Shown here one piece after another: positions 1 through 64,000 of a stretch of 64,000 nucleotides of DNA. The notes below the pieces were generated by a model. The model was not told the DNA's origin, made no database searches, and saw nothing but the letters and a program-made list of their open reading frames with translations. Numbering within the stretch: position 1 is the stretch's first letter; every line of letters starts with the position of its first letter. The DNA lies in contig NZ_CP040710.1 in assembly GCF_005943945.1 (NCBI RefSeq), positions 755,001 through 819,000 on the forward strand, given 5' to 3'. The stretch comes from Aggregatimonas sangjinii (GTDB lineage Bacteria > Bacteroidota > Bacteroidia > Flavobacteriales > Flavobacteriaceae). Both the position numbers and the translations under genes were made by a program.

Positions 1-1326
1 GGCACTTTGCTGTAAAGAGTCAATGACCTCCTGAAGCATTTTTTTCAAATTGAAATCGATATTCAGGGGCTCTAGTTTGTCGGCATCTATTTTGTTGATC
101 TGTAGGATGTCGTTGATGAAATTGAGTAGGTAGTCCCCTGAGAATTTTAACGATTTCAGATGCTCCTTTTGGTTTTTGGTCGGATTTTCCTCCAGTAGGA
201 GGTGTGTAAGTCCGGTTACGGCGTACAGCGGCGTTCGTAGTTCGTGGCTTACGGTCGAAAGGAAGTTTGTTTTGGCCTCCATAGCCTGTACTGCGGCATC
301 ACGGGCCGTTTGCAACTCGTTGTTCTTGATTTGCAATAGGTCGTTGGTCTTTAACTTGATTTGGTTGTTCCTGTAAAGGGAGACGGCCAAAAGCGAAATG
401 ATCGTTAGAAAGGCCGAAGTCAATATCGCTATGATTTCAGAGCGGTTTTCGGACTCGCTCAACTCGGCATTTCGTTCTTCCAAACGACCGATTTCCGAAT
501 TCATTCGGTTCACATTGATTTGGTCCGCTGTTTTGGTTTCGGTTTTTAGTCGATCAAGGGTGAAAACCGAATCTTTTATATTCAACAAATTGTCCTTATT
601 GGCCAAGGCGAGCTCATAGCGTCCCATTTTAGCGTAAAGGTCTGCCAACAAGCCGTTCACTTCGATAATTTCATTAAAGAAGTTGTTTTTGGTGGCGATG
701 TTCAGCGCGGTTTCCGCGTCGGCAACGCTTTCATCCATCTTTTCAAGCGCCAGATTCAATCGCGCTAGTCCGATGTATGCCTTCATCGCGAGGTATTCTT
801 GCTCGTACGGATCGGTATTGACAACCAACGAGTTGAAATTCATCGAGGCCACATCGTATTTTTCAAGCCCCATATAAATATTTCCCTCTACCAAGAGAAT
901 GTTGTTGAGTAGGTTACGATCATTACTCATTTTTCGCGTTTCCTCAAGATCCGCAATGGCCTGATAGGGATTCTCATCCTTATATTTTCCGATGGCCGCG
1001 ATGAACTGATGCACCGCACTGCCGTAGGGGTACTCGATATTGGTGAGTGCTTTCTTGGCGCGATCCCAATAAAAATCGGCATCGCTACGTCGGTTCATGC
1101 GCAAATAGAGACTTGCAAATTTATGGTAACTATCGATCAAGGCTTTAAAATCACCATTTTTTTCGGCAACTATCGAAGCGTTTTCAATAGCCTTGAGCGC
1201 TTTTTCCGTTTGACTTTGATTGCCTAAAGACCTAGCCTCGTTGAAATAGTACTCGGGCGTTTTATGCGGTATCGAATCTTGTGCGAAAAGTGGTAAAGCC
1301 ATACCGAACAACACTAAAAAAAGCAT
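1..1326 (-). CDS. TPR sensor histidine kinase, C-terminus cut by window edge
   Basis: Membrane-bound two-component sensor kinase. The 442 visible residues read as a hydrophobic export signal ending LPLFAQ, a helical TPR-like region (about 25-255), a coiled coil (about 258-295), one membrane helix (about 297-318), a second short coiled coil, and a HisKA domain with H-box SHELRTPLYAV (phospho-acceptor His361). The ATPase domain and any receiver domain lie beyond base 1. Start is uncertain. The ATG at 1326 gives a signal peptide with no positive n-region. An in-frame TTG at 1365, overlapping the gapA stop, adds KTRHLHTTRTIV and gives a better signal. It lies just downstream of gapA on the same strand. 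The ligand is unknown. Confidence 0.85.
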   Translation of the reverse strand, partial: MLFLVLFGMALPLFAQDSIPHKTPEYYFNEARSLGNQSQTEKALKAIENASIVAEKNGDFKALIDSYHKFASLYLRMNRRSDADFYWDRAKKALTNIEYPYGSAVHQFIAAIGKYKDENPYQAIADLEETRKMSNDRNLLNNILLVEGNIYMGLEKYDVASMNFNSLVVNTDPYEQEYLAMKAYIGLARLNLALEKMDESVADAETALNIATKNNFFNEIIEVNGLLADLYAKMGRYELALANKDNLLNIKDSVFTLDRLKTETKTADQINVNRMNSEIGRLEERNAELSESENRSEIIAILTSAFLTIISLLAVSLYRNNQIKLKTNDLLQIKNNELQTARDAAVQAMEAKTNFLSTVSHELRTPLYAVTGLTHLLLEENPTKNQKEHLKSLKFSGDYLLNFINDILQINKIDADKLEPLNIDFNLKKMLQEVIDSLQQSA

Positions 1327-1361
1327 GACTATAGTGCGTGTAGTATGTAGGTGTCTAGTTT

Positions 1362-2372
1362 TCAAATGTAGTCTTTAGCAATGAGCAATTCCATTAAGTC
1401 TATGATTCGGTAACTATACCCGGTTTCATTGTCGTACCAGCCGATGATTTTAACCATAGTTCCTATGACCGAAGTCATCTGAGAATCAAACGTACAAGAG
1501 TAAGAACTATTGTTTACATCGACCGATACTATTGGGTCTTCGGTATATAAAAGTATATTTTTAAGCGTAGTACCGGAAATTTTCTCAAAGGTTTCGTTGA
1601 TTTCAATAATGGAAGTCGGCCGTTTTACGTTAAAGGTAATATCGGTCAACGAGCCATTCGGGACCGGCACTCGAATACCGCAACCTCCGATAACATCGGA
1701 AAGATGAGGGAAAATTTTGGTCAAAGCCTTCGCTGCTCCCGTCGTAGTGGGGACTATAGATTGACCTGCTGCCCGAGCCCGCCGTAAATCATGGTGTGGT
1801 TGGTCGTGCAGACTTTGATCGGTGGTATAGGAGTGTATGGTGGTAATATAGGCTTGTTCGATGCCGCAAAGGTCGTCAATAACCTTGATCATAGGGGCGG
1901 CATTGTTGGTGGTACATGAAGCGTTGGAGAGGATATGATCCTCGACTTTGATAGTATCCTCATTGATGCCAAAAATGACCATTTTAATCTCGTCATCCGT
2001 GGGGGGTACCGATAGGATGACCTTTTTGACGCCATTGGCAATATGATGGCTCAGGCTTTTCCTATCCTTAAATTTACCCGTGGCTTCAACGACAATGTCG
2101 ACCTGGTGCTGTTTCCAGGGAATCGCCGCCGGATGACCGGCGTTCAGTAAGGCGATTTTTTGGCCGTTAACGATGATATTTTTTTCGTTGTGGTGCACTT
2201 CTCCCTGAAAAACCCCGTGTATGCTATCATATTTCAATAAATGGGATAGGGTTTTGCTATCGGAAAGATCATTTATCGCCCTTACCTTGATTTGGGGATG
2301 CTGCTGCAACAAACGAAATACCCTACGCCCAATACGGCCAAATCCGTTAATACCGATGTTGATTGTCTTCAT
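1362..2372 (-). CDS. gap: Glyceraldehyde-3-phosphate dehydrogenase
   Basis: Cytosolic enzyme of glycolysis/gluconeogenesis that oxidises glyceraldehyde 3-phosphate to 1,3-bisphosphoglycerate with NAD(P). It has the N-terminal Rossmann motif INGFGRIGR, catalytic Cys153 in SNASCTTNNAAP, His180 in TTIHSYT, and C-terminal WYDNETGYSYR. The 336 residues are family-typical. The ATG at 2372 is chosen because the protein then begins directly with MKTINIGINGFG; an ATG eight codons upstream would add an unneeded extension. The Cys motif continues NAAP instead of the common CLAP, a variant I associate with secondary GAPDH paralogs in this phylum, so whether it is the main glycolytic enzyme is open. Asp35 and nearby residues favour NAD, by inference. 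Confidence 0.95.
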   Translation of the reverse strand: MKTINIGINGFGRIGRRVFRLLQQHPQIKVRAINDLSDSKTLSHLLKYDSIHGVFQGEVHHNEKNIIVNGQKIALLNAGHPAAIPWKQHQVDIVVEATGKFKDRKSLSHHIANGVKKVILSVPPTDDEIKMVIFGINEDTIKVEDHILSNASCTTNNAAPMIKVIDDLCGIEQAYITTIHSYTTDQSLHDQPHHDLRRARAAGQSIVPTTTGAAKALTKIFPHLSDVIGGCGIRVPVPNGSLTDITFNVKRPTSIIEINETFEKISGTTLKNILLYTEDPIVSVDVNNSSYSCTFDSQMTSVIGTMVKIIGWYDNETGYSYRIIDLMELLIAKDYI

Positions 2373-2478
2373 TGGATATTTTGGAGAATTTTTCACGTGA
2401 CTTCCTGCGATAGGCGCATTTAAAGGAATCGCTCACCGAAATAGTAAGTATGGGCGTCTACCACAATGTAAAAAGTGA

Positions 2479-3354
2479 CTAATTAATGTGTTTATGCGCC
2501 TTATATGAAGATCGTACCAAAGCACCACTTTCTACATGGCGAAAACCGAGTTGCAACCCTATTTCCTCATACTTTTTGAACTGCTCTGGGAGAATAAACT
2601 CCTTTACCGGCAAATGTTTTTTAGATGGCTGCAAATACTGACCGATAGTAACCACATCTACATTAGCTCTTCTGAGATCTTCCATGGTCTCGATTACCTC
2701 TTCCTCCAATTCTCCCAAGCCTAGCATGATACCCGATTTAGTTCGGTTGATACCATTGGCACGCAGATACCGTAAAACCTCGAGGCTACGTTCGTATTTG
2801 GCCTGTATGCGTACTTCACGGGTAAGTCGTTTTACCGTTTCCATATTATGCGAGACTACTTCCGGAGTTACTTCGATGATTCTATCCAAATGTCTTTCGA
2901 TACCTTGAAAATCGGGAATTAGGGTCTCCAAGGTCGTTTCGGGGTTCATTCTACGAATGGCCTTGACGGTTTCTGCCCAGATGATAGAGCCCATATCCTT
3001 TAAATCGTCTCGATCTACAGAGGTGACCACGGCATGCTTGATGCCCATTATTTTAATAGATCGGGCTACTTTTTCAGGTTCCGCCCAATCGACCGACGAT
3101 GGGCGTCCGGTCTTTACACCGCAAAAACCACAGGAACGGGTACACACATTTCCCAATATCATAAAAGTGGCCGTACCCTCTCCCCAGCATTCGCCCATAT
3201 TCGGGCAGCTACCTGAGGTGCATATGGTATGAAGGTCATATTTTTCAACCAAGCCCCGTAGTTGGGTGTATTTTTTACCTGTAGGCAGTTTTACCCTAAG
3301 CCACTTCGGTTTTCCCTTCGGGGGAAGTACATTGGTATTGGCATCATTGCTCAT
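2479..3354 (-). CDS. lipA: Lipoyl synthase
   Basis: Radical SAM enzyme that inserts two sulfurs into octanoyl groups on the lipoyl domains of 2-oxoacid dehydrogenases and the glycine cleavage system. It has both diagnostic iron-sulfur sets: auxiliary cluster Cys45, Cys50, Cys56 in [12 protein letters not shown], and the radical SAM cluster Cys71, Cys75, Cys78 in CTRSCGFC. The C-terminal RSSY carries the serine ligand of the auxiliary cluster. Length is 291 residues. The ATG at 3354 is preferred over one 22 codons upstream because a TATCTTTG -7 box lies 14 bases before it. The gene stands apart from gap (about 105 bp) and the upstream sigma gene (about 160 bp). Confidence 0.97.
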
Positions 3355-3368
3355 AGTACAATTTTCAA

Positions 3369-3376
3369 CAAAGATA
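3369..3376 (-). promoter_or_regulatory. lipA promoter -7 element TATCTTTG
   Basis: The minus strand reads TATCTTTG, a perfect match to the Bacteroidetes -7 consensus TAnnTTTG, 14 bases before the chosen lipA ATG. The nearest upstream TTG is 24 bases away, slightly long for a -33 element. Confidence 0.55.
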
Positions 3377-3513
3377 CGAAGTAATCGGGTTTGCGCCTTA
3401 CAATGACCGTTTATCGCCATACGCTTTTCGCAATAGGTAAATTATCACCTAATCGGTTACGTTTCCTATAGAGGTAGTATGATGTGGAGCAAGGCGTGAA
3501 TAGCCAAAAATCG

Positions 3514-4071
3514 TTACCGTTTCTTGATGATTTCGGCGAGAAGTTTTTTAGCACGCAGGAGCTTTACCTTAACATTGTTCATTGGTTCGTTAAGCTCTGC
3601 GGCAATATCGGCATAACTCATTTCATTGAAGTAACGTAGGTTGATGACTTCCTGATAATGTGGCTTTAATTTCTCGATATCCCGCAATAAATGGGCGAGG
3701 TTTTGTTCGGTAATAAGTCGGTCTTCTACAGTGGGCGCATCGTCCAACACTTTTTTTACCGCATCATTGGTACCACTGGATTCCAAAATGTCGCGTTTGC
3801 GTTTTCTGACCATATCGATGTGGATGTTCTTCGAGATAGCGATCAGCCAAGTCTTGAACTCGTAGGAGCTATCGTAAGTGGCGATTTTATCGAAAGCTTT
3901 AGAGAAGGTCTGGATGGTAATGTCCTCGGCGTCGTTTTCGTTATGGGTACGTTTTAACTGAAAGCCGTACACCATGTTCCAGTAAGTGTCCAGTAAGGTG
4001 CTAAATGCAATTTGGTTGCCCGTTTTCGCCTTTTCGATGATGTCGGCGAGGTTATGGGCGGAATTATCCAA
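3514..4071 (-). CDS. ECF-type RNA polymerase sigma factor
   Basis: Group 4 sigma-70 factor of 185 residues. Region 2 spans about 20-95 (AFSTLLDTYWNMVYGF, NDAEDITIQTFSKAF, FKTWLIAISKNIHID). Region 4 spans about 125-183 and has the helix-turn-helix MSYADIAAELNEPMNNVKV. It directs RNA polymerase to a specific promoter set not deducible here. No classical anti-sigma gene adjoins it. The gene 42 bp upstream encodes a small cysteine-bearing membrane protein and probably shares its transcript. This sigma-lipA neighbourhood is familiar from other flavobacteria. Confidence 0.9.
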   Translation of the reverse strand: MDNSAHNLADIIEKAKTGNQIAFSTLLDTYWNMVYGFQLKRTHNENDAEDITIQTFSKAFDKIATYDSSYEFKTWLIAISKNIHIDMVRKRKRDILESSGTNDAVKKVLDDAPTVEDRLITEQNLAHLLRDIEKLKPHYQEVINLRYFNEMSYADIAAELNEPMNNVKVKLLRAKKLLAEIIKKR

Positions 4072-4113
4072 AAGGCATGATTTTGATGGACAGCTATGGC
4101 TGTCGGATTTAAG

Positions 4114-4317
4114 TTAGAGAGATGTACTTTCTTTTTGGCAATCTTGTTCGCTGGGTAATTTCCCGCACATGCCACAGGCTTGTCCGTCTTCATTTAAAAA
4201 TGGACTTTGGCTGGCACAGGTACCTGCAAATTCGCCATCTTTTTTTGACCAGATTTTTATGGCGATACCGGCGAAGGCCACGGCCAATAATCCAACGGTT
4301 AGCAAGAAAAGTTTCAT
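4114..4317 (-). CDS. Small membrane-anchored protein with CxxC motif
   Basis: 67 residues with one N-terminal membrane helix or uncleaved signal (KLFLLTVGLLAVAFAGIAI) followed by a short soluble tail. The tail holds four cysteines: one in GTCASQ, a CxxC in ACGMCGK, and one in EQDC. The tail probably lies in the periplasm. Function unknown; the CxxC could bind metal or be redox active. The ATG at 4317 is chosen over one six codons upstream, since a TAACTTTG -7 box lies 15 bases before it. It lies 42 bp upstream of the ECF sigma gene on the same strand, so the two are probably co-transcribed. Confidence 0.7.
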   Translation of the reverse strand: MKLFLLTVGLLAVAFAGIAIKIWSKKDGEFAGTCASQSPFLNEDGQACGMCGKLPSEQDCQKESTSL

Positions 4318-4332
4318 GTCTACTATTTTCAA

Positions 4333-4340
4333 CAAAGTTA
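4333..4340 (-). promoter_or_regulatory. Promoter -7 element for the CxxC membrane protein / ECF unit
   Basis: The minus strand reads TAACTTTG (consensus TAnnTTTG) directly after the T-run of the terminator for the anti-sigma gene and 15 bases before the ATG at 4317. This supports a separate transcription unit. Confidence 0.5.
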
Positions 4341-4345
4341 CAAAA

Positions 4346-4374
4346 AAAAGCCCCGACGGAATGCCGAGGCTTTT
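4346..4374 (-). terminator. Intrinsic terminator after the anti-sigma factor gene
   Basis: The minus strand reads AAAAGCCTCG, a nine-base loop, CGGGGCTTTT (one G-T wobble), followed by a run of T. It ends the sigma/anti-sigma unit just 18 bp past the stop codon. An A-run on the other side makes the structure potentially bidirectional. Confidence 0.8.
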
Positions 4375-4392
4375 GAAAGTATTCTTTAACGA

Positions 4393-5151
4393 TTAATACG
4401 AAATGTTCGCCACAATATTTTCTACGGTCGGTGTTTCATTGCCGCCTTTTGGCTCTATGGTAATGTACCCTATTGCTTCATCGGAATATGGCAAAGCCAT
4501 TAGCTTTTCCTTGTCGCCCGCTTCTTGTATCACACCGAGGTTGATCATTTTGCCGTTGACCTCAGCCCACATTTGGTAACACTGATTTTCAGGTAAGTTG
4601 GGCAACTTACTTACGTTGATATAGGAAAGCTTTTTTACGGGATTCACATAAGCGACCGCCTTCAGCTCTTTCGCTTTCTTATTGCCTTGCACGTTGTATT
4701 TCTTTGTCTTCGGATTGTTCAGCACAATGAACTGGTTGCGCATATCTTCCAGACCTTGCTTCATGTCTTCCTTCAGCAATTCTATTTGATTGGTGACCAT
4801 CTCATTTTCTTCCTGAAGACTCTGATTTTGGTCATAGAAGAAATACGACGCCCCCGCGAACATTACGGTCGCAAAACTAGCCGCTACGGCGTATCTGAAA
4901 AAACGTTTCCGTCCAACATTCTCCGATTTGATTCGGGCCAGTATTTTGGCCTTAAGTCCCTCAGGAGTTTTCAAGGCATGCATTTTTGCAAAAGCTTCCA
5001 AATTATCTTGAAGTTCATCGTACGTCTTACGTACTTCAGGATGCATGGCAATGTAACGCTCTACCTGCAGATTCTCTTCCTCGGTGGTCGTACCTAAAAG
5101 GTATTTTTCCAACAAATCGGAATCCAAGAAATTTTTTATTTTATCTTTCAT
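4393..5151 (-). CDS. RskA-like anti-sigma factor
   Basis: Single-pass membrane anti-sigma factor, 252 residues. An N-terminal cytoplasmic part (about 1-75, LLEKYLLGTTTEEENLQVE) resembles the zinc-finger-less anti-sigma domain. One membrane helix follows at about 82-101 (RYAVAASFATVMFAGASYFF), then a coiled coil (about 105-140) and an RskA C-terminal domain (about 150-250, QCYQMWAEVNGKMINLGVI). It is expected to hold the sigma factor encoded 63 bp upstream inactive until an envelope signal arrives. The ATG at 5151 is preferred to one four codons earlier because homologs begin near MKDKIKNF; either is possible. A strong terminator follows. Confidence 0.88.
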   Translation of the reverse strand: MKDKIKNFLDSDLLEKYLLGTTTEEENLQVERYIAMHPEVRKTYDELQDNLEAFAKMHALKTPEGLKAKILARIKSENVGRKRFFRYAVAASFATVMFAGASYFFYDQNQSLQEENEMVTNQIELLKEDMKQGLEDMRNQFIVLNNPKTKKYNVQGNKKAKELKAVAYVNPVKKLSYINVSKLPNLPENQCYQMWAEVNGKMINLGVIQEAGDKEKLMALPYSDEAIGYITIEPKGGNETPTVENIVANISY

Positions 5152-5214
5152 TGTTAAGTTCATTTGTTCAGAGGGGTTGAAGCCGTATTAATCATTACGA
5201 GCTATTCCTCCGAT

Positions 5215-5784
5215 TTAGATTTGTATAAGGTTGGTCAAAAGCAGCAATACCAACGGCGATCCGTAAATTTTCTTCAACTCCCGAAGTCCGATTTTTAGCC
5301 TCGATTTTATCGTTCCCAAAGGAATATCAAGTTCATCACTAGCCTCCTGTTGGGTCATACCTTGAAAAAATAAGGCCTCAAGTACGATTTGATACTTATT
5401 CTCGATTTTTTCCAAGTTTTCACGAACATCGATAAGCTCAGGCTTAATGCTTTCGATTCCAAGATTATATACGTCGGAAACGTCCATTTGGATTTCCTTA
5501 TCCGATTTTGTGTTTTTGCTTCGTAATTTGTCAATAGCGGTGTTGCGCGTAATCCTAAAAAGCCAAGTAAATAATTTGGCTTTGGCCGGGTCATAAGAGT
5601 CGGATTTCTTCCAAATCTTTACGAAACTCTCCTGTAAGATATCCTGTGCTAGTTCTTCGTTACGTACGACTTTATTGGCCACCCCGAAAAGGGTGTCTCC
5701 GTAATGTTCGTACAACAGGGAAATAGCCTTTTCATTCCGCTCCTGAAGCAATTCTACAATGTGCTTTTCAAGAAGTGTGCTCAT
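5215..5784 (-). CDS. ECF-type RNA polymerase sigma factor, SigK-like
   Basis: Group 4 sigma factor, 189 residues. Region 2 (about 10-85) contains AISLLYEHYGDTLFGVA, ELAQDILQESFVKIWKK and KLFTWLFRITRNTAIDKLRS. Region 4 (about 125-175) contains MTQQEASDELDIPLGTIKSR. The C-terminus ends in an unusual hydrophobic run, PLVLLLLTNLIQI. It is paired with the RskA-like anti-sigma gene 63 bp downstream, so it is presumably membrane-sequestered and stress-released. The ATG at 5784 is chosen because it begins directly at the region 2 helix; a start 13 codons upstream would add a basic, unconserved stretch. Confidence 0.92.
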   Translation of the reverse strand: MSTLLEKHIVELLQERNEKAISLLYEHYGDTLFGVANKVVRNEELAQDILQESFVKIWKKSDSYDPAKAKLFTWLFRITRNTAIDKLRSKNTKSDKEIQMDVSDVYNLGIESIKPELIDVRENLEKIENKYQIVLEALFFQGMTQQEASDELDIPLGTIKSRLKIGLRELKKIYGSPLVLLLLTNLIQI

Positions 5785-5908
5785 ATAGTGGGTACGATTA
5801 AAATTTTTTCGTGGTCGGGGCATCCAACTACACCATCTTAACCGTATATAGTGAAACGCTAATTTATAAAATTGATTGTAAATTGGCGTGTTCTCAAAAT
5901 TTTATTAC

Positions 5909-5937
5909 TAAATGTACAACTGGTAATTGTACATTTA
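5909..5937. repeat. Perfect 11-bp inverted repeat upstream of the ECF sigma gene
   Basis: Arms TAAATGTACAA (5909-5919) and TTGTACATTTA (5927-5937) are exact reverse complements separated by 7 bases. Each arm carries the small palindrome TGTACA, and each direction reads TACATTTA, one base from the -7 consensus. It may be an operator, a divergent promoter or an RNA hairpin. The gene-free stretch 5785-6215 also holds the terminator at 5963 and a short palindrome AGCCACT-G-AGTGGCT at 6006-6020. I see nothing else there. Confidence 0.7.
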
Positions 5938-5962
5938 ATTTTTGGTTAGTTTGGTTTGGTAT

Positions 5963-5996
5963 AGCCCCCGGATGAATTTTCATTCGGGGGTTATTT
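5963..5996 (+). terminator. Orphan plus-strand intrinsic terminator
   Basis: The plus strand reads GCCCCCGGATGA, four bases, TCATTCGGGGG, then TTATTTTATT. This is a strong GC-rich stem followed by a T-rich tail. On the minus strand the stem is followed by CTATACC, so it is not a good terminator for murB. No plus-strand protein gene lies upstream, which suggests a short untranslated plus-strand transcript. Confidence 0.65.
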
Positions 5997-6215
5997 TATT
6001 TCAGGAGCCACTGAGTGGCTTTACATATCTTAAATAGAGCCTAGTAGTAGCTCAAGTTTTTCGCTTCAAGATGGGTTGCAGCGTGTTTTTGGAATCGGTG
6101 GAAAAATAATTTCCTGAATGCTCGATTTTATAATCCGTTAGGCACTGGTCTTACCGCGTAGGGCAAACAGCGAAAGAAACATACATCTTTAACGCTACAC
6201 TCTGTGGGATTTTAC

Positions 6216-7229
6216 CTAGACAACATTGACTTCAGGCAATATCGTAATCCCGAATTTTTCCTTGACCGAGGCTATGATGCGATGCGCCAGGTCCAGTACT
6301 TCCTGTCCTGTCGCGCTATCGTAGTTTACCAATACCAACGCCTGATCTTTATGTACCCCGGCATCGCCAAAGCGTTTGCCTTTGTACCCGCATTGTTCGA
6401 TAAGCCAGCCGGCAGGGATTTTATACTCCGTTTCGGAAACCGTATAATAAGGTGCTTCGGGGTGTGCCTTGGAAAAATGTTCGAACGCTGCCTTCCCGAC
6501 GACCGGATTTTTGAAAAAACTACCACTATTGCCCAGTAGCTTTGGGTCGGGTAATTTGCTTTGTCTAATAGCGACTACGGCCTTCGATATGTCTTTTATG
6601 GTCGGATGGTCGATACCTTTTTTTTTCAATTCGCTGGCTATTGCCCCGTAGGATGTATTGAGGATATGATTTTTTGTGGTAAGCCGAAAATTTACCGAAA
6701 CGATTATGTATTTATCTTTTCCCTCATTTTTAAAATAAGAATCGCGATAGCCGAACTCGCAGGCCTGCTTATCGAAAGTTTCGATTTCTAAAGTTGTCGT
6801 ATTCAGGGCTTCACAACTGACGAAAGTATCCTTTAGCTCTACACCGTAGGCCCCAATGTTCTGAATGGGCGCAGTACCCGTATTTCCGGGAATGAGGGAC
6901 ATATTTTCGAGGCCACCATAGTTTTTGTCCAACGTCCACAAGACCATTTGGTGCCAATTTTCCCCGGCCATTACTTTGATGATGACCTGGTTGTCTTCTT
7001 CAGAAACGATTTCGATTCCCTTTAAATTGATATGTAATACCAAACAATCCAAATCACTGGTCAACAGCATATTGCTACCACCGCTCAAGATGAATTTTTC
7101 GGGATATCCATCCATCGAAAGTACCGTCTTCAAATCTGCGATCGAATTGATTTCACAGAAATGCTTTGCCTTTACGGCTATTCCGAAGGTGTTATATTTC
7201 TTCAGGGGCTGGTCGTGCAGTACCTTCAT
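6216..7229 (-). CDS. murB: UDP-N-acetylmuramate dehydrogenase
   Basis: Cytoplasmic FAD enzyme that reduces UDP-GlcNAc-enolpyruvate to UDP-MurNAc in peptidoglycan precursor synthesis. 337 residues, the E. coli-type length. It opens with LKKYNTFGIAVKAKHFCEI, has the FAD-binding FILSGGSNMLL and MSLIPGNTGTAPIQNIGAYG, and substrate-site motifs GNSGSFFKNPVV and PAGWLIEQCGYKGKRFGDAGVH. The catalytic serine/glutamate arrangement is consistent with type I MurB. It is followed downstream by about 430 bp without genes and preceded by a 183-bp gap with heptad-like repeats. Likely monocistronic. Confidence 0.97.
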   Translation of the reverse strand: MKVLHDQPLKKYNTFGIAVKAKHFCEINSIADLKTVLSMDGYPEKFILSGGSNMLLTSDLDCLVLHINLKGIEIVSEEDNQVIIKVMAGENWHQMVLWTLDKNYGGLENMSLIPGNTGTAPIQNIGAYGVELKDTFVSCEALNTTTLEIETFDKQACEFGYRDSYFKNEGKDKYIIVSVNFRLTTKNHILNTSYGAIASELKKKGIDHPTIKDISKAVVAIRQSKLPDPKLLGNSGSFFKNPVVGKAAFEHFSKAHPEAPYYTVSETEYKIPAGWLIEQCGYKGKRFGDAGVHKDQALVLVNYDSATGQEVLDLAHRIIASVKEKFGITILPEVNVV

Positions 7230-7271
7230 GTTAATTCATTTATCTGCCATTTAAAGACTGTACAGTTGAGA

Positions 7272-7386
7272 TACAAGAATCAGGAGCCAAGAGTCTAGAC
7301 AAATTTCATTTAAACGTCTTAGTGGCAAAGTTGTCGTTATCCTAATTGAGCCATCTTAGTAGATGTCTTGGTTCTTGACTCTAGAA
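7272..7386. repeat. Short heptad-like repeats in inverted orientation, murB-aminotransferase gap
   Basis: The left part (7272-7300) contains AGGAGCC-AAGAGTC-TAGAC, reading as imperfect heptamers. The right part (7363-7386) contains GTCTTGGTTCTTGACTCTAG, the approximate reverse complement (AGAGTC-AAGAACC-AAGAC). Together they frame about 60 bp of unique sequence. I see no coding potential. Confidence 0.4.
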
Positions 7387-7412
7387 GCACGGCGGTCTTG
7401 TTATTTTTAATT

Positions 7413-8603
7413 TCAACCTATATAACTTTTTAAGGCTTCCTTTAGTATACCCACGGCACGTTTTAAACTTTCCTTGTCCAACACATAGGCAATCCTAATC
7501 TGGTTTTTGCCCAAACCCGGTGTGGCATAGAATCCTGCTGCAGGAGCGACCATAACGGTTTCGTTGTTCACTCTAAAATCCTCTAACAACCATTGTGCGA
7601 AATCATCGGCATCTTTTATCGGAAGTTCGGCAATACAGTAGAAAGCACCTTGTGGCTTGGCTACCTTTACGCCTTCGATTTGTTCCAATTCGGAAATCAA
7701 CAAGTTTCTGCGTCCTACGTATTCTTCCTTTACACCGGTAAAATAACTTTTAGGTGTCTCCAAGGCTGCTTCACTGGCGATTTGGGCATAGGTGGGTGGT
7801 GATAAGCGGGCTTGCGCGAATTTCATCGCCGTGGCCACCACTTTCTTGTTTTTGGTGACGAGACAGCCAATACGGGCCCCGCACATACTGTAGCGTTTGG
7901 AAACCGAGTCGACAATGATGGCATGCTCTTCAAGCCCTTTTTCCTGTAATACCGAATAGTGCTCCTTCCCGTCATAGGTAAATTCCCGGTATACCTCGTC
8001 CGCAACCAAAAAGAGATCGTGTTGCTTCACGATTTGGGCCAATTTTTGAATTTCTTCCTTGCTATACAAATATCCGGTCGGGTTTCCAGGATTACAAATA
8101 AGGATTGCCTTGGTCTTAGGGCCGATAAGTTTCTCGAAATCTTCTATGGGTGGAAGGGCAAAATTGGTATCGATATCGGAAACTACGGGAACCACTTTTA
8201 CGCCGTTCGCCATGGCAAAGCCGTTATAGTTCGCGTAAAAAGGCTCTGGAATGATGATTTCATCGTCGGTATCTGCAATACTTCCCATAACAAAGCTGAG
8301 GGCTTCTGAACCACCGGTGGTAACGATGATGTCGCTTGCGCTTACATGAATGTCATTTTCGGCGTAATAGGCGGTCAATTTTTCGCGATATTCTTCCGAA
8401 CCTTCGGTGCGGCTGTAGGCCAACACATCGAGATTATTGTTGCGAACGGCGTCTAAAGCCACTTGCGGGGTCTTGATGTCGGGTTGGCCGATGTTGAGAT
8501 GTATGACCTTGGCGCCTTTTTTTTTGGCTGCTTCGGCGAAAGGCACTAGCTTCCTGATGGGGGATTCGGGCATGGTCAGCCCTTTTTGGGATACGTTCGG
8601 CAT
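7413..8603 (-). CDS. Class I/II PLP-dependent aminotransferase (aspartate aminotransferase-like)
   Basis: Fold-type I PLP enzyme of 396 residues that transfers amino groups between amino acids and 2-oxoacids. It shows the family's substrate and cofactor motifs: NIGQPDIKTPQ near the N-terminus, TTGGSEAL for PLP phosphate, CNPGNPTG, VADEVYREFTYDG with the PLP-ring Asp, and VDSVSKRYSMCGARIG with the Schiff-base Lys. The C-terminal domain contains KNQIRIAYV with the carboxylate-binding Arg. Exact substrate cannot be told: aspartate and aromatic activities are both plausible. It stands alone on the minus strand with divergent neighbours. Confidence 0.92.
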   Translation of the reverse strand: MPNVSQKGLTMPESPIRKLVPFAEAAKKKGAKVIHLNIGQPDIKTPQVALDAVRNNNLDVLAYSRTEGSEEYREKLTAYYAENDIHVSASDIIVTTGGSEALSFVMGSIADTDDEIIIPEPFYANYNGFAMANGVKVVPVVSDIDTNFALPPIEDFEKLIGPKTKAILICNPGNPTGYLYSKEEIQKLAQIVKQHDLFLVADEVYREFTYDGKEHYSVLQEKGLEEHAIIVDSVSKRYSMCGARIGCLVTKNKKVVATAMKFAQARLSPPTYAQIASEAALETPKSYFTGVKEEYVGRRNLLISELEQIEGVKVAKPQGAFYCIAELPIKDADDFAQWLLEDFRVNNETVMVAPAAGFYATPGLGKNQIRIAYVLDKESLKRAVGILKEALKSYIG

Positions 8604-8756
8604 GAGTTGGACGGTTTGGGTGCAAAAATGGGAAATACATAGCTACAAAACAACCGTCCGGTCCGTAATTTATGGCGGTGGTCCGTGTTAAATTTTCAAA
8701 TTGTTCGATGATTTTGACTAACTTGAAAAGGCTTTCGGTGTAAAACCTTTTGAAAT

Positions 8757-10091
8757 ATGCGAAACTTGGCAGTTTTGTTCAGCTTATTGATGGTTCCGAT
8801 TTTCGGTATGGCGCAGCATTACGAATTGCCAAAGCACAAAAAATACGAAAAGGTAAAGTTCAAATTGGTGAACAATCTTATGGTCGTACCTATGACGGTC
8901 AATGGAACCGAACTTTCCTTTATTTTAGATTCCGGGGTAAGTACACCCATTCTTTTCAATCTATCCGACCAAGATTCACTTCAAATCAATAAAGTTGCTG
9001 AAATAACGATAAACGGGCTAGGGGAAGGAGAGCCCATAAAGGCGTTGACTTCCCGGGAGAATCGGTTTCAAATGGGTGAAATACGAAACCCGAACCAACC
9101 ATTGTACGTAGTGCTTGACCGCGATAAAAATTTCTCTCCCGATATTGGTATTCCCGTTCACGGTATGATAGGATTCGATTTATTCCGCGATTTTGTAGTC
9201 GAAATCAACTACAGTCGTAAATTCCTGCGTTTTTACCGTCCGGATGGTTACGAACACAGACCAAATAAAAACCAGGAGACCTTACCATTGCATGTGGTTA
9301 ATAAGAAGGCTTACGTAGATGGTATGGTCTACCTCCAAGACGAAACCCAAGTACCTGTAAAACTTTTGGTCGATTCGGGAAGTAGTGACGCCATTTGGCT
9401 TTTTGAAAGCGATTCGATCGCTATCCCGGACAAGCATTACCCCGATTTCTTGGGCAAAGGCCTCAATGGGGATGTTTTCGGAAAACGCAGCATGGTCAAA
9501 GGAATACAAATCGGCAGTTTTCTGTTGAAAGACGCCAAAACGGCCTTTCCCGATATGGTACACTATGAGGAAATCCTTGATATGGGAGGTCGAAATGGCA
9601 GTATGGGCGGGGAGGTGCTCAAGCGCTTCAATATGGTTTTCGATTATCCCAATGGTAGTGTCACCCTGCAGAAGAACGGGAATTTCAACACTCCTTTTCA
9701 ATACAATATGAGCGGTATTGAAATACGGCACAATGGGGTGCGCTATATTTCGGAACGCATTACCAATCGAAAAACAAATCCAATAGAAAAGACCCGCGAA
9801 AACTTGGGGAATGTGCAAATTCTATTCGAAAGACAGACCAGGCTCAGTCTAGTTCCTGAAATTGTCGTTTCGGGAATTCGCGCCGATAGTCCGGCTAAGG
9901 ATGCGGGATTACAGGAAGGCGATGTCATCTTGGCGGTAAATGGCAAGAAAGTCTACAGCTATAAGCTGCAGGAAATCATGCATTTGCTCAACGAGCGCGA
10001 AGGAAAACGTGTCAGACTTTTGATCGAGCGATCAGACGGCGACAAATTGATCACCTATGAGCTGAAAAACATGTTCAAAGAAAAACCCTGA
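8757..10091 (+). CDS. Secreted retropepsin-like aspartyl protease with PDZ domain
   Basis: 444 residues. An export signal (LAVLFSLLMVPIFGMAQ) is followed by a duplicated aspartyl-protease-like domain: first active-site motif ILDSGVSTPIL at Asp58, second LLVDSGSSDAIW at Asp206. A C-terminal PDZ domain (about 365-440) contains GIRADSPAKDAGLQEGDVILAVNGK. Two DSG motifs in one chain suggest a pepsin-like internal dimer from a retroviral-type fold. It probably acts in the periplasm with the PDZ domain recognising substrate tails. The substrate is unknown. The stop codon lies within the stem of a bidirectional terminator, so it is a single-gene unit. Confidence 0.88.
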   Translation: MRNLAVLFSLLMVPIFGMAQHYELPKHKKYEKVKFKLVNNLMVVPMTVNGTELSFILDSGVSTPILFNLSDQDSLQINKVAEITINGLGEGEPIKALTSRENRFQMGEIRNPNQPLYVVLDRDKNFSPDIGIPVHGMIGFDLFRDFVVEINYSRKFLRFYRPDGYEHRPNKNQETLPLHVVNKKAYVDGMVYLQDETQVPVKLLVDSGSSDAIWLFESDSIAIPDKHYPDFLGKGLNGDVFGKRSMVKGIQIGSFLLKDAKTAFPDMVHYEEILDMGGRNGSMGGEVLKRFNMVFDYPNGSVTLQKNGNFNTPFQYNMSGIEIRHNGVRYISERITNRKTNPIEKTRENLGNVQILFERQTRLSLVPEIVVSGIRADSPAKDAGLQEGDVILAVNGKKVYSYKLQEIMHLLNEREGKRVRLLIERSDGDKLITYELKNMFKEKP

Positions 10092-10114
10092 CAATTTGCA
10101 TCGTCAGGGTTTTT
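10081..10114. terminator. Bidirectional intrinsic terminator between convergent genes
   Basis: AAAAACCCTGAC (10081-10092) pairs perfectly with GTCAGGGTTTTT (10103-10114) around a 10-base loop. The A- and T-runs on the two sides let it end both the protease gene (its TGA is inside the stem) and the convergent DUF1573 gene. Confidence 0.88.
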
Positions 10115-10135
10115 GGTATTTTTATGAAAACTGTT

Positions 10136-10522
10136 TTATTTACCGGATTCTCCTTTAATCTCTCCTTTAATCTTCAACACGATCGTTGGTGTGTCGGCAT
10201 TCGAGATTACGGTAATGGCTTTCCTTATCGGGCCAACTCTATTGGTGTCGTACTTCACCTGAATCTCTCCGGTCTCACCTGGTAAAACAGGGGCCTCTGG
10301 CTTCTTTGGAATAGTACACCCGCAACTGGAGCTAACTTTACTGATAATCAGAGGTGCATCACCAGTATTGGTGAATTCGAATACACGAACGCCATCGGCG
10401 CCTTTCGCTATTTCTCCGTAATCGACCGTTTCCGACTTGAATTCGATTTTTGCCGCTTTATCCTGGGCAGTTAGACTAAATCCTAACATTCCTACGAATA
10501 ATACAAGTACTAATTTTTTCAT
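10136..10522 (-). CDS. DUF1573 domain secreted protein
   Basis: 128 residues: a signal peptide (KKLVLVLFVGMLGFSLTAQ) followed by one immunoglobulin-like DUF1573 domain. The domain contains the hallmark FTNTGDAPLIISKVSSSCGC and later ISNADTPTIVLKIKGE. DUF1573 proteins are abundant in Bacteroidetes envelopes; a molecular function is not established. The two adjacent cysteines in SSCGC are conserved. The ATG at 10522 is chosen because it starts the signal peptide and has a consensus promoter 21 bases upstream. It shares its terminator with the protease gene and its promoter region with divergent valS. Confidence 0.92.
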   Translation of the reverse strand: MKKLVLVLFVGMLGFSLTAQDKAAKIEFKSETVDYGEIAKGADGVRVFEFTNTGDAPLIISKVSSSCGCTIPKKPEAPVLPGETGEIQVKYDTNRVGPIRKAITVISNADTPTIVLKIKGEIKGESGK

Positions 10523-10543
10523 AATGTTTAATTTAGGGTATTT

Positions 10544-10573
10544 CAAATGTAAATCTTTTGAGATGAACCTCAA
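10544..10573 (-). promoter_or_regulatory. Promoter of the DUF1573 gene
   Basis: On the minus strand TTG (10571-10573), 19 bases, then TACATTTG (10544-10551). This matches the Bacteroidetes -33/-7 consensus exactly, with the ATG 21 bases further on. Confidence 0.8.
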
Positions 10574-10580
10574 AATCCTT

Positions 10581-10609
10581 TTGTTATCCTTTAACGTTAC
10601 TTATTTTTG
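10581..10609 (+). promoter_or_regulatory. Promoter of valS
   Basis: TTG (10581-10583), 18 bases, TATTTTTG (10602-10609). It lies back to back with the divergent DUF1573 promoter only 7 bp away and implies a valS leader of about 105 bases. I see no clear riboswitch or attenuator in that leader. Confidence 0.7.
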
Positions 10610-10718
10610 TTTCGTATTTCATATCCCCTAAAAAAGAGGATAGTTATTAACAATTTTTCTTCGGTTTCAAGATTTTCCTCGAAACCGACTATCCTATATA
10701 CAAATACCATACCAAAAT

Positions 10719-13376
10719 ATGCAAATCCCTTCTAAATACGACTCCCATAAAGTAGAACAACAGTGGTATGATTACTGGATGAAAAATAATTATTTTCACT
10801 CCGCTCCGGACGAAAGGGAACCGTATACCATTGTAATTCCGCCACCTAATGTAACTGGGGTACTGCATATGGGTCATATGCTGAACGCTACCATACAGGA
10901 TGTATTGACACGTAGGGCCCGTTTAATGGGTAAAAATGCTTGTTGGGTACCGGGAATGGACCATGCCTCGATTGCAACAGAAGCTAAGGTCGTACGTAAG
11001 TTAAAAGATGAAGGAATCGATAAAAACGACCTTACTCGGGAGGAATTTCTCAAGCACGCTTGGGACTGGACCGATGAATATGGTGGTGTTATCCTTGAGC
11101 AACTGAAGAAATTGGGATGTTCCTGTGATTGGGACCGTACGAAGTTTACCATGGACGATGATATGTACGCCTCGGTTATCAAGGTATTTGTCGATTTGTT
11201 CAATAAAGGCCTGGTATATCGTGGATATCGCATGGTGAATTGGGACCCCGAAGCCTTAACGACCCTTTCAGATGAGGAAGTGGTGTATGAGGAAAAGCAG
11301 GGACTTTTATACTATCTGGAATACAAAGTAGCGAATGAAGAGGGTACCGCTTCAGAGGAGGGGATGGGGGAAACCGTAACAATCGCCACTACGCGACCGG
11401 AAACCATTTTGGGCGATACCGCAATTTGTATCAACCCCAATGACGAACGTTTTGTGCATTTAAGGGGAAAAAAAGTAATAGTACCCATTTGTAATAGGGT
11501 CATCCCGATCATCGAGGATGAGTATGTGGATATGGAATTCGGTACGGGCTGCCTAAAAGTCACCCCGGCACATGACATCAATGATAAAGCATTGGGTGAA
11601 AAGCACCAACTGGAGACTATTGATATCTTTAATGCTAATGCGACCCTCAATTCGTATGGCTTGCACTACGAGGGGCAAGACCGTTTTGTCGTTCGAAAGG
11701 CCATTTCAAAAGAATTAGAGGAATCCAGGTTTTTAGTAAAGACCGAACAATATCTGAATAAGGTGGGCACTTCGGAACGTACGAAGGCCGTTATCGAACC
11801 CCGATTGAGCGACCAGTGGTTCTTAAAGATGGAGGATTTGGTAAAACCGGCCATCAAAGGGGTTTTGGAGACCGATGATATTAAATTCTTCCCGAAAAAG
11901 TTCGAAAACACCTATCGTCACTGGATGGAGAACATCCGAGATTGGAATATCAGTCGTCAATTGTGGTGGGGACAACAAATTCCGGCATACTACTATGGCG
12001 ACGGACAGGATGATTTCGTAGTCGCCGAAAGCAAAGAAGAGGCGTTGGTGCTGGCCAAAGAAAAATCGGGTAATGCGCAATTGCATATCGATCATTTAAG
12101 ACAAGATGAGGATGTGTTGGATACCTGGTTCTCCTCATGGTTATGGCCGATCAGTGTATTTAAGGGTATCTTGGAGCCGGACAATAAGGAGGTGAACTAC
12201 TATTACCCAACCAATGATTTGGTCACTGGGCCGGACATTATCTTTTTCTGGGTGGCGCGAATGATCATATCGGGTTATGAGTATAGGGACGAACGCCCAT
12301 TTGAGAATGTTTATTTCACCGGCTTGGTGCGGGACAAACAAAGACGTAAGATGTCGAAGTCCTTGGGTAATTCTCCGGATGCCCTAAAATTAATAGAAGA
12401 CTATGGTGCCGATGGTGTACGTGTGGGATTGTTGTTGAGCTCCGCTGCAGGTAACGACCTGATGTTCGATGAAGACCTCTGCCAACAGGGTAAGAACTTC
12501 GCCAATAAGATATGGAACGCCTTTCGCTTGGTAAAAAATTGGGAGGTAGCGGATATTCCACAGCCCGAGGCGGCTAAATTGGGGGTTGCTTGGTATACCA
12601 CGAAGTTCAACCAGAACTTGGCCGAAATCGAGGATCATTTCAGCAAATACCGTATCTCCGACGCCTTAATGGCAACCTATAGATTGGTTTGGGATGATTT
12701 CTGTTCTTGGTTACTTGAAATCGTAAAACCGGCCTATCAACAGCCCATTGACAAGGTTACGCTAAATGCGGTCGTTCACCTGTTCGAGGAAAACTTGAAA
12801 CTGTTACATCCTTTTATGCCTTTTTTAAGCGAGGAAGTTTGGCAGCATATGGCGGAACGCACTCCGGAGCAGGCCCTGATCGTTGCTAAATGGCCGGTTC
12901 AGGAAACCGTCGATATCAGCTTAATCAATGGTTTTGAAATTGCCGCCGAGGTCATTGCAGGTATCCGGACCATTCGCAAGGAAAAAAATATCCCGATGCG
13001 CGAAGCCTTGGAACTAGTGGTTTTAAACGAAGGGAAATTGGCGGCCACTTGGGACACCGTTATCTCCAAACTGACTAATGTTTCCACGATATCCTATGTG
13101 GATGACTCAGTAGACGGCGCCTTGAGTTTTAGGGTAAAAAATAACGAATATTTTATTCCCATTAGTGGTACCATTGATGTGGAGGCCGAAATCGAAAAGA
13201 TCAAATCCGAATTGGAGTATACCAAAGGCTTTTTAAGTTCGGTACAAAAGAAATTGGGCAATGATCGTTTCGTGCAGAATGCCCCGGAGCAGGTCATCGC
13301 CTTGGAGCGCAAGAAGCAGGCCGACGCGGAGGCAAAAATCGAGACTTTGGAAAAGAGTTTGGCCAGTTTGGGATAG
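10719..13376 (+). CDS. valS: Valyl-tRNA synthetase
   Basis: Class Ia aminoacyl-tRNA synthetase that charges tRNA-Val in the cytoplasm. 885 residues, normal for bacteria. The HIGH motif is HMGH at 50-53 (in PPPNVTGVLHMGH). The CP1 editing domain at about 190-340 contains TTRPETILGDTAICINP. The KMSKS motif is at 544-548. The anticodon-binding domain follows, then a C-terminal coiled-coil arm at about 815-880 that contacts tRNA. All catalytic motifs are intact. The leader is about 105 bases from a consensus promoter. Confidence 0.98.
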   Translation: MQIPSKYDSHKVEQQWYDYWMKNNYFHSAPDEREPYTIVIPPPNVTGVLHMGHMLNATIQDVLTRRARLMGKNACWVPGMDHASIATEAKVVRKLKDEGIDKNDLTREEFLKHAWDWTDEYGGVILEQLKKLGCSCDWDRTKFTMDDDMYASVIKVFVDLFNKGLVYRGYRMVNWDPEALTTLSDEEVVYEEKQGLLYYLEYKVANEEGTASEEGMGETVTIATTRPETILGDTAICINPNDERFVHLRGKKVIVPICNRVIPIIEDEYVDMEFGTGCLKVTPAHDINDKALGEKHQLETIDIFNANATLNSYGLHYEGQDRFVVRKAISKELEESRFLVKTEQYLNKVGTSERTKAVIEPRLSDQWFLKMEDLVKPAIKGVLETDDIKFFPKKFENTYRHWMENIRDWNISRQLWWGQQIPAYYYGDGQDDFVVAESKEEALVLAKEKSGNAQLHIDHLRQDEDVLDTWFSSWLWPISVFKGILEPDNKEVNYYYPTNDLVTGPDIIFFWVARMIISGYEYRDERPFENVYFTGLVRDKQRRKMSKSLGNSPDALKLIEDYGADGVRVGLLLSSAAGNDLMFDEDLCQQGKNFANKIWNAFRLVKNWEVADIPQPEAAKLGVAWYTTKFNQNLAEIEDHFSKYRISDALMATYRLVWDDFCSWLLEIVKPAYQQPIDKVTLNAVVHLFEENLKLLHPFMPFLSEEVWQHMAERTPEQALIVAKWPVQETVDISLINGFEIAAEVIAGIRTIRKEKNIPMREALELVVLNEGKLAATWDTVISKLTNVSTISYVDDSVDGALSFRVKNNEYFIPISGTIDVEAEIEKIKSELEYTKGFLSSVQKKLGNDRFVQNAPEQVIALERKKQADAEAKIETLEKSLASLG

Positions 13377-13595
13377 GTAGCATAGAATACCGCGGGAAAT
13401 AAAAGACTGCGGGAGGGAATCCAAAAGCTTCTTTTGACGAAATATAGATAGCGTATGTTTAAGGTTTGACTTTACTTGGGCATCCCGCATCAGAGGAAAA
13501 TGTACGTCCATTTTTTTGACCTAACGATATGCTAGGCAGCTCAATCTGACGTTCCACTTTGCTGTGTTCAATTGTACCATAATAAATCAGTGCCT

Positions 13596-14201
13596 ATGTT
13601 TGAAGACGACAACCTTCCGAGACAAGACCATCGAAAATCCGAAATTTTTAAAAAGGCCCAGGACATCGTGAAATTGGTGGAGCGTATTGTTGCCATTAAT
13701 GCAGAAGATGGTCTGGCAGTTGAGGAGTATGAAAAAGAATGGTTTAAGAACAATCAAGAATACCTGCTACGCAATTCACACACCATTTGCGCGAAGATCG
13801 CAGGGGCCTATGGTGATATGTTGTATGACATTAAGATGGAAAATGCAGCGATTATTCGCAAAGCCGCCCGTGAACTGATTACCGATGCACGGGGCTTACA
13901 GATGAACGGTTACAAAGAGATAGAATATCTTGATTTTCTAAGGGCGGAAGTTGAGGAATTCAGGATATTATTCGCCGAATGGGTCAAAACGTTTGACATG
14001 GGGAACTATCTCATTGACCGATGGGGCTTATTCAATCCGCCCGGGGTGAATTATGATGACCATGACCCGGATGATGATATTCCTTTTGATCGCAATGCCT
14101 TTATGAATGAAATGGGTATGTTCTCGGACGAAGGTTTGGATGATGATTGTTCCGACGATGATGGCGATGGTGAAGAGGAAGAAGATGAGCCCGATTCGTA
14201 G
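13596..14201 (+). CDS. Hypothetical protein with highly acidic C-terminal tail
   Basis: 201 residues, not assigned to a named family. A mostly helical domain (about 10-140; EIFKKAQDIVKLVERIVA, EEFRILFAEWVKTFD) is followed by a very acidic tail rich in Asp/Glu (last 25 residues almost all D, E, G, S). No signal peptide or membrane segment, so cytosolic. The ATG at 13596 is preferred to a TTG eight codons earlier. The 195 bp upstream, from the end of valS, hold no recognisable gene. Similar helical proteins with acidic tails are annotated as hypothetical in other flavobacteria, by recollection. Confidence 0.72.
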   Translation: MFEDDNLPRQDHRKSEIFKKAQDIVKLVERIVAINAEDGLAVEEYEKEWFKNNQEYLLRNSHTICAKIAGAYGDMLYDIKMENAAIIRKAARELITDARGLQMNGYKEIEYLDFLRAEVEEFRILFAEWVKTFDMGNYLIDRWGLFNPPGVNYDDHDPDDDIPFDRNAFMNEMGMFSDEGLDDDCSDDDGDGEEEEDEPDS

Positions 14202-14277
14202 TTTGTTTCTAAATCAGTTCAATATCTAAAAACTTGTGGCTATTTTTTTCTACGAAAAACAATGCGACCACCATTTT

Positions 14278-14540
14278 TCACTGAGTCAGGTTCATAAAGC
14301 TTTTAGCCTCTCCATTTTTTACTCGATAATCTAGATTTGAAATTGACTGCCGTAAGGCAAGTTTTTCCCAGTCCATCATGAAGCACAATCGCGCTTTCTC
14401 TGGAGTCCTATTATAATTGAATTGGCCTACTTGCAAACAGGCTTTGCTTTGAGCTTGAGTGGCTTGTTTTCGGTAAAAGCTATTCTATAGGACCGCTCCG
14501 AAGCAACAGATAGTCCATGGTAGGCGTAGATGGATTACCA
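14278..14540 (-). pseudogene. Frameshifted gene remnant, family not recognised
   Basis: The gap 14202-14616 carries protein-like sequence on the minus strand broken into two frames. The upstream part reads about 33 codons including GLSVASERSYRIAFTENK and stops near 14450. The downstream part (14278-14484) overlaps it in another frame and includes RTPEKARLCFMMDWEKLALR and SISNLDYRVKNGEAKSFMNL before a TGA. Neither part has a convincing start. The pattern suggests the 3' end of a decayed gene, perhaps a transposase or accessory gene, beside the MntA-HepT pair. I could not name the family. Confidence 0.35.
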
Positions 14541-14593
14541 TTTCAATTTCATTTAATAGAAGGGCCGGAGATATTAGAACAACATATAATTCT

Positions 14594-14601
14594 TATATTT
14601 G
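14594..14601 (+). promoter_or_regulatory. Promoter -7 element of the mntA-hepT operon
   Basis: TATATTTG matches TAnnTTTG and lies 15 bases before the mntA ATG. No clear -33 TTG is at the right distance. Confidence 0.5.
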
Positions 14602-14616
14602 ATTAAGTGATGTTAT

Positions 14617-14925
14617 ATGATGCCATCTATTATAAAAGATAAAATTGAAGATTTGAATAATCTTTGTGCAACATACGATGTAAAAAGCCTTTATGTTTAC
14701 GGCTCAGCCTGTACAGCGGACTTTCGTGAAGATAGCGATATTGATATTTTAATATCTTTTAAGGATATTTCCATTGAAAAGTATACTGATAATTATTTTG
14801 AGCTCCATTATAAACTACAGGAGCTGTTTGGTAGAAAGATAGATTTGATTACTGAAAACGCTCTTTCAAATCCTTATTTTATAGCAAGTATAGAAGAAAC
14901 CAAGCAGCTATTATATGCAGCGTGA
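14617..14925 (+). CDS. mntA: MntA-type minimal nucleotidyltransferase antitoxin
   Basis: 102-residue minimal nucleotidyltransferase with the exact GSx10DxD signature, GSACTADFREDSDID, in the fold VKSLYVYGSA...IDILISF, and a third acidic position in RKIDLIT. Members of this family paired with HEPN proteins act as antitoxins that add AMP to a tyrosine near the HEPN active site. It overlaps the HEPN gene by 11 bp, as expected for a coupled toxin-antitoxin operon. Base composition is clearly more AT-rich than the flanking genes, suggesting acquisition. An alternative ATG is the next codon. Confidence 0.9.
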   Translation: MMPSIIKDKIEDLNNLCATYDVKSLYVYGSACTADFREDSDIDILISFKDISIEKYTDNYFELHYKLQELFGRKIDLITENALSNPYFIASIEETKQLLYAA

Positions 14926-15253
14926 AGTTCTGAAATACTTATTCGATATGAAAGAGGCCATTGACTCTATCTATGAATATATAGGCGAAACGAAGGATTT
15001 TAAGTCCTATGTTTCTAACAAATTGGTAAGACGTGCAGTCGAGCGGGAGCTTGAAATTATTGGGGAAGCAACTAATAGGATTTTACGGATTGATGCTGCT
15101 ATTGAGATTTCCAATTCAAGGAGAATAGTCGACCTAAGAAATTGGGTTATTCACGGATATGACAAAGTTGATGACACCATTATTTGGGGTATACTATCTA
15201 AAGATATTCCGCAACTTCGTAATCAGGTGGAGAAATTAATCAACTGGGAATAA
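14915..15253 (+). CDS. hepT: HepT-type HEPN toxin (putative RNase)
   Basis: 112-residue all-helical HEPN protein with the catalytic/modification motif Rx4HxY, seen as RNWVIHGY. The Arg and His form the RNase site and the Tyr is the residue AMPylated by MntA in characterised systems. The N-terminus (LKYLFDMKEAIDSIYEYI) and ERELEIIGEATNRI are typical of the DUF86 family. It cleaves RNA when freed from its antitoxin, by family knowledge. The start ATG overlaps the mntA end, favouring translational coupling. The downstream gene begins 7 bp after the stop, but is probably unrelated. Confidence 0.9.
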   Translation: MQREVLKYLFDMKEAIDSIYEYIGETKDFKSYVSNKLVRRAVERELEIIGEATNRILRIDAAIEISNSRRIVDLRNWVIHGYDKVDDTIIWGILSKDIPQLRNQVEKLINWE

Positions 15254-15260
15254 CAAGTTC

Positions 15261-15650
15261 TTGGAATTTTATAAATTAAAAGCGAACCCAAAACGCCTAT
15301 TTCTATTAGATGGTTCTGGGGCTTTGGTCTCCGCCTTCTTTTTAGGATTAGTTTTGCCTTCCTTCGGACCGCTCTGCGGTATGCCAAAAAATGTCCTGTA
15401 TCTGCTGAGCGTCATAGCCTGTATTTTCGCGTTGTATTCGTTCGCCTGTTATTTTTTTCTGAGACGTAATAGAAAGCCTTTTCTGCGTGGTATTGCCTTG
15501 GCCAATCTGTCGTATTGCTTTTTGACCATCGCACTTTTATGTCGGTATTCCCAAAGTCTGACTATCTTCGGTTGGACGTATTTTGGCCTGGAGCTCTTTA
15601 TAATCGGTATCTTAATACGCTTCGAATTAAAATACGCATCCGTAAGATAG
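15261..15650 (+). CDS. Small four-helix membrane protein
   Basis: 129 residues, unrecognised family. About four membrane helices: roughly 18-36 (GALVSAFFLGLVLPSFG), 43-66 (NVLYLLSVIACIFALYSFACYFFL), 73-93 (LRGIALANLSYCFLTIALLC), and 98-122 (LTIFGWTYFGLELFIIGILIRF). It begins with a basic, Lys-rich segment. The start is a TTG at 15261, since no in-frame ATG precedes the first helix. It follows hepT by 7 bp and precedes the racemase gene by 8 bp. The racemase gene may be translated from the same message. Confidence 0.7.
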   Translation: MEFYKLKANPKRLFLLDGSGALVSAFFLGLVLPSFGPLCGMPKNVLYLLSVIACIFALYSFACYFFLRRNRKPFLRGIALANLSYCFLTIALLCRYSQSLTIFGWTYFGLELFIIGILIRFELKYASVR

Positions 15651-15658
15651 CATTGACC

Positions 15659-16360
15659 ATGAAAAAAATTGGATTGATAGGAGGAATGAGCTGGGAGTCG
15701 TCTGTGGTATATTATCAGATCATCAACGAAAGCATACGGGAACATTTAGGAGGCTTTCACTCCGCAAGGTGTATTATGGAGTCCGTTGATTTCGCCGAAA
15801 TCGAACAGCTACAGCATCAAAACGACTGGAGTGCACTGGACGGTATCATGGTAAACGCCGCGCGGAACCTTGAAAATGCCGGTGCAGAGCTGATTCTGCT
15901 CTGTACGAATACGATGCATTTGTGTAGTGCCGCGATAATCGATGGAATTTCAGTTCCGTTTATACATATTGCCCAGTCCACTGGAATGAAAATACAATCC
16001 CAAGGTATTCGGAAAGTACTTTTGCTCGGCACGAAATTTACAATGGAGAAGCCCTTTTTCAAAAATATTCTAAAAACCGATTTTGAGCTTGAGGTATTGG
16101 TGCCCAATGAAAAGGATAGGGAAACGGTACACGACATCATCTATAAAGAACTGGTGCATGGCAAACTGAATATATCATCAAAGACAACATATCAGCACAT
16201 CATCAATAAAGCTATCTCAAGTGGGGCGCAAGGAGTTATTTTGGGCTGTACCGAAATTCCACTATTGATCAACGCAAGCGATGTGGGTATCCCGGTATTC
16301 GATACCACTCGAATTCATGCCGAGCAGGCCGTTGAATTTGCCCTACGGCTTTCATAAACC
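15659..16360 (+). CDS. Aspartate/glutamate racemase family protein
   Basis: 233-residue cofactor-independent racemase. Two active-site cysteines lie in the expected motifs: Cys82 in LILLCTNTMH and Cys197 in VILGCTEIPLL. The N-terminus KKIGLIGGMSWESSVVYY is typical of the YgeA/amino-acid racemase subgroup, which makes D-amino acids or acts on broad substrates. The ATG at 15659 is used; longer readings run through the preceding membrane gene. A DNA stretch of only 22 bases separates it from the following small membrane protein gene, so they may be co-transcribed. Confidence 0.88.
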
Positions 16361-16382
16361 AAAAAAATGTTATTTTAGGCCC

Positions 16383-16571
16383 ATGGATATTAAAAAAATA
16401 CTCGGATTAGTACTTACCTTATTGGGTATAGGAGGATTAATTTATGCGGCCGTTTTATATGTAAATGGTTCAGGTGACTTTAAGGTACTTGCCGTTTATG
16501 GCATTTTAGGCGCTATTTTCTTCTTCTCCGGGATGGGCTTGATACGGCGTACCGGTAATCCGAACCACTAA
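16383..16571 (+). CDS. Small two-helix membrane protein
   Basis: 62 residues, with two membrane segments (about 6-27, LGLVLTLLGIGGLIYAAVLYV, and about 33-52, VLAVYGILGAIFFFSGMGLI) and a short basic tail. This resembles small inner-membrane proteins often found in flavobacteria, but no function is known. The start MDIKKILG at 16383 is the first ATG after the racemase stop. It converges with the zinc-ribbon protein gene, with 9 bp between stops. Confidence 0.7.
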   Translation: MDIKKILGLVLTLLGIGGLIYAAVLYVNGSGDFKVLAVYGILGAIFFFSGMGLIRRTGNPNH

Positions 16572-16580
16572 CGGGCATCC

Positions 16581-17426
16581 CTACTTTTCTGGCGCGTCGT
16601 CGGTGTTGCTGCCTTCTGTATTTGCGGGAAATTCTTCCGGGCCATAAAAGGGTAGGAGTTTGTTTTCGTCAGCGAAACGGCCGCCCAAATCGGCATCGGT
16701 CGGTGTCTTGATCAGCACCATATTCCATTTGCCCTCTACACCGATATACAATTCACCGATTGTATTGTTCAAATCAATTTCATCGATGCAGTCTTCGATG
16801 ACGTCAACGATATCCTTGCGATAGTGCGCTTTGATTTCATCTATATTTCTGATTTTTAATAGCACTAGAAGTTTATCATCTAATTTTTTAGTAAAATAGC
16901 CGATGTTTTCGGTATCCAATCCACTTACAATATCAAATTCGATACAACTTTTTAAGGCAAAGGAAAGTGAATCCCTTTCCCGATGAAGCAGTGTGGTCCG
17001 TTTTTCCATATCCTCCTTCAACAGTACCTTTCGGGAATCACCATCCGCCTCGAAAAGTTCTTCTCCGTTGGAGCGGAGGTATACCCCATACAACGATAAA
17101 CTCATCACTATGGTAAAGAGCACGGTGATTACGAGACATCCACAGCCTTGCCAAATTGGTCGTTTAGCAGGATTGTTCCTGTTTTCTACTTCCAGGCTAT
17201 GACGCATGTCAGGTGTGAACTGCGAATAGGCATAGCTTTTTCTGCAATGTGAACATTCGGCAACGTGTTTTTTGAACAAGGGGATAATCGGAATCCAGAA
17301 AAAATGAAAGTAGTTGCCAAATGTGGACACGGTGAAGGAATCTCTTGTACTACAATGGGGACAGGTCGTTCTGTTTAAACGTCGCTCCTTTATTTTTGCC
17401 GCACGTGTACCGAAGAAAAAAATCAT
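16581..17426 (-). CDS. Zinc-ribbon membrane protein
   Basis: 281 residues. The N-terminal zinc ribbon has CPHC at about 22-25 and CSHC at about 58-61. Between them lies a hydrophobic stretch (FHFFWIPIIPLF), an arrangement seen in zinc-ribbon_15 style proteins. One membrane helix at about 94-116 (GCLVITVLFTIVMSLSLYGVYL) is followed by a largely acidic extracytoplasmic domain ending in a low-complexity tail. Function unknown. It is on the minus strand between convergent and divergent neighbours and is probably single-gene. Confidence 0.72.
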   Translation of the reverse strand: MIFFFGTRAAKIKERRLNRTTCPHCSTRDSFTVSTFGNYFHFFWIPIIPLFKKHVAECSHCRKSYAYSQFTPDMRHSLEVENRNNPAKRPIWQGCGCLVITVLFTIVMSLSLYGVYLRSNGEELFEADGDSRKVLLKEDMEKRTTLLHRERDSLSFALKSCIEFDIVSGLDTENIGYFTKKLDDKLLVLLKIRNIDEIKAHYRKDIVDVIEDCIDEIDLNNTIGELYIGVEGKWNMVLIKTPTDADLGGRFADENKLLPFYGPEEFPANTEGSNTDDAPEK

Positions 17427-17508
17427 AATAGGGTCTGTATTTTACGAAATTAAGTAAGCTGAATAAAAGATAACGTTTTTGGGGATAATTCCTTTTCAAA
17501 GGGAAACC

Positions 17509-17913
17509 TTATTCCGTATGCCTCACGATACTTCTGATCTCCTTTATGAGAATGGGGTCTTGGTAGTGCACTATAGTCGCTTCCTCGCCTAGTTTCAACA
17601 TTTTAAATCGCTCGGCACTCAAAGTAATACACACCTTATAAAGTTCGCCTTCTTGAAGTGATACTACGAGATTTTGGGTGCTTTGAGTCTCAATTTCGAT
17701 ATAAGCGACCTTTACATCGCCCTGAAGTGACGTTTGAATGTTAAAGCCCGTAGTTACGGCCCATCTTCTGGAACCATCAGGCAACCATTCGCAAGGGGCA
17801 CGACCTGTTTGGTAGCTTCCCAGAAATTCAATGTCAATTATTTCTGCGTTATCAAAGGGATTAAAACAAATGTGGGACAAACAAATCAGTAAGGTTGTTA
17901 TGGGCAATGACAT
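17509..17913 (-). CDS. Hypothetical secreted protein
   Basis: 134 residues with a weak N-terminal signal (SLPITTLLICLSHICFN). The rest is predicted beta-rich (VAYIEIETQSTQNLVVSL, EATIVHYQDPILIKEI). No known domain recognised. It lies 82 bp upstream of the zinc-ribbon gene on the same strand. The 193 bp on its other side, before the DUF2459 gene, hold no evident gene. Confidence 0.55.
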   Translation of the reverse strand: MSLPITTLLICLSHICFNPFDNAEIIDIEFLGSYQTGRAPCEWLPDGSRRWAVTTGFNIQTSLQGDVKVAYIEIETQSTQNLVVSLQEGELYKVCITLSAERFKMLKLGEEATIVHYQDPILIKEIRSIVRHTE

Positions 17914-18106
17914 AAGGCCTTCTTTCCTTCAAAAATACGACTAAGGGACACTATATGTTACCCTATTTTCCGGGGTTTTTCGATCCCGCTGATAGAAATG
18001 CCGTAAACTGTTTTGTTAAAAATAGGTAACTTCGTAGACAGTAAATCAACTTACCATCCGCAAGCATTACTTCAAAAAAGGACTGAAAATAATCGGGAAA
18101 ACGGTA

Positions 18107-18745
18107 TTGTATTTTCTCGGCTTTCTAGTGCTCTATTTGGTTATTGGTTTCGGCCTATCAAAGATAACCGTACATCATGAACCGGATGCTGCCGAAGAAA
18201 TAGCCATTTATATTCTAACCAACGGAGTGCATACCGATATTGTAATGCCTGTTAAAACAGATGATATCGATTGGAGCAAAAAGATACCGTATCGGCACAC
18301 CAAAACCGCCGATAACAGTCATAACTACATTGCTATGGGTTGGGGAGATAAGGGCTTTTACCTGCAAACCCCTACCTGGGCCGAGCTAAAGTTTTCCGTA
18401 GCCTTTAAAGCGGCGACGGGCTTGAGTACCACTGCTATGCATACAACCTACTATCGGACGATGACGGAAAGCGAAAGCTGCAAAAGAATCATGATCAGTA
18501 GGGCACAATACCAAAAGTTGGTATGGCATATTTCGGATAGTTTTCAAAAGACCGCGAACGGCCAGTTCATCAATATCCAAACCGACGCGAACTATGGCCA
18601 TACGGATGCCTTTTACGAAGCTAAAGGCAGTTACAGTATGTTGACTACTTGCAATACATGGGCAAACAATACTCTGAAAGCAATCGGTGCAAAAGCTTGT
18701 TTATGGACGGCTTTCGATTCGGCAATTTTCGAGAAGTACAAATGA
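18107..18745 (+). CDS. DUF2459 / TIGR02117 family membrane-anchored protein
   Basis: At least 212 residues. An N-terminal membrane helix (GFLVLYLVIGFGLS) precedes a DUF2459 domain with NGVHTDIVMP, MGWGDKGFYLQTPTW and TTCNTWANNTLKAIG. The conserved Cys-Asn-Thr-Trp and the His/Trp motifs hint at a papain-like hydrolase fold, but function is unproven. Start is uncertain. TTG at 18107 is the first usable start codon near the helix. Readable sequence continues upstream (TIRKHYFKKGLKIIGKT) to a stop at 18035 with no ATG, and this basic stretch would make a good membrane n-region. The stop overlaps the next start as ATGA. Confidence 0.72.
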   Translation: MYFLGFLVLYLVIGFGLSKITVHHEPDAAEEIAIYILTNGVHTDIVMPVKTDDIDWSKKIPYRHTKTADNSHNYIAMGWGDKGFYLQTPTWAELKFSVAFKAATGLSTTAMHTTYYRTMTESESCKRIMISRAQYQKLVWHISDSFQKTANGQFINIQTDANYGHTDAFYEAKGSYSMLTTCNTWANNTLKAIGAKACLWTAFDSAIFEKYK

Positions 18746-19332
18746 CGATGAAAAAACTCAAAATTTTGATTATCAATGGCCATCCCGATAAGGAAAGTTT
18801 TAATTGGGCATTGGCCAAGGCCTACAAAGAGGGAGCGCTGTCGTCTGGGGCCGAAGTCAGAGAAATTCGTATCGCAGAACTCGACTTTGATGTAAACCTT
18901 CAATTCGGGTATCGAAAACGCACTGAATTGGAACCCGATTTGATCGACGCCCAAGAAAATATCAAATGGGCCAATCACTTGGTATGGATTTATCCTATTT
19001 GGTGGGGTTCGGTTCCGGCTATCATGAAAGGATTTCTAGACCGGGTATTGCTGCCTGGCTTTGCTTTCAATAAAAGAGAGGGATCTGTCTGGTGGGATAA
19101 ACATCTTAGTGGTAAAACTGCACGAATCATCTGCACTATGGATCAGCCTACATGGTATTATCGTTTCATTAACCAAAGCCCAAGTCATTTCGCGATGAAA
19201 AAACTTACACTCCAATTTGCGGGGATCAAAAAGGTAGGCATAACCGCTATAGGCCCCCTTAGGTTGTCGACTTTGCAATTTCGAGAGAAATGGTTAAAAA
19301 AAGTAAAACGAATAGGGGTTAAAGGTAAATAA
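18742..19332 (+). CDS. NAD(P)H:quinone oxidoreductase / flavodoxin-like fold protein
   Basis: 196 residues of the NQO/KefF/MdaB type. It starts KKLKILIINGHPDKESFNWAL (flavin phosphate loop) and has WIYPIWWGSVPAIMKGFLDRVL, the flavin-ring and active-site region. It probably reduces quinones or other electrophiles with two electrons from NAD(P)H and FMN/FAD. The ATG at 18742 overlaps the upstream stop as ATGA, indicating translational coupling. A second ATG two codons later is possible. There is no signal sequence, so it is cytosolic. Confidence 0.85.
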   Translation: MTMKKLKILIINGHPDKESFNWALAKAYKEGALSSGAEVREIRIAELDFDVNLQFGYRKRTELEPDLIDAQENIKWANHLVWIYPIWWGSVPAIMKGFLDRVLLPGFAFNKREGSVWWDKHLSGKTARIICTMDQPTWYYRFINQSPSHFAMKKLTLQFAGIKKVGITAIGPLRLSTLQFREKWLKKVKRIGVKGK

Positions 19333-19371
19333 CTATCTTTAGGATAACCGGTGCAATAAACGCTATTCCAT

Positions 19372-20484
19372 ATGAAAAGATATTTTATTTTATTTCTTCT
19401 TCTAATTATCGTTGGGTACTCGAACGCCCAAACCGAAGTTGCCACAGATGCCCAGTCCCCAAAACAATTCGGCATTACGCGTGTCGAGGCCGATTCTATT
19501 TTCGATAAGGTAAAAAAGTTGCCCAAAGAATCGCAGATAGCCATTGCCCTAATTAAAAACGGGGAGACGCGCTTTTATGGCATCCACCGAAAGAATGATT
19601 CCATTTTTAGTATCGATAATCATGAAAAGGTCTTCGAAATCGGTTCTATTTCAAAAGTATTTACGTCCACCATGCTAGCCCAATTCGTACTGGAAGATAA
19701 AGTGAAGTTGACCGACGCTATCAACGACTACTTGCCGATTTCGTTTAAGGATGACCAACGGGTTACTTTTCAAAGCTTGGCGAACCACACTTCCGGTCTT
19801 CCTAGGTTACCGACCAATTTGGTGTTGGACTTTATCCATCGCAACAACCCCTATGCGGAATACGACGAGATAAAATTAAAAACATATTTAAAGGATACGA
19901 TGAATCTGGCCGAAGGTATTGCACCAGGACAGTTCGAATATTCGAATCTTGGGGCTGGATTATTGGGGTACACCCTGTCCCAAATCGAAAAAACGGACTA
20001 CCAGACCCTACTTCAAAATAGGATAACGAACAAATATGGAATGGAGCATACTACGGCCGATCGGTCCGAGGTAGGTGCGTTGTTGGTACCCGGAAGAAAT
20101 GGCGGTACCATCGTTCCTAATTGGGATTTGGCCATTCTAGTCGGTGCAGGGGGTATCGTTTCGAGTACGGAGGATCTGACCAAATTTGCGCTGGCGCAAT
20201 TCGACTCGGCCAACGCCGAAATGGTATTGACCCGAACTAAGACGGCCGATATGAAGGAGGATACCGGCGTAGGCCTTGGCTGGTTTATATATAAGACCGA
20301 TACTGGTCAAACATTGCATACGCACGACGGCGGAACTGGAGGTTATACCGCTTCGATGATCATTGATTGTGAAAACAAGAATGGGGTAATCGTATTGTCC
20401 AATGTTTCAGCTTTAGGCCTGGGAACCGATAAGATCAATAAATTATCGGGATCCCTACTCCGTACTTTAGGGGATTACAAATAG
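19372..20484 (+). CDS. Beta-lactamase-fold serine hydrolase (class C / DD-peptidase family)
   Basis: 370 residues, exported (signal RYFILFLLLIIVGYSNAQ). It has the three serine-hydrolase motifs: SxxK as SISK with Ser92 and Lys95, YxN as YSN at 190-192, and HDGG at about 318-321 in place of KTG. The surrounding GSISKVFTSTMLAQF and LANHTSGLPRLP are typical of the AmpC/esterase/DD-peptidase superfamily. Whether it hydrolyses beta-lactams, muropeptides or esters cannot be inferred. It follows the oxidoreductase by 39 bp and precedes the acetyltransferase by 7 bp. Confidence 0.88.
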   Translation: MKRYFILFLLLIIVGYSNAQTEVATDAQSPKQFGITRVEADSIFDKVKKLPKESQIAIALIKNGETRFYGIHRKNDSIFSIDNHEKVFEIGSISKVFTSTMLAQFVLEDKVKLTDAINDYLPISFKDDQRVTFQSLANHTSGLPRLPTNLVLDFIHRNNPYAEYDEIKLKTYLKDTMNLAEGIAPGQFEYSNLGAGLLGYTLSQIEKTDYQTLLQNRITNKYGMEHTTADRSEVGALLVPGRNGGTIVPNWDLAILVGAGGIVSSTEDLTKFALAQFDSANAEMVLTRTKTADMKEDTGVGLGWFIYKTDTGQTLHTHDGGTGGYTASMIIDCENKNGVIVLSNVSALGLGTDKINKLSGSLLRTLGDYK

Positions 20485-20491
20485 CGGCCAA

Positions 20492-21004
20492 TTGAAAATA
20501 CAGCACAGTACCTCGAAAGATATCGATAGTATTTTTAGATTGTATAGGATCGCAACCGAATACCAGCGGCTAAAATTTGCGGATAATGTTTGGCCTGACT
20601 TTGAACGGGAGTTGGTTCAAAAAGAAATTAAAGAGCAAAGGCAGTTCAAATTAACGATTGAAGGGAAAATAGCCTGTATCTGGGCCATTACCTATAACGA
20701 CCCCGAAATTTGGGGAGAAAAGGACAATATGCCTTCCATTTATGTTCACCGTATCGCAGTTGATCCGGATTTTAGAGGGAATAATCTTATTGCCGACCTT
20801 GTTGAATGGGCAAAGTCCTATGCAACGTCAAAAGGGAAACAATACATACGTCTCGACACCTGTGGCAACAATATCAAATTGATAAGGCATTATACCAAAG
20901 CGGGATTTGAGTTCTTAGGGATGCAAAAGCTTCAGAAAGTGAATACTCTGCCCAGTCATTACCATAACGCCGATGTTTGTTATTTTGAGATGAAACTGTC
21001 GTAG
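20492..21004 (+). CDS. GNAT family N-acetyltransferase
   Basis: 170 residues. The acetyl-CoA binding core is visible as VHRIAVDPDFRGNNLIADLV (motif A, with the pyrophosphate loop RGNNL) and YTKAGFEFLGM (motif B). It acetylates an unknown amine substrate in the cytosol. The only plausible start is TTG at 20492, 7 bp after the hydrolase stop, so the two genes are probably co-transcribed. The 161 bp downstream hold only the promoter of the next gene. Confidence 0.85.
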   Translation: MKIQHSTSKDIDSIFRLYRIATEYQRLKFADNVWPDFERELVQKEIKEQRQFKLTIEGKIACIWAITYNDPEIWGEKDNMPSIYVHRIAVDPDFRGNNLIADLVEWAKSYATSKGKQYIRLDTCGNNIKLIRHYTKAGFEFLGMQKLQKVNTLPSHYHNADVCYFEMKLS

Positions 21005-21117
21005 CTTGATCTTCGTGTATTTTAGATATTCTATAACGGAGAGGTAGGTCGTTGGTCCGGCATAAAAAATCTGTTGAAGGTTATGATTGCCTATAATTCT
21101 AACAGTATCCAGTAGTG

Positions 21118-21145
21118 TTGAACGGGTTCATTTTGGTTATATTTG
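21118..21145 (+). promoter_or_regulatory. Promoter of the sterol desaturase-family gene
   Basis: TTG (21118-21120), 17 bases, TATATTTG (21138-21145), 20 bases before the ATG. This is a full match to the phylum consensus. Confidence 0.75.
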
Positions 21146-21165
21146 CCTGAATACCAATTCTTAAA

Positions 21166-22434
21166 ATGGAGACTTACGCACAGGCACTTCTTTATGCCAT
21201 TCCTTTTTTTATGGTGCTTTTGGCCATCGAAATCTGCTATGGGTATTTCGTTAAAAATCAAAAACATAAGGTATTGGATAGCGTCTCGAGCATTAGTTCG
21301 GGTTTTACCAATATTATCAAAGATTCCCTTGGTTTAGGGTTAGTGCTCGTATCCTATCCCTATTTGGTTGAGCATCTGGCAATAATGGAAATTAAGGCCA
21401 CCTGGCTGGTCTGGTTGATCGCGTTTTTTGCTCTTGATTTTGCAGGTTATTGGAACCATAGACTCAGTCACAAAGTAAATTTTTTCTGGAACCAGCATGT
21501 CATTCATCACAGTAGCGAGGAATTTAATCTAGCTTGTGCACTGCGCCAGTCCATCTCGAATCTTATTGGGTACTTTCCGTTGTTCTTGTTGCCAGCCGCA
21601 ATACTTGGAGTTCCCTATAAGGTCATTGCCATTTTAGGCCCCATCCACCTTTTTGGTCAGTTTTGGTACCATACGCAGCACATTGGCAAGATGGGGTGGT
21701 TGGAATATGTCATCATTACCCCATCACAACATCGGGTACATCATGCCATCAACCCGGAATATATCGATAAAAACTTGGGTCAGATTCTTTGTATATGGGA
21801 TCGTTGGTTCGGAACTTTTCAGGAAGAACTGGATGATGTTCCGCCTCAATATGGCGTTTTGAAACCGGCTGCTACGTGGAATCCGGTACTCATCAATTTT
21901 CAACATCTTTGGCGTTTGATTAAAGATGCCTGGCGTACGCAAAGCTACTGGGATAAATTACGGATTTGGTTCATGCCAACGGGTTGGCGTCCGGCAGACG
22001 TAAAGGCTGCATATCCAATCCGGATAATAACGAATGTTTACGAATTCGACCGTTACGAAACCCCGGCCAGTAAGACGCTCAAAGGCTACTCTATATTTCA
22101 GATGCTTTTCAGTCTGTTGCTCTTGCTCTTCATGTTCTTCAATTATTCAAAAATCGGGCTATCCGGGCTGCTGCTTTGCGGTGCCTTTATCTTCATAGGA
22201 ATTTATGGCTATACTACCTTAATGGACCGAAGCAATTATGCCGTATGGATTGAATTGGCTCGAGGTGTGCTTGGTCTGGCGCTTATTGGTTTTACCGGCG
22301 ACTGGTTTGGAATAAACGAATATTTCTTTTTTGGAAGTGGTCTGGTCGCATTGTATTTTCTCATCACTATTTTCGGCGGATTCTTTTTTACTTATTTCGA
22401 GAAGGAATACACAATGCAAAAGAGCAAAGTGTAA
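21166..22434 (+). CDS. Sterol desaturase / fatty acid hydroxylase family protein, AGMO-like
   Basis: 422-residue integral membrane di-iron enzyme. The eight-histidine cluster is visible: NHRLSH at 97-102, HVIHHS at 111-116, and HRVHHA at 189-194. Two further His (in WYHTQH) complete the metal set. Several membrane helices flank it, and a C-terminal membrane region (about 300-410) makes it longer than simple hydroxylases. This layout resembles alkylglycerol monooxygenase, which cleaves ether lipids, or lipid hydroxylases of this phylum. Substrate assignment is inference. It has its own promoter and stands alone on the plus strand. Confidence 0.87.
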   Translation: METYAQALLYAIPFFMVLLAIEICYGYFVKNQKHKVLDSVSSISSGFTNIIKDSLGLGLVLVSYPYLVEHLAIMEIKATWLVWLIAFFALDFAGYWNHRLSHKVNFFWNQHVIHHSSEEFNLACALRQSISNLIGYFPLFLLPAAILGVPYKVIAILGPIHLFGQFWYHTQHIGKMGWLEYVIITPSQHRVHHAINPEYIDKNLGQILCIWDRWFGTFQEELDDVPPQYGVLKPAATWNPVLINFQHLWRLIKDAWRTQSYWDKLRIWFMPTGWRPADVKAAYPIRIITNVYEFDRYETPASKTLKGYSIFQMLFSLLLLLFMFFNYSKIGLSGLLLCGAFIFIGIYGYTTLMDRSNYAVWIELARGVLGLALIGFTGDWFGINEYFFFGSGLVALYFLITIFGGFFFTYFEKEYTMQKSKV

Positions 22435-22558
22435 CCGGCCAAGAATCCAGAAATAGGTTCAGCGCGTACATATTGTCGAAATGTTGGTAGTTGGTCGAAA
22501 AAATTCGATTCAAACTCAATTTTGAACGTTGTCTTTTTCCAAACCATTTGCGAAACAG

Positions 22559-23155
22559 ATGACAAGAAAAGAACAGTTACAGTCGTGCAAAATATGCCAA
22601 CATCAAAAGAAAGATTTGAATCGGGGAATCATTTGCGGGCTCACCGATAATTTGGCCGACTTTGAAGAACGTTGCGAAACCTTCATTGAAAATCCGAAGC
22701 TTAAGAAGCGTACGGAAGAAGATGCCATCTTAAGTTCCGTAGATAGTAAAGTGGCTAGTCAGGGCCAACGATTCGCCAATTACCTTATCGACCAGATTTT
22801 TGTAATCGGTCTCGGCTTGTTGTTTGGTTTGATGATAGGCATTTTGGCCGAATTCATAGACCCTGTGTTTCTGTCCTTTCTTTATGAGGATAACCGACTG
22901 ATAGAATGGTTGTTGGGCAGTGTTCTTGCGATAATTTATTATTCTTTTTTTGAAGGGGTTACCGGTCGTTCTATCGGTAAGTTTTTCACGAAGACCAAGG
23001 TGGTGACCGAAGATGGCGATCGACCTAATTTTTCGGTTGTCCTCACTCGATCACTTTGTCGTTGTATTCCGTTCAACGCATTTTCATTTTTGGCGAACGA
23101 CGGGGTGGGCTGGCATGATAAATTTTCGGGCACCCGTGTAATCGAAATTGATTAA
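22559..23155 (+). CDS. RDD family membrane protein with N-terminal Cys-rich motif
   Basis: 198 residues. An N-terminal Cys-rich segment (CKICQHQKKDLNRGIICGL, then a fourth Cys in ERCETF) may bind metal. The RDD domain (about 70-195) starts GQRFANYLIDQIFVIGLGLL with the name-giving Arg/Asp residues, has further membrane helices, and ends DRPNFSVVLTRSLCRCIPF. RDD proteins are membrane proteins of mostly unknown, possibly transport, function. The ATG at 22559 is used; an upstream TTG would add an unconserved stretch. Confidence 0.8.
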   Translation: MTRKEQLQSCKICQHQKKDLNRGIICGLTDNLADFEERCETFIENPKLKKRTEEDAILSSVDSKVASQGQRFANYLIDQIFVIGLGLLFGLMIGILAEFIDPVFLSFLYEDNRLIEWLLGSVLAIIYYSFFEGVTGRSIGKFFTKTKVVTEDGDRPNFSVVLTRSLCRCIPFNAFSFLANDGVGWHDKFSGTRVIEID

Positions 23156-23270
23156 CTTCAAATTTCATACAGTATCCATTTAGGATTACCATAAACGATT
23201 GTGACCTTCTCCAGCACGGATGGCTTTAAAACCATCGGTAGTGAACCATTTAAATCGAAAATCCTTTGCT

Positions 23271-23693
23271 ATGAACAAATTGATTGCAATACTGTGTTTT
23301 ACAGGGATGTGCCTTTTTTCAGTCAACGCACAAAAGGATATCTTCCCAAACCTAATAGGTACGCATCAGTTCGGGGTACAATTTATCTATGATGGATATG
23401 GAACCGCTGAAATAACCGAAAAAGATGGCGTGCTTTACATCAAAGGGGAACAGTACTCCGATGACAAGGAAGAATATCTCCTGATGGAAGGCACGATTAC
23501 CATTATCGATAGCCGAAATTTCAACTTTAAAGGGCGTCTTAAACTGTTTACCGAAGGTTGCTGTGGTCTGCTGGATAGGCAGGTATCCTATACATTTAGA
23601 AAAACCGGTAACCGAAAGTATTGGCGGTTAAAAGAGCGAAATGACCTCTGCGATCAATATACCTGTGCGTATTACCTCGATATTTTTGAATAA
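23271..23693 (+). CDS. Hypothetical secreted protein
   Basis: 140 residues with a clear signal peptide (NKLIAILCFTGMCLFSVNAQ) and a beta-rich mature part (FGVQFIYDGYGTAEITEKDG, LYIKGEQYSDD) with four to five cysteines (including GCCGLLDR and DLCDQYTCAYYL) that may form disulfides. No named family recognised. The ATG at 23271 begins the signal peptide exactly. Confidence 0.65.
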   Translation: MNKLIAILCFTGMCLFSVNAQKDIFPNLIGTHQFGVQFIYDGYGTAEITEKDGVLYIKGEQYSDDKEEYLLMEGTITIIDSRNFNFKGRLKLFTEGCCGLLDRQVSYTFRKTGNRKYWRLKERNDLCDQYTCAYYLDIFE

Positions 23694-23745
23694 AGCAGAT
23701 TGTAACACTCGCTGCCTTGTGCCCTTTTAAAAGCGTCCGATATGC

Positions 23746-23775
23746 TTGCAGAATAGGGATAGCTTGTTAAGTTTG
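23746..23775 (+). promoter_or_regulatory. Promoter of the creatininase-family gene
   Basis: TTG (23746-23748), 19 bases, TAAGTTTG (23768-23775), with the ATG 17 bases downstream. Perfect consensus. Confidence 0.8.
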
Positions 23776-23792
23776 TAGTATAAACTATAGCT

Positions 23793-24554
23793 ATGAGACC
23801 CTATATTCTCGCCGAAACCAACTGGGAGGCCTTAAAAGACGCCTCATTTGATTTAGCAGTACTACCCTGGGGCGCTACCGAGGCGCACAACTATCACTTA
23901 CCATATGCGACCGATAATATCGAGGCAGATGCGTTTGCGGCGGAAGCCGCACGAGTGGCTTGGGAAAGAGGAGGGAAAGTCGTTGTGTTACCTACCATAC
24001 CTTTCGGGGTAAATACAGGACAGCGGGATATCTATTTGGATATCAACCTGAATCCCAGTACGCAATTCGCGATCCTGTCGGATGTTGTTGAAGTACTGAA
24101 CCGACAGGGAATCAAAAAACTGCTGGTCTTTAATAGTCACGGTGGTAATAACTTTAAACCGCTCATTCGGGAGTTGGGGTTGAAATTCCCGGAGATGTTC
24201 ATCTGCCTTTCCATATGGACGGAAGTGGTCGACAAATATGCCTATTTTGAAGAAAAAGGCGATCATGCCGATGAAATGGAGACGAGTATCATACAATTTC
24301 TAAGACCCGATCTGGTTTTACCCAAGGAAAAGTGGGGCGATGGAAAAGACAAAAAATATAAGATAAAAGCTTTTTCCGACGGTTGGATGTGGGCGGAACG
24401 CCAATGGTCTAAAATAAGTGAGGATACAGGTGTGGGCAATCCACATAAGGCAACAAAGGAAAAAGGAGAACGTTTTTTCAAGGATGTCACCGAAAAAATG
24501 GGAGCGCTTTTTTATGACCTCAGTCAGGCCGATCTGAACGATCTATACGAGTAA
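23793..24554 (+). CDS. Creatininase family amidohydrolase
   Basis: 253 residues of the creatininase/MftE metal-dependent amidohydrolase fold. The motifs are PWGATEAHNYHLPYATDN (metal-binding His and Asp), FNSHGGNN, and GDHADEMETS with the Glu ligand. Family members hydrolyse creatinine, formamides in flavin/riboflavin pathways, or peptides in mycofactocin maturation; none of those contexts is present here, so the substrate is unknown. Cytosolic. It converges with the acyl-CoA-binding protein gene with 7 bp between stops. Confidence 0.85.
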   Translation: MRPYILAETNWEALKDASFDLAVLPWGATEAHNYHLPYATDNIEADAFAAEAARVAWERGGKVVVLPTIPFGVNTGQRDIYLDINLNPSTQFAILSDVVEVLNRQGIKKLLVFNSHGGNNFKPLIRELGLKFPEMFICLSIWTEVVDKYAYFEEKGDHADEMETSIIQFLRPDLVLPKEKWGDGKDKKYKIKAFSDGWMWAERQWSKISEDTGVGNPHKATKEKGERFFKDVTEKMGALFYDLSQADLNDLYE

Positions 24555-24561
24555 CACGATG

Positions 24562-24816
24562 CTAGCGCAGCGATTTCGCAAGTTTTACATAAGCCGTCAT
24601 CGCTTCTTTTCTGCTTAGATTTTTAGCCTGTATCAAAGCGTTGGCCTTAAAAGCGTTGATCAAAGGGGTTTTACTGCCTGGGTGATTTTTGTTCTCATTG
24701 GCGATTTTATAGAACGCATAAAGTTTCAGCTTGACATCGGCCGGTAATTGACCTTCGTAATTGTTCACGAATTGCACCGCTTCGCTAAAGTTTTTATATA
24801 ATTTCTCGTTCTTCAT
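24562..24816 (-). CDS. Acyl-CoA-binding protein
   Basis: 84-residue four-helix ACBP. Conserved LYAFYKIANE is the ligand-binding helix, and AYVKLAKSL is the C-terminal helix. The family binds medium to long acyl-CoA esters and protects or delivers them to lipid synthesis. It overlaps psd by 23 bp, ending the phospholipid operon cdsA-psd-ACBP. Such placement suggests it supplies acyl-CoA or buffers acyl chains near phospholipid enzymes. Confidence 0.85.
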   Translation of the reverse strand: MKNEKLYKNFSEAVQFVNNYEGQLPADVKLKLYAFYKIANENKNHPGSKTPLINAFKANALIQAKNLSRKEAMTAYVKLAKSLR

Positions 24817-25474
24817 TTTTTTCTAGTACTGCTGCGATGCAGGTCTTGGCTCCTTTAACGGTTTGGTTAAGCTGTACAGCTATACCACAGTCTAAAGGTA
24901 GGAAAAGATCTATTCGCGAACCGAATTTTATAAAACCGGCATCTTCACCCTGCTGCACACTTTCACCAACTTCCGCATAATTGACAATTCGCCTTGCCAT
25001 TGCCCCCGCGATCTGACGATACAGAATATCGCCGAACATCGGGGTGTGGATAACGACCGTCGTACGCTCATTATCGGTACTAGATTTCGGATGCCAAGCA
25101 ACCAAGTATTTTCCGGGATGGTATTTCGAATATTTTACTTCACCACTAGCGGGATAGCGTGTTACGTGCACATTGATGGGCGACATGAAAATGGAGACCT
25201 GTATGCGCTTATCGTTAAAGTATTCGGTTTCTTCCACTTCCTCTATAACGACCACCTTACCATCGGCAGGGGCGATAATTTCGCTAAAACTCTTTATAGG
25301 AATCCGTTTCGGATTTCTAAAAAACTGCAGCACCGCAACTAAAAGCAAAAGGGCTACTATTTGGATGGCGATTCGCAACCCTGGGTAAGGAACGAAAAAT
25401 TGCGCAAGTAAAATTGCCGCTACCACCAAGATAAAAGTAATCACAATTATTTTTTGTCCTTCTCTATGAAACAT
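24794..25474 (-). CDS. psd: Phosphatidylserine decarboxylase
   Basis: 226 residues, the short (PSD-A) form. It makes phosphatidylethanolamine from phosphatidylserine. Two N-terminal membrane helices (about 9-30 and 34-51) precede the catalytic domain with APADGKVV (Asp71), FMSPINVHVTRYP and the self-cleavage site FGSR. Cleavage between Gly185 and Ser186 generates the pyruvoyl cofactor. It overlaps cdsA by 11 bp upstream and the ACBP gene by 23 bp downstream, showing tight coupling. Confidence 0.95.
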   Translation of the reverse strand: MFHREGQKIIVITFILVVAAILLAQFFVPYPGLRIAIQIVALLLLVAVLQFFRNPKRIPIKSFSEIIAPADGKVVVIEEVEETEYFNDKRIQVSIFMSPINVHVTRYPASGEVKYSKYHPGKYLVAWHPKSSTDNERTTVVIHTPMFGDILYRQIAGAMARRIVNYAEVGESVQQGEDAGFIKFGSRIDLFLPLDCGIAVQLNQTVKGAKTCIAAVLEKNEEREII

Positions 25475-26273
25475 TCGTAAATAAATTTAATATTAGGTAC
25501 GCGAACGGAGCCGCAAATACCAAACTGTCTAAACGGTCTAACATGCCTCCGTGTCCGGGAAGCAAGGCGCCACTGTCCTTTACTCCAGCGACCCTTTTTA
25601 ATTTCGATTCGACCAGGTCACCCAGATTACCAGCGATTACGATAACGGCCGCCAACGTCATCCATTGGCCCACATTTACTATAGGCTCGTATTTCGCCAT
25701 AAAATAAGCGGCTCCTAAGGTAAAAGCAAGTCCGCCAATGGCACCTTCGATCGTTTTTTTAGGGGAAACCGAGGGAAACAGTTTGGTACGGCCAAGGCTC
25801 CTCCCGACGAGGTAGGCAAACGAGTCATTTACCCAAATCAGTATAAAAATACCCATTATCAACAACTTTGCGAACTCATCGTTCTTGTAGGGTATCATCG
25901 TTAAAAAGATACATCCACCACCGATATAGAAAAGCCCTACTACGAATTTTTGAAAGGTATTAAACGTGGTTCCTTTTTTACTAAAGAGAAAATAGAGTAG
26001 TGCCAAGTCTACCGCGATAGTAATTCCCAAAAGTATATTAATAGGTATGGTGTTTACCTCCTTCACTAGATAAATGAAAATCCACCATAGAATCAAATAG
26101 GCAATGAAAATATAATAGCCTCGAAGACCGACCATGCGTTTGTATTCATAGATACAGGCTAGGCCGAATATCATCAGCAGAAAATCAAAAGCATCCGAGT
26201 TAAGGAAAATAGCGGAAAGTAAGAGAATTATAAATACGGCCCCAGTAAGTGCTCGCCTTAAGATTTCCTTCAT
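25464..26273 (-). CDS. cdsA: Phosphatidate cytidylyltransferase
   Basis: 269-residue integral membrane enzyme that makes CDP-diacylglycerol from phosphatidate and CTP, the branch point of phospholipid synthesis. Seven to eight membrane helices are visible. The C-terminal signature KRVAGVKDSGALLPGHGG followed by MLDRLDSL is the CDS family pattern. The ATG at 26273 is chosen over a longer reading into the upstream gene. Only 1 bp separates it from the LUD gene stop and it overlaps psd by 11 bp. Confidence 0.95.
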   Translation of the reverse strand: MKEILRRALTGAVFIILLLSAIFLNSDAFDFLLMIFGLACIYEYKRMVGLRGYYIFIAYLILWWIFIYLVKEVNTIPINILLGITIAVDLALLYFLFSKKGTTFNTFQKFVVGLFYIGGGCIFLTMIPYKNDEFAKLLIMGIFILIWVNDSFAYLVGRSLGRTKLFPSVSPKKTIEGAIGGLAFTLGAAYFMAKYEPIVNVGQWMTLAAVIVIAGNLGDLVESKLKRVAGVKDSGALLPGHGGMLDRLDSLVFAAPFAYLILNLFTNVS

Positions 26274-26274
26274 A

Positions 26275-26886
26275 TTATAGGTCTTCCAAAAGCAAAAGAT
26301 ACAAATTTTTGGAACTGCTGCCATAAGTCAGAAAATCATCCGAATTTTCTTCGTTGGCCTGAAAGTGTTTGAGGGTCGTGATATTTGCGGGTATACTGTG
26401 CCCGTATTTTTTCTTTATTTTCTTCAGACCCTCCCCAATCGATTCTACCAATTGGCTTGTGGTCGCGAATACGATCACGTTGCTAGGCAGTTCATTGAGC
26501 TTGCGTTCCATCAATTGATTCGAGCACACAAGAATAGATCCGTTTTGGGCGATCAAATGTTCGCAAGTAGTAAAGAAAACCTCACTTTGCTTGTGCTTAT
26601 CGGTAAAGGTGAGGTGATCGGCGGAAAATTTTTTTTCTAGTTTGGGGTCCATTGCAAAAAAGGGAATCCGTTCCCAGCCGTTTTCTGCAATTACATTTTT
26701 CAATGCTTCGGAAACCTCTTTAAAAGAATCGCAGTACAGAAATTTACCGCCATTTTTCCTGAAGTGGATAGTAAACTTTTCGTCTACAGGTATATTCAAG
26801 TCAGGCATATGTTGCCCACGGGTTTCCGATGTTTCCTTGGAAACCTTTTTTTTGCCACCTCCGAATAATTTGTCCAACAGCCCCAT
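26275..26886 (-). CDS. LUD domain-containing protein (LutC/YkgG-like)
   Basis: 203 residues. The LUD (DUF162) fold is recognised from VSEALKNVIAENGWERIPFF, ITTLKH and an N-terminal glycine/lysine-rich segment (LDKLFGGGKKK). In LutC proteins this fold belongs to lactate oxidation complexes, but no lutA or lutB is nearby. Its conserved place between ftsH and cdsA in flavobacteria suggests another role. The stop lies 1 bp from the cdsA start, so the genes are translationally linked. Confidence 0.7.
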   Translation of the reverse strand: MGLLDKLFGGGKKKVSKETSETRGQHMPDLNIPVDEKFTIHFRKNGGKFLYCDSFKEVSEALKNVIAENGWERIPFFAMDPKLEKKFSADHLTFTDKHKQSEVFFTTCEHLIAQNGSILVCSNQLMERKLNELPSNVIVFATTSQLVESIGEGLKKIKKKYGHSIPANITTLKHFQANEENSDDFLTYGSSSKNLYLLLLEDL

Positions 26887-26940
26887 GTAATCTTATTGTG
26901 TACACACCAAGGTGCATCAATACTAGAAAAACGTTAATTC

Positions 26941-28971
26941 CTAAATTTTATTTTGCTTGTCCTCTTTGTCGCTCGGCGAAACAGTCTCTTTAACGGGAAC
27001 CTCTTCGGTATCCGGGGTAATCATTCCTTCGGCCGCTTGTTTTACAGCGTCGTCCTTGCCTTCGAAGGGTCTTTTACCGAATATCTTTTCGAGGTCTTCC
27101 TTAAAAATCACCTCTTTTTCCAAAAGGCGCTCCGCCAAAACGGTAAGCTTATCCTTGTTATCTTCCAATACTTTAATGGCACGTACATACTGTTCCTCGA
27201 TTAATTTTGATATTTCCATATCGATCGTATGTGCGGTATCTTCCGAATAAGGTTTGGAAAAGCCATAATCGTTCTGACCTGACGAATCATAATAGGTGAG
27301 ATTTCCGATTTTATCATTAAGGCCATAAACGGTAACCATGGCACGTGCCTGTTTGGTTACTTTCTCTAAATCGCTCAATGCTCCGGTCGAAATCTTATTG
27401 AAAATCACTTTTTCGGCGGCCCTGCCGCCCAAAGTGGCACACATTTCATCCTTCATCTGCTCCGGACGCACGATCAAACGCTCTTCGGGAAGGTACCAAG
27501 CTGCCCCTAAAGATTGTCCCCTAGGCACGATGGTGACCTTTACCAACGGAGCGGCATGTTCCAACATCCAACTTACGGTGGCATGACCAGCTTCGTGATA
27601 TGCAATGGTCTTCTTCTCGCCGGGCGTAATTATCTTGTTCTTCTTTTCCAATCCGCCGACGATTCGGTCAACAGCATCCAGGAAATCCTGTTTATTGACC
27701 GCCTTTTTCTCTTTACGGGCGGCAATCAAGGCCGCCTCGTTACAAACGTTCGCGATATCGGCACCGGAAAATCCTGGGGTTTGTCTGGCTAGGAAATCCA
27801 AATCCAGAGCCTCGGAAGTTTTAATCGGTCTAAGGTGAACCTCGAAAATCTCTTTTCGTTCACGAATATCGGGAAGGTCTACATAAATCTGCCTATCGAA
27901 CCTACCCGCACGCATGAGTGCCTTGTCAAGCACATCTGCGCGGTTGGTAGCGGCCAATACAATAACGTTTGTATTCGTGCCGAAACCATCCATTTCGGTA
28001 AGCAACTGGTTCAATGTATTTTCACGCTCGTCATTAGACCCCGTAAAATTATTCTTTCCCCTTGCACGACCGATAGCATCTATCTCATCGATAAAAATAA
28101 TCGCGGGAGATTTGTCTTTGGCCTGTTTAAAAAGGTCACGAACCCTAGAGGCTCCGACCCCTACGAACATTTCGACAAAATCGGAACCCGATAAAGAAAA
28201 GAAAGGCACTTTGGCTTCCCCTGCAACAGCCTTTGCCAAAAGTGTCTTACCCGTTCCTGGAGGGCCTACAAGCAGTGCACCCTTCGGTATTTTACCACCC
28301 AGAGAGGTATATTTATCGGGAAATTTAAGGAATTCTACAATTTCCTCGACTTCTTCTTTTGCACCTTCCAAACCGGCCACATCCTTAAAGGAAGTGCGGG
28401 TGTCGGTCTTTTCATCAAAGAGCTTTGCCTTCGATTTACCAATATTGAAAATCTGACCTCCGGCGCCACCGCCACCGCCACCTGACATTCGGCGCATGAG
28501 GTAGATCCAAATACCGATAATCAAAACAAAAGGCAAAATGGTGACAATTAGGTTACCAAGCACATCTGACTCTTGGTCGTTGTCTACGATCGTATCCAGA
28601 TTATTCTCTTTCTTAATCGTCTTTATCTCGTTCTCAAAGTTCTGAAGGTCACCGTAGTTCACAAGATACTGGGGTACCTTTGCCGAGTTGATCGAAAAGG
28701 GCTTTTCGGATACGTCTTTATGCACATCTTTATTCAACGCTTCGTCGGTAAGGAAAACCTTTGCCTGTCTGGCGTTGGTAATGATCAATATCTCCTTAAC
28801 ATCACCATTTCTAAGGTATTCCTGGAGTTCCGAAGTGGTCGTTTTCTTGGTATTTGCGAAATTATCGCTATTCAGGAACTGAAATCCGAGTATCAAAACG
28901 ATGATAAGACCATAGATCCACCATGAACTAAACTTCGGTTTTTTACCAGTATTGTTATTTTCTTTTGCCAT
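26941..28971 (-). CDS. ftsH: ATP-dependent zinc metalloprotease FtsH
   Basis: 676-residue membrane AAA+ protease that degrades misfolded membrane proteins and short-lived regulators. N-terminal helix at about 17-35, a periplasmic domain, a second helix at about 139-160, a glycine-rich linker, Walker A GPPGTGKT at 236-243, Walker [15 protein letters not shown] region MRAGRFDR, and zinc site HEAGH at 459-463. The glycine run at 164-172 is a low-complexity linker. It follows rsfS by 53 bp and precedes the LUD gene by 54 bp, forming one operon. Confidence 0.97.
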
Positions 28972-29024
28972 TATTTTGTTTTTTCCCCGAAATTGCCATC
29001 TGGCAATCGGGTATATTTTAGGGA

Positions 29025-29402
29025 CTATTGATTTACACTACTTTCTACAAGGGTTACCTTGGCATCTCCCCAAAGACCCTCAATGTCGTAAAATTCCCTA
29101 ATTTGTTTTTGAAATACATGAACTACTACGTTAACATAGTCCATAAGAACCCACTCTGCGTTATCTTCACCTTCTACGTGCCAAGGTTTGTCTTTGATGG
29201 CCTTACTCACTGTTTTCTGAACGGATCCTACTATTGCTTTAACGTGGGTGTTTGAAGTTCCGTTACAAATTATAAAGTACTCACATACAGTATTTTCGAT
29301 GTCTCGTAAATCAAGGAGATTGATATTTTGGCCCTTTACATCTTCTATGCCCTCCAAAATCAACGCAATTAGCTCATCAGCGCCCGCTTTCTTTTTTTGC
29401 AT
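29025..29402 (-). CDS. rsfS: Ribosomal silencing factor
   Basis: 125-residue RsfS/Iojap protein that binds uL14 and blocks joining of ribosomal subunits under nutrient limitation. Signature motifs: NLLDLRDIENTVCEYFIIC, SNTHVKAIVGSV and WVLMDYVNVVVHVFQ. First gene of the rsfS-ftsH-LUD-cdsA-psd-ACBP series on the minus strand, divergent from birA, with a TAACTTTG box upstream. Confidence 0.95.
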   Translation of the reverse strand: MQKKKAGADELIALILEGIEDVKGQNINLLDLRDIENTVCEYFIICNGTSNTHVKAIVGSVQKTVSKAIKDKPWHVEGEDNAEWVLMDYVNVVVHVFQKQIREFYDIEGLWGDAKVTLVESSVNQ

Positions 29403-29421
29403 CCAAGAAATTTAATTTTTA

Positions 29422-29429
29422 CAAAGTTA
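29422..29429 (-). promoter_or_regulatory. Promoter -7 element of the rsfS-ftsH-cdsA-psd operon
   Basis: The minus strand reads TAACTTTG (TAnnTTTG), 19 bases before the rsfS ATG. No good -33 TTG is visible. Confidence 0.5.
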
Positions 29430-29496
29430 TTATTTTTTGTTCTTTTAGCAGTACCTTTTCCTTAATACCTTACTAAAGATCAATCCAGCTCACCGT

Positions 29497-30228
29497 ATGC
29501 AAATAGTCAAACTTGGTGCCATAGATTCTACTAACGCTTATTTGAAAAGAACATTGCAAGTTCGGCAACTAGAAGATTTTACGGTAGCAGTGGCCGAAGA
29601 GCAGACTTCGGGCAGGGGACAACAGGGAACATCATGGGTTTCAGAACCTGGTAAAAACCTGATTTTTAGTGTTTTTAAGAAGTTTAATGGTTTTCATGCA
29701 AGCCGACATTTTTACTTGAACTTTATTGTTTCCCTATCGATTTACAGCACACTGAAAACTCTAGATATCCCTAATCTTCATATCAAATGGCCTAACGACA
29801 TTCTGTCAGGAAATTACAAAATCTGCGGTATCTTGATCGAAACGATTTTGGCAGGCCAAATGCTAAAGAGTGCGGTTATAGGTGTAGGGCTGAATTTAAA
29901 CCAAACTCGATTTCCAGAACTGCCAAACGCCACATCATTGAAATTATTGGCAGGGAAGTCTTTCGATAGGGACGAGGTATTGCAAATGATTATCGAAAAT
30001 TTAAAGTCTAGCTTTCAGTTTACCGGGGATTCGGAATTAGAAATGCTTCGGGAAGAGTATGCAGCTAAACTTTTTATGAAAGATTGCCGTGCGGCCTTTC
30101 AAATATTGGAAGGACAAGAAGTAGAGGGGTTTATTAGGGGTGTCTCGGAAGGTGGAAAACTACTCGTCGAGTTTGACAACCAAGCAGTTCGCGAATTTGA
30201 CCTCAAAGAACTAAAATTGTTATATTGA
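29497..30228 (+). CDS. birA: Biotin--[acetyl-CoA-carboxylase] ligase
   Basis: 243-residue monofunctional biotin protein ligase; it lacks the N-terminal DNA-binding domain of E. coli BirA. Biotinyl-AMP loop SGRGQQGTSW (about 38-47), KWPNDI and KICGILIE are intact, and a C-terminal SH3-like domain follows (EGQEVEGFIRGV). It attaches biotin to carboxylases, which here would include the pyruvate carboxylase encoded 12 kb away. Divergent from rsfS with 94 bp between starts. Confidence 0.95.
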   Translation: MQIVKLGAIDSTNAYLKRTLQVRQLEDFTVAVAEEQTSGRGQQGTSWVSEPGKNLIFSVFKKFNGFHASRHFYLNFIVSLSIYSTLKTLDIPNLHIKWPNDILSGNYKICGILIETILAGQMLKSAVIGVGLNLNQTRFPELPNATSLKLLAGKSFDRDEVLQMIIENLKSSFQFTGDSELEMLREEYAAKLFMKDCRAAFQILEGQEVEGFIRGVSEGGKLLVEFDNQAVREFDLKELKLLY

Positions 30229-30296
30229 TATGGACTTGTAAGTCGGCTAATCCGAGACCCTGATTCAAAAAGGCCAATGACTTAGTAAAAAATAAA

Positions 30297-30689
30297 CTAA
30301 ACGTTGTCCAGATTTTCCGATAAGGTACCCATAAAATTGGTAATCGGATTTTTGATCATCATGGCCATCATCGCATTGAATTCCCCCGTAAAACTTAAGA
30401 TGACTTCACTCTTTGCTGCTTCAATTTCGAGGATGTCGGCAATAAGGGTAAATGGCAGCTTTTCGCTGGCGGCTCCCAAAACGATTTGGCTATGGGGTGT
30501 TTCCGCTTTGCGCTCCAAAACGATTTCTGGCATTCCTTTCAACTGAAATAAAAATCGATTTTCGTTCAACAATTCGAATTTTGCGATCGAATCCGGCATC
30601 AACTGCTCGAAATTTTTCAAATCGCTTAAAAATTCAAATACGGTGGCTTGACTTTTCGCCACAACTTTCTTGGGTGTTTCTATATGCAT
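30297..30689 (-). CDS. SRPBCC family protein
   Basis: 130-residue START/Bet v1-like protein. The pattern MHIETPKKVVAKSQATVFEFL, LKNFEQLMPD and a C-terminal long helix (MMIKNPITNFMGTLSENL) fits small polyketide-cyclase/SRPBCC proteins that bind hydrophobic ligands. Function unknown. It follows pyrE by 6 bp, a conserved arrangement in this family, so it is almost certainly co-transcribed. Confidence 0.8.
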   Translation of the reverse strand: MHIETPKKVVAKSQATVFEFLSDLKNFEQLMPDSIAKFELLNENRFLFQLKGMPEIVLERKAETPHSQIVLGAASEKLPFTLIADILEIEAAKSEVILSFTGEFNAMMAMMIKNPITNFMGTLSENLDNV

Positions 30690-30695
30690 AATATC

Positions 30696-31337
30696 CTATT
30701 TATTCCATTCTGACGGACTATTTCGCCATTCCCTTAGTGTATGCAATTGCGCTTCCCTTACATAGTCGGTCTCGGAAGCTAGTTCGATTAAGTGTTCGTA
30801 GTTGCCCAAAGTGTGCAAATCGATACCCGATTCCTTAAAATTTTCCTCGGCTACCGGAAATCCATAGGAGAAAATGGCAAGCATACCCTTGACGCTGGCT
30901 CCGGAATCCTTTAGTGCCCGTACAGCATTCAGGCTGCTTTTTCCCGTACTGATCAGGTCTTCGATAACGACTACTGTCTGATTTTTCTCAAGAACCCCCT
31001 CGATCTGATTCTGGCGCCCGTGCGATTTTGGTTCCGGTCGCACATAAATAAAGGGTAGCCCCAAATAATCGGCAACCAAGGCCCCAATTCCTATGGCCCC
31101 TGTGGCAACTCCCGCTATAATGTCCGGTTTGCCGTAAAGCGACTCCACTTGCTTGGCAAGCTCTTCCCTTACATAATTTCGTATGGTCGGGTAGGAAAGT
31201 ATGATCCGGTTATCGCAATATATGGGGGATTTCCACCCGGACGCCCATGTAAACGGATTTTCAGGTTTCAATTTTATTGCATTAATTTGCAGCAGGAGTT
31301 CCGCTGTTTTTTTAGCCGTATTCTTGTCTAAAATCAT
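30696..31337 (-). CDS. pyrE: Orotate phosphoribosyltransferase
   Basis: 213 residues; makes orotidine 5'-phosphate from orotate and PRPP in pyrimidine synthesis. The PRPP loop VVVIEDLISTGKS is at 122-134, the dimer-loop RPEPKSHGRQN at 100-110, and the N-terminal substrate region FTWASGWKSPIYCD is intact. The ATG at 31337 starts only 7 bases from the divergent Nudix ATG. A TACATTTG box 4 bases before the start suggests a nearly leaderless message. The downstream partner is an SRPBCC gene. Confidence 0.97.
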   Translation of the reverse strand: MILDKNTAKKTAELLLQINAIKLKPENPFTWASGWKSPIYCDNRIILSYPTIRNYVREELAKQVESLYGKPDIIAGVATGAIGIGALVADYLGLPFIYVRPEPKSHGRQNQIEGVLEKNQTVVVIEDLISTGKSSLNAVRALKDSGASVKGMLAIFSYGFPVAEENFKESGIDLHTLGNYEHLIELASETDYVREAQLHTLREWRNSPSEWNK

Positions 31338-31341
31338 TCCG

Positions 31342-31349
31342 CAAATGTA
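31342..31349 (-). promoter_or_regulatory. pyrE -7 element overlapping the Nudix start codon
   Basis: The minus strand reads TACATTTG, perfect -7 consensus, ending 4 bases before the pyrE ATG. Its bases include the divergent Nudix ATG at 31345-31347. No TTG is at the ideal -33 distance, so the assignment is moderate. Confidence 0.5.
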
Positions 31350-31935
31350 TAAAGTTTTTGTCAATGAACGCCCGTTGATTTTAACAAATAATATCACCGA
31401 GACGAAAGAGAGCAATTGCTTTCTTCTTAATGAAAAAGCCATTAACGACGCCATTGAGGCCTTGGTGAAAAAGAAGCTTAAAAAGGCCTACATCTACCAT
31501 CCCAACGCCGAGGAAATCCTAAAAAAATTCACCGATAAGATTGCGCTTGAAGTGGCGGCAGGTGGCGTGGTTACCAATAAAGAAGGTAAGGTGCTCTTCA
31601 TCTACCGTAACGACAAGTGGGACATCCCCAAAGGGAAATTGGACAAGGGCGAGACCATTGAGGAATGTGCCCTACGGGAAGTCGAAGAAGAAACCGGAGT
31701 AACCGGACTAAAAATCGAGAACTACCTGCGTACGACCTACCATGTTTTCAAACGAAAAGGTAAATATAAGCTGAAGGAAGTACATTGGTACGCCATGAAA
31801 ACCAATTTCAAAGGTAAGTTGAAGCCTGAAAAAAGTGAGGGTATCGAAAAAGTTAAATGGAAAGGACCCAAAAAAATCATTAAGGCCTTAGAAAATTCCT
31901 ATACCAATATCAAATTACTGTTTGAGGGAGATTGA
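31345..31935 (+). CDS. Nudix hydrolase
   Basis: 196 residues. An N-terminal extension (about 1-65) precedes the Nudix domain with a full Nudix box Gx5Ex7REVxEExGV, seen in GKLDKGETIEECALREVEEE followed by TGV. It hydrolyses a nucleoside diphosphate linked to another moiety; the exact substrate is unknown. MYKVFVNE is the conserved start of this flavobacterial subfamily, always opposite pyrE in genomes I recall. The plus-strand promoter must lie inside the pyrE coding region. Confidence 0.9.
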   Translation: MYKVFVNERPLILTNNITETKESNCFLLNEKAINDAIEALVKKKLKKAYIYHPNAEEILKKFTDKIALEVAAGGVVTNKEGKVLFIYRNDKWDIPKGKLDKGETIEECALREVEEETGVTGLKIENYLRTTYHVFKRKGKYKLKEVHWYAMKTNFKGKLKPEKSEGIEKVKWKGPKKIIKALENSYTNIKLLFEGD

Positions 31936-32047
31936 TTTTTTCCTAAATACCGAAGACCGCTAGGCTAATTTTAGAGTAGGGATACAAAGTGGAAACTGCG
32001 AAACTGTAATGTTGATTTAATTCGGTAAACCGATTTACAAAGTCCAT

Positions 32048-33787
32048 TTATTTGAGAACGCGATATACCGGATACTGTAAATGCGCTTTTTCGTAATGGT
32101 CACTTTTTTTGTAAAGCCAGTCTAATTGGGCATACCCATTTTGAGCAAAGACAGAATCCGTCGTTTTTTTGAGTAAAAAGGAATCCCGTAGTCCTATATT
32201 TTCTTTAAGCATTCGAGCCGCCTCATCCTCAAAAACATAGGGAGAGAAGTGTTCTTTCTGCTGTAAGATCGGATCAAAGAAATTCCAATTAAAAAAAGAA
32301 TCGGTGGCAGCTGGTTCGAGCGTTTCGATAATGTAGCGAATACCATTCTGTCGCACTGGAATAACGTAATCACCTTCGCTGAAGTTCACTTTTTCATCTT
32401 GAGCCGTTACCTTGGTTTCATAATGTGGATAGTGGCCTTCATAAGGAATATTACGTGTTTTGTAATCCGCTATGCGGTAGCTTTCAACCTGTAACGTAGT
32501 ATCCCGTTCCAAAATTTCAAAATCGATGTTGTTCTGTTGCATGCGCTCCATTACATCATCATAGCCTTTTCTTACGATATAATATTCGGGAACGCGAACC
32601 GAGTCGCTCGGAATCATATAGTTGGTATATTCAACCGGCTTGGTGAACGGTCTCGTTCGATCGTATTTGATACGTGGTCGTCCGGTAACCTCACTGATGA
32701 GCGTATCGGCTTCATAACCTTTGAAGTTAAGCGTGCTGCTTCGCGTCGTGTCGATTTCCCACTGAATGGGGTAGTGCGTTAGTGTGTTCGAAAACTCGAA
32801 TGCCTTTTGTCGCAAACTCCTTAGTTTTTCGCCCTCTTTTTCGGCAATCATCAGCATCTGTTTCATCAACTCATAGGTGCCCTGTACTCTTTGCTCATAG
32901 GGTTTTAGCATATGGGTCTCTACCATCATACCCAGGGTGTTCCAAAGGGTTGTATATCCTGTAGAGTATCTGGGATGGTCTATAAATTGCGAAAAACCGC
33001 TTTCCGGCAGGGCATTGTATACGTTTACATAGGGTGTAATATCCCAATTTTCGGACGACAAGGCGTTTTCGAGCTGAGGCATGATGTTGGTGTGCAGATA
33101 ATTGCCGAGGTCGCCGCCCAATTTATCGTGTTGGGTGAATAAATGGGTGAGCGTGTACTGGTAGTCGGCACCATTGCTGACGTGATTGTCAATGAAAATA
33201 TCGGGTTTTACAAGATGATATATTTCCGAAAAACTTCGTGCGTTCTTGGTGTCGGCCTTGATAAAGTCTCTGTTGAGGTCGTAATTTTTGTCATTCCCTC
33301 GAAAACCATAGGAAGCAGGACCGTTCTGGTTCGCCCTGGTGGCTGTATTTCTGTTGAGCGAGCCACCTATGTTATAGATGGGTATAGCTACCAAGACCGT
33401 ATTTTTTGGCGGTGGTAATTTACCCACTGCCAAATCCCTAAAAAGCATCATTGTAGCATCTATACCGTCGCTTTCGCCCGGGTGAATACCATTGTTAACA
33501 AGTATGACGGTTTTCTCCGCCCCTATGTTCTTGAAATTAAAGTCCCCATCGGGATTGTAGGTGACGATATGCAACGGTCGGCCGCTATCGGTTTGCCCCA
33601 TGGTCTGAAAATTGACTTCGGGAAATTCTTTGGCAAGACGAATGTAAAAGTCAATCGTTTGAAGATAGGTCGCTGTTTCCTTGGCTTTCGAATTTTCAAA
33701 ATGTGTTTGAAAATCCGCTACCTGATCCTCTGGTTGTTCCTCACAGGCGAAAAGAAATAGGAATGCCAAAAAGCAGAAGTAGCGCAT
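32048..33787 (-). CDS. M14 family zinc carboxypeptidase, lipoprotein
   Basis: 579 residues. Lipobox FLFAC puts a lipid-modified Cys15 at the mature end, so it is anchored in the envelope. The zinc site is HxxE in GIHPGESDG (His102, Glu105) and a second His at 202 in FIDNHVSNGADYQ. The Arg/Asn motif of the substrate site is GSLNRNTATRANQNG with RGNDKNYDLNRD. This matches the long M14 peptidases of Bacteroidetes that trim C-terminal residues from peptides or peptidoglycan. It lies alone on the minus strand, with 112 bp to its neighbour. Confidence 0.9.
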   Translation of the reverse strand: MRYFCFLAFLFLFACEEQPEDQVADFQTHFENSKAKETATYLQTIDFYIRLAKEFPEVNFQTMGQTDSGRPLHIVTYNPDGDFNFKNIGAEKTVILVNNGIHPGESDGIDATMMLFRDLAVGKLPPPKNTVLVAIPIYNIGGSLNRNTATRANQNGPASYGFRGNDKNYDLNRDFIKADTKNARSFSEIYHLVKPDIFIDNHVSNGADYQYTLTHLFTQHDKLGGDLGNYLHTNIMPQLENALSSENWDITPYVNVYNALPESGFSQFIDHPRYSTGYTTLWNTLGMMVETHMLKPYEQRVQGTYELMKQMLMIAEKEGEKLRSLRQKAFEFSNTLTHYPIQWEIDTTRSSTLNFKGYEADTLISEVTGRPRIKYDRTRPFTKPVEYTNYMIPSDSVRVPEYYIVRKGYDDVMERMQQNNIDFEILERDTTLQVESYRIADYKTRNIPYEGHYPHYETKVTAQDEKVNFSEGDYVIPVRQNGIRYIIETLEPAATDSFFNWNFFDPILQQKEHFSPYVFEDEAARMLKENIGLRDSFLLKKTTDSVFAQNGYAQLDWLYKKSDHYEKAHLQYPVYRVLK

Positions 33788-33903
33788 GGTTCTTTTGATT
33801 CAAGTACTTGCCGGATGTGTTGTTTATGTATACACCCATACCGTTATACATTAAGAACCCAAGACGGGTTCTAAATCAAAATTACTAAAAAACGTTGTTT
33901 AAG

Positions 33904-34305
33904 TTATGCGATTTTAGCGATTTTGCCCATGTCGCTTTTTTTGATCGGCTTGCTGTTAAAGGTAATCAAGTGATGGGATTGGGATTTGTAGAATTCCCAT
34001 CGATCCCTATCGGCCTGGTCGATGGAAGAGGTAACGATGTTAATTCGCACCTTTTGGGTTATCGGTAGTTTGAGGAATTCTTCTAAAAACTGCCATCCGT
34101 CCATAATGGGCATATTGATATCGAGAAATATGATTTGGGGTACATTGCCATTATTTATATTCTCCTTAATATCGTCTATCGCCAGCTTGCCGTTCATATA
34201 CGTGCTTACCGTCTTACAGACCACTACATTGGTCAGGATTTTTTTGATGCCAAAAACAGTTATCGGGTCATCATCTATGATAAATACAGTATCAATCGTT
34301 CTCAT
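33904..34305 (-). CDS. Single-domain response regulator
   Basis: 133-residue CheY-like receiver without an output domain. Acidic pocket DDD at 11-13, phosphorylated Asp62 in IIFLDINMP, the Thr/Ser switch in VTSS, and Lys in NSKPI. The N-terminal sequence TVFIIDDDPITVFGI starts at the ATG at 34305. It overlaps the upstream kinase by 14 bp, so the two form a cognate pair. With no output domain, it must act by protein interaction or relay. Confidence 0.92.
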   Translation of the reverse strand: MRTIDTVFIIDDDPITVFGIKKILTNVVVCKTVSTYMNGKLAIDDIKENINNGNVPQIIFLDINMPIMDGWQFLEEFLKLPITQKVRINIVTSSIDQADRDRWEFYKSQSHHLITFNSKPIKKSDMGKIAKIA

Positions 34306-36142
34306 TGAAAAAAATATTGAAAGTTGTGCCTTTTCCGACCTCACTGGTCGCGGTAACTTTACCGTTCATGGCTTCAATTTGATTTTTTGTAATATATAAT
34401 CCGATTCCGCGAGCATCAGGGTTGCTATGAAAAGTTTTGTACATTCCGAAAAGCTTTTCGCCGTGTTTTTTCAGGTCTATCCCCAAACCATTATCCTTTA
34501 TTGACAATACCGTGGAGTTTTTGCTTTTTATGACCCATAGTTCTATGACCGGATCTCGGGTCGGCTCTTTGTATTTGATGCCATTGGTAATAAAGTTCAT
34601 CAAGATACTGTCGAGATAAGCGGGTATGACCGAAACGCTCACTTCGTCGGAAACCCTGTTAATTACCTTAGCATTGTTATTTTGCAGAAAAGCGGAAAGA
34701 TTTTCACCTATTTTTTCTATTCTATCACGCAGTACGACAGGCGTTTTGTTTAAACTGGTATTGGTATTGATAGAAACGACGTCATTCAAATTTTCCAAAG
34801 TCTCCAAAAGATTGTCAGAAGCCGTGACCAACATTGATAAGATGCTTTTGCGCTCCTCGGCATCTTTCTCGCTTTCAAGAAAACCTAAAAGCATCGAAAA
34901 ATTCGCGGAGTGGGATCGAAGGTTGTGCGAAACGATATGGGCAAAATTAATCAGTTTATTGTTTTGCTCTGTGGTTACTTTCATGAGGTTCTTAAGATCT
35001 TCCTCTTTCTGTTTCAATTCTGTAATATCCATACTGATACCCACTAGACCGGTAACCGCGTTATCAATATCAAATAACGGTATTTTTGATGTCAAAAAGG
35101 TGGTTGATGTACCATCTTCTTTTACAGAAGTCGTTTCTTGGCCGATCATTGGAGTGCGCGAATCCATAACGGCTAAATCCTCGTTTCTCGAAATTTGGGC
35201 ATGCTCTTTGGGATACAGATCAAAATCATCCTTTCCCAACAGGGATTCAGGACCGTCTACACCAAGGTAATCGCACTCGGCCTTATTGACCAATACTTTT
35301 TTAGAATCCAAATCCTTTATAAACACGTTTAAGGGAAGATTGTCCAGGACTGTTTTGAGAAGACGCTCATTCTTGCTTACCTCTATACTAGTTGTTACTT
35401 GCGAATCAATGTCTTGAAAAGTACCGAATATGCTAACTACTTCACCATTTTTGTAAAGTGGTTTTCCTGCTGCAATGATCCACTTTTCTTTTCCCGTTGC
35501 CGTAATTATCTGCAACTTTTCATTCCATTCGGTACCCTTGGTGATGGCGTTCGAAACGGCCAGCGAAATGGTGTTTCTCGAGTGTCCTTGTTTGTAGAAT
35601 TCAATTCCGGTCTCCACGTTTGGCACAAAATCCAAAGGTACTTCATGAATGGTCTTGGTCATATCGCACCACGTGACCTCGTTGGTCGCAAGGTCGAAAA
35701 TCCAGCTACCTATTTTAGCGATTTCCGATTTTTCTTTTAAAAGACTCTGCAATAAGATAAAGTCTTTTTCTTTTTGTCGTATTTGGCTAACATCTTTGGT
35801 ATTGATGATGATTCCAATAATATCCTCTTCATCGTTATACCACGGTATCAAATCCCATTCGAACCATTTTTTATTATCGTGTGAATCGTTGAAAGATTTG
35901 GTAAAGCTATCGTAGACCTTGCCTGCTAAACAGTCTTTGATTCTTCTGCGCCATGTGGTATCGGTTTCTTTGAAAATCTCGTAAATGTTTTTACCGAATA
36001 TGGTATTCAAATTCAGTTCGAAGTCGTTGATCCATCGATCGGAAGCATGCAAAAGCCTTAACTTTTTGTCAAAAAAAGCAGTAGAAGTCGGTAGTTGTTT
36101 TACCAAATAATTACTTTGATATTCTTTTACTTTTTTGGGCAC
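34292..36142 (-). CDS. Cytoplasmic multi-PAS sensor histidine kinase
   Basis: 616 residues without clear membrane helices. PAS-like domains lie at about 15-120, 145-255 and 265-380 (the last with the marker YLGVDGPESLLGKDDFDLYP). The HisKA-like domain has phospho-acceptor His406 in IVSHNLRSHSANFS, a variant HNLRS box rather than HELRTP. The ATPase domain has N box NFITNGIKYK, G1 DNGLGIDLKKHGEKLFGMY and G2 ARGIGLYITK. The start is GTG at 36142; no in-frame ATG lies near. It overlaps the response regulator by 14 bp. Confidence 0.9.
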   Translation of the reverse strand: MPKKVKEYQSNYLVKQLPTSTAFFDKKLRLLHASDRWINDFELNLNTIFGKNIYEIFKETDTTWRRRIKDCLAGKVYDSFTKSFNDSHDNKKWFEWDLIPWYNDEEDIIGIIINTKDVSQIRQKEKDFILLQSLLKEKSEIAKIGSWIFDLATNEVTWCDMTKTIHEVPLDFVPNVETGIEFYKQGHSRNTISLAVSNAITKGTEWNEKLQIITATGKEKWIIAAGKPLYKNGEVVSIFGTFQDIDSQVTTSIEVSKNERLLKTVLDNLPLNVFIKDLDSKKVLVNKAECDYLGVDGPESLLGKDDFDLYPKEHAQISRNEDLAVMDSRTPMIGQETTSVKEDGTSTTFLTSKIPLFDIDNAVTGLVGISMDITELKQKEEDLKNLMKVTTEQNNKLINFAHIVSHNLRSHSANFSMLLGFLESEKDAEERKSILSMLVTASDNLLETLENLNDVVSINTNTSLNKTPVVLRDRIEKIGENLSAFLQNNNAKVINRVSDEVSVSVIPAYLDSILMNFITNGIKYKEPTRDPVIELWVIKSKNSTVLSIKDNGLGIDLKKHGEKLFGMYKTFHSNPDARGIGLYITKNQIEAMNGKVTATSEVGKGTTFNIFFNEND

Positions 36143-36315
36143 GATATCTTATTTTCTTACTAATCTAATAAGACAATACCCTCTAATAGTATTTTTGTTG
36201 TGAACTGCCTGAAACCAGTGGTGATGGCCTCTTAATTCGAGGTCTACATATTTAAAAAGAGATAATTCTTACAATTTAAAAAGGGCTAGGGGTAGAATGG
36301 TGTAGTTTGATTTTT

Positions 36316-36771
36316 TTAGGGAACACGAACAATCTCAGGTACCAAACCGGTGTAATCTCCACCATGTCGAATTACGTCCCGCACAATGGAAGAACTGATG
36401 AACGAAGTTCGGGAAGAAGTCAAAAGAAAAACGGTCTCGATTTCCGATAGACTCCTATTGGTATGTGCGATGGCTTTTTCAAACTCGAAATCCGCTGGAT
36501 TACGAAGTCCGCGAAGAATAAAATCGGCCTCTACTTTTTTACAGAAGTCTACGGTGAGCCCTTTGTAGGTCATGACTTTTATTTTTGATTCGTTCTTAAA
36601 AGTTTCAACGATAAATTGTTTTCGAACCTCCAGATCGAACATGTATTTTTTTTCCGCGTTTATTCCGATAGCGATAACCAGTTCGTCAAACAAGGTGATT
36701 CCACGTTTGATTATATCGTAATGACCCAGTGTAAGGGGGTCAAAAGAACCTGGAAAGATTGCACGTTTCAT
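36316..36771 (-). CDS. coaD: Phosphopantetheine adenylyltransferase
   Basis: 151 residues; fourth step of CoA synthesis, adding AMP to 4'-phosphopantetheine. N-terminal PGSFDPLTLGH at 7-17 holds the nucleotidyl-transfer His site, and LRGLRNPADFEFE and SSSIVRDVIRHGGD are characteristic. It starts 41 bp after ddl ends, both on the minus strand, so they are probably one operon. Confidence 0.97.
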   Translation of the reverse strand: MKRAIFPGSFDPLTLGHYDIIKRGITLFDELVIAIGINAEKKYMFDLEVRKQFIVETFKNESKIKVMTYKGLTVDFCKKVEADFILRGLRNPADFEFEKAIAHTNRSLSEIETVFLLTSSRTSFISSSIVRDVIRHGGDYTGLVPEIVRVP

Positions 36772-36812
36772 CGGATGAAGTTTTATTCACTGTGGTTAAA
36801 TGTAAGCTTTTT

Positions 36813-37787
36813 CTATCGTAAGGCCTCTATGATGGCACTTTCAAAGAGCGCCGAGAGTCCGATACCAGCTACCTTGGCCTGCTGCGGTAAAATACTTTCG
36901 GTGGTAAGGCCGGGGGTGGTATTCATTTCCAACATAAAAGGTTCGCCGTTCATAAAAATAAATTCGCTTCTTGAATAGCCCTTCATCTTTAAGATATCAT
37001 AAGCCCGTTTGGCCAGTTCGCTCACTCGCTTTTGTTCCTTATCCGATATTCTGGCTGGCGTAATTTCCTTTGATTTACCTTGATACTTGGCCTCATAATC
37101 GAAAAAATCATTTTCGCTCACAATTTCCGTGATCGGTAGTACTTTGGTCTCACCTTTGTATTTGATTACCCCGACAGATACTTCGGTACCATCTAGGAAT
37201 GCCTCTATAATGATTTCATCATCTTCCTTGTAGGCATTGGCTATGGCACCTTTCAACGCATCTTTTTGGTATACTTTTGATATACCGAAGCTGCTACCGG
37301 CTTTGTTAGCCTTAACAAAACAAGGTAATCCTACTTTTTCGATAATCGCGTCCTCATCTATGGCATCCCCCAAATTCAAATAGTAAGAGGCCGCACACTT
37401 GATACCGTAGGGTTTCAGCACACTGAGTAAATCCCTTTTATTAAAGGTCAGCGCGGATTGATAATAGTCGCAAGAGGTCTGTGGAATTTGTAATAATTCG
37501 AAATAGGATTGCATCAAACCATCTTCTCCGGGAGTTCCGTGAATTGCATTGAAAACGCAATCAAAATAAATCGTGCTTCCGGCAAGGGGTATCGAAAAGT
37601 CGGCCTTGTTTATGGGGTGCTCTTGGTCATTGGCATCTACATACACCCATTTGCTTTTTAGAATATGAATTCGATAGGTGTTGTATTTTTCTTTGTCGAG
37701 GTATTCATAAACAACATTACCGCTCTTTAATGAGATTTCATACTCACTAGAATAACCGCCCATGATAATGGCAATATTTTTCTTCAT
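36813..37787 (-). CDS. ddl: D-alanine--D-alanine ligase
   Basis: 324-residue ATP-grasp ligase that forms D-Ala-D-Ala for peptidoglycan. GYSSEYEISLKSG at the N-terminus, HGTPGEDGLMQSYFEL for substrate binding, KANKAGSSFGISKV for ATP, and the metal site EMNTTPGLT are all present. The C-terminal end contains QQAKVAGIGLSALFESAI. Divergent from the PASTA gene with 87 bp between starts; coaD follows on the same strand. Confidence 0.96.
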   Translation of the reverse strand: MKKNIAIIMGGYSSEYEISLKSGNVVYEYLDKEKYNTYRIHILKSKWVYVDANDQEHPINKADFSIPLAGSTIYFDCVFNAIHGTPGEDGLMQSYFELLQIPQTSCDYYQSALTFNKRDLLSVLKPYGIKCAASYYLNLGDAIDEDAIIEKVGLPCFVKANKAGSSFGISKVYQKDALKGAIANAYKEDDEIIIEAFLDGTEVSVGVIKYKGETKVLPITEIVSENDFFDYEAKYQGKSKEITPARISDKEQKRVSELAKRAYDILKMKGYSRSEFIFMNGEPFMLEMNTTPGLTTESILPQQAKVAGIGLSALFESAIIEALR

Positions 37788-37847
37788 CTTACGCTTTAAT
37801 TAAACCGATAATGCGCTTCAAAGTAAAGAAAAAAGCCATCGGTTTCC

Positions 37848-37855
37848 TATATTTG
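37848..37855 (+). promoter_or_regulatory. Promoter -7 element of the PASTA-rluD unit
   Basis: TATATTTG is a perfect TAnnTTTG box 19 bases before the ATG at 37875. No TTG at the right -33 spacing is seen. Confidence 0.55.
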
Positions 37856-37874
37856 CCATACTCAAATCAACCCA

Positions 37875-38465
37875 ATGAGAAATTTTTTCAATTTTTTGAA
37901 GAGTAGAACTTTTCTGATTCAACTCGTGCTCGCATTTTTGGTTTCGGTAGCTTTGGTGTTTGCTATACTGCAGTGGCTCAAAAGTTCGACCAATCATGGG
38001 GAGTTTGTAGAAGTACCGGACTTTGCCAAAATGTCGGTACCCGATATGCGCGTGGCGATTGAAGAATCCGGATTGCGATATGAGGTGCTGGATTCTGCCA
38101 ATTACAATCCTGATTATCCTCGATTTTCGATAATAGAACAGAATCCTCTTGCCGGTAAGAAAGTAAAGGAAAACAGAAAAATTTATTTTACGGTAAATCC
38201 ATCTGGTTATAAAAAGGTTAGCGTTCCCGACATTATTCAGAATTCGGCCCGAAATGCCAAATCAAAATTAAGGGCGGTGGGGCTAGATGTGCAACGCGTC
38301 ACCTATATTGACCAAATCGGAAAGGATATGGTCTATTACGTAAAGTATAAGGGCAAAAACATTTCTCCAGGCGCCAAGTTACCCAAAACATCCAAAGTAG
38401 AGCTAGTATGCGGCAACGGTAATCGTACCGAGCGCTCCGAAATCAAGGAAGATTCGGAAGACTAA
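37875..38465 (+). CDS. PASTA domain membrane protein
   Basis: 196 residues: a short basic N-terminus, one membrane helix at about 14-34 (FLIQLVLAFLVSVALVFAILQ), then two PASTA domains (about 42-112 and 115-185). The PASTA pattern shows as VEVPDFAKMSVPDMRVAIEE and VSVPDIIQNSARNAKSKLRA. PASTA domains bind peptidoglycan fragments. Here no kinase or transpeptidase domain is attached. Its position opposite ddl and before rluD is conserved in flavobacteria. It is likely co-transcribed with the next gene. Confidence 0.88.
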   Translation: MRNFFNFLKSRTFLIQLVLAFLVSVALVFAILQWLKSSTNHGEFVEVPDFAKMSVPDMRVAIEESGLRYEVLDSANYNPDYPRFSIIEQNPLAGKKVKENRKIYFTVNPSGYKKVSVPDIIQNSARNAKSKLRAVGLDVQRVTYIDQIGKDMVYYVKYKGKNISPGAKLPKTSKVELVCGNGNRTERSEIKEDSED

Positions 38466-38541
38466 GGTTTTTACTTTTCGCAGCCTGATTTTTTCAATCC
38501 GAAACGTGGTTTTTGAAACACATTTCTAACACAGTCTCCAA

Positions 38542-39576
38542 ATGAATGCTGCTACCCCGAATGATGGCGCAAGGTCCAACGAGGGCGAGCTTTATGAACA
38601 CCATAAAATTATTGCCGCTAAAGGACAAGAGCCTTTACGTGTAGATAAGTTTTTGATGAATTTTATCGAATATGCCACTCGTAACAAAATTCAGCAATCC
38701 GCCAAAGGGGGACATATTTGGGTGAACGGTGCCGTCGTTAAACAGAATTATAAGGTTAAAGCAGGGGACGAGGTAAAAGTGCTTTTTGAACACCCGCCCC
38801 ATGAGTTTTTGTTGGTGGCGGAAGATATTCCGTTAAGCATTGTTTATGAGGATGATGCCTTATTGGTGGTAGATAAACCTGCTGGTATGGTGGTGCATCC
38901 CGGCCACGGGAATTACTCGGGAACGCTGATCAATGCGTTATTGCACCATATCAAAGATCTTCCCGTAAATAGTGATGATAGACCTGGCTTGGTACATCGT
39001 ATCGACAAGGACACCTCGGGGCTTTTAGTGGTAGCAAAAACTGAAACCGCTATGACGCATCTAGCAAAACAGTTCTTCAATAAAACGAGCGAACGGGAGT
39101 ATGTGGCTTTGGTCTGGGGTAATGTAGAAGATGATACGGGAACTATAGAAGGCCATTTGGCGCGTCATCCGAAAAACCGGTTGCAGATGACCGTATTTCC
39201 GGACGGAGATCAGGGCAAAGAGGCGGTTACCCATTACAAGGTCCTGGAGCGGCTTGGTTATGTAACCCTGGTATCTTGCCGGCTCGAAACCGGTCGTACG
39301 CACCAGATTCGAGTGCATATGAAATATATTGGGCATACCCTCTTTAACGACGAACGCTACGGGGGCGACAGAATTCTTAAAGGAACGACCTTCACCAAAT
39401 ACAAACAATTTGTAGAGAATGCGTTTAAGATTTTGCCAAGGCAGGCGTTACATGCCAAGACCTTAGGCTTTATTCATCCGGTTAGCGGAAAGCAGATGCA
39501 ATTCGATTCGGAAATTCCAAAAGACATGGCCGACTGCATCGAAAAATGGAAAGAGTACTCCAAACACAGCCAATAG
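38542..39576 (+). CDS. rluD: RluA/RluD family 23S rRNA pseudouridine synthase
   Basis: 344 residues. An N-terminal S4 RNA-binding domain (about 32-92) precedes the catalytic domain. The catalytic Asp155 lies in HRIDKDTSGLL. Further motifs RLETGRTHQIRVHMK and LFNDERYGG are typical. It isomerises uridines, probably 1911, 1915 and 1917 of 23S rRNA if it is the RluD ortholog. The symbol is given from the S4 domain and best family fit, not proven. It starts 76 bp after the PASTA gene. Confidence 0.88.
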   Translation: MNAATPNDGARSNEGELYEHHKIIAAKGQEPLRVDKFLMNFIEYATRNKIQQSAKGGHIWVNGAVVKQNYKVKAGDEVKVLFEHPPHEFLLVAEDIPLSIVYEDDALLVVDKPAGMVVHPGHGNYSGTLINALLHHIKDLPVNSDDRPGLVHRIDKDTSGLLVVAKTETAMTHLAKQFFNKTSEREYVALVWGNVEDDTGTIEGHLARHPKNRLQMTVFPDGDQGKEAVTHYKVLERLGYVTLVSCRLETGRTHQIRVHMKYIGHTLFNDERYGGDRILKGTTFTKYKQFVENAFKILPRQALHAKTLGFIHPVSGKQMQFDSEIPKDMADCIEKWKEYSKHSQ

Positions 39577-39673
39577 CCCATAAAATTTACCAATAGCACC
39601 ATCAAAAACAACTTTCTCGGGCTGTAGGCTATCACGAAATTCCTTGTTATTTTAGGAAAATTAATGCGATAAA

Positions 39674-40435
39674 ATGAAAATTGTAATATCACCGGCAAAA
39701 TCTTTGGATTTTGAGAGCGAGTATCCCCGTATAGCACATACGCAAGCTTCCTTTTTGGAAGAGTCCGCCAAATTGAACAAGGTCTTGGCTAAAAAAAAGC
39801 CTAAAGCCCTTTCCGACCTTATGGGAATTTCCGATAATCTTGCGCAGTTGAACTGGGAGAGAAATCAGCAATTCTCATTGCCCTTTACTCCTAAAAACGC
39901 CCGCCCTGCGGTGTACGCGTTTAACGGAGACGTATATCAGGGCCTTGATGCGTACACCCTAGCGTCGCAAAAAATAAAGATTTTACAGGATACCCTGCGT
40001 ATTCTTTCAGGACTGTACGGTCTGTTGAAACCCATGGATCTTATACAGCCCTATCGTCTGGAAATGGGTACGAAACTAAAGGTCGGTCGTGCCAACACTC
40101 TCTATGATTTTTGGAAGAAAAAAATCACGAATCAATTGAACGCCGAATTACAGGATGATGAACTTTTCATCAATTTGGCCAGTAACGAATATTTTAAGGC
40201 TATCGACGAAGAAGTACTAAAAGTGCCCGTAGTTACTCCCATTTTTAAGGATTGGAAGGGTGATAACCTCAAAGTCATCAGTTTTTTCGCGAAAAAGGCG
40301 AGAGGATCAATGGTACGTTATATTGTCGATTCCGGTGCGAAGACCTTAGCCGATGTAAAAGGCTTCAATTTGGATGATTACGAATTTAGCCCAAACCATA
40401 CCACCAAGGAAAACGAACCCGTGTTCGTTCGATAA
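39674..40435 (+). CDS. yaaA: Peroxide stress protein YaaA
   Basis: 253 residues of the YaaA/DUF328 family. [18 protein letters not shown] at the start, [34 protein letters not shown] and the C-terminal [11 protein letters not shown] are all family motifs. In E. coli YaaA lowers free iron during peroxide stress. Cytosolic. It is separated from rluD by 97 bp. Confidence 0.95.
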
Positions 40436-40489
40436 TATTTGTCTCATCCAAACGTTTTACTAGTATCGCTTTCCTTTAAACCCGATACT

Positions 40490-40855
40490 ATGAAAAAGCA
40501 TATCCATTTAATTGTAGTGTTGTTCATATGCTTGATCGGCTGCACGGATCGTGACGATAACGTATCCGCCGTGAATATTCGAGTAAAAAATAACAACGCC
40601 TTTACATATGATATGGTGCAGGTGGGTGGTGCAACCCAAATTCATGAGAACGTGTCCGCCGGAAGTTTTTCGGACTATTTGGAATATGAGGAAGCTTACC
40701 GCTATGCGTTTATAGAAATCGACACCGCTGGTACCAAATACATCCTACAACCTATTGATTTTGTTGGTGAAACACCTCTTTCCCCAGGCTTTTACACCTA
40801 TGCCTTAGAATTGAGCCCAGAAGGTGCTATCACATTGGATTTCAGTTCAGACTAA
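40490..40855 (+). CDS. Hypothetical lipoprotein
   Basis: 121 residues. Lipobox LIGC gives a lipid-modified Cys at about 17 after a signal (HIHLIVVLFICLIGC). The following TDRDDN is acidic, as in surface lipoproteins. The mature domain is beta-rich (FTYDMVQVGGATQIHENV, GFYTYALEL). No domain recognised. The ATG at 40490 starts the signal exactly. It lies 54 bp after yaaA and converges with the bTHX gene. Confidence 0.75.
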   Translation: MKKHIHLIVVLFICLIGCTDRDDNVSAVNIRVKNNNAFTYDMVQVGGATQIHENVSAGSFSDYLEYEEAYRYAFIEIDTAGTKYILQPIDFVGETPLSPGFYTYALELSPEGAITLDFSSD

Positions 40856-40880
40856 TTGTCAAAAGCTATAAGTCATAACC

Positions 40881-41009
40881 CTATTTCTTGGTCTTGATAC
40901 TAACGCGTTCCTCGGCCGTTGGCCTCTTCTTAATTTTTCGTTTCCTTCTAGTACCATAGGTGCCATTTACGATTTTACCGCGTTTCGATTTTTTATCTCC
41001 TTTTCCCAT
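40881..41009 (-). CDS. Ribosomal small subunit protein bTHX
   Basis: A 42-residue, very basic protein, MGKGDKKSKRGKIVNGTYG at its N-terminus, then RRKRKIKKRP and a short tail ending IKTKK. It is the bTHX/Thx protein that binds the head of the 30S subunit in Bacteroidetes and Thermus. ATG at 41009 and TAG at 40881-40883. It is short enough to be missed by standard gene finding. It converges with the lipoprotein gene 25 bp away. Confidence 0.9.
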   Translation of the reverse strand: MGKGDKKSKRGKIVNGTYGTRRKRKIKKRPTAEERVSIKTKK

Positions 41010-41517
41010 ACCTTATAGTTTTATTATCATCCCGATGCTGCGGGAATCGATTTGCTTCTAATGTTTAATGATGCCGCGACGGGCGGGGATAATTGATTTC
41101 CAGTCTCTTTCAGCCAGCTTCGTCCTACTATTTTGAGTGTCAACCGGCAGAATAACGTACTTGTGCGTACATACGTAAAACCGTTTTTAGGACGCACCTG
41201 GCTATTAAAAACGCCGATACTCCATTTTCAACAATTTTAGCACTAAATGTAGCCTTTATTTTGCCAATATCAGCTTGTATTTTCATTCATCTTTATTAGT
41301 TTCCCTATAGCGGTATTTGGCTTCAAAAAGACTATTTTAATATACGCTTTTTACTATAAAATATCAAATCACAAAAGCCAACGGTTTATGCTAGAACGAT
41401 GGATATTTATTGGTTTTAAAACACCAAAAAGTATCAATGTTCATATAGGGGACTTGTATACTAAAATTTTTTAAGGAAGTTGAAAAGCATTCGAGCGGCT
41501 ATCCCCGGCAAAATGGG
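41010..41517. other. Non-coding gap between bTHX and pyruvate carboxylase
   Basis: Five hundred bases with no supported gene. It holds a small hairpin TCCCG-ATGCTG-CGGGA at 41030-41045 in the bTHX leader, and a segment GGCGGGGATAATTG near 41085. The latter resembles a sequence near 55236 upstream of trpB (CGGGGATAATTTG). The part from about 41200 on is AT-rich. The pyc promoter box follows at 41518. I see nothing else. Confidence 0.5.
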
Positions 41518-41525
41518 TAAGTTTG
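41518..41525 (+). promoter_or_regulatory. Promoter -7 element of pyc
   Basis: TAAGTTTG, a perfect TAnnTTTG box, 43 bases before the pyc ATG. The nearest upstream TTG is 35 bases away, so no good -33 is seen. Confidence 0.45.
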
Positions 41526-41568
41526 TTGGTAGCGATCCAAAAGCGAATAGAATTAATTGAAATACATA

Positions 41569-44500
41569 ATGAAGACAAAAAAGGTATTAGTTGCGAATAG
41601 AGGGGAAATAGCCATTCGGGTTTTTAGAGCCTGTGTGGAAATCGGACTCAAGACAGTCGGAATCTATACCTATGAAGACCGATACTCCTTGCATCGGTAT
41701 AAGGCCGATGAAAGCTACCAAATCGGCAAAGCCAACGAGCCGTTGAAACCCTATCTCGATATTGGCGCGATTATCAAAGTGGCAAAGGATAACGGCGTTG
41801 ATGCGATTCATCCGGGTTATGGTTTTCTTTCGGAAAATGCCGACTTTGCTCAAGAATGCGAAGCGAACGGAATTATTTTTATCGGTCCGAAGGTTTCGGT
41901 TCTAAGAGCTTTGGGCGATAAAATCACAGCGAAGGCTGTGGCCGTGGCCAACAATGTGCCCATCATCAGGAGTAGCGAAAAAAAATTAACGAACGTCAAG
42001 ATCGCAGTCTCCGAAGCAGAAAAAATCGGGTATCCTCTAATGTTAAAAGCAGCTTCTGGTGGCGGTGGACGCGGTATGCGGGTCATTCGTACCGAGGAAG
42101 AGCTGCGAAAAGGTTTTCCCGAGGCACGAAGAGAGTCGCTGAACGCCTTTGGTGATGACACTGTTTTTCTTGAGAAATTCGTCGAGAACCCAAAGCATAT
42201 CGAAATCCAGATCGTTGCCGATACCCATGGCAATATGGTGCATTTGTACGAACGGGATTGTTCGGTGCAACGTCGGTATCAAAAGGTCATTGAATTCGCT
42301 CCCTCCATAGGCCTTCCACAAGAGACGAAGGAGAGCATGTACCAATATGCCTTGGCCATATGCAAAGCGGTCGATTACAACAATATCGGTACGGTCGAAT
42401 TTTTGGTCGATGAAGATGGAAGCATTTATTTTATCGAGGTGAATCCGAGAATACAGGTAGAACATACGGTTACCGAAATGGTGACCAATATCGATTTGGT
42501 GAAAGCACAACTCTTTATAGCAGGTGGTTATAAGTTATCCGATAAACAAATTAAAATAGCCGATCAGGCCGCCGTAAAGGTTACGGGTTATGCGCTGCAG
42601 TGTAGAATCACCACGGAAGACCCCTCGAAAGACTTTAAACCTGATTATGGTACGATAACGACCTATCGTAGCGCATCCGGGTTTGGAATTCGGTTGGATG
42701 CCGGCAGTATTTACCAAGGGGTGAGTATTTCTCCTTTTTTCGATTCGATGCTTGTTAAGGTGTCGGCATTGAGTCGTACTTTGGATGGATCTTGTCGCAA
42801 AATGCGTCGGGCCTTGGCCGAATTTAGGATTCGGGGCGTGGAAACCAACATGGCGTTCTTAAATAATATTCTAAAACACCCCACTTTTCGTGAAGGCAAG
42901 GTGACGGTCAATTTCATCAAGAACGAACCTTCCTTGTTCGAATTTGCCGAACCACGAAACAGGGCCAATAAACTGGTACAGTATTTAGGCGAGGTCATCG
43001 TAAACGGTAATCCCGATGTAAAAACGATAGACCCGAACAAAAAATTCCCAAAGCCCGTCGTACCCACTTATTCAGGCGATGATACCTATCCAGAGGGCAC
43101 CAAAGACCTGCTCACGAAATTGGGTCCGGAGAAATTCTCACAATGGCTAAAGAACGAAAAGAAGATACACTATACCGATACCACGATGCGCGATGCACAT
43201 CAGAGCTTGTTGGCCACGCGTATGCGAACGACGGACATGATGAAGGTCGCAGATACCTATGCTAAGAATTTCCCCGAAATTTTCAGTATGGAGGTTTGGG
43301 GCGGTGCTACTTTCGACGTATGCCTTCGCTTCCTTCAGGAAAATCCGTGGGAAAGACTGCAATTACTACGCGATGCAATGCCCAATGTACTATTGCAAAT
43401 GTTGATTCGCGGATCAAATGGGGTAGGATATACCGCTTATCCCGATAATTTGATCGCGAAATTCGTAGAGCAATCATGGGAAACCGGGGTCGATGTTTTT
43501 AGGATTTTCGATTCCCTCAATTGGATGAAATCCTTGGCGCCTTGTATCGAACATGTTCGAAAACGCACGAAGGGGCTGGCCGAAGGGTCGCTTTGTTATA
43601 CAGGTGATATCCTTGATCCAAAAAAGACCAAGTATGACTTAAAATATTATGTACAGTTGGCAAAGGATATCGAAAACGCCGGTGCCCATATTTTAGGTGT
43701 CAAGGATATGGCCGGGCTCTTAAAGCCTCAAGCGGCATATGAACTGATTTCGGCCTTGAAGTCAGAGGTGAATATCCCGATTCATCTGCACACGCATGAT
43801 ACTTCTTCCATTCAGGCGGCCATGTACTTGAAAGCCATCGAAGCAGGGGTAGATGTGGTTGACGTTGCCCTAGGCGGACTTTCCGGTCTTACCTCACAGC
43901 CAAATTTCAACTCCGTACTGGAGATGATGAAATTCAACGAACGCGAAAACCCATTGGATACCGAAAAACTGGCCGAGTATTCCAACTATTGGGAGACCGT
44001 GCGCAATTACTATTATCCTTTTGAATCTGGACTAAAAGCGGGTTCTGGAGAAGTATATAGCCATGAAATTCCGGGCGGGCAATATTCCAATTTAAAAGGG
44101 CAGGCCATTGCATTGGGCTTAGAGGAAAAATTTCCGGAGGTTACGAAAATGTACGGCGAGGTAAACCAGCTTTTCGGTAATATCGTAAAGGTTACCCCGA
44201 GTTCGAAGGTAGTCGGCGACATGGCGCAATACCTTATCAGTAATGGTCTTACGACCGAAGATGTTTTGCAAAAGGGCGACACTATATCGTTCCCGCAGTC
44301 CGTCATCAGTTTTTTCAAGGGCGATTTGGGGCAACCCGTTGGAGGATTCCCCAAAAAGCTTCAAAAAATCGTCCTAAAGGATGAAAAACCATATAAGAAC
44401 CGTCCCAACGCACATTTGGAACCGGTAGACTTCGAAAAGGAATTTCCCGCCTTCAAGAGAAAGTTCAGACAGGGAATGGGCCGTGAGCTGAAGATCACCG

Positions 44501-45021
44501 ATTTTCTATCCTATAAACTATATCCAAAGGTGTTTGTAGATGCCTACAACAAGCATATTAAATACGGTAATGTGATGAGCATACCGACTAAGAACTTTTT
44601 CTTCGGAATGGATGTCGGGGAAGAAATTATGGTCGAGTTGGATCGTGGCAAAAATGTACTTGTATCCATGGTGCTAATGGGTGAGCCCGATGCGGATGGT
44701 AACGTCAATATTCAGTTTAAAGTCAACGGGCAGGGCCGTAATGTGCTGGTTAAAGACAATTCGATTTCCGTTGTAAAAAAAGAAAATGTAAAAATCGATG
44801 CGAATAATGTCAAACACATCGGTTCGCCTTTGCAAGGGCTGTTATCGACTATTTTGGTGAAAAAGGGACAAGCCGTAAAAAAGAATCAGCCCATGTTCGT
44901 CATTGAGGCCATGAAGATGGAGACTACGGTCACTGCAGTTGCCGAAGGAGTGGTCGATTATGTACAAGTAGGCTTAGGGACAATGGTCAACTCCGATGAT
45001 TTGATATTGGCTTTTAAATAA
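41569..45021 (+). CDS. pyc: Pyruvate carboxylase
   Basis: 1150-residue single-chain biotin enzyme that carboxylates pyruvate to oxaloacetate with ATP and bicarbonate. In order: biotin carboxylase with ATP-grasp (about 1-455; KAASGGGGRGMRVI, EVNPRIQVEHTVTE), carboxyltransferase (about 525-800; TTMRDAHQSLLATRMRT, GVKDMAGLLKP), the PC/allosteric region (about 830-1040) and a biotinyl domain with Lys1116 in EAMKMETT. All catalytic motifs are intact. The ATG at 41569 is chosen over a TTG four codons earlier. Biotinylation would be by the birA product. A UDG-like gene follows after 4 bp. Confidence 0.97.
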   Translation: MKTKKVLVANRGEIAIRVFRACVEIGLKTVGIYTYEDRYSLHRYKADESYQIGKANEPLKPYLDIGAIIKVAKDNGVDAIHPGYGFLSENADFAQECEANGIIFIGPKVSVLRALGDKITAKAVAVANNVPIIRSSEKKLTNVKIAVSEAEKIGYPLMLKAASGGGGRGMRVIRTEEELRKGFPEARRESLNAFGDDTVFLEKFVENPKHIEIQIVADTHGNMVHLYERDCSVQRRYQKVIEFAPSIGLPQETKESMYQYALAICKAVDYNNIGTVEFLVDEDGSIYFIEVNPRIQVEHTVTEMVTNIDLVKAQLFIAGGYKLSDKQIKIADQAAVKVTGYALQCRITTEDPSKDFKPDYGTITTYRSASGFGIRLDAGSIYQGVSISPFFDSMLVKVSALSRTLDGSCRKMRRALAEFRIRGVETNMAFLNNILKHPTFREGKVTVNFIKNEPSLFEFAEPRNRANKLVQYLGEVIVNGNPDVKTIDPNKKFPKPVVPTYSGDDTYPEGTKDLLTKLGPEKFSQWLKNEKKIHYTDTTMRDAHQSLLATRMRTTDMMKVADTYAKNFPEIFSMEVWGGATFDVCLRFLQENPWERLQLLRDAMPNVLLQMLIRGSNGVGYTAYPDNLIAKFVEQSWETGVDVFRIFDSLNWMKSLAPCIEHVRKRTKGLAEGSLCYTGDILDPKKTKYDLKYYVQLAKDIENAGAHILGVKDMAGLLKPQAAYELISALKSEVNIPIHLHTHDTSSIQAAMYLKAIEAGVDVVDVALGGLSGLTSQPNFNSVLEMMKFNERENPLDTEKLAEYSNYWETVRNYYYPFESGLKAGSGEVYSHEIPGGQYSNLKGQAIALGLEEKFPEVTKMYGEVNQLFGNIVKVTPSSKVVGDMAQYLISNGLTTEDVLQKGDTISFPQSVISFFKGDLGQPVGGFPKKLQKIVLKDEKPYKNRPNAHLEPVDFEKEFPAFKRKFRQGMGRELKITDFLSYKLYPKVFVDAYNKHIKYGNVMSIPTKNFFFGMDVGEEIMVELDRGKNVLVSMVLMGEPDADGNVNIQFKVNGQGRNVLVKDNSISVVKKENVKIDANNVKHIGSPLQGLLSTILVKKGQAVKKNQPMFVIEAMKMETTVTAVAEGVVDYVQVGLGTMVNSDDLILAFK

Positions 45022-45025
45022 AATC

Positions 45026-45760
45026 TTGCGATACGTGTTTTTGCACACCCACCCATACCAACCCTTTCTCTTCAAGGAAGCTACGAAATTAATCGTGGGA
45101 ACCCTACCGCCACCAAGATTTACTACCGGCGATTTAAAGGAAGACGATGTCAATTTTTGTTATGGAAGTAGGGACGGTCAGTTATGGCCCATTTTAGACC
45201 GAATATTCGAATTGGGATTGCGATACGACAATTCAAAGGATGCCATTCAGCAAAGACAGGAGTTTTTGGTAGAGCGAAAAATCGGTATCTGCGATATCGT
45301 CGAAAGCGCCGAACGCGATAAGATAGATGCATCCGATTTGGGAATGCAACGTATAAAGCTCCGGAACCTAGTCGGGTTTTTGCAAAAATACCAGAGGGTC
45401 AAAACCTTATTGTTTACCGGTGGCAACAGTAAAAACGGACCCGAATACTTCTTTAGAAGACACCTTAAGGAACATCAAGTGACGCTTAAGGTCATTAACA
45501 ATAAAGTGCCACGAATACATGAATTCGAGCTCCCACGGGAAATCGGCCAAGGCGACCCCTCAAATGGAGAAGCTACCGTGCAGTTGCAAGGCAGAAGCAA
45601 TCTTACATCCAGAAAGATTACCACCGTATCGTTGACCGCTCCCTCGGGTGCTGCGAACAGGGCGGTAGGTAGCATGGAGGCCTATAAGCGTATGAAAGAT
45701 CAAAACCCCGATTTCAATACCTTGGATTTTAGGGTATTGCAGTACAAGGAATTTTTTTGA
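45026..45760 (+). CDS. Uracil-DNA glycosylase superfamily protein
   Basis: 244 residues. The pattern LIVGTLPPPRF near the N-terminus, FCYGSRDGQLWPILDRIF, IGICDIVESAER, LLFTGGNSKNGPEYFF and C-terminal LTAPSGAANRAV fits the wider UDG/TDG fold of base-excision DNA glycosylases. The exact base it removes is not predictable. It starts 4 bp after the pyc stop and is probably read from the same transcript, although there is no obvious link in function. The start is TTG; there is no nearby ATG in frame. Confidence 0.65.
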   Translation: MRYVFLHTHPYQPFLFKEATKLIVGTLPPPRFTTGDLKEDDVNFCYGSRDGQLWPILDRIFELGLRYDNSKDAIQQRQEFLVERKIGICDIVESAERDKIDASDLGMQRIKLRNLVGFLQKYQRVKTLLFTGGNSKNGPEYFFRRHLKEHQVTLKVINNKVPRIHEFELPREIGQGDPSNGEATVQLQGRSNLTSRKITTVSLTAPSGAANRAVGSMEAYKRMKDQNPDFNTLDFRVLQYKEFF

Positions 45761-45925
45761 ATCGGCAGCTACAACGACGCTGGCGATGTTTCTTTTTTAG
45801 CGAACCTTGGCTATTTTGTGATTTGAAAATGATTCGCTTCGTCAATTTTCCAATTATACCGATATTTACTACTTGCCTAGGCTGAAATCCATTCCGGACT
45901 GCCGAAAATCTAATTTTTGTTTACA

Positions 45926-48472
45926 ATGCAACACACGAAACGTTTAAAAGAGTTTAAAAAGTCGGTCAACAATAAATTCAATGTTTACAATAGCTTGTTC
46001 TTGAACCTGCCCTATCGCAACATCGAGAACGTTGGCATGCTCATTCCACTATTATTGGATCAATGTCAAAAAGGACTGGGCTCCGGAAAAAATCCACAGG
46101 AAATACTGGAGTCGTTTTTTCAAAACTATGCTCATTTAGATTCCGAAAAAGATCGTATCGATTTCATGTTCCGCATTATTCAATATGTAGAGCGTCAAGT
46201 GGTTTTATACGATAGTGTCGAAGATGCCGCGTTCCCTAAATTACACGAGCACAGTAGTGTACTTACCATTGGCGATTACTTCGAATTGGTGAAAAAGAAC
46301 AAGAGTTGGGACAAGGTGGCCGATAAGTTATCGACCTTTAGCGCCCGGATCGTACTTACGGCTCACCCTACGCAATTTTATACACCGGCCGTTTTGGATA
46401 TCATTGCAGAACTCAGGTCGTTGATTTTGGCCGATAAGATAGATGAGATTGATGTTACCCTACAACAACTGGGACTCACTTCTTTGATCAATGCCAAAAA
46501 ACCGACTCCGCTTGACGAGGCCAAAAATATCATTTATATCCTACGGAATGTATATTACGATGCTGTGGGCGATTTGTATGCGTATATCAAGGAATATATT
46601 CAAAACCATGATTTTGAAAATCACAACATCATGAAACTTGGATTCTGGCCTGGTGGTGACCGGGACGGGAATCCGTTTGTGACCGCATCGATTACCAAAG
46701 ATGTGGCCGATGAGCTTCGCATCAATCTGATGAAATGCTATTATAATGATTTAAAGCGCCTACAACGAAAGCTCACTTTTAAAGACTTGCAAGAACCGTT
46801 GAGGCAACTGCGTGGCAATCTCTACACGGCGATGTTCGATTCCAAGAAAAATGTAGGGTATTCCGATATCTTGGGGCCTTTGGAAACCATTAGGGAGTTA
46901 TTGATCAATAAATACCATGCTCTTTACCTAAAAGACTTAGATTATTTTATCGATAAGGTAAAGATTTTCAAGACGCATTTTGCAACCTTGGATATCAGAC
47001 AAGACCATAGCCAACACCTCATTACGGTCGAGGCTATATTAAAGAAAAAGGGGCTTATCAAAGAGAACCTTTCGGAATTAAGTGCCGTTAAACTTAAGGA
47101 TGCCTTGCTGAACAAAATTTTTAAACTGAACCCTGCCGATTTTGAGGAAGACATTGTTAAGGATACCATTCAAAATATACAGCAACTCAAGAGTATTCAG
47201 GATAAGAACGGTGAGGAAGGTTGTAACCGCTATATTATCAGTAATTCGGAGGATATTTATTCCGTATTGTTCGTTTATGGCCTGTTTCGCTGGTGTGGAT
47301 GGAAAGCTGAAGATATTACGTTCGATATCGTTCCCTTATTCGAGACCATGAAGGGTATGGCAACTTCCGAAGATACGATGGAATCGCTGTTCAAATTAAA
47401 GGAGTACCGGGCGCATCTAGAGCGGCGCAATAATAAGCACACCATAATGCTCGGATTTTCCGACGGTACCAAGGATGGAGGATACGTAAAGGCGAACTGG
47501 TCTATTTTTAAAACAAAGGAAAACCTGTCGAAAATCTGTAAAAAGAACAAGGTGCAAGCCCTCTTTTTTGACGGTAGAGGAGGCCCACCGGCCCGTGGCG
47601 GAGGAAAAACCCATCGCTTTTATGCCGCCCAGACCAAAGATATTGCCAACCATGAAATTCAGTTGACGATCCAAGGCCAAACGATTACCAGCACCTATGG
47701 CACTAAGGAACAGTTCATGCACAATAGTGAGCAATTGCTTACAGCGGGACTTTCGAACAATCTGTTTGGAAAAGAAAATATTATTCCTGCAGCGACGAGG
47801 AAGCTCATGGAAGAACTTTCCGAGTTGAGTTTTGCCAAATACGATGCGCTAAAACACCATGAAAAATTTATGCCGTACCTTGAAAATATGAGTACGTTGA
47901 AATACTATACCAAGGCGAATATCGGTAGCCGCCCTGGAAAAAGGGGCAACAAGAAAAAATTGGAACTCTCTGATCTTCGGGCCATTTCATTCGTGGGCTC
48001 ATGGAGTCAGCTTAAACAGAATGTACCGGGATACTTTGGTATCGGGACCGCCATAAAAACCATGAAAGACAATGGCAAATTGCGGGATTTGAAGAAAATG
48101 TATAAGGAAATTCCCCTTTTCAAAGCCCTGATGTTAAATAGTATGATGTCGCTTTCAAAGTGTTATTTTGAACTGACCGGTTATATGAAGGAAAACGAGG
48201 AATATGGCGAATTTTGGAAAATTCTTTATGCCGAATACCAGCTATCGAAAGAAATGCTTTTGCTCATTTCCGGCTCTAAAATTCTAATGGAAAACGAGGC
48301 AGTTTCCAGGGAATCGATAAAAATACGAGAGAATATCGTGCTGCCCCTATTGGTTATTCAACAATATGCCCTACAGCGTATTGGACAGAAATCCGATTAC
48401 AACGAGGAATACGAAAAAATAGTTACTCGTTCGCTATATGGGAATATTAATGCGAGTAGGAATTCGGCATAG
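45926..48472 (+). CDS. ppc: Phosphoenolpyruvate carboxylase
   Basis: 848 residues; carboxylates PEP with bicarbonate to oxaloacetate. Catalytic His147 lies in VLTAHPTQF. GFWPGGDRDGNPFVT, MLGFSDGTKDGGYVKANW and the glycine loop DGRGGPPARGGGKTH are the active-site regions. The loop differs from the more usual HGRGGTVGRGGGP. The C-terminus ends NASRNSA where many PEPCs end in NTG. The ATG at 45926 is used; the TTG just upstream is less likely. It probably has its own promoter in the 165-bp gap. Confidence 0.95.
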   Translation: MQHTKRLKEFKKSVNNKFNVYNSLFLNLPYRNIENVGMLIPLLLDQCQKGLGSGKNPQEILESFFQNYAHLDSEKDRIDFMFRIIQYVERQVVLYDSVEDAAFPKLHEHSSVLTIGDYFELVKKNKSWDKVADKLSTFSARIVLTAHPTQFYTPAVLDIIAELRSLILADKIDEIDVTLQQLGLTSLINAKKPTPLDEAKNIIYILRNVYYDAVGDLYAYIKEYIQNHDFENHNIMKLGFWPGGDRDGNPFVTASITKDVADELRINLMKCYYNDLKRLQRKLTFKDLQEPLRQLRGNLYTAMFDSKKNVGYSDILGPLETIRELLINKYHALYLKDLDYFIDKVKIFKTHFATLDIRQDHSQHLITVEAILKKKGLIKENLSELSAVKLKDALLNKIFKLNPADFEEDIVKDTIQNIQQLKSIQDKNGEEGCNRYIISNSEDIYSVLFVYGLFRWCGWKAEDITFDIVPLFETMKGMATSEDTMESLFKLKEYRAHLERRNNKHTIMLGFSDGTKDGGYVKANWSIFKTKENLSKICKKNKVQALFFDGRGGPPARGGGKTHRFYAAQTKDIANHEIQLTIQGQTITSTYGTKEQFMHNSEQLLTAGLSNNLFGKENIIPAATRKLMEELSELSFAKYDALKHHEKFMPYLENMSTLKYYTKANIGSRPGKRGNKKKLELSDLRAISFVGSWSQLKQNVPGYFGIGTAIKTMKDNGKLRDLKKMYKEIPLFKALMLNSMMSLSKCYFELTGYMKENEEYGEFWKILYAEYQLSKEMLLLISGSKILMENEAVSRESIKIRENIVLPLLVIQQYALQRIGQKSDYNEEYEKIVTRSLYGNINASRNSA

Positions 48473-48528
48473 CTTTTAGTTAGTATACAACTCATTGAAG
48501 AAGATACTCATGGTGCTGGATAAGTGTT

Positions 48529-48536
48529 TATTTTTG
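48529..48536 (+). promoter_or_regulatory. Promoter -7 element of the membrane TPR gene
   Basis: TATTTTTG matches TAnnTTTG and ends 4 bases before the ATG at 48541, which would make the message almost leaderless. No good -33 TTG is visible. Confidence 0.4.
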
Positions 48537-48540
48537 CAGT

Positions 48541-49266
48541 ATGTACCTTTACCTCATTATCGCCCTTCAGGGTTATTGCGTTTATCATTGTTTGACCAAT
48601 CGAAGCTCCTATTATTGGATAGTATTCATTGTATTCCTACCAGTGTTGGGAGCGCTCATCTATTTGCTTCAGGACGCATTTAGCAATAAGGCAATCGTTA
48701 GACCCCAAGCGCGTGCTGTACCTGTTTTGAAGGCTTCCAAAAAAATCACTGATTTGGTAGAGCAATTCAAGTTTTCCGAAACTTTCGAAAACCAATCTGC
48801 CTTAGGTGATGCTTATTTAGAAGCGAAAATGTATGACAAGGCAATAGAAAATTATAAAGCCTGTCTTACGGGAACTTTTCAAAATGATTTTTACGTTACG
48901 TCGAGATTGCAGGAAGCTTACTATAATTCCTCAAGAATTGACGAGGCTATTCACTACGCTGAAGCTATTAAGGATAATCCGAAGTTTAAAAAATCACGTT
49001 CAGCATTTTTATATGCTTTAGCGTTGGAGAAAAAAGGTGAGTTGGCAAAAGCAGAACGCTACTTGGTTACATTCGATGCACCATATAACAGATATCCGGA
49101 ACGATTGGAGCTAGCAGAATTCTATATCCGAAATGCTGAGAATGAAAAGGCGAAGATAGTGCTCAATGAAATAATCGTGGAATCGGAAGCACTTTCAAAA
49201 GAAGGCCTTAAGGAGAATCGACTTACGATAAAAAAAGTTAAGGAATTATTGAAAACACGCTTTTAG
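48541..49266 (+). CDS. Membrane-anchored TPR protein
   Basis: 241 residues. Two N-terminal membrane helices (about 2-15, YLYLIIALQGYCVY, and 24-44, YWIVFIVFLPVLGALIYLL) are followed by a cytoplasmic TPR solenoid (about 75-220; AYLEAKMYDKAIENYKACL, YALALEKKGELAKAERYL). TPR repeats mediate protein contacts. The hydrophobic N-terminus resembles PLDc_N-type segments. No enzymatic motif. It ends 59 bp from the convergent next gene. Confidence 0.78.
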   Translation: MYLYLIIALQGYCVYHCLTNRSSYYWIVFIVFLPVLGALIYLLQDAFSNKAIVRPQARAVPVLKASKKITDLVEQFKFSETFENQSALGDAYLEAKMYDKAIENYKACLTGTFQNDFYVTSRLQEAYYNSSRIDEAIHYAEAIKDNPKFKKSRSAFLYALALEKKGELAKAERYLVTFDAPYNRYPERLELAEFYIRNAENEKAKIVLNEIIVESEALSKEGLKENRLTIKKVKELLKTRF

Positions 49267-49325
49267 AAATTTAGGCTATCATGTTTTTCGTTCATATCGA
49301 CAGTGTTTTATCTAAATGACAAAAG

Positions 49326-50297
49326 TTAGTCTTCCCAGACCTTGAACTCAGCACCCATACCATAGTTCCGATTGCCGGTCTGTATGAGTTTTGAATTCTT
49401 GTTGTAGGTCTTGTCAAAAACCTGCCATTTTTTATTGTTCAAGAAAATTCGGCGCACATAGGTATTCTGATTTGATGCTCCTTTTACAAAGGGCAACAAC
49501 GGTCTAAAGGACGTGGATATCTTTTGGATACCTCTGGGTGTCTTTACCTCCCGATACTGTTTGGTCTGGGCCAAGCGACCATCGTTTTTGGCATAGCCCA
49601 ATACCTGCAGCGATACAAAAAGACCGTCTTCAGGAATAAAAATAGCTTTGGGTAATACATCCAATTCAAAGACCTTATCCTCCTTTTCATCGATGGAGAA
49701 AACGGTTTCGGAATAGGGTATTGCCGTTCCGGGCGCACCACCCTTGTTCTCATAGTATTGTATACGGAATATTGTTGCGAATGCACCCTTCCCTTTTGAT
49801 TTGTATTCCCGCTCTGCATTGATCGGCAGATAGAATTTTGAGATCTGGGACGCCTTTTTTTCGTACCGTTCAAAAAGTACAGCAACCTCGCTCTCCACGG
49901 TGGGTAGCCAGCAGGCGAACAAATCAGTGTGCGTTTCGGCCTTTTGTTTTTTAAATTTGAACTTCCCTGTCTTTGGTGCCGATACGATAACTTCGCTTAG
50001 TTGGGAAGCTTCAGGACGGAGCAGTACCTTGGTCAAAGTCGTATTCGCAACCACCTTTTTTTCCGCATATCCCAAAGCCGAAATGAAAAGAGTATCGATA
50101 TCGGGGTATCTCTTTTTGGAAAATGTAAAGGTACCTTCTTCATCTGCAAAAGTACCATGGCCGTCTCCGAATGAAATGGTTGCAAAGGGTATGGGTGCGG
50201 AATTAAGACTGTCGCGGATTGATATTTTCTGGGCCAGACCAGTATAGGTCAGTAAGAAAAAAAGACAGAAAAGAAATTGTTTTAGGATACAGCGCAT
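49326..50297 (-). CDS. Secreted protein with carboxypeptidase-like regulatory domain
   Basis: 323 residues. A signal peptide (KQFLFCLFFLLTYTGLAQ) is followed by a beta-sandwich domain at about 25-90 (PIPFATISFGDGHGTFADEE, FISALGYAEKKV) typical of CarboxypepD_reg-like modules found at the start of TonB-dependent transporters in this phylum. The rest (about 95-323) is not recognised. No beta-barrel or plug follows, so it is a stand-alone envelope protein of unknown role. Confidence 0.7.
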   Translation of the reverse strand: MRCILKQFLFCLFFLLTYTGLAQKISIRDSLNSAPIPFATISFGDGHGTFADEEGTFTFSKKRYPDIDTLFISALGYAEKKVVANTTLTKVLLRPEASQLSEVIVSAPKTGKFKFKKQKAETHTDLFACWLPTVESEVAVLFERYEKKASQISKFYLPINAEREYKSKGKGAFATIFRIQYYENKGGAPGTAIPYSETVFSIDEKEDKVFELDVLPKAIFIPEDGLFVSLQVLGYAKNDGRLAQTKQYREVKTPRGIQKISTSFRPLLPFVKGASNQNTYVRRIFLNNKKWQVFDKTYNKNSKLIQTGNRNYGMGAEFKVWED

Positions 50298-50340
50298 ACT
50301 ATAAAAACGAACAGAAAATGTACGTAGTATCGTTAATCAT

Positions 50341-50808
50341 TTATTTACTGGAAATTAAGCCCAGATAATCCAATAATTTGCGCCCGCCATTGAACGAACA
50401 GGTACCATCGGAAGTTCGAAAAACTTGTGTACCATAAACAAGTTTATAGGTATCGACGGTAGAGCAGCCCCCAAGGGAAAGCCCGTGTAATTGAAGCTCA
50501 AAATCACGGATAGCTTCGATCTCGGAAGCGTTTAATGGTTTAACGGTGTCCTGAAAATTTATCGAATATGCATCGGTCTCTCGGAATATGGTCAAGACTT
50601 GCTTTGAGCCATTAAAACAGCCGAGAGATACGATTTCAATGTGATAGCTTTCACCATCCTGAAGTAAATCGATAAAAGGAACGAAAGGCTCTGTGGCGAG
50701 GGTTTCAATTTGGAAATCAAACTGTTGATGGGGTCTATCGCCAGCTGTTAGCGTGCCTATCGCTAACAATAAACACAATAAGAGGAATAGTTTAATAGAA
50801 TTTTTCAT
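50341..50808 (-). CDS. Hypothetical secreted protein
   Basis: 155 residues with a clear signal (KLFLLLCLLLAIGTLTAG). The mature part is beta-rich, with four cysteines spread as VSLGCFNG, GGCSTVDT and DGTCSFNG. No named family recognised. It lies 43 bp upstream of the carboxypeptidase-like gene on the same strand. The 174 bp upstream have no supported gene. Confidence 0.6.
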   Translation of the reverse strand: MKNSIKLFLLLCLLLAIGTLTAGDRPHQQFDFQIETLATEPFVPFIDLLQDGESYHIEIVSLGCFNGSKQVLTIFRETDAYSINFQDTVKPLNASEIEAIRDFELQLHGLSLGGCSTVDTYKLVYGTQVFRTSDGTCSFNGGRKLLDYLGLISSK

Positions 50809-50982
50809 GGTCGGCTATAGTCAGGCTAATGGCATAAACCGTGCCGAGTTCTTATATGATGTGCTTAAATCGGAAAAAAATTTTATTTTGGAAAACGAAT
50901 GTGAAGTCTTGTGGTCGTTCATAATGCGGGTGGCATCGGATACCTCCGGTGGAAATGATATAAAAATAAAAAAAGACTGTTT

Positions 50983-52476
50983 CTACGGACTACTACTCAA
51001 TAGACCATAAAAGGCTTGGATTCCGTAGGCCAATTGTCCGATTTTGAGATTCTCGTTGGGGCTGTGCTGATTATTGTCAGGATTTACCATGGGTACGATA
51101 AATGCCGGTATTTGAAGTTCATTGATGAATGGAGCGATGGGTACCGTACCGCCCATAATTCGTATTTGAACTACATCATCGTTGAAGACGGTCTCGAGGG
51201 TATTGACCAGAAAATCACCATTGGCATTGTCCAGATCGGTCCGAAAGGCATTCGTCACGGGACCTTCCATGATGCGCATGATCTTGTCATGTGCCATACG
51301 TTCTTCCAAAGTGGGTTCGGTATCGGTGATGAAATAGCCCTGATCTTGAATATGTTTTTTGACCAATTCCTTTAAGCGAGTGCCATCGGATTCGGGAACC
51401 AAGCGTAGATCCAATTCAGCAGTAGCCGCGGCCGGAACTATAGTTCGTGCTTTTTCACCGATCCAGCCTGAGCCAAGTCCACGAATATTCAAAGACGGGT
51501 ATTGCAGCGCCTCTTGATAAAAACTTCCCACTTGTTCGGGAGTTTTGATGGCTAGATTTCCGTTTATGGTTGCCGCATCCTCTGGTACACTTTTTAAAAT
51601 GCCTATGGTTTTCGCATCCCTGGTAATGCCATCGTAATACCCTGGTATCACCACTTTCCCGTCGTCATCCTTCATGCTCGAAAGTACTTTTGCCAGCTGA
51701 AAGCCCGGGTTGGGAGCATAGTTACCATAATGCCCGCTGTGCTGAGGTTTTATCGGCCCATATGTGGTTAAGGATAGGGTAGTAATGCCACGGCAGCCGT
51801 ATACTACGGTCGGTTTTCCCGATACGTGAACCGGACCATCATTAATGACCAGAAAATCGGCTTCCAACAGTTCGCGATATTGCTTGACCGCCTTGGGCAA
51901 GGGTTTGCTGCTTTTTTCCTCTTCGCTATCCAAAATCACTTTCACATTAAAAGGAATGTCGACATTATTCTGTTTCAGCAGATCAATGGCATTGAGGAAC
52001 ATGACAATCGGTCCTTTATCATCAGAGGTGGAGCGGCCGAACAAGCGCCAATCGTGATTGATGTCGCTACTGAGCGAATCAAAGGATTGTTTTTTCCAAA
52101 CCCCGTCTTCTTCTGATTTTAAAACTACTTTGTACGGGTCGGGCTGGTCCCATTTCGAAGGGTCTACCGACTGCCCGTCAAAATGCATATAGAACAGAAT
52201 CGTAGGCTTGTTGTCCTCCATCGGAAGCGCGGCAAAGAACAGGGACTCCCCGTCAGTCGGAAGCACCGATGAATTAAAGCCGCGGGCATTGAATTTTTTG
52301 GTCAGCCAAGTCAGGTTCAGATTAATATCCGAATGTTCGAGGGCATCGTTGGGTATGGCTACAAATTCACGTAGCTCGTCTATGCTATGGCGTACTTTTG
52401 ATTTTAACTGGGCGGCATCTTGGGCAGAGACGGTTGAAAGGGCTGTAACGGCCAGTAGAAATAGAATTTTTTTCAT
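50983..52476 (-). CDS. M20 family metallopeptidase
   Basis: 497 residues with signal peptide (KKILFLLAVTALSTVSAQ). Di-zinc peptidase motifs: FYMHFDGQSVD (His and Asp), GRSTSDDKGPI (bridging Asp), SEEEKSS (catalytic and ligand Glu), and the C-terminal HSPNEN (last His ligand). It contains the lid/dimerisation domain (about 220-360). The size and motifs fit secreted di/tripeptidases or carboxypeptidases of the M20 family. It is single on the minus strand. Confidence 0.9.
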   Translation of the reverse strand: MKKILFLLAVTALSTVSAQDAAQLKSKVRHSIDELREFVAIPNDALEHSDINLNLTWLTKKFNARGFNSSVLPTDGESLFFAALPMEDNKPTILFYMHFDGQSVDPSKWDQPDPYKVVLKSEEDGVWKKQSFDSLSSDINHDWRLFGRSTSDDKGPIVMFLNAIDLLKQNNVDIPFNVKVILDSEEEKSSKPLPKAVKQYRELLEADFLVINDGPVHVSGKPTVVYGCRGITTLSLTTYGPIKPQHSGHYGNYAPNPGFQLAKVLSSMKDDDGKVVIPGYYDGITRDAKTIGILKSVPEDAATINGNLAIKTPEQVGSFYQEALQYPSLNIRGLGSGWIGEKARTIVPAAATAELDLRLVPESDGTRLKELVKKHIQDQGYFITDTEPTLEERMAHDKIMRIMEGPVTNAFRTDLDNANGDFLVNTLETVFNDDVVQIRIMGGTVPIAPFINELQIPAFIVPMVNPDNNQHSPNENLKIGQLAYGIQAFYGLLSSSP

Positions 52477-52554
52477 ATGCGTCTTTAGAACTTTTACAAG
52501 ATTTAAATGTAAGGATATTTAAGGGAATGGAATGGTGTTTTAAAAGAACCGCTT

Positions 52555-52776
52555 TCACAACCTCCGCATAACTTTTAGAGCCGTCCATCGAATCATAAGT
52601 AAAAAAGGAAAACCATGCATGAGCACATCGAGCCAATCTACGAGGCCCATTCCTGTGGCTCCTCCCGCGATCCACTTTAATTTCCCCCAGATATGTGGTT
52701 CGGGCAAAAAGGGAGCCAATCCTAAGCTTAGGCATAGCACCAGAATGATTTTCCAATTGTTCAATAAGGCATTCAC
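52555..52776 (-). CDS. Small membrane protein at the end of the trp operon
   Basis: 73 residues with two likely membrane helices (about 8-25, WKIILVLCLSLGLAPFLP, and 46-66, VDWLDVLMHGFPFLLMIRW). Function unknown. The start is GTG at 52776, 1 bp from the trpA TAG, so it is translationally coupled to trpA. This placement behind trpA is familiar in flavobacterial genomes. Confidence 0.72.
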   Translation of the reverse strand: MNALLNNWKIILVLCLSLGLAPFLPEPHIWGKLKWIAGGATGMGLVDWLDVLMHGFPFLLMIRWTALKVMRRL

Positions 52777-52777
52777 A

Positions 52778-53542
52778 CTATCTTATTTTTTGAACAAAAT
52801 CCGAAACGGAGTCCGCCCCGTGGGCGGTCAAATGTTTGATAAAGGCCGAGCCGATGATAGCACCTTTGGCGTTTTTGGTGGCAGTTTGAAAGGTTTCTGC
52901 ATCCTTAATGCCAAAACCAACGATTTGTGGATTTTTCAACTGCATTTCGGCAATACGTTGAAAATAGGTTTTCTGTTCCTTACCAAACCCTGACTTCGAA
53001 CCGGTCACACTTGCCGAACTTACCATGTAAATGAAACCGTTTGATGCTTCGTCGATCTGACGAATGCGTTCATCGCTGGTTTGCGGAGTAATCAAGAACA
53101 CATTGATCAGACCGCACTTTTTAAATACGGCCTCATAATCGCTCTGATACACGTCGAGCGGCAAGTCGGGCATGATAATGCCATCAATACCGATTTTATT
53201 ACATTTTTTACAAAAGGCTTCCACCCCGTATTGCAACATCGGATTAAAATACCCCATAACGATTAGCGGAATGGAAACGCTTTTTCGAATGTCCTTCAGT
53301 TGCTCGAATAGTATCTCTGTCGTCATACCATTTTTAAGGGCAGCGGTAGAACTTTCCTGAATGGTCGGTCCATCGGCCAAAGGGTCGCTGAACGGCAAGC
53401 CGATTTCAACCATATCGACGCCGTTTTTCTCTAAATCCTCTATGATTTTTTCGGTGTCATTTAAGGAAGGGTAGCCCGCGGTAAAGTAGATGGATAGGAG
53501 TTTTTTGTCCTCTTGGAGTTTTTGGTTTATTCTGTTATTCAT
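52778..53542 (-). CDS. trpA: Tryptophan synthase alpha subunit
   Basis: 254 residues; cleaves indole-3-glycerol phosphate to indole, channelled to TrpB. Catalytic Glu46 and Asp57 lie in MVEIGLPFSDPLADGPTIQ. SSASVTGSKSGF and VGFGIKDAETF are further family motifs. It is the last biosynthetic gene of the operon but is separated from trpB by the GIY-YIG ORF and two hairpin repeats (425 bp). A small membrane protein gene follows at once. Confidence 0.96.
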   Translation of the reverse strand: MNNRINQKLQEDKKLLSIYFTAGYPSLNDTEKIIEDLEKNGVDMVEIGLPFSDPLADGPTIQESSTAALKNGMTTEILFEQLKDIRKSVSIPLIVMGYFNPMLQYGVEAFCKKCNKIGIDGIIMPDLPLDVYQSDYEAVFKKCGLINVFLITPQTSDERIRQIDEASNGFIYMVSSASVTGSKSGFGKEQKTYFQRIAEMQLKNPQIVGFGIKDAETFQTATKNAKGAIIGSAFIKHLTAHGADSVSDFVQKIR

Positions 53543-53549
53543 ATCACGC

Positions 53550-53588
53550 TGTCATTCCCGCTCACCTGCCGGCAGGGGCGGGAATCTG
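53550..53588. repeat. Left hairpin repeat flanking the GIY-YIG ORF
   Basis: The sequence starts TGTCATTCCCGC and ends GCGGGAATCTG. ATTCCCGC (53554-53561) pairs with GCGGGAAT (53578-53585), with a nested CTGCC/GGCAG palindrome in the centre. Related to the repeat at 56833 (GTCATTCC...GGAATCTG) and, in opposite orientation, to the one at 53942. Confidence 0.75.
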
Positions 53589-53622
53589 TTTAATTAATTC
53601 CGATTTTCTTAAAAGCTATTTT

Positions 53623-53913
53623 TCAGTCTCCCAACATCCAAGAAAGGTCATTCCAATCTGGGTTCATGTCATTTATCAAATTCTCTTTCCATTGTCTACG
53701 CCAATGTTTTAATTGTTTTTCTCTTTTGATTGCATTGTTTACATATTGCGTTTTTTCAAAATAGACCAATTTATGAACACTATACTTTTGTGTGAAGCTT
53801 TTATTATTTTTTGATTTATGTTGTTGTATTCGTGATTTCAAATTATTTGTCATCCCTGCATATAAAACAGTATGGTTTTTGTTTGTTAGTATGTATACAT
53901 AATACTTATGCAT
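53623..53913 (-). CDS. GIY-YIG family small nuclease
   Basis: 96-residue single-domain GIY-YIG protein. YYVYILTNKN and VLYAGMTNNL form the name-giving two-part motif; Arg in LKSRIQQH and Glu in KREKQLKHW are the catalytic positions. It would cut DNA in a metal-dependent way. Base composition is markedly AT-rich against the surrounding trp genes. It interrupts the trpB-trpA junction and is flanked by inverted hairpin repeats at 53550-53588 and 53942-53965, consistent with a mobile or repeat-associated unit. It may be transcribed with the trp operon. Confidence 0.88.
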   Translation of the reverse strand: MHKYYVYILTNKNHTVLYAGMTNNLKSRIQQHKSKNNKSFTQKYSVHKLVYFEKTQYVNNAIKREKQLKHWRRQWKENLINDMNPDWNDLSWMLGD

Positions 53914-53941
53914 TTGATTGACATTCTTTCTGATTCAAGGA

Positions 53942-53965
53942 ATTTCCGCCTGCGCGGAAATGACA
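53942..53965. repeat. Right hairpin repeat flanking the GIY-YIG ORF
   Basis: ATTTCCGC (53942-53949) pairs exactly with GCGGAAAT (53954-53961) over a CTGC loop, followed by GACA. Read on the minus strand it begins TGTCATTTCCGC, matching the left repeat TGTCATTCCCGC in inverted orientation. It ends 3 bp before the trpB stop codon. Confidence 0.75.
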
Positions 53966-53967
53966 AA

Positions 53968-55203
53968 CTATTTTAACCCAAAATAGTCGATATAGGTATT
54001 CAAGTCCTTATCCCCGCGCCCCGACAAACCGATAACCACAATATCGTCCGGTTTGAATTTTCGATGCTCGAATATGGCGAACGCGTGGCCTGTCTCTATG
54101 GCCGGAATGATTCCTTCCAGCTGCGAAAGCTCCAGACCAGCGGTCATTGCTTCGTCGTCAGTGGCCGAATAAAATTCCGCCCTGCCGGATTTGTGCAAAT
54201 GGGAATGCATAGGTCCAACACCGGGGTAATCCAATCCAGCGGAAATGGAATAGGGTTCTGTAATTTGTCCGTCTGCTGTTTGCATCAACATGGTTTTACA
54301 GCCGTGAATGATACCCACTTTCCCCAAAGCCGAAGTCGCCGCGCTTTCCCCGGAATCGACTCCTTTACCGGCAGCTTCGACAGCTATGATACCAACTTCA
54401 GGTTCATTTAAAAAGTGATAATAAGTTCCTGCGGCATTGCTGCCACCACCGATACAGGCAACGACATAGTCCGGATTTTCGCGGCCCTCTTTTCCCTTTA
54501 ATTGCCATTTGATCTCTTCGGAAATAACCGATTGAAATCGTGTGACCATATCGGGGTAGGGATGCGGCCCGATGGCAGATCCGATAATATAATGGGTATC
54601 GACAGGATTGTTGATCCAATCGCGAATGGCTTCGTTCGTGGCATCTTTCAAGGTACGGCTTCCGGACAAGGCGGGTCGTACTTCGGCTCCCAACATTTTC
54701 ATTCTGGCTACATTCGGTGCTTGTCGGGCAATATCTATTTCGCCCATGTATACAATACATTCCATACCCATTAAGGCACACACAGTAGCCGTAGCGACAC
54801 CGTGCTGGCCCGCGCCGGTTTCGGCAATGATTCTTCTTTTACCCAAGCGTTGCGCCATCAAAATCTGACCTATGGTGTTGTTCACCTTATGCGCTCCAGT
54901 ATGGTTGAGATCTTCCCGTTTCAGGTATACTTTGCAGCCATGCTTTTGAGACAGACGTTTCGCAAAGTATAGAGGCGAAGGCCTACCAACATAGTCTTTC
55001 AGTAATTGATGGAATTCTTCCTGAAAAGATTCCTCATACATGATATCCAAGTACTTTTGGCGTAATTCCTCAACATTGGGATAAAGCATTTCAGGAATAA
55101 AGGCGCCTCCAAATTCACCATAATATCCTTTTTCATCCGCGTGGTATGGTCCATGGTGCTCCGGTCCTTTAATCGAAGTATTCTTTGTTTTTTCTTTCTG
55201 CAT
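53968..55203 (-). CDS. trpB: Tryptophan synthase beta subunit
   Basis: 411 residues; PLP enzyme that joins indole and serine to tryptophan. PLP Lys106 lies in HTGAHKVNNTIGQ, the phosphate loop is GGGSNAAGTYY, and GEFGGAFIPEML and GRGDKDLNTY are family motifs. An N-terminal extension of about 15 residues precedes the usual start. It lies 155 bp after trpF; that gap holds a heptamer repeat and a small hairpin. Confidence 0.97.
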   Translation of the reverse strand: MQKEKTKNTSIKGPEHHGPYHADEKGYYGEFGGAFIPEMLYPNVEELRQKYLDIMYEESFQEEFHQLLKDYVGRPSPLYFAKRLSQKHGCKVYLKREDLNHTGAHKVNNTIGQILMAQRLGKRRIIAETGAGQHGVATATVCALMGMECIVYMGEIDIARQAPNVARMKMLGAEVRPALSGSRTLKDATNEAIRDWINNPVDTHYIIGSAIGPHPYPDMVTRFQSVISEEIKWQLKGKEGRENPDYVVACIGGGSNAAGTYYHFLNEPEVGIIAVEAAGKGVDSGESAATSALGKVGIIHGCKTMLMQTADGQITEPYSISAGLDYPGVGPMHSHLHKSGRAEFYSATDDEAMTAGLELSQLEGIIPAIETGHAFAIFEHRKFKPDDIVVIGLSGRGDKDLNTYIDYFGLK

Positions 55204-55278
55204 TTTTTTATGTTCAATAATCCGCCCCTATGCATCGGGGATAATTTGTAATCTTTCACCTGACTTTTCGCAGGTTTC

Positions 55279-55328
55279 GTATGTTCTCTATGTTCTATGT
55301 TCTATGTTCTATGCTCTATGCTCTATTC
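55279..55328. repeat. Heptamer tandem repeat between trpF and trpB
   Basis: The unit ATGTTCT occurs once, then after a CT insertion three times perfectly, then twice as ATGCTCT and once degenerate. It lies in the intergenic 155 bp. A small hairpin CCCC-TATGCAT-CGGGG is at about 55226-55242, close to the trpB start. Copy number may vary by slippage. Confidence 0.75.
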
Positions 55329-55358
55329 TCCGTTATCTGCCTACCGGCGCCAGTTCCA

Positions 55359-56039
55359 TTATTTTAGCTCCATTTTAAAACTTTGCAACTTTTCAATATT
55401 TTTCAAGCCAGGCATATCCTCAAATTTACTGTTCACATCAATAACCTCACAGTATTTCGCTTCCGGACGATTCATAAACTTTTTGATGGAATCGATTTCT
55501 TCCAACCCAATGCCCCCACTTAAAAAATAAGGCTTGGTAGAAGGGTATTGCTTTAGTATTTCCCAATTAAAAGCGTAGCCATTTCCACCCGGTAGTTTTC
55601 CTTTCGTATCGAACAGATAATAATCACACACATCCTCGAAAGGCTTCAGTTGTCCGAAATCGAAATCGTCTTTTACGGAAAAAACCTTGATGATCTTTAT
55701 ATTTGGAATCGCTTTTTTCAGTTCATCGCAAAATGCAGGCGTTTCTTTGCCATGCATTTGCACCAATAGTAGTCCGCAGGTTTTGACCTTTTCGAGAATG
55801 TCCGAGAGTGGGGCATCGACAAATACACCTACCTTTTTGATATGATGTGGAATCGATGGCATTTGCCCTTCAAAATATCGTTTGGAGGGTTCCCAGAAGA
55901 TAAAACCCAAATAGTCGGGTCTCAACGCAGCCACCTCCATGGTATTTTTATTCATCCCGCAGACTTTAATGCCTACCCCAGCATTCCTGTTTTTCAAAGA
56001 AGTTTCATTTTTGTCGCTATTTGGATTCGTTGACTTCAA
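55359..56039 (-). CDS. trpF: Phosphoribosylanthranilate isomerase
   Basis: 226 residues; isomerises phosphoribosylanthranilate to CdRP in tryptophan synthesis. Catalytic Cys27 is in IKVCGMN, and LLVQMHGKE, FLSGGIGLEEID and EVIDVNSKFE are the other family motifs (acidic catalytic residue in the last). The start is TTG at 56039, 1 bp after the trpC stop; a later ATG would remove the catalytic Cys. An N-terminal tail of about 22 residues is extra. Confidence 0.94.
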   Translation of the reverse strand: MKSTNPNSDKNETSLKNRNAGVGIKVCGMNKNTMEVAALRPDYLGFIFWEPSKRYFEGQMPSIPHHIKKVGVFVDAPLSDILEKVKTCGLLLVQMHGKETPAFCDELKKAIPNIKIIKVFSVKDDFDFGQLKPFEDVCDYYLFDTKGKLPGGNGYAFNWEILKQYPSTKPYFLSGGIGLEEIDSIKKFMNRPEAKYCEVIDVNSKFEDMPGLKNIEKLQSFKMELK

Positions 56040-56040
56040 C

Positions 56041-56823
56041 CTAATTTATTTTTTGAATAAATTCTGCAGCGCTTTTGCCGGGATCGGCTGTTTTCATAAA
56101 ATTCTCACCAATTAAAAAACCTTGATAGCCGTATGGTTTTAAATCCGTAATTGCGTCGATAGTACTGATTCCACTTTCGGAAACTTTAACGAAGTCATCT
56201 GGAATCAATTCCGACAACGTTTTACTGGTCTCTAAACTCACTTCGAAAGTTTTTAGATTACGATTATTGACGCCCAACATGTCCAAACTCGGCATGATAG
56301 ATTTCTGTAATTCCGTTTTGTTATGAACCTCCAGCAACACTTCCATATCCAAGCTTTTGGCAAGTTCGGAAAAGATTTTTATTTCTGCTCTGGACAACAC
56401 CGCCGCAATCAATAGGATTACATCTGCGCCGTGGGCCTTGGCCTCCAGAACTTGGTATTCGTCAATAATAAACTCTTTTCGCAGCAAGGGTATGGTCACG
56501 GATGCGCGTGCCAATACCAAGTCTTCCAACGAGCCTCCAAAATATTTGATATCGGTAAGTACGCTCATCCCGCATACGCCAGCTTTTTGATACCCTCTGG
56601 CAACTTGGCCCACATTGGTATCTTGATTGATGGTAGATTTGGAGGGCGAACGTCTTTTGTGTTCAGCGATGATGCCCGTTGAACTATCTCGCAAGGCCTT
56701 TGCCAATGAAAAAGTATCGCGATCGAATAGGGCGGAAGCTTCCAACTGCGAGGCAGGAATAAGTGATTTTTTCAAATCGACTTCTTTTCGTTTGTCCGCT
56801 ATTATTTTATCTAGAATGTTCAT
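56041..56823 (-). CDS. trpC: Indole-3-glycerol phosphate synthase
   Basis: 260 residues; closes the indole ring from CdRP. IIAEHKRRSPSKS holds catalytic Lys55, and VLTDIKYFGGSLEDL, GVNNRNLKTFEV and SESGIST are family motifs. The ATG at 56823 is preferred to one 14 codons upstream that would extend into the repeat region. trpF follows after 1 bp, so the two are translationally coupled; fusions of the two are common elsewhere. Confidence 0.96.
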   Translation of the reverse strand: MNILDKIIADKRKEVDLKKSLIPASQLEASALFDRDTFSLAKALRDSSTGIIAEHKRRSPSKSTINQDTNVGQVARGYQKAGVCGMSVLTDIKYFGGSLEDLVLARASVTIPLLRKEFIIDEYQVLEAKAHGADVILLIAAVLSRAEIKIFSELAKSLDMEVLLEVHNKTELQKSIMPSLDMLGVNNRNLKTFEVSLETSKTLSELIPDDFVKVSESGISTIDAITDLKPYGYQGFLIGENFMKTADPGKSAAEFIQKIN

Positions 56824-56832
56824 ATCTATTTC

Positions 56833-56860
56833 GTCATTCCGAGTGAAGTGAAGGAATCTG
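56833..56860. repeat. Hairpin repeat in the trpD-trpC gap
   Basis: GTCATTCC at 56833-56840 and GGAATCTG at 56853-56860 enclose a 12-base centre. ATTCC/GGAAT pairs as a short stem. Both ends match the hairpin at 53550-53588 with a different centre, so this is a dispersed repeat family. It is followed by CTTCGACTGAACTTCAGC (from 56882), another motif common in Bacteroidetes intergenic DNA. Confidence 0.65.
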
Positions 56861-56934
56861 TCCAATCATTGCTAACTTCCCTTCGACTGAACTTCAGCAA
56901 GCTCAGTAACTTCGTTCAAAATCTTATTTTCAGT

Positions 56935-57930
56935 TTAATTTTTGCTCAATTCTTGCAACCGCTTCAAGGCTTTCAATCCACTACCATTCAATAGCGATTC
57001 CTTGGCTTTCTCAAAACCATCCTTAATGTGGATGTTCTCGACCGTCGCAATGGCAACGCCCGCGTTAGCACAAACCACATTGTTCTGTGCCTCTGTGCCC
57101 TTGCCCTGTAGCACGTTTAAGAATATTCCCGCTGATTCGGCGATGTCGTCACCACCAACGATATCGGATTGCTTGATAGTGCTTACCCCAAAATCGGAAG
57201 GTTTGATCATGCCTTCACTGGTATTGGAAATCGTTTTGGTATTTCCCGTCAAGGATATTTCATCATACCCGTCCAAAGCGTGTAAGACCGTGAAATGCTT
57301 ATCGGTGTTCTGGTAGAGATAGCCGTACATACGCGCCAATTCCAGATTAAACACCCCGACCATTTGGTTCTTCGGAAAGGCTGGATTAACCATTGGTCCT
57401 AACATATTGAAAAAGGTCTTGACCCCCAATTCCCTTCGGATGGGAGCCACATTCTTCATGGCCGGGTGGAATAGGGGAGCGTGCAATACGCAAATGCCCG
57501 CTTCATCGATCGACCGTTCTAAAAAATCTGCCTTATTGCTGAATTTGATACCTAAAAACTCCATGACATTACTGCTGCCACATTTAGAGGAAACGCCGTA
57601 ATTACCATGTTTAGTAACCTTGATTCCTGCTCCGGCGGTTACAAAAGAGGCCAAGGTGGAAATATTGAAAGTGTCTTTACCGTCACCGCCCGTTCCGCAT
57701 AGATCAACCGGATTGTAGGCCGATAGATCTACCGCCAAACACAATTCCAGTAGCGCATCCCGAAAACCTTCCAACTCTTCTATGGTAATACTGCGCATCA
57801 TATACACGGTCAGAAAGGCGGCGATCTGGCTGGTATTGTAATCGCCCTTTGCAATATTGACCAAGATCTGCTTTGCGTCCTCTTTGGAGAGGATGTCATG
57901 GTTTATCAGTTTATTTAACGTCTGTTTCAT
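56935..57930 (-). CDS. trpD: Anthranilate phosphoribosyltransferase
   Basis: 331 residues; transfers the PRPP ribosyl group to anthranilate. PRPP site CGTGGDGKDTFNIST (about 78-92), KHGNYGVSSKCGSSNVME and NMLGPMVNPAFP are diagnostic. Between trpG (103 bp away) and trpC (111 bp, with a hairpin repeat). Confidence 0.97.
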   Translation of the reverse strand: MKQTLNKLINHDILSKEDAKQILVNIAKGDYNTSQIAAFLTVYMMRSITIEELEGFRDALLELCLAVDLSAYNPVDLCGTGGDGKDTFNISTLASFVTAGAGIKVTKHGNYGVSSKCGSSNVMEFLGIKFSNKADFLERSIDEAGICVLHAPLFHPAMKNVAPIRRELGVKTFFNMLGPMVNPAFPKNQMVGVFNLELARMYGYLYQNTDKHFTVLHALDGYDEISLTGNTKTISNTSEGMIKPSDFGVSTIKQSDIVGGDDIAESAGIFLNVLQGKGTEAQNNVVCANAGVAIATVENIHIKDGFEKAKESLLNGSGLKALKRLQELSKN

Positions 57931-58033
57931 CGATCGTACTTTTGTTTTTTATTCTCACGAAGGGAGCATCACTCCTATTCATTTTGCGGTATCTACTCCA
58001 TACCCCTGGACCGCCAGAGCTCGGGGCGAACAT

Positions 58034-58597
58034 TTAATTAGTTAACCAGTTTTCCAACATCTTTTTCCCGTCCGGGGTCAGAACCGACTCTGGGTGAAAC
58101 TGCACGGCACACACATCGTATTGCTTATGCCGTAACGACATGACCTGTCCGTTTTCATCAAATGAAGTCGCTTCCAACACTGCGGGAAGTTCCGGATTCA
58201 CGACCCATGAGTGGTAACGACCGACTTCGATTTGCTTGGACATTCCTTCGAACAAAATATCATCTTGGGTGATATTGATGGTCGTGGCGATACCGTGATA
58301 GACTTTGTCTAAATTGATCAGACTGCCTCCGAAAACTTCGGCGATGGCCTGTTGCCCCAGGCAGACCCCGAAAATACTTTTGGTAGCCGCATATTTATCG
58401 ATTATAGCTTTTAGTAGCCCAGCCTCGTCAGGTATTCCCGGCCCTGGAGAAAGCACGATTTTATCGAATTGGTCTACTTCATTCAGTGTCAACTGGTCGT
58501 TTCTTTTGACGATCACTTCGCAGTCTAAATCTTCCAAATAATGCACTAAGTTGTACGTAAAACTATCGTAATTATCTATGACAAGTATCTTCTTCAT
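58034..58597 (-). CDS. trpG: Anthranilate synthase glutamine amidotransferase component
   Basis: 187 residues; releases ammonia from glutamine for TrpE. Nucleophile Cys79 in FGVCLGQQAI and the His/Glu pair in VQFHPESVLT complete the triad. PGPGIPDEAG is the usual early loop. Separated from trpE by 1 bp, so coupled. Could also serve p-aminobenzoate synthase, as is common for TrpG. Confidence 0.96.
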   Translation of the reverse strand: MKKILVIDNYDSFTYNLVHYLEDLDCEVIVKRNDQLTLNEVDQFDKIVLSPGPGIPDEAGLLKAIIDKYAATKSIFGVCLGQQAIAEVFGGSLINLDKVYHGIATTINITQDDILFEGMSKQIEVGRYHSWVVNPELPAVLEATSFDENGQVMSLRHKQYDVCAVQFHPESVLTPDGKKMLENWLTN

Positions 58598-58598
58598 T

Positions 58599-59996
58599 TT
58601 AAATCGTTTCAGCTATTTCGAGCGCCTTTGTCAAGGCTCCCAACTTGTTATAGGTTTCTTGAAGCTCATCTTCCGCATTGGAGGCCGCCACCAAACCGGC
58701 ACCGGCTTGATAGTGTAATTGGTGATTTTTGCTCAGGAAAGTGCGGATCATGATGGCATGGTTGAAGTTCCCTTTAAAATCCATAAAACCGATGGCACCG
58801 CCATAGTATCCGCGGCTTGTTTTTTCGTACTTCTCGATAAGCTGCATCGCCATGTGTTTTGGAGCGCCACTCAGGGTACCTGCGGGAAAGGTATCGGCCA
58901 CTACCTTCATGGTGGTCACGTCTTTTTTCTTATGGCCTGTGACCTTTGATACAAGGTGGATTACGTGAGAAAAGAATTGCACCTCTCTATAATTAGTCAC
59001 TTTTACGGTGCTTCCGTTCCTGCTCAAATCGTTTCTGGCCAGGTCGACCAACATCACATGTTCACTATTTTCTTTATGGTCTTCTGTGAGCTCTTTGGCC
59101 AAAATGGCATCTTGCTCGTCGTTTCCCGTACGTTTGAAGGTGCCGGCGATGGGGTGAATTTCAGCAATGCCGTCTTTTACGATGAGCTGCGCCTCGGGAG
59201 AACTTCCGAAAATCTTAAAATCGCCGTAATCGAAATAAAAGAGATAAGGTGAGGGATTCACCGAGCGCAACGCCCTGTAGACATTAAATTCATCCCCTTT
59301 AAAACCTTGTGAGAACCTACGCGACAGCACCAATTGAAACACATCGCCCCTCTGACAATGTTTTTTGGCCAGTTCAACGTGTGCTTTATAGTCGTCATCC
59401 TCGAGATTGGAGGTGGCATCTCCATCCATAGAAAAATTGTAAGAGGCAAAATTCTTTACGTTTAAAATTTGTTCTATCTCCGGAATATTGTTTTCCGATT
59501 CGTAGCAATGCGCGAATATATAGGCTTCGTTCTTAAAATGGTTGATTGCGATTATGTTCTGGTATACCGCGTAATAGATGTCGGGAATGCCAATAGAACC
59601 TTCTTTTTTATGCAACGAAATGTCTTCATAATAGCGCACCGCATCATAGGCCATGTAGCCGAACAAGCCATTATCGATAAATTTAAAATCGCTTTTTCCG
59701 CCCTCGAATTGTTGACTGAAATCGTGGATCAAGCCTACCACATCTGTCTTAGCGCCGATTTCCATTTTATCGGAAGTACCATCGGGCAGGAGCTTTTCGA
59801 CACGCTCATTATCTACTTTTATAGAGGCGATGGGATTGCAGCAGATGTAGGAAAAACTATTGTCGTTGGCGTGGTAGTCGCTACTTTCCAACAATATACT
59901 GTTCGGAAACCTATCCCTGATTTTCAGATAGACACTTACGGGTGTGATGGTGTCCGCCAAAATTTTTTTGTGGTGCGATGTGAGATGATATTTCAT
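58599..59996 (-). CDS. trpE: Anthranilate synthase component I
   Basis: 465 residues; converts chorismate and ammonia to anthranilate. The N-terminal LLES (in ILLESSDYH) is the tryptophan feedback-inhibition motif. The chorismate-binding domain has SPEAQLIV, EIHPIAGTFKRTGNDEQD, LVDLARNDLSRNG and FPAGTLSGAPKHMAMQLI. First gene of the operon. Upstream is a leader peptide with attenuator, so tryptophan controls it both by attenuation and by feedback. Confidence 0.97.
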   Translation of the reverse strand: MKYHLTSHHKKILADTITPVSVYLKIRDRFPNSILLESSDYHANDNSFSYICCNPIASIKVDNERVEKLLPDGTSDKMEIGAKTDVVGLIHDFSQQFEGGKSDFKFIDNGLFGYMAYDAVRYYEDISLHKKEGSIGIPDIYYAVYQNIIAINHFKNEAYIFAHCYESENNIPEIEQILNVKNFASYNFSMDGDATSNLEDDDYKAHVELAKKHCQRGDVFQLVLSRRFSQGFKGDEFNVYRALRSVNPSPYLFYFDYGDFKIFGSSPEAQLIVKDGIAEIHPIAGTFKRTGNDEQDAILAKELTEDHKENSEHVMLVDLARNDLSRNGSTVKVTNYREVQFFSHVIHLVSKVTGHKKKDVTTMKVVADTFPAGTLSGAPKHMAMQLIEKYEKTSRGYYGGAIGFMDFKGNFNHAIMIRTFLSKNHQLHYQAGAGLVAASNAEDELQETYNKLGALTKALEIAETI

Positions 59997-60018
59997 GAAA
60001 TCAAAACCTATTTACATT

Positions 60019-60045
60019 AAAAAAGGCCTGTCGTGATGACAAGCC
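60019..60045 (-). terminator. trp operon attenuator (intrinsic terminator in the leader)
   Basis: The minus strand reads GGCTTGTC, ATCAC, GACAGGCC (one G-T wobble), then six T. It sits between the leader peptide stop (60076) and trpE (59996). With Trp codons in the leader peptide upstream, it is expected to stop transcription when charged tRNA-Trp is plentiful. A competing antiterminator was not resolved with certainty. Confidence 0.85.
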
Positions 60046-60075
60046 TAGTATAGTTTTACTACAATGATGCTTAGC

Positions 60076-60129
60076 TCACGAATGTTGTCGAGAGTTATTC
60101 CACCAAGTAGCTGTTATTCTTAATTGCAT
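60076..60129 (-). CDS. trpL: trp operon leader peptide
   Basis: 17 codons, MQLRITATWWNNSRQHS, then TGA. Trp9 and Trp10 are adjacent TGG codons (60100-60105), the mark of a ribosome-mediated attenuation peptide. The ATG is 4 bases after a consensus -7 box, so the transcript is probably leaderless. The terminator follows 30 bases after the stop. Too short for ordinary gene finding; the call rests on the tandem Trp codons, the promoter and the attenuator together. Confidence 0.85.
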   Translation of the reverse strand: MQLRITATWWNNSRQHS

Positions 60130-60133
60130 ACTT

Positions 60134-60164
60134 CAAATATAGAAATCATTTTTAAAATCACCAA
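60134..60164 (-). promoter_or_regulatory. trp operon promoter
   Basis: On the minus strand TTG (60162-60164), 20 bases, TATATTTG (60134-60141), then 4 bases to the leader ATG. This is an exact match to the phylum's promoter consensus. Confidence 0.85.
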
Positions 60165-60187
60165 CCACTGCTTAAAAAAAACGAGAA

Positions 60188-60215
60188 AACCTGCATTTGA
60201 GATCAAATGCAGGTT
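60188..60215 (-). terminator. Intrinsic terminator after yceI
   Basis: AACCTGCATTTGA (60188-60200) pairs perfectly with TCAAATGCAGGTT (60203-60215). On the minus strand a T-rich tract follows (TTCTCGTTTTTTTT). It insulates the marR-yceI unit from the trp promoter. Confidence 0.85.
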
Positions 60216-60256
60216 TCTTGATGATATGGTTAAGTCTATAAAATTGTACGTGTAAT

Positions 60257-60835
60257 TTAGAATTCTAAATCTACGACCAAATCAAATTCGTCATATATAG
60301 CCTTATCCTTTAAATCATCGAAAAAGCTAGCTGACCCATATTTTACATCGTAGTTGGTACGGTCCACTTTCATAGTTGCTGTGGCCTTGCTCCCATAAAC
60401 CGATACATCAAAGGTTACAGGTTTGGTAATTCCCTTTATCGTTAAATCACCAGTTACTTCGTAAGAATTTTTACCGGTCGACTTCACGTCGGTAAATTTC
60501 AAAGATGAGGTGGTGTGATTAGCGGTGTCGAAAAAATCGCCTGAATTCAAATGTCCATCCAACTTTCCTTTGGAATCACCCTCTAAATCTTCTGTGCTGA
60601 TGGTAGTCATATCGACCGTAAATTCCCCACCGGTCAATTGATCACCATCAAATACCAATGCGCCTTCTTTCAAATCAATACTACCGTAATGCGAACCGGT
60701 AACTTTATAGGCTTTCCATGTCACCTTACTGGTTTCCGTGTTGACTTCTTTCTTCTCTTCCGCAACCGGCTCTGTGGCCATTGCTGTAAAACCGAATACT
60801 ACGGCCAATGCTACACTAAATACTGTCTTTTTCAT
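60257..60835 (-). CDS. YceI family secreted lipid-binding protein
   Basis: 192 residues. Signal (KKTVFSVALAVVFGFTAMA) followed by a YceI lipocalin-like barrel (about 35-192): VTWKAYKVTGSHYGSIDLKE, FTVDMTTISTEDL, LTIKGITKPVTFDV. YceI proteins bind isoprenoid-type lipids in the periplasm. It lies 97 bp downstream of marR and may be co-regulated; that gap holds an inverted repeat at 60857-60899. A strong terminator follows. Confidence 0.9.
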   Translation of the reverse strand: MKKTVFSVALAVVFGFTAMATEPVAEEKKEVNTETSKVTWKAYKVTGSHYGSIDLKEGALVFDGDQLTGGEFTVDMTTISTEDLEGDSKGKLDGHLNSGDFFDTANHTTSSLKFTDVKSTGKNSYEVTGDLTIKGITKPVTFDVSVYGSKATATMKVDRTNYDVKYGSASFFDDLKDKAIYDEFDLVVDLEF

Positions 60836-60856
60836 AATTCAAATGGTTTTAATCGT

Positions 60857-60899
60857 ATTTCCGAACCTTTGCTAAATTCGTTCCAGCAAGATCGGAAAT
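60857..60899. repeat. Imperfect inverted repeat in the marR-yceI gap
   Basis: ATTTCCGAACCTTTGCT (60857-60873) and AGCAAGATCGGAAAT (60885-60899) pair with one small internal loop over an 11-base centre. It is a candidate hairpin in the yceI 5' leader or an operator. No T-run follows, so it is not an intrinsic terminator for marR. Confidence 0.6.
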
Positions 60900-60932
60900 C
60901 ATTTAGTTATTAATTTACGTTATTGTATTTGT

Positions 60933-61379
60933 TCAAAATTTATTAAATAAGCTATTCAATTGCTTTAAATCCGATTCGGACATATTTTTTAATATGGATT
61001 TCTCGGCTTCTTTCATGGCCGTATCCATTTGTTTCAATGCCTTTTTTCCATCGGAAGTAATACTGATTTCAACCTTCCTTCGGTTTGACGGACAGATAAT
61101 CCGATCTACGAATCCTTTTTTAATCAATTTGTCCACCAATCGGGTCGTATTACTTCTTTTGGTCACCATCCTGTCATTCAATGTAGAAAGATTGGCAGGC
61201 TTCCCGAATTGGCCTCTCAAAATTCGCAATACGTTAAACTGTTGTAACGACACCTCGAAAGGTTTGAGCGCTATGCCTAACGCTTCCGTTATCTTATTGT
61301 TGATCAACATAAAATGGATGATTGTCCGACTTTGAAGCGATAGCTCTTTCTCCGTTTTAATGATTTGCTCAACATTCAT
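60933..61379 (-). CDS. MarR family transcriptional regulator
   Basis: 148-residue winged-helix regulator. The DNA-binding region (about 50-110) contains QQFNVLRILRGQ, LSTLNDRMVTKRSNTTRLVDKL and GFVDRIICPSNRRKVEISIT with the wing Arg. Flanking helices form the dimer interface. It is expected to bind as a dimer to a palindrome; TTGTATATACAA overlapping its own promoter is the natural candidate, so it is probably self-regulated and may control yceI downstream. Confidence 0.93.
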   Translation of the reverse strand: MNVEQIIKTEKELSLQSRTIIHFMLINNKITEALGIALKPFEVSLQQFNVLRILRGQFGKPANLSTLNDRMVTKRSNTTRLVDKLIKKGFVDRIICPSNRRKVEISITSDGKKALKQMDTAMKEAEKSILKNMSESDLKQLNSLFNKF

Positions 61380-61392
61380 GTTCTTACAACTA

Positions 61393-61431
61393 TTGTATAT
61401 ACAAATGTAAAAGAACTTAGTAGCGAATCAA
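61393..61431 (-). promoter_or_regulatory. marR promoter with overlapping palindromic operator
   Basis: On the minus strand TTG (61429-61431), 19 bases, TACATTTG (61402-61409): an exact consensus promoter 22 bases before the ATG. The perfect 12-bp palindrome TTGTATATACAA (61393-61404) overlaps the end of the -7 box and the expected start of transcription, where a bound MarR dimer would block RNA polymerase. Confidence 0.78.
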
Positions 61432-61546
61432 CTGGAATATCACTAAAATTTTGTTAAAAAATGGCTGACCTCTTCTTTCGAACGTAAATAGAATGGGTTA
61501 AACCTTTTTTAACGCTAGTAGTCTTACCTTTAATAAAATAAATATT

Positions 61547-62923
61547 TTGGAAAAAGCACAGATTCAACATCTTTACAAGAGGGCCGGTTTCGGTATTCTT
61601 CCGAGTCAACTCGACGTACTTGATGGAAAGAGTAAAAAGGCTATCGTTAAGGATTTGTTCAAGGTCTCAAAGACGATCAACGAACTGACCGTTCCCACTC
61701 CGGAATTGGATGCCTACATTGCGAAAACGAAAGGAAAAATCGATAAAAAAGACATTAGGGATTTATTGCGAAGAAGCAGGTCGAAACACTTGGAGCTGAA
61801 TCAGGACTGGCTACAGCGTATGGCCAGTGCAAAAGAATGCTTGCGCGAGCGAATGACCTTTTTTTGGAGCAATCATTTTGTAGTGCGCTCGAACAATATC
61901 CTGTATTCGCAACGTTTTCACAATACCCTACGTAGCCATGCCTTGGGAAATTTTAAAAGCCTGCTCATCGCCATTTCCAAAGAACCTGCGATGTTGGATT
62001 ATCTGAACAACCAGCAGAATAGGAAGAACCGTCCCAACGAGAACTTTGCCCGAGAGCTGATGGAGCTTTTTACTCTTGGGGAAGGCAATTATTCCGAAGC
62101 CGATATCCGCCAGGCGGCGCGCTCCTTTACAGGATGGCATCATGACCGTATGGGCACTTTCAAACTATTGAAAAAGCAACATGATTACGACGAAAAGACG
62201 GTTTTTGGAAAAAAAGGAAATTTCGAAGGAGAAGATATTATCCAGCTAATTTTGGACAAACCGGAATGTGCCGAGTTCATTTCTCGAAAAATTTATGCCC
62301 ATTTCGTTAATGATCGTATCGATGAAGGTCATGTGGCCGAGATGGCGACGCTGTTCAGGAAAAATTATGAGCTGTCCGATTTAATGGCTTTTGTTTTTGC
62401 ATCCGACTGGTTTTACAATTCGGAAAATATAGGGGGGAAAATCAAATCCCCTGTCGATTTTCTGACCGGTTTAATGCAAGTGGTTCCGTTTACGATGAAC
62501 AAACCGAAACAGTTGAAATATGTCGAGCGACTTTTGGGCCAGGTCCTTTTTGAACCACCCAATGTTGCCGGTTGGGCCGAGGGTAGAAGTTGGATCGATG
62601 CCAATACCATGATGGTGCGCTTGAAACTGCCATCGGTTCTGTTGAAGGACGGCAGTATCGCTTTCGATGTAAAGGGAGAGTTCGAAGATAGTTTCGCCGC
62701 TTTCAACGCCAAGAGCAATTTTAAACGAAAGCTGGATATCACGAAACAGTGGAGCGTATTTGATCGGAATTATGGAAATCTTTCCTTCGCAGAACTGACT
62801 TTACAACTCTTGGGCGAGCGATTGAGTCCTGCCTCAACCGCATTTTTGGAATCCCTCGAAAAAAATAACAAACAGGATTTTTGTATTCAATTAATGTCGT
62901 TGCCCGAGTACCAATTGTGCTAG
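61547..62923 (+). CDS. DUF1800 family protein
   Basis: 458 residues. The DUF1800 pattern is clear: IQHLYKRAGFGILPSQLDVL, MTFFWSNHFVVRS, NFARELMELFTLGEGNYSEA, DIRQAARSFTGW, and PPNVAGWAEGRSWIDANTM. The function of DUF1800 is unknown; it is nearly always paired with a DUF1501 gene, as here. The start is TTG at 61547, as no in-frame ATG precedes the conserved N-terminus. No signal peptide is evident. Confidence 0.88.
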   Translation: MEKAQIQHLYKRAGFGILPSQLDVLDGKSKKAIVKDLFKVSKTINELTVPTPELDAYIAKTKGKIDKKDIRDLLRRSRSKHLELNQDWLQRMASAKECLRERMTFFWSNHFVVRSNNILYSQRFHNTLRSHALGNFKSLLIAISKEPAMLDYLNNQQNRKNRPNENFARELMELFTLGEGNYSEADIRQAARSFTGWHHDRMGTFKLLKKQHDYDEKTVFGKKGNFEGEDIIQLILDKPECAEFISRKIYAHFVNDRIDEGHVAEMATLFRKNYELSDLMAFVFASDWFYNSENIGGKIKSPVDFLTGLMQVVPFTMNKPKQLKYVERLLGQVLFEPPNVAGWAEGRSWIDANTMMVRLKLPSVLLKDGSIAFDVKGEFEDSFAAFNAKSNFKRKLDITKQWSVFDRNYGNLSFAELTLQLLGERLSPASTAFLESLEKNNKQDFCIQLMSLPEYQLC

Positions 62924-62965
62924 GAGCGTCTCAACTTGGTCCTGTAAACTAAAAAATAATATCAT

Positions 62966-64000
62966 ATGAAGCGGAGAGCATTTATCAGAAATAGTAGTTT
63001 GGCGAGCAGCACTTTGCTCATTCCAAGTTTTATCAAGGCCTTTGATGGAACGCCCTCGTTCTTAACAGGCCATAAAAAGTTGGTGATCATACAATTGTCA
63101 GGAGGCAACGACGGCTTGAATACCCTTGTGCCTTTTAACAACGATGTGTATATAAAGAATAGGTCTACTATTGCCCAAAAGAAAACCCAGCTGCTCTCGG
63201 TAACGGATGAATTGGGTTTTCATGAGAGCTTAAAAGACTTTAAGACTCTTTACGATAATGGCTATGTAAGTGTCATGCACAATGTCGGGTACCCCAATCC
63301 GAGCAGATCACACTTTAGGTCTACCGATATTTGGCACACCGCTAGCGCGTCTGATGAATACCTACAGACTGGCTGGGTAGGCAGATACCTAGAGAAAGTT
63401 TCCAAAAATCCTCTCGGAGCGATAGAGGTAGATGATACGCTTTCCCTTTTGATGAAAGGGGTAGACATCAATGGTATTGCAACGAAAGATGCCAAACTCT
63501 TTTACCGCACTACCCAGGATCCATACTTCTCTAATGTACTGAGTCAGCATTCCGATACACATTTGAGCGAGCATAATTTGGGCTACTTGTTTAAAACCGC
63601 GTTGGATGCGAAATCTTCTGCCAAGTATCTTTATGAAAAGACCAAGACCTATGAATCGGCTGCGGACTATCCTAAAAATGCATTTGGCAAACAATTGAAA
63701 ACCATCTCCGAATTTATCAATTCAGGTCTGGAGACTCAAGTATACTATGCTAGTTTGGGTGGTTTTGATACGCATGCGAATCAGGTAAATGCGCAGAAAC
63801 GACTGTTAGCTGTATATTCGAAAGGTATAGCCACTTTTATGAAGGATTTGAAGGATACCGGGGCGCTCAAAGACACGGTTGTACTCACCTTCTCCGAATT
63901 TGGTCGTCGCCTAAAGCAGAACGCCGCCAATGGAACCGATCATGGCGCGGCGAACCTTGTTTTTCTAATGGGTGACGATTTAAAACACAAAGGCATGTAC
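62966..64000 (+). CDS. DUF1501 family protein, C-terminus cut by window edge
   Basis: 345 residues are visible and the gene continues past the right edge. N-terminus KRRAFIRNSSLASSTLLIPS resembles a twin-arginine export signal. The DUF1501 (sulfatase-like fold) domain shows VIIQLSGGNDGLNTLVPFNN, NPSRSHFRSTDIWHTAS, LGGFDTHANQ, and VLTFSEFGRRLKQNAANGTD. Partner of the DUF1800 gene 42 bp upstream; the pair is probably exported or membrane-associated. The biochemical role is unknown. Confidence 0.9.
   Translation, partial: MKRRAFIRNSSLASSTLLIPSFIKAFDGTPSFLTGHKKLVIIQLSGGNDGLNTLVPFNNDVYIKNRSTIAQKKTQLLSVTDELGFHESLKDFKTLYDNGYVSVMHNVGYPNPSRSHFRSTDIWHTASASDEYLQTGWVGRYLEKVSKNPLGAIEVDDTLSLLMKGVDINGIATKDAKLFYRTTQDPYFSNVLSQHSDTHLSEHNLGYLFKTALDAKSSAKYLYEKTKTYESAADYPKNAFGKQLKTISEFINSGLETQVYYASLGGFDTHANQVNAQKRLLAVYSKGIATFMKDLKDTGALKDTVVLTFSEFGRRLKQNAANGTDHGAANLVFLMGDDLKHKGMY

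Follow-up and report, generated by a model that had tools for sequence, protein, structure and literature searches.

A predicted ribosome-mediated attenuator before the trp operon of Aggregatimonas sangjinii, a local counterpart of Bacteroid-trp RNA

The trp leader of Escherichia coli, family RF00513 in Rfam, carries a tandem-Trp leader ORF, segments 1–4 and a terminator before trpE. The Bacteroidota are not known to use Shine-Dalgarno initiation. For flavobacteria, initiation without Shine-Dalgarno signals is also described in PMC9723704, which further reports clues to leader-peptide attenuation before amino-acid operons of F. psychrophilum, elements before pheA and hisG that are common to other genera, and a TAnnTTTG box that spans -12 to -5 relative to the mapped start sites. 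The RNA family Bacteroid-trp (RF01692) goes back to work by Weinberg et al. 2010 (PMC2864571), and a 2019 paper (PMC6414381) placed a Bacteroid-Trp RNA before the F. psychrophilum trp operon and compared it to the E. coli trp leader. In Sinorhizobium meliloti, the 5' end of the trp leader RNA (trpL, or rnTrpL) is the ATG of trpL, and this RNA acts in trans (PMC7298713).

We analysed a stretch of 64,000 nucleotides of A. sangjinii (the window), in which a sequence-only reading had claimed a trp attenuator with a leaderless leader gene. Judged from its predicted folds and their conservation, the region before trpE is very probably (probability about 0.92) a trp attenuator of the ribosome-mediated type and the local counterpart of Bacteroid-trp RNA.

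Layout of the trp leader and its operon

On the minus strand, a promoter, a leader ORF, a terminator and trpE can be read in this order in the window sequence. The features are listed below with the evidence for each.

60162..60164, minus strand: -33 promoter element TTG, read in the sequence; a TTG lies 15–25 nt 5' of the box in 155 of the 168 family elements with an exact TAnnTTTG (a count without a chance control)
60134..60141, minus strand: -7 promoter element TATATTTG; exact TAnnTTTG in 168 of 170 family elements; predicted start site 60129
60076..60129, minus strand: leader ORF MQLRITATWWNNSRQHS, 17 codons plus TGA (60078-60076), predicted to be leaderless; a leader with tandem Trp is present throughout the family elements (170 of 170)
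60100..60105, minus strand: tandem Trp codons, the putative regulatory codons, from the sequence and from Trp-codon counts across the 170 family elements
60088..60094, minus strand: core of segment 1, CUCUCGA, predicted to pair with segment 2 without a ribosome (window fold of the full leader)
60069..60081, minus strand: segment 2, UCGUGAGCUAAGC, which includes the leader stop codon (pairing counts, covariation, folds)
60031..60046, minus strand: segment 3, AGGCUUGUCAUCACGA, comprising the terminator 5' arm, the loop and the first bases of the 3' arm; predicted antiterminator partner of segment 2 (stalled-ribosome folds)
60018..60046, minus strand: intrinsic terminator (segments 3:4) with U-run (sequence, covariation, terminator scan, ribosome-at-stop fold)
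60038..60148, minus strand: extent of the RF01692 (Bacteroid-trp) alignment, below the gathering score (31.4 bits, E 0.069, cut-off 49)
52778..59996, minus strand: operon trpE-trpG-trpD-trpC-trpF-trpB-trpA, putatively regulated (Pfam for the first six genes, trpA by sequence reading only)

The TTG (60164-60162) and TATATTTG (60141-60134) are spaced by 20 nt. The terminator, AGGCTTGTC-ATCAC-GACAGGCCT-TTTTTT (60046-60018, stem 60046-60024), has 9/9 stem pairs, one of them G-U, and 29 nt separate it from the end of the leader ORF (60076). The tandem-Trp leader ORF thus lies between the promoter and trpE, and the intrinsic terminator between this ORF and trpE. Hence, the consensus promoter, the 17-codon leader with two tandem Trp codons and the terminator before trpE, all three claimed earlier, are present in the window. 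The ATG of trpE is at 59996; trpE, trpG, trpD, trpC, trpF and trpB were assigned by Pfam, the ORF 53542-52778 was named trpA from its sequence only, and with trpA the operon is complete. The upstream neighbour, a YceI-like gene, ends at 60257. It may be noted that a strong terminator-like hairpin with 14 pairs (60217-60186) follows the YceI-like gene, just 5' of the trp promoter.

Conservation in the family and predicted alternative folds

Family elements were examined in the window and in 169 loci upstream of trpE (n = 170). The 169 loci comprised the best 80 of 580 from one scan, together with 29 and 60 from a trpE search of the family that gave a match in 278 of 299 genomes. From the trpE search, 89 loci were read in addition to that of the window, namely the 29 next best and then 60 from lower among the listed matches. 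Left out were 51 matches of intermediate rank, part of those lower down and the unlisted tail, of which L188, L189, L286 and L287 are the sole representatives. The genomes sampled are biased toward higher similarity, and the 170 elements are not independent, as species recur between both sets and 95 of the 170 remain at <94% similarity. For comparison of spacings, the window and L004–L112 were treated as the window's set (n = 110), and the other set held 60 more divergent family loci.

In every family element (170/170), a GCYTGTC...GAC terminator comes after an ORF with tandem Trp codons. The sequence-only reading had named loss of the Trp codons or of the terminator in close relatives as a result that would speak against it; both are kept throughout. 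The number of Trp codons, however, is not typical: the two codons reported earlier are true of the window, but they are the exception, two being found in 6/170 (the window and five others) and three in 164/170. Since three are present in each of the other same-genus elements read (5/5), the window leader has probably lost one Trp codon. The leaders of L129, L149 and L157 were missed by the ATG scan; their start codons are TTG, GTG and TTG, respectively.

Two variations of the element were also observed. In L011 and L275 (from the same genome) and in L022, the leaders MNRNNVNTWWWNNS and MIYNSIQTWWWNNFR stop early and end before segment 2, so that a ribosome at the stop codon would be positioned further upstream. 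In L069, L082, L084, L088 and L033, a small GIY-YIG nuclease-like gene lies between the attenuator terminator and trpE. The ORF has 94 aa in L069, L082, L084 and L088 and 71 aa in L033, while a remnant of 31 aa is left in L101; the Pfam search covered only the protein of L069. The distance from the terminator to locus position 1500 (the trpE start) is 385–401 nt in L069, L082, L084 and L088. The inserted gene would fall under the control of the attenuator.

When the region was scanned for terminators, the trp terminator was one of 10 found in 7.5 kb, where chance alone would give 7.9. The hairpin alone is therefore weak evidence, and it is conservation that carries the case. The pattern GCYTGTCN{0,4}TCACGAC has a single occurrence in the genome (4.72 Mb). 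Among 95 non-redundant sequences, the terminator stem pairs in 100% of the cells, and 2/8 pairs have changed on both sides. The full 112-nt leader of the window folds at -29.5 kcal/mol, compared with -18.57 for shuffles (z -3.60; 0/200).

The predicted antiterminator consists of UCGUGA/UCACGA and UAAGC/GCUUG. In the window, the UCGUGA of segment 2 is the last sense codon (Ser) plus the stop codon, and segment 3 ends in UCACGA. When the best hexamer facing segment 3 was sought in each element, 6/6 pairs were found in 158/170 and 5/6 in 12/170, whereas the same best-of search on shuffled spacers gave 6/6 pairs in 69/1700. The facing hexamer is UCGUGA in 153/170. Its start relative to the stop codon is -3 in 124 elements, -8 in 21, +6 in 15 and elsewhere in 10 (n = 170). 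Because UCGUGA is kept while its place relative to the stop shifts, its independence of the reading frame fits selection on RNA pairing rather than on the peptide, and is the best evidence for such selection. Another candidate for segment 2, CGACAA in the leader with UUGUC in the terminator, is present in the window, but it is not conserved, some relatives carrying, for example, CGAAAA at this place, and it was dropped.

Predicted folds were then compared for different ribosome positions. When the ribosome was placed at the second Trp codon and the polymerase at the end of segment 3, the antiterminator formed in 169/170 elements, taking up the terminator arm as well, compared with 217/1700 dinucleotide shuffles; at three footprint sizes the shuffle controls gave 190, 217 and 205 of 1700. 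The stalled fold of the window has 12 pairs and -15.4 kcal/mol, against -7.52 for shuffles (z -3.72). The antiterminator partners, at which the sequence-only reading had only guessed, thus hold up in the predicted folds. With the ribosome placed at the stop codon, the terminator formed in 170/170; this is a weak test because hardly anything other than the hairpin remains to fold. The mutually exclusive hairpins that had been proposed as a check are accordingly predicted by the models: the antiterminator excludes the terminator, and would be freed by a ribosome at the Trp codons.

In the mechanism that we propose, polymerase would start at or beside the AUG, and a ribosome would load on the AUG at the 5' end of the nascent RNA. 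When charged tRNA-Trp is low, the ribosome would stall at the two Trp codons and cover segment 1. The Ser-stop region within segment 2 would then be left free to pair with the 5' arm and loop of the terminator, and read-through into trpE would follow. With enough tryptophan, the ribosome would reach the UGA and cover segment 2, the 3:4 terminator would form, and transcription would stop. Without a ribosome, the whole leader is predicted to be most stable as the 1:2 hairpin plus the terminator. The 1:2 hairpin of the window prevails only after the terminator is complete. In transcripts ending at segment 3, again without a ribosome, segment 2 pairs with upstream letters in 130/170 elements, but not in the window, where such a transcript already folds as the antiterminator. 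For this reason, the no-translation state of the window is not clear-cut in the models.

Covariation of the antiterminator pairs was examined as well. On alignment A2, for which the hexamer that pairs best had been taken as segment 2, so that the percentages favour the model, the antiterminator pairs form in 91.0% of the cells (95 non-redundant sequences). After sliding by 1 to 3 columns, they form in no more than 58.3%. Changes on both sides were seen at 2/7 pairs and in 4 cells, against a shuffled mean of 0.7; L135, with UCGUAA/UUACGA, is a compensatory example. The outermost pair, 10-69, was seen as A-U, C-G, G-C, U-A and G-U, and forms in only 38/93 cells. The covariation score, on the other hand, was not above that of shuffles (136/500 reached the observed value), and versions slid by +1 and +3 columns outscored the true register. 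The covariation is thin, and its score falls below these slid versions, because most antiterminator columns are nearly invariant. In L188 and L189, two divergent loci of the family, the letters differ and pairing occurs in a shifted register, at a modest -7.9 kcal/mol each.

Promoter spacing and the 5' end of the leader RNA

The -7 box of the window ends 4 nt before the ATG. If the TAnnTTTG box occupies -12 to -5, as in F. psychrophilum (PMC9723704), this gap would place +1 at the A of the AUG, at 60129. Gaps were measured in all family elements by a script that took the in-frame ATG nearest a box, and which therefore favours short gaps. In the window's set (n = 110) they were 4–5 nt in 75 and 6–8 nt in 27 (4–8 nt in 102), and longer in 6, with no exact box in 2. 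In the 60 more divergent family loci they were 4–8 nt in 9, 9–13 nt in 10, 14–22 nt in 39 and longer in 2. As a yardstick, 1/39 ATG ORFs of at least 200 codons in the window has an exact box at a gap of 4–8 nt.

The earlier claim of a leaderless gene consequently stands as a prediction for the window's clade, but does not extend to the majority of the more divergent relatives sampled. Because 39/60 of the latter have gaps of 14–22 nt, a leaderless or nearly leaderless trp leader would be a trait of the clade. The alternative that this is a working attenuator whose true start lies further upstream, with an ordinary short 5'UTR, draws on those long gaps (14–24 nt in 42 of the 168 family elements with an exact box, longer in 5), on the preference of the script for short gaps, and on the 2/170 elements in which the exact box is missing. 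Published figures point the same way: the median 5'UTR is 24 nt in F. psychrophilum and 32 nt in B. thetaiotaomicron, leaderless mRNAs make up 5.5% in F. psychrophilum, and 5'UTRs of <10 nt about 3.7% in B. thetaiotaomicron. We nevertheless regard an upstream start as unlikely, given the 4-nt gap of the window itself, the short gaps that prevail in its set and their rarity before the long ORFs of the window.

Leader ORFs before other amino-acid operons were also observed in the genome of the window (G000), with His, Ile/Val/Leu and Phe leaders before hisG, ilvD and pheA. Upstream of hisG (L216:1188), the His leader ORF MRNKKTHHHFYHCAQAR is followed by a terminator recognized by eye; a His-rich leader ORF precedes hisG in 14/14 HisG loci fetched, and a conserved 5' element before hisG in Flavobacteriaceae has already been published. 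Upstream of ilvD (L234:1115), the leader ORF MKAVEVNVILVVRNSG is accompanied by a strong terminator, and comparable Ile/Val/Leu-rich leaders were seen in L231, L233 and L235 (same genus) and in L229 (same order), of 14 ilvD loci. Upstream of pheA (L260:1346), the Phe leader ORF MIKQYFWNRFYFYFFFKGSTRLL is accompanied by a terminator; such leaders occur in 9/10 loci, and L260 gave a sub-threshold match to the Rfam family Phe_leader (31.6 bits). No Thr leader was found before thrA when nine regions were searched for Thr/Ile runs with a terminator.

These leaders bear on a broader idea, namely that the trp, his and ilv leader ORFs of this branch of the Bacteroidota are deliberately placed at the 5' end of the RNA (~0–4 nt of +1). 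Were it true, a ribosome would be captured once the AUG leaves the polymerase, giving the tight coupling that attenuation needs. Nearly all of the his, ilv and phe boxes are 5-of-6 matches. The idea is supported by the short trp gaps of the window's set (102/110). In the his leaders, the gap is 7–8 nt in 11/11 family loci (5-of-6 or 6-of-6 boxes), with a second, 5-of-6 box in 10/11 at a gap of 14 nt. The gap is 4–5 nt, with 5-of-6 boxes in every case, in the ilv leaders, where the spacing covered four same-genus leaders of the 14 ilvD loci and the same-order candidate L229 was left out. The phe leaders are contrary to such placement, with gaps of 17–18 nt in 8/9 and 11 nt in one, and so are the same-order his leaders (n = 3; 17–19 nt or no good box) and the long gaps in 39/60 divergent trp leaders. 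Deliberate placement is thus a tentative suggestion from sequence, and one that we hold to be somewhat doubtful.

A leader RNA that begins at its AUG also recalls Sinorhizobium, where the RNA of this kind acts in trans (PMC7298713), and the terminated RNA or the peptide of the window's element might likewise act in trans besides its action in cis, as rnTrpL and peTrpL do. The residues just before the Trp run are indeed conserved (N at -2 in 133/170, T at -1 in 131/170). In the full fold of the window, however, letters of the codons before and within the Trp run pair with bases beyond the stop codon. The Rfam hairpin spans the same region, so that this conservation can be explained by pairing. 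The remainder of the peptide is variable, and its end shifts between species. Selection on the peptide may also be the cause of the conserved residues, although their codons can pair. An additional action in trans therefore seems improbable to us, and we retain the reading of a cis-acting attenuator.

Comparison with catalogued and described leaders

In the 64-kb window, no Rfam family, T-box and other cis-regulators included, reached its gathering score. At a relaxed threshold, the best Rfam match of the element was RF01692, at the 31.4 bits given above. An element independent of Trp (an ordinary terminator, a T-box or a TRAP-type attenuator, with a coincidental WW ORF) would agree with the abundance of terminator-like hairpins in the region, but is highly improbable in view of this best match, of the tandem Trp codons kept in every family element and of predicted folds that switch with the position of the ribosome.

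The RF01692 model (1-131) aligned over its full length at 60148-60038, with trpE as the next gene. As the 49-bit cut-off was not reached, we do not count the window element as a member, but regard it by sequence as the aligned counterpart, or a close sub-threshold relative, of RF01692. Its close relative L004 (TrpE 90% identical) scored 49.9. Among 20 sampled family loci, 13 reached the cut-off and three more scored 42.7–43.8; in the other 4/20 (L014, L033, L112, L171) no match was found at E 0.1. Twenty other sources, 18 of them trpE-upstream regions, gave one match, the family member L188 (43.1). When whole genomes were searched (15 genomes), five matches were obtained, four of them over the cut-off. 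At E 0.001 there was none in the genome of the window, and among the 14 control genomes a match appeared only in Bacteroides ihuae.

Model R1, built from alignment A2, found one locus in the genome of the window, the trp leader, where a weaker second match overlaps the first on the other strand. Among 31 genomes it matched 17, at a single locus each, with no match in 12 same-order genomes or in the family genomes G444 and G003. A wider role of the motif beyond trp was rejected on the grounds that the terminator pattern is unique in the genome and model R1 finds a single locus.

Forty further regions upstream of trpE were read in a scan without a chance control, 20 from 18 same-order or same-class loci plus L188 and L189, and 20 from Bacteroidota of other classes. 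A short ORF with a Trp run and a T-tailed hairpin was seen in 20/20 of the first group; all 18 same-order or same-class loci have the Trp ORF and a terminator, 16 with tandem Trp and two with Trp-Leu-Trp (L177, L180). In the other classes, a Trp-rich leader-like ORF was found in 12/20 (without tandem Trp in L201), and a terminator in 11 of these 12. The other 8/20 showed no Trp-rich leader ORF near a terminator; four of them list a hairpin (L196 and L198, and weakly both L208 and L211), and in L196 a Trp-Trp ORF lies 557 nt upstream. By sequence, Trp leaders therefore precede trpE widely in the Bacteroidota, with gaps. The fold test on 31 more distant loci (L188 and L189 included) gave a mean z of -1.9 with wide scatter, much weaker than in the family. 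L192 was a clear failure (z +1.83), and only 5/31 pair more segment-3 bases than all but at most 4% of their own shuffles.

The attenuator is not of a new kind. The novelty that the sequence-only reading had implied is lower, the element being the counterpart of a catalogued family whose RNA was already placed before a trp operon. What is added here is the antiterminator, the full terminator and the placement of the start, the first two because the Rfam model stops inside the 5' arm of the terminator. With these additions, the published Bacteroid-trp RNA becomes readable as a complete four-segment attenuator, and it is seen that the RF01692 cut-off misses elements such as that of the window. 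As far as sequence tells, this is otherwise ordinary amino-acid control by a textbook-like trp attenuator, and the remaining interest lies in the 5'-terminal start codon, which, as predicted, would make a clean model for ribosome-polymerase coupling on a leaderless RNA without Shine-Dalgarno signals.

The window element shares with RF01692 its place before trpE, the Trp-codon leader and an end-to-end alignment. It differs in that its spacer is shorter and one Trp codon is missing in the alignment, and that the model, ending in the terminator 5' arm, holds neither the full terminator nor the antiterminator. From the leader elements of F. psychrophilum it is set apart by the antiterminator, which is described here for the window element, none being given in the passages of PMC9723704 and PMC6414381 that concern these elements. 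A leaderless trp leader is not unique to the clade of the window, as one is known in Sinorhizobium (PMC7298713); that leader RNA is leaderless, as is predicted here, but it belongs to another phylum, its peptide and RNA sequence differ, and the functions in trans were shown for that leader. Like the E. coli trp leader, the window element has a tandem-Trp leader ORF, segments 1–4 and a terminator before trpE, and RF00513 was absent from the seven Rfam matches listed for the region at E up to 5. Unlike in E. coli, segment 2 of the window overlaps the stop codon and is predicted to pair with the loop and 5' arm of the terminator, and the AUG is predicted to lie at or near +1.
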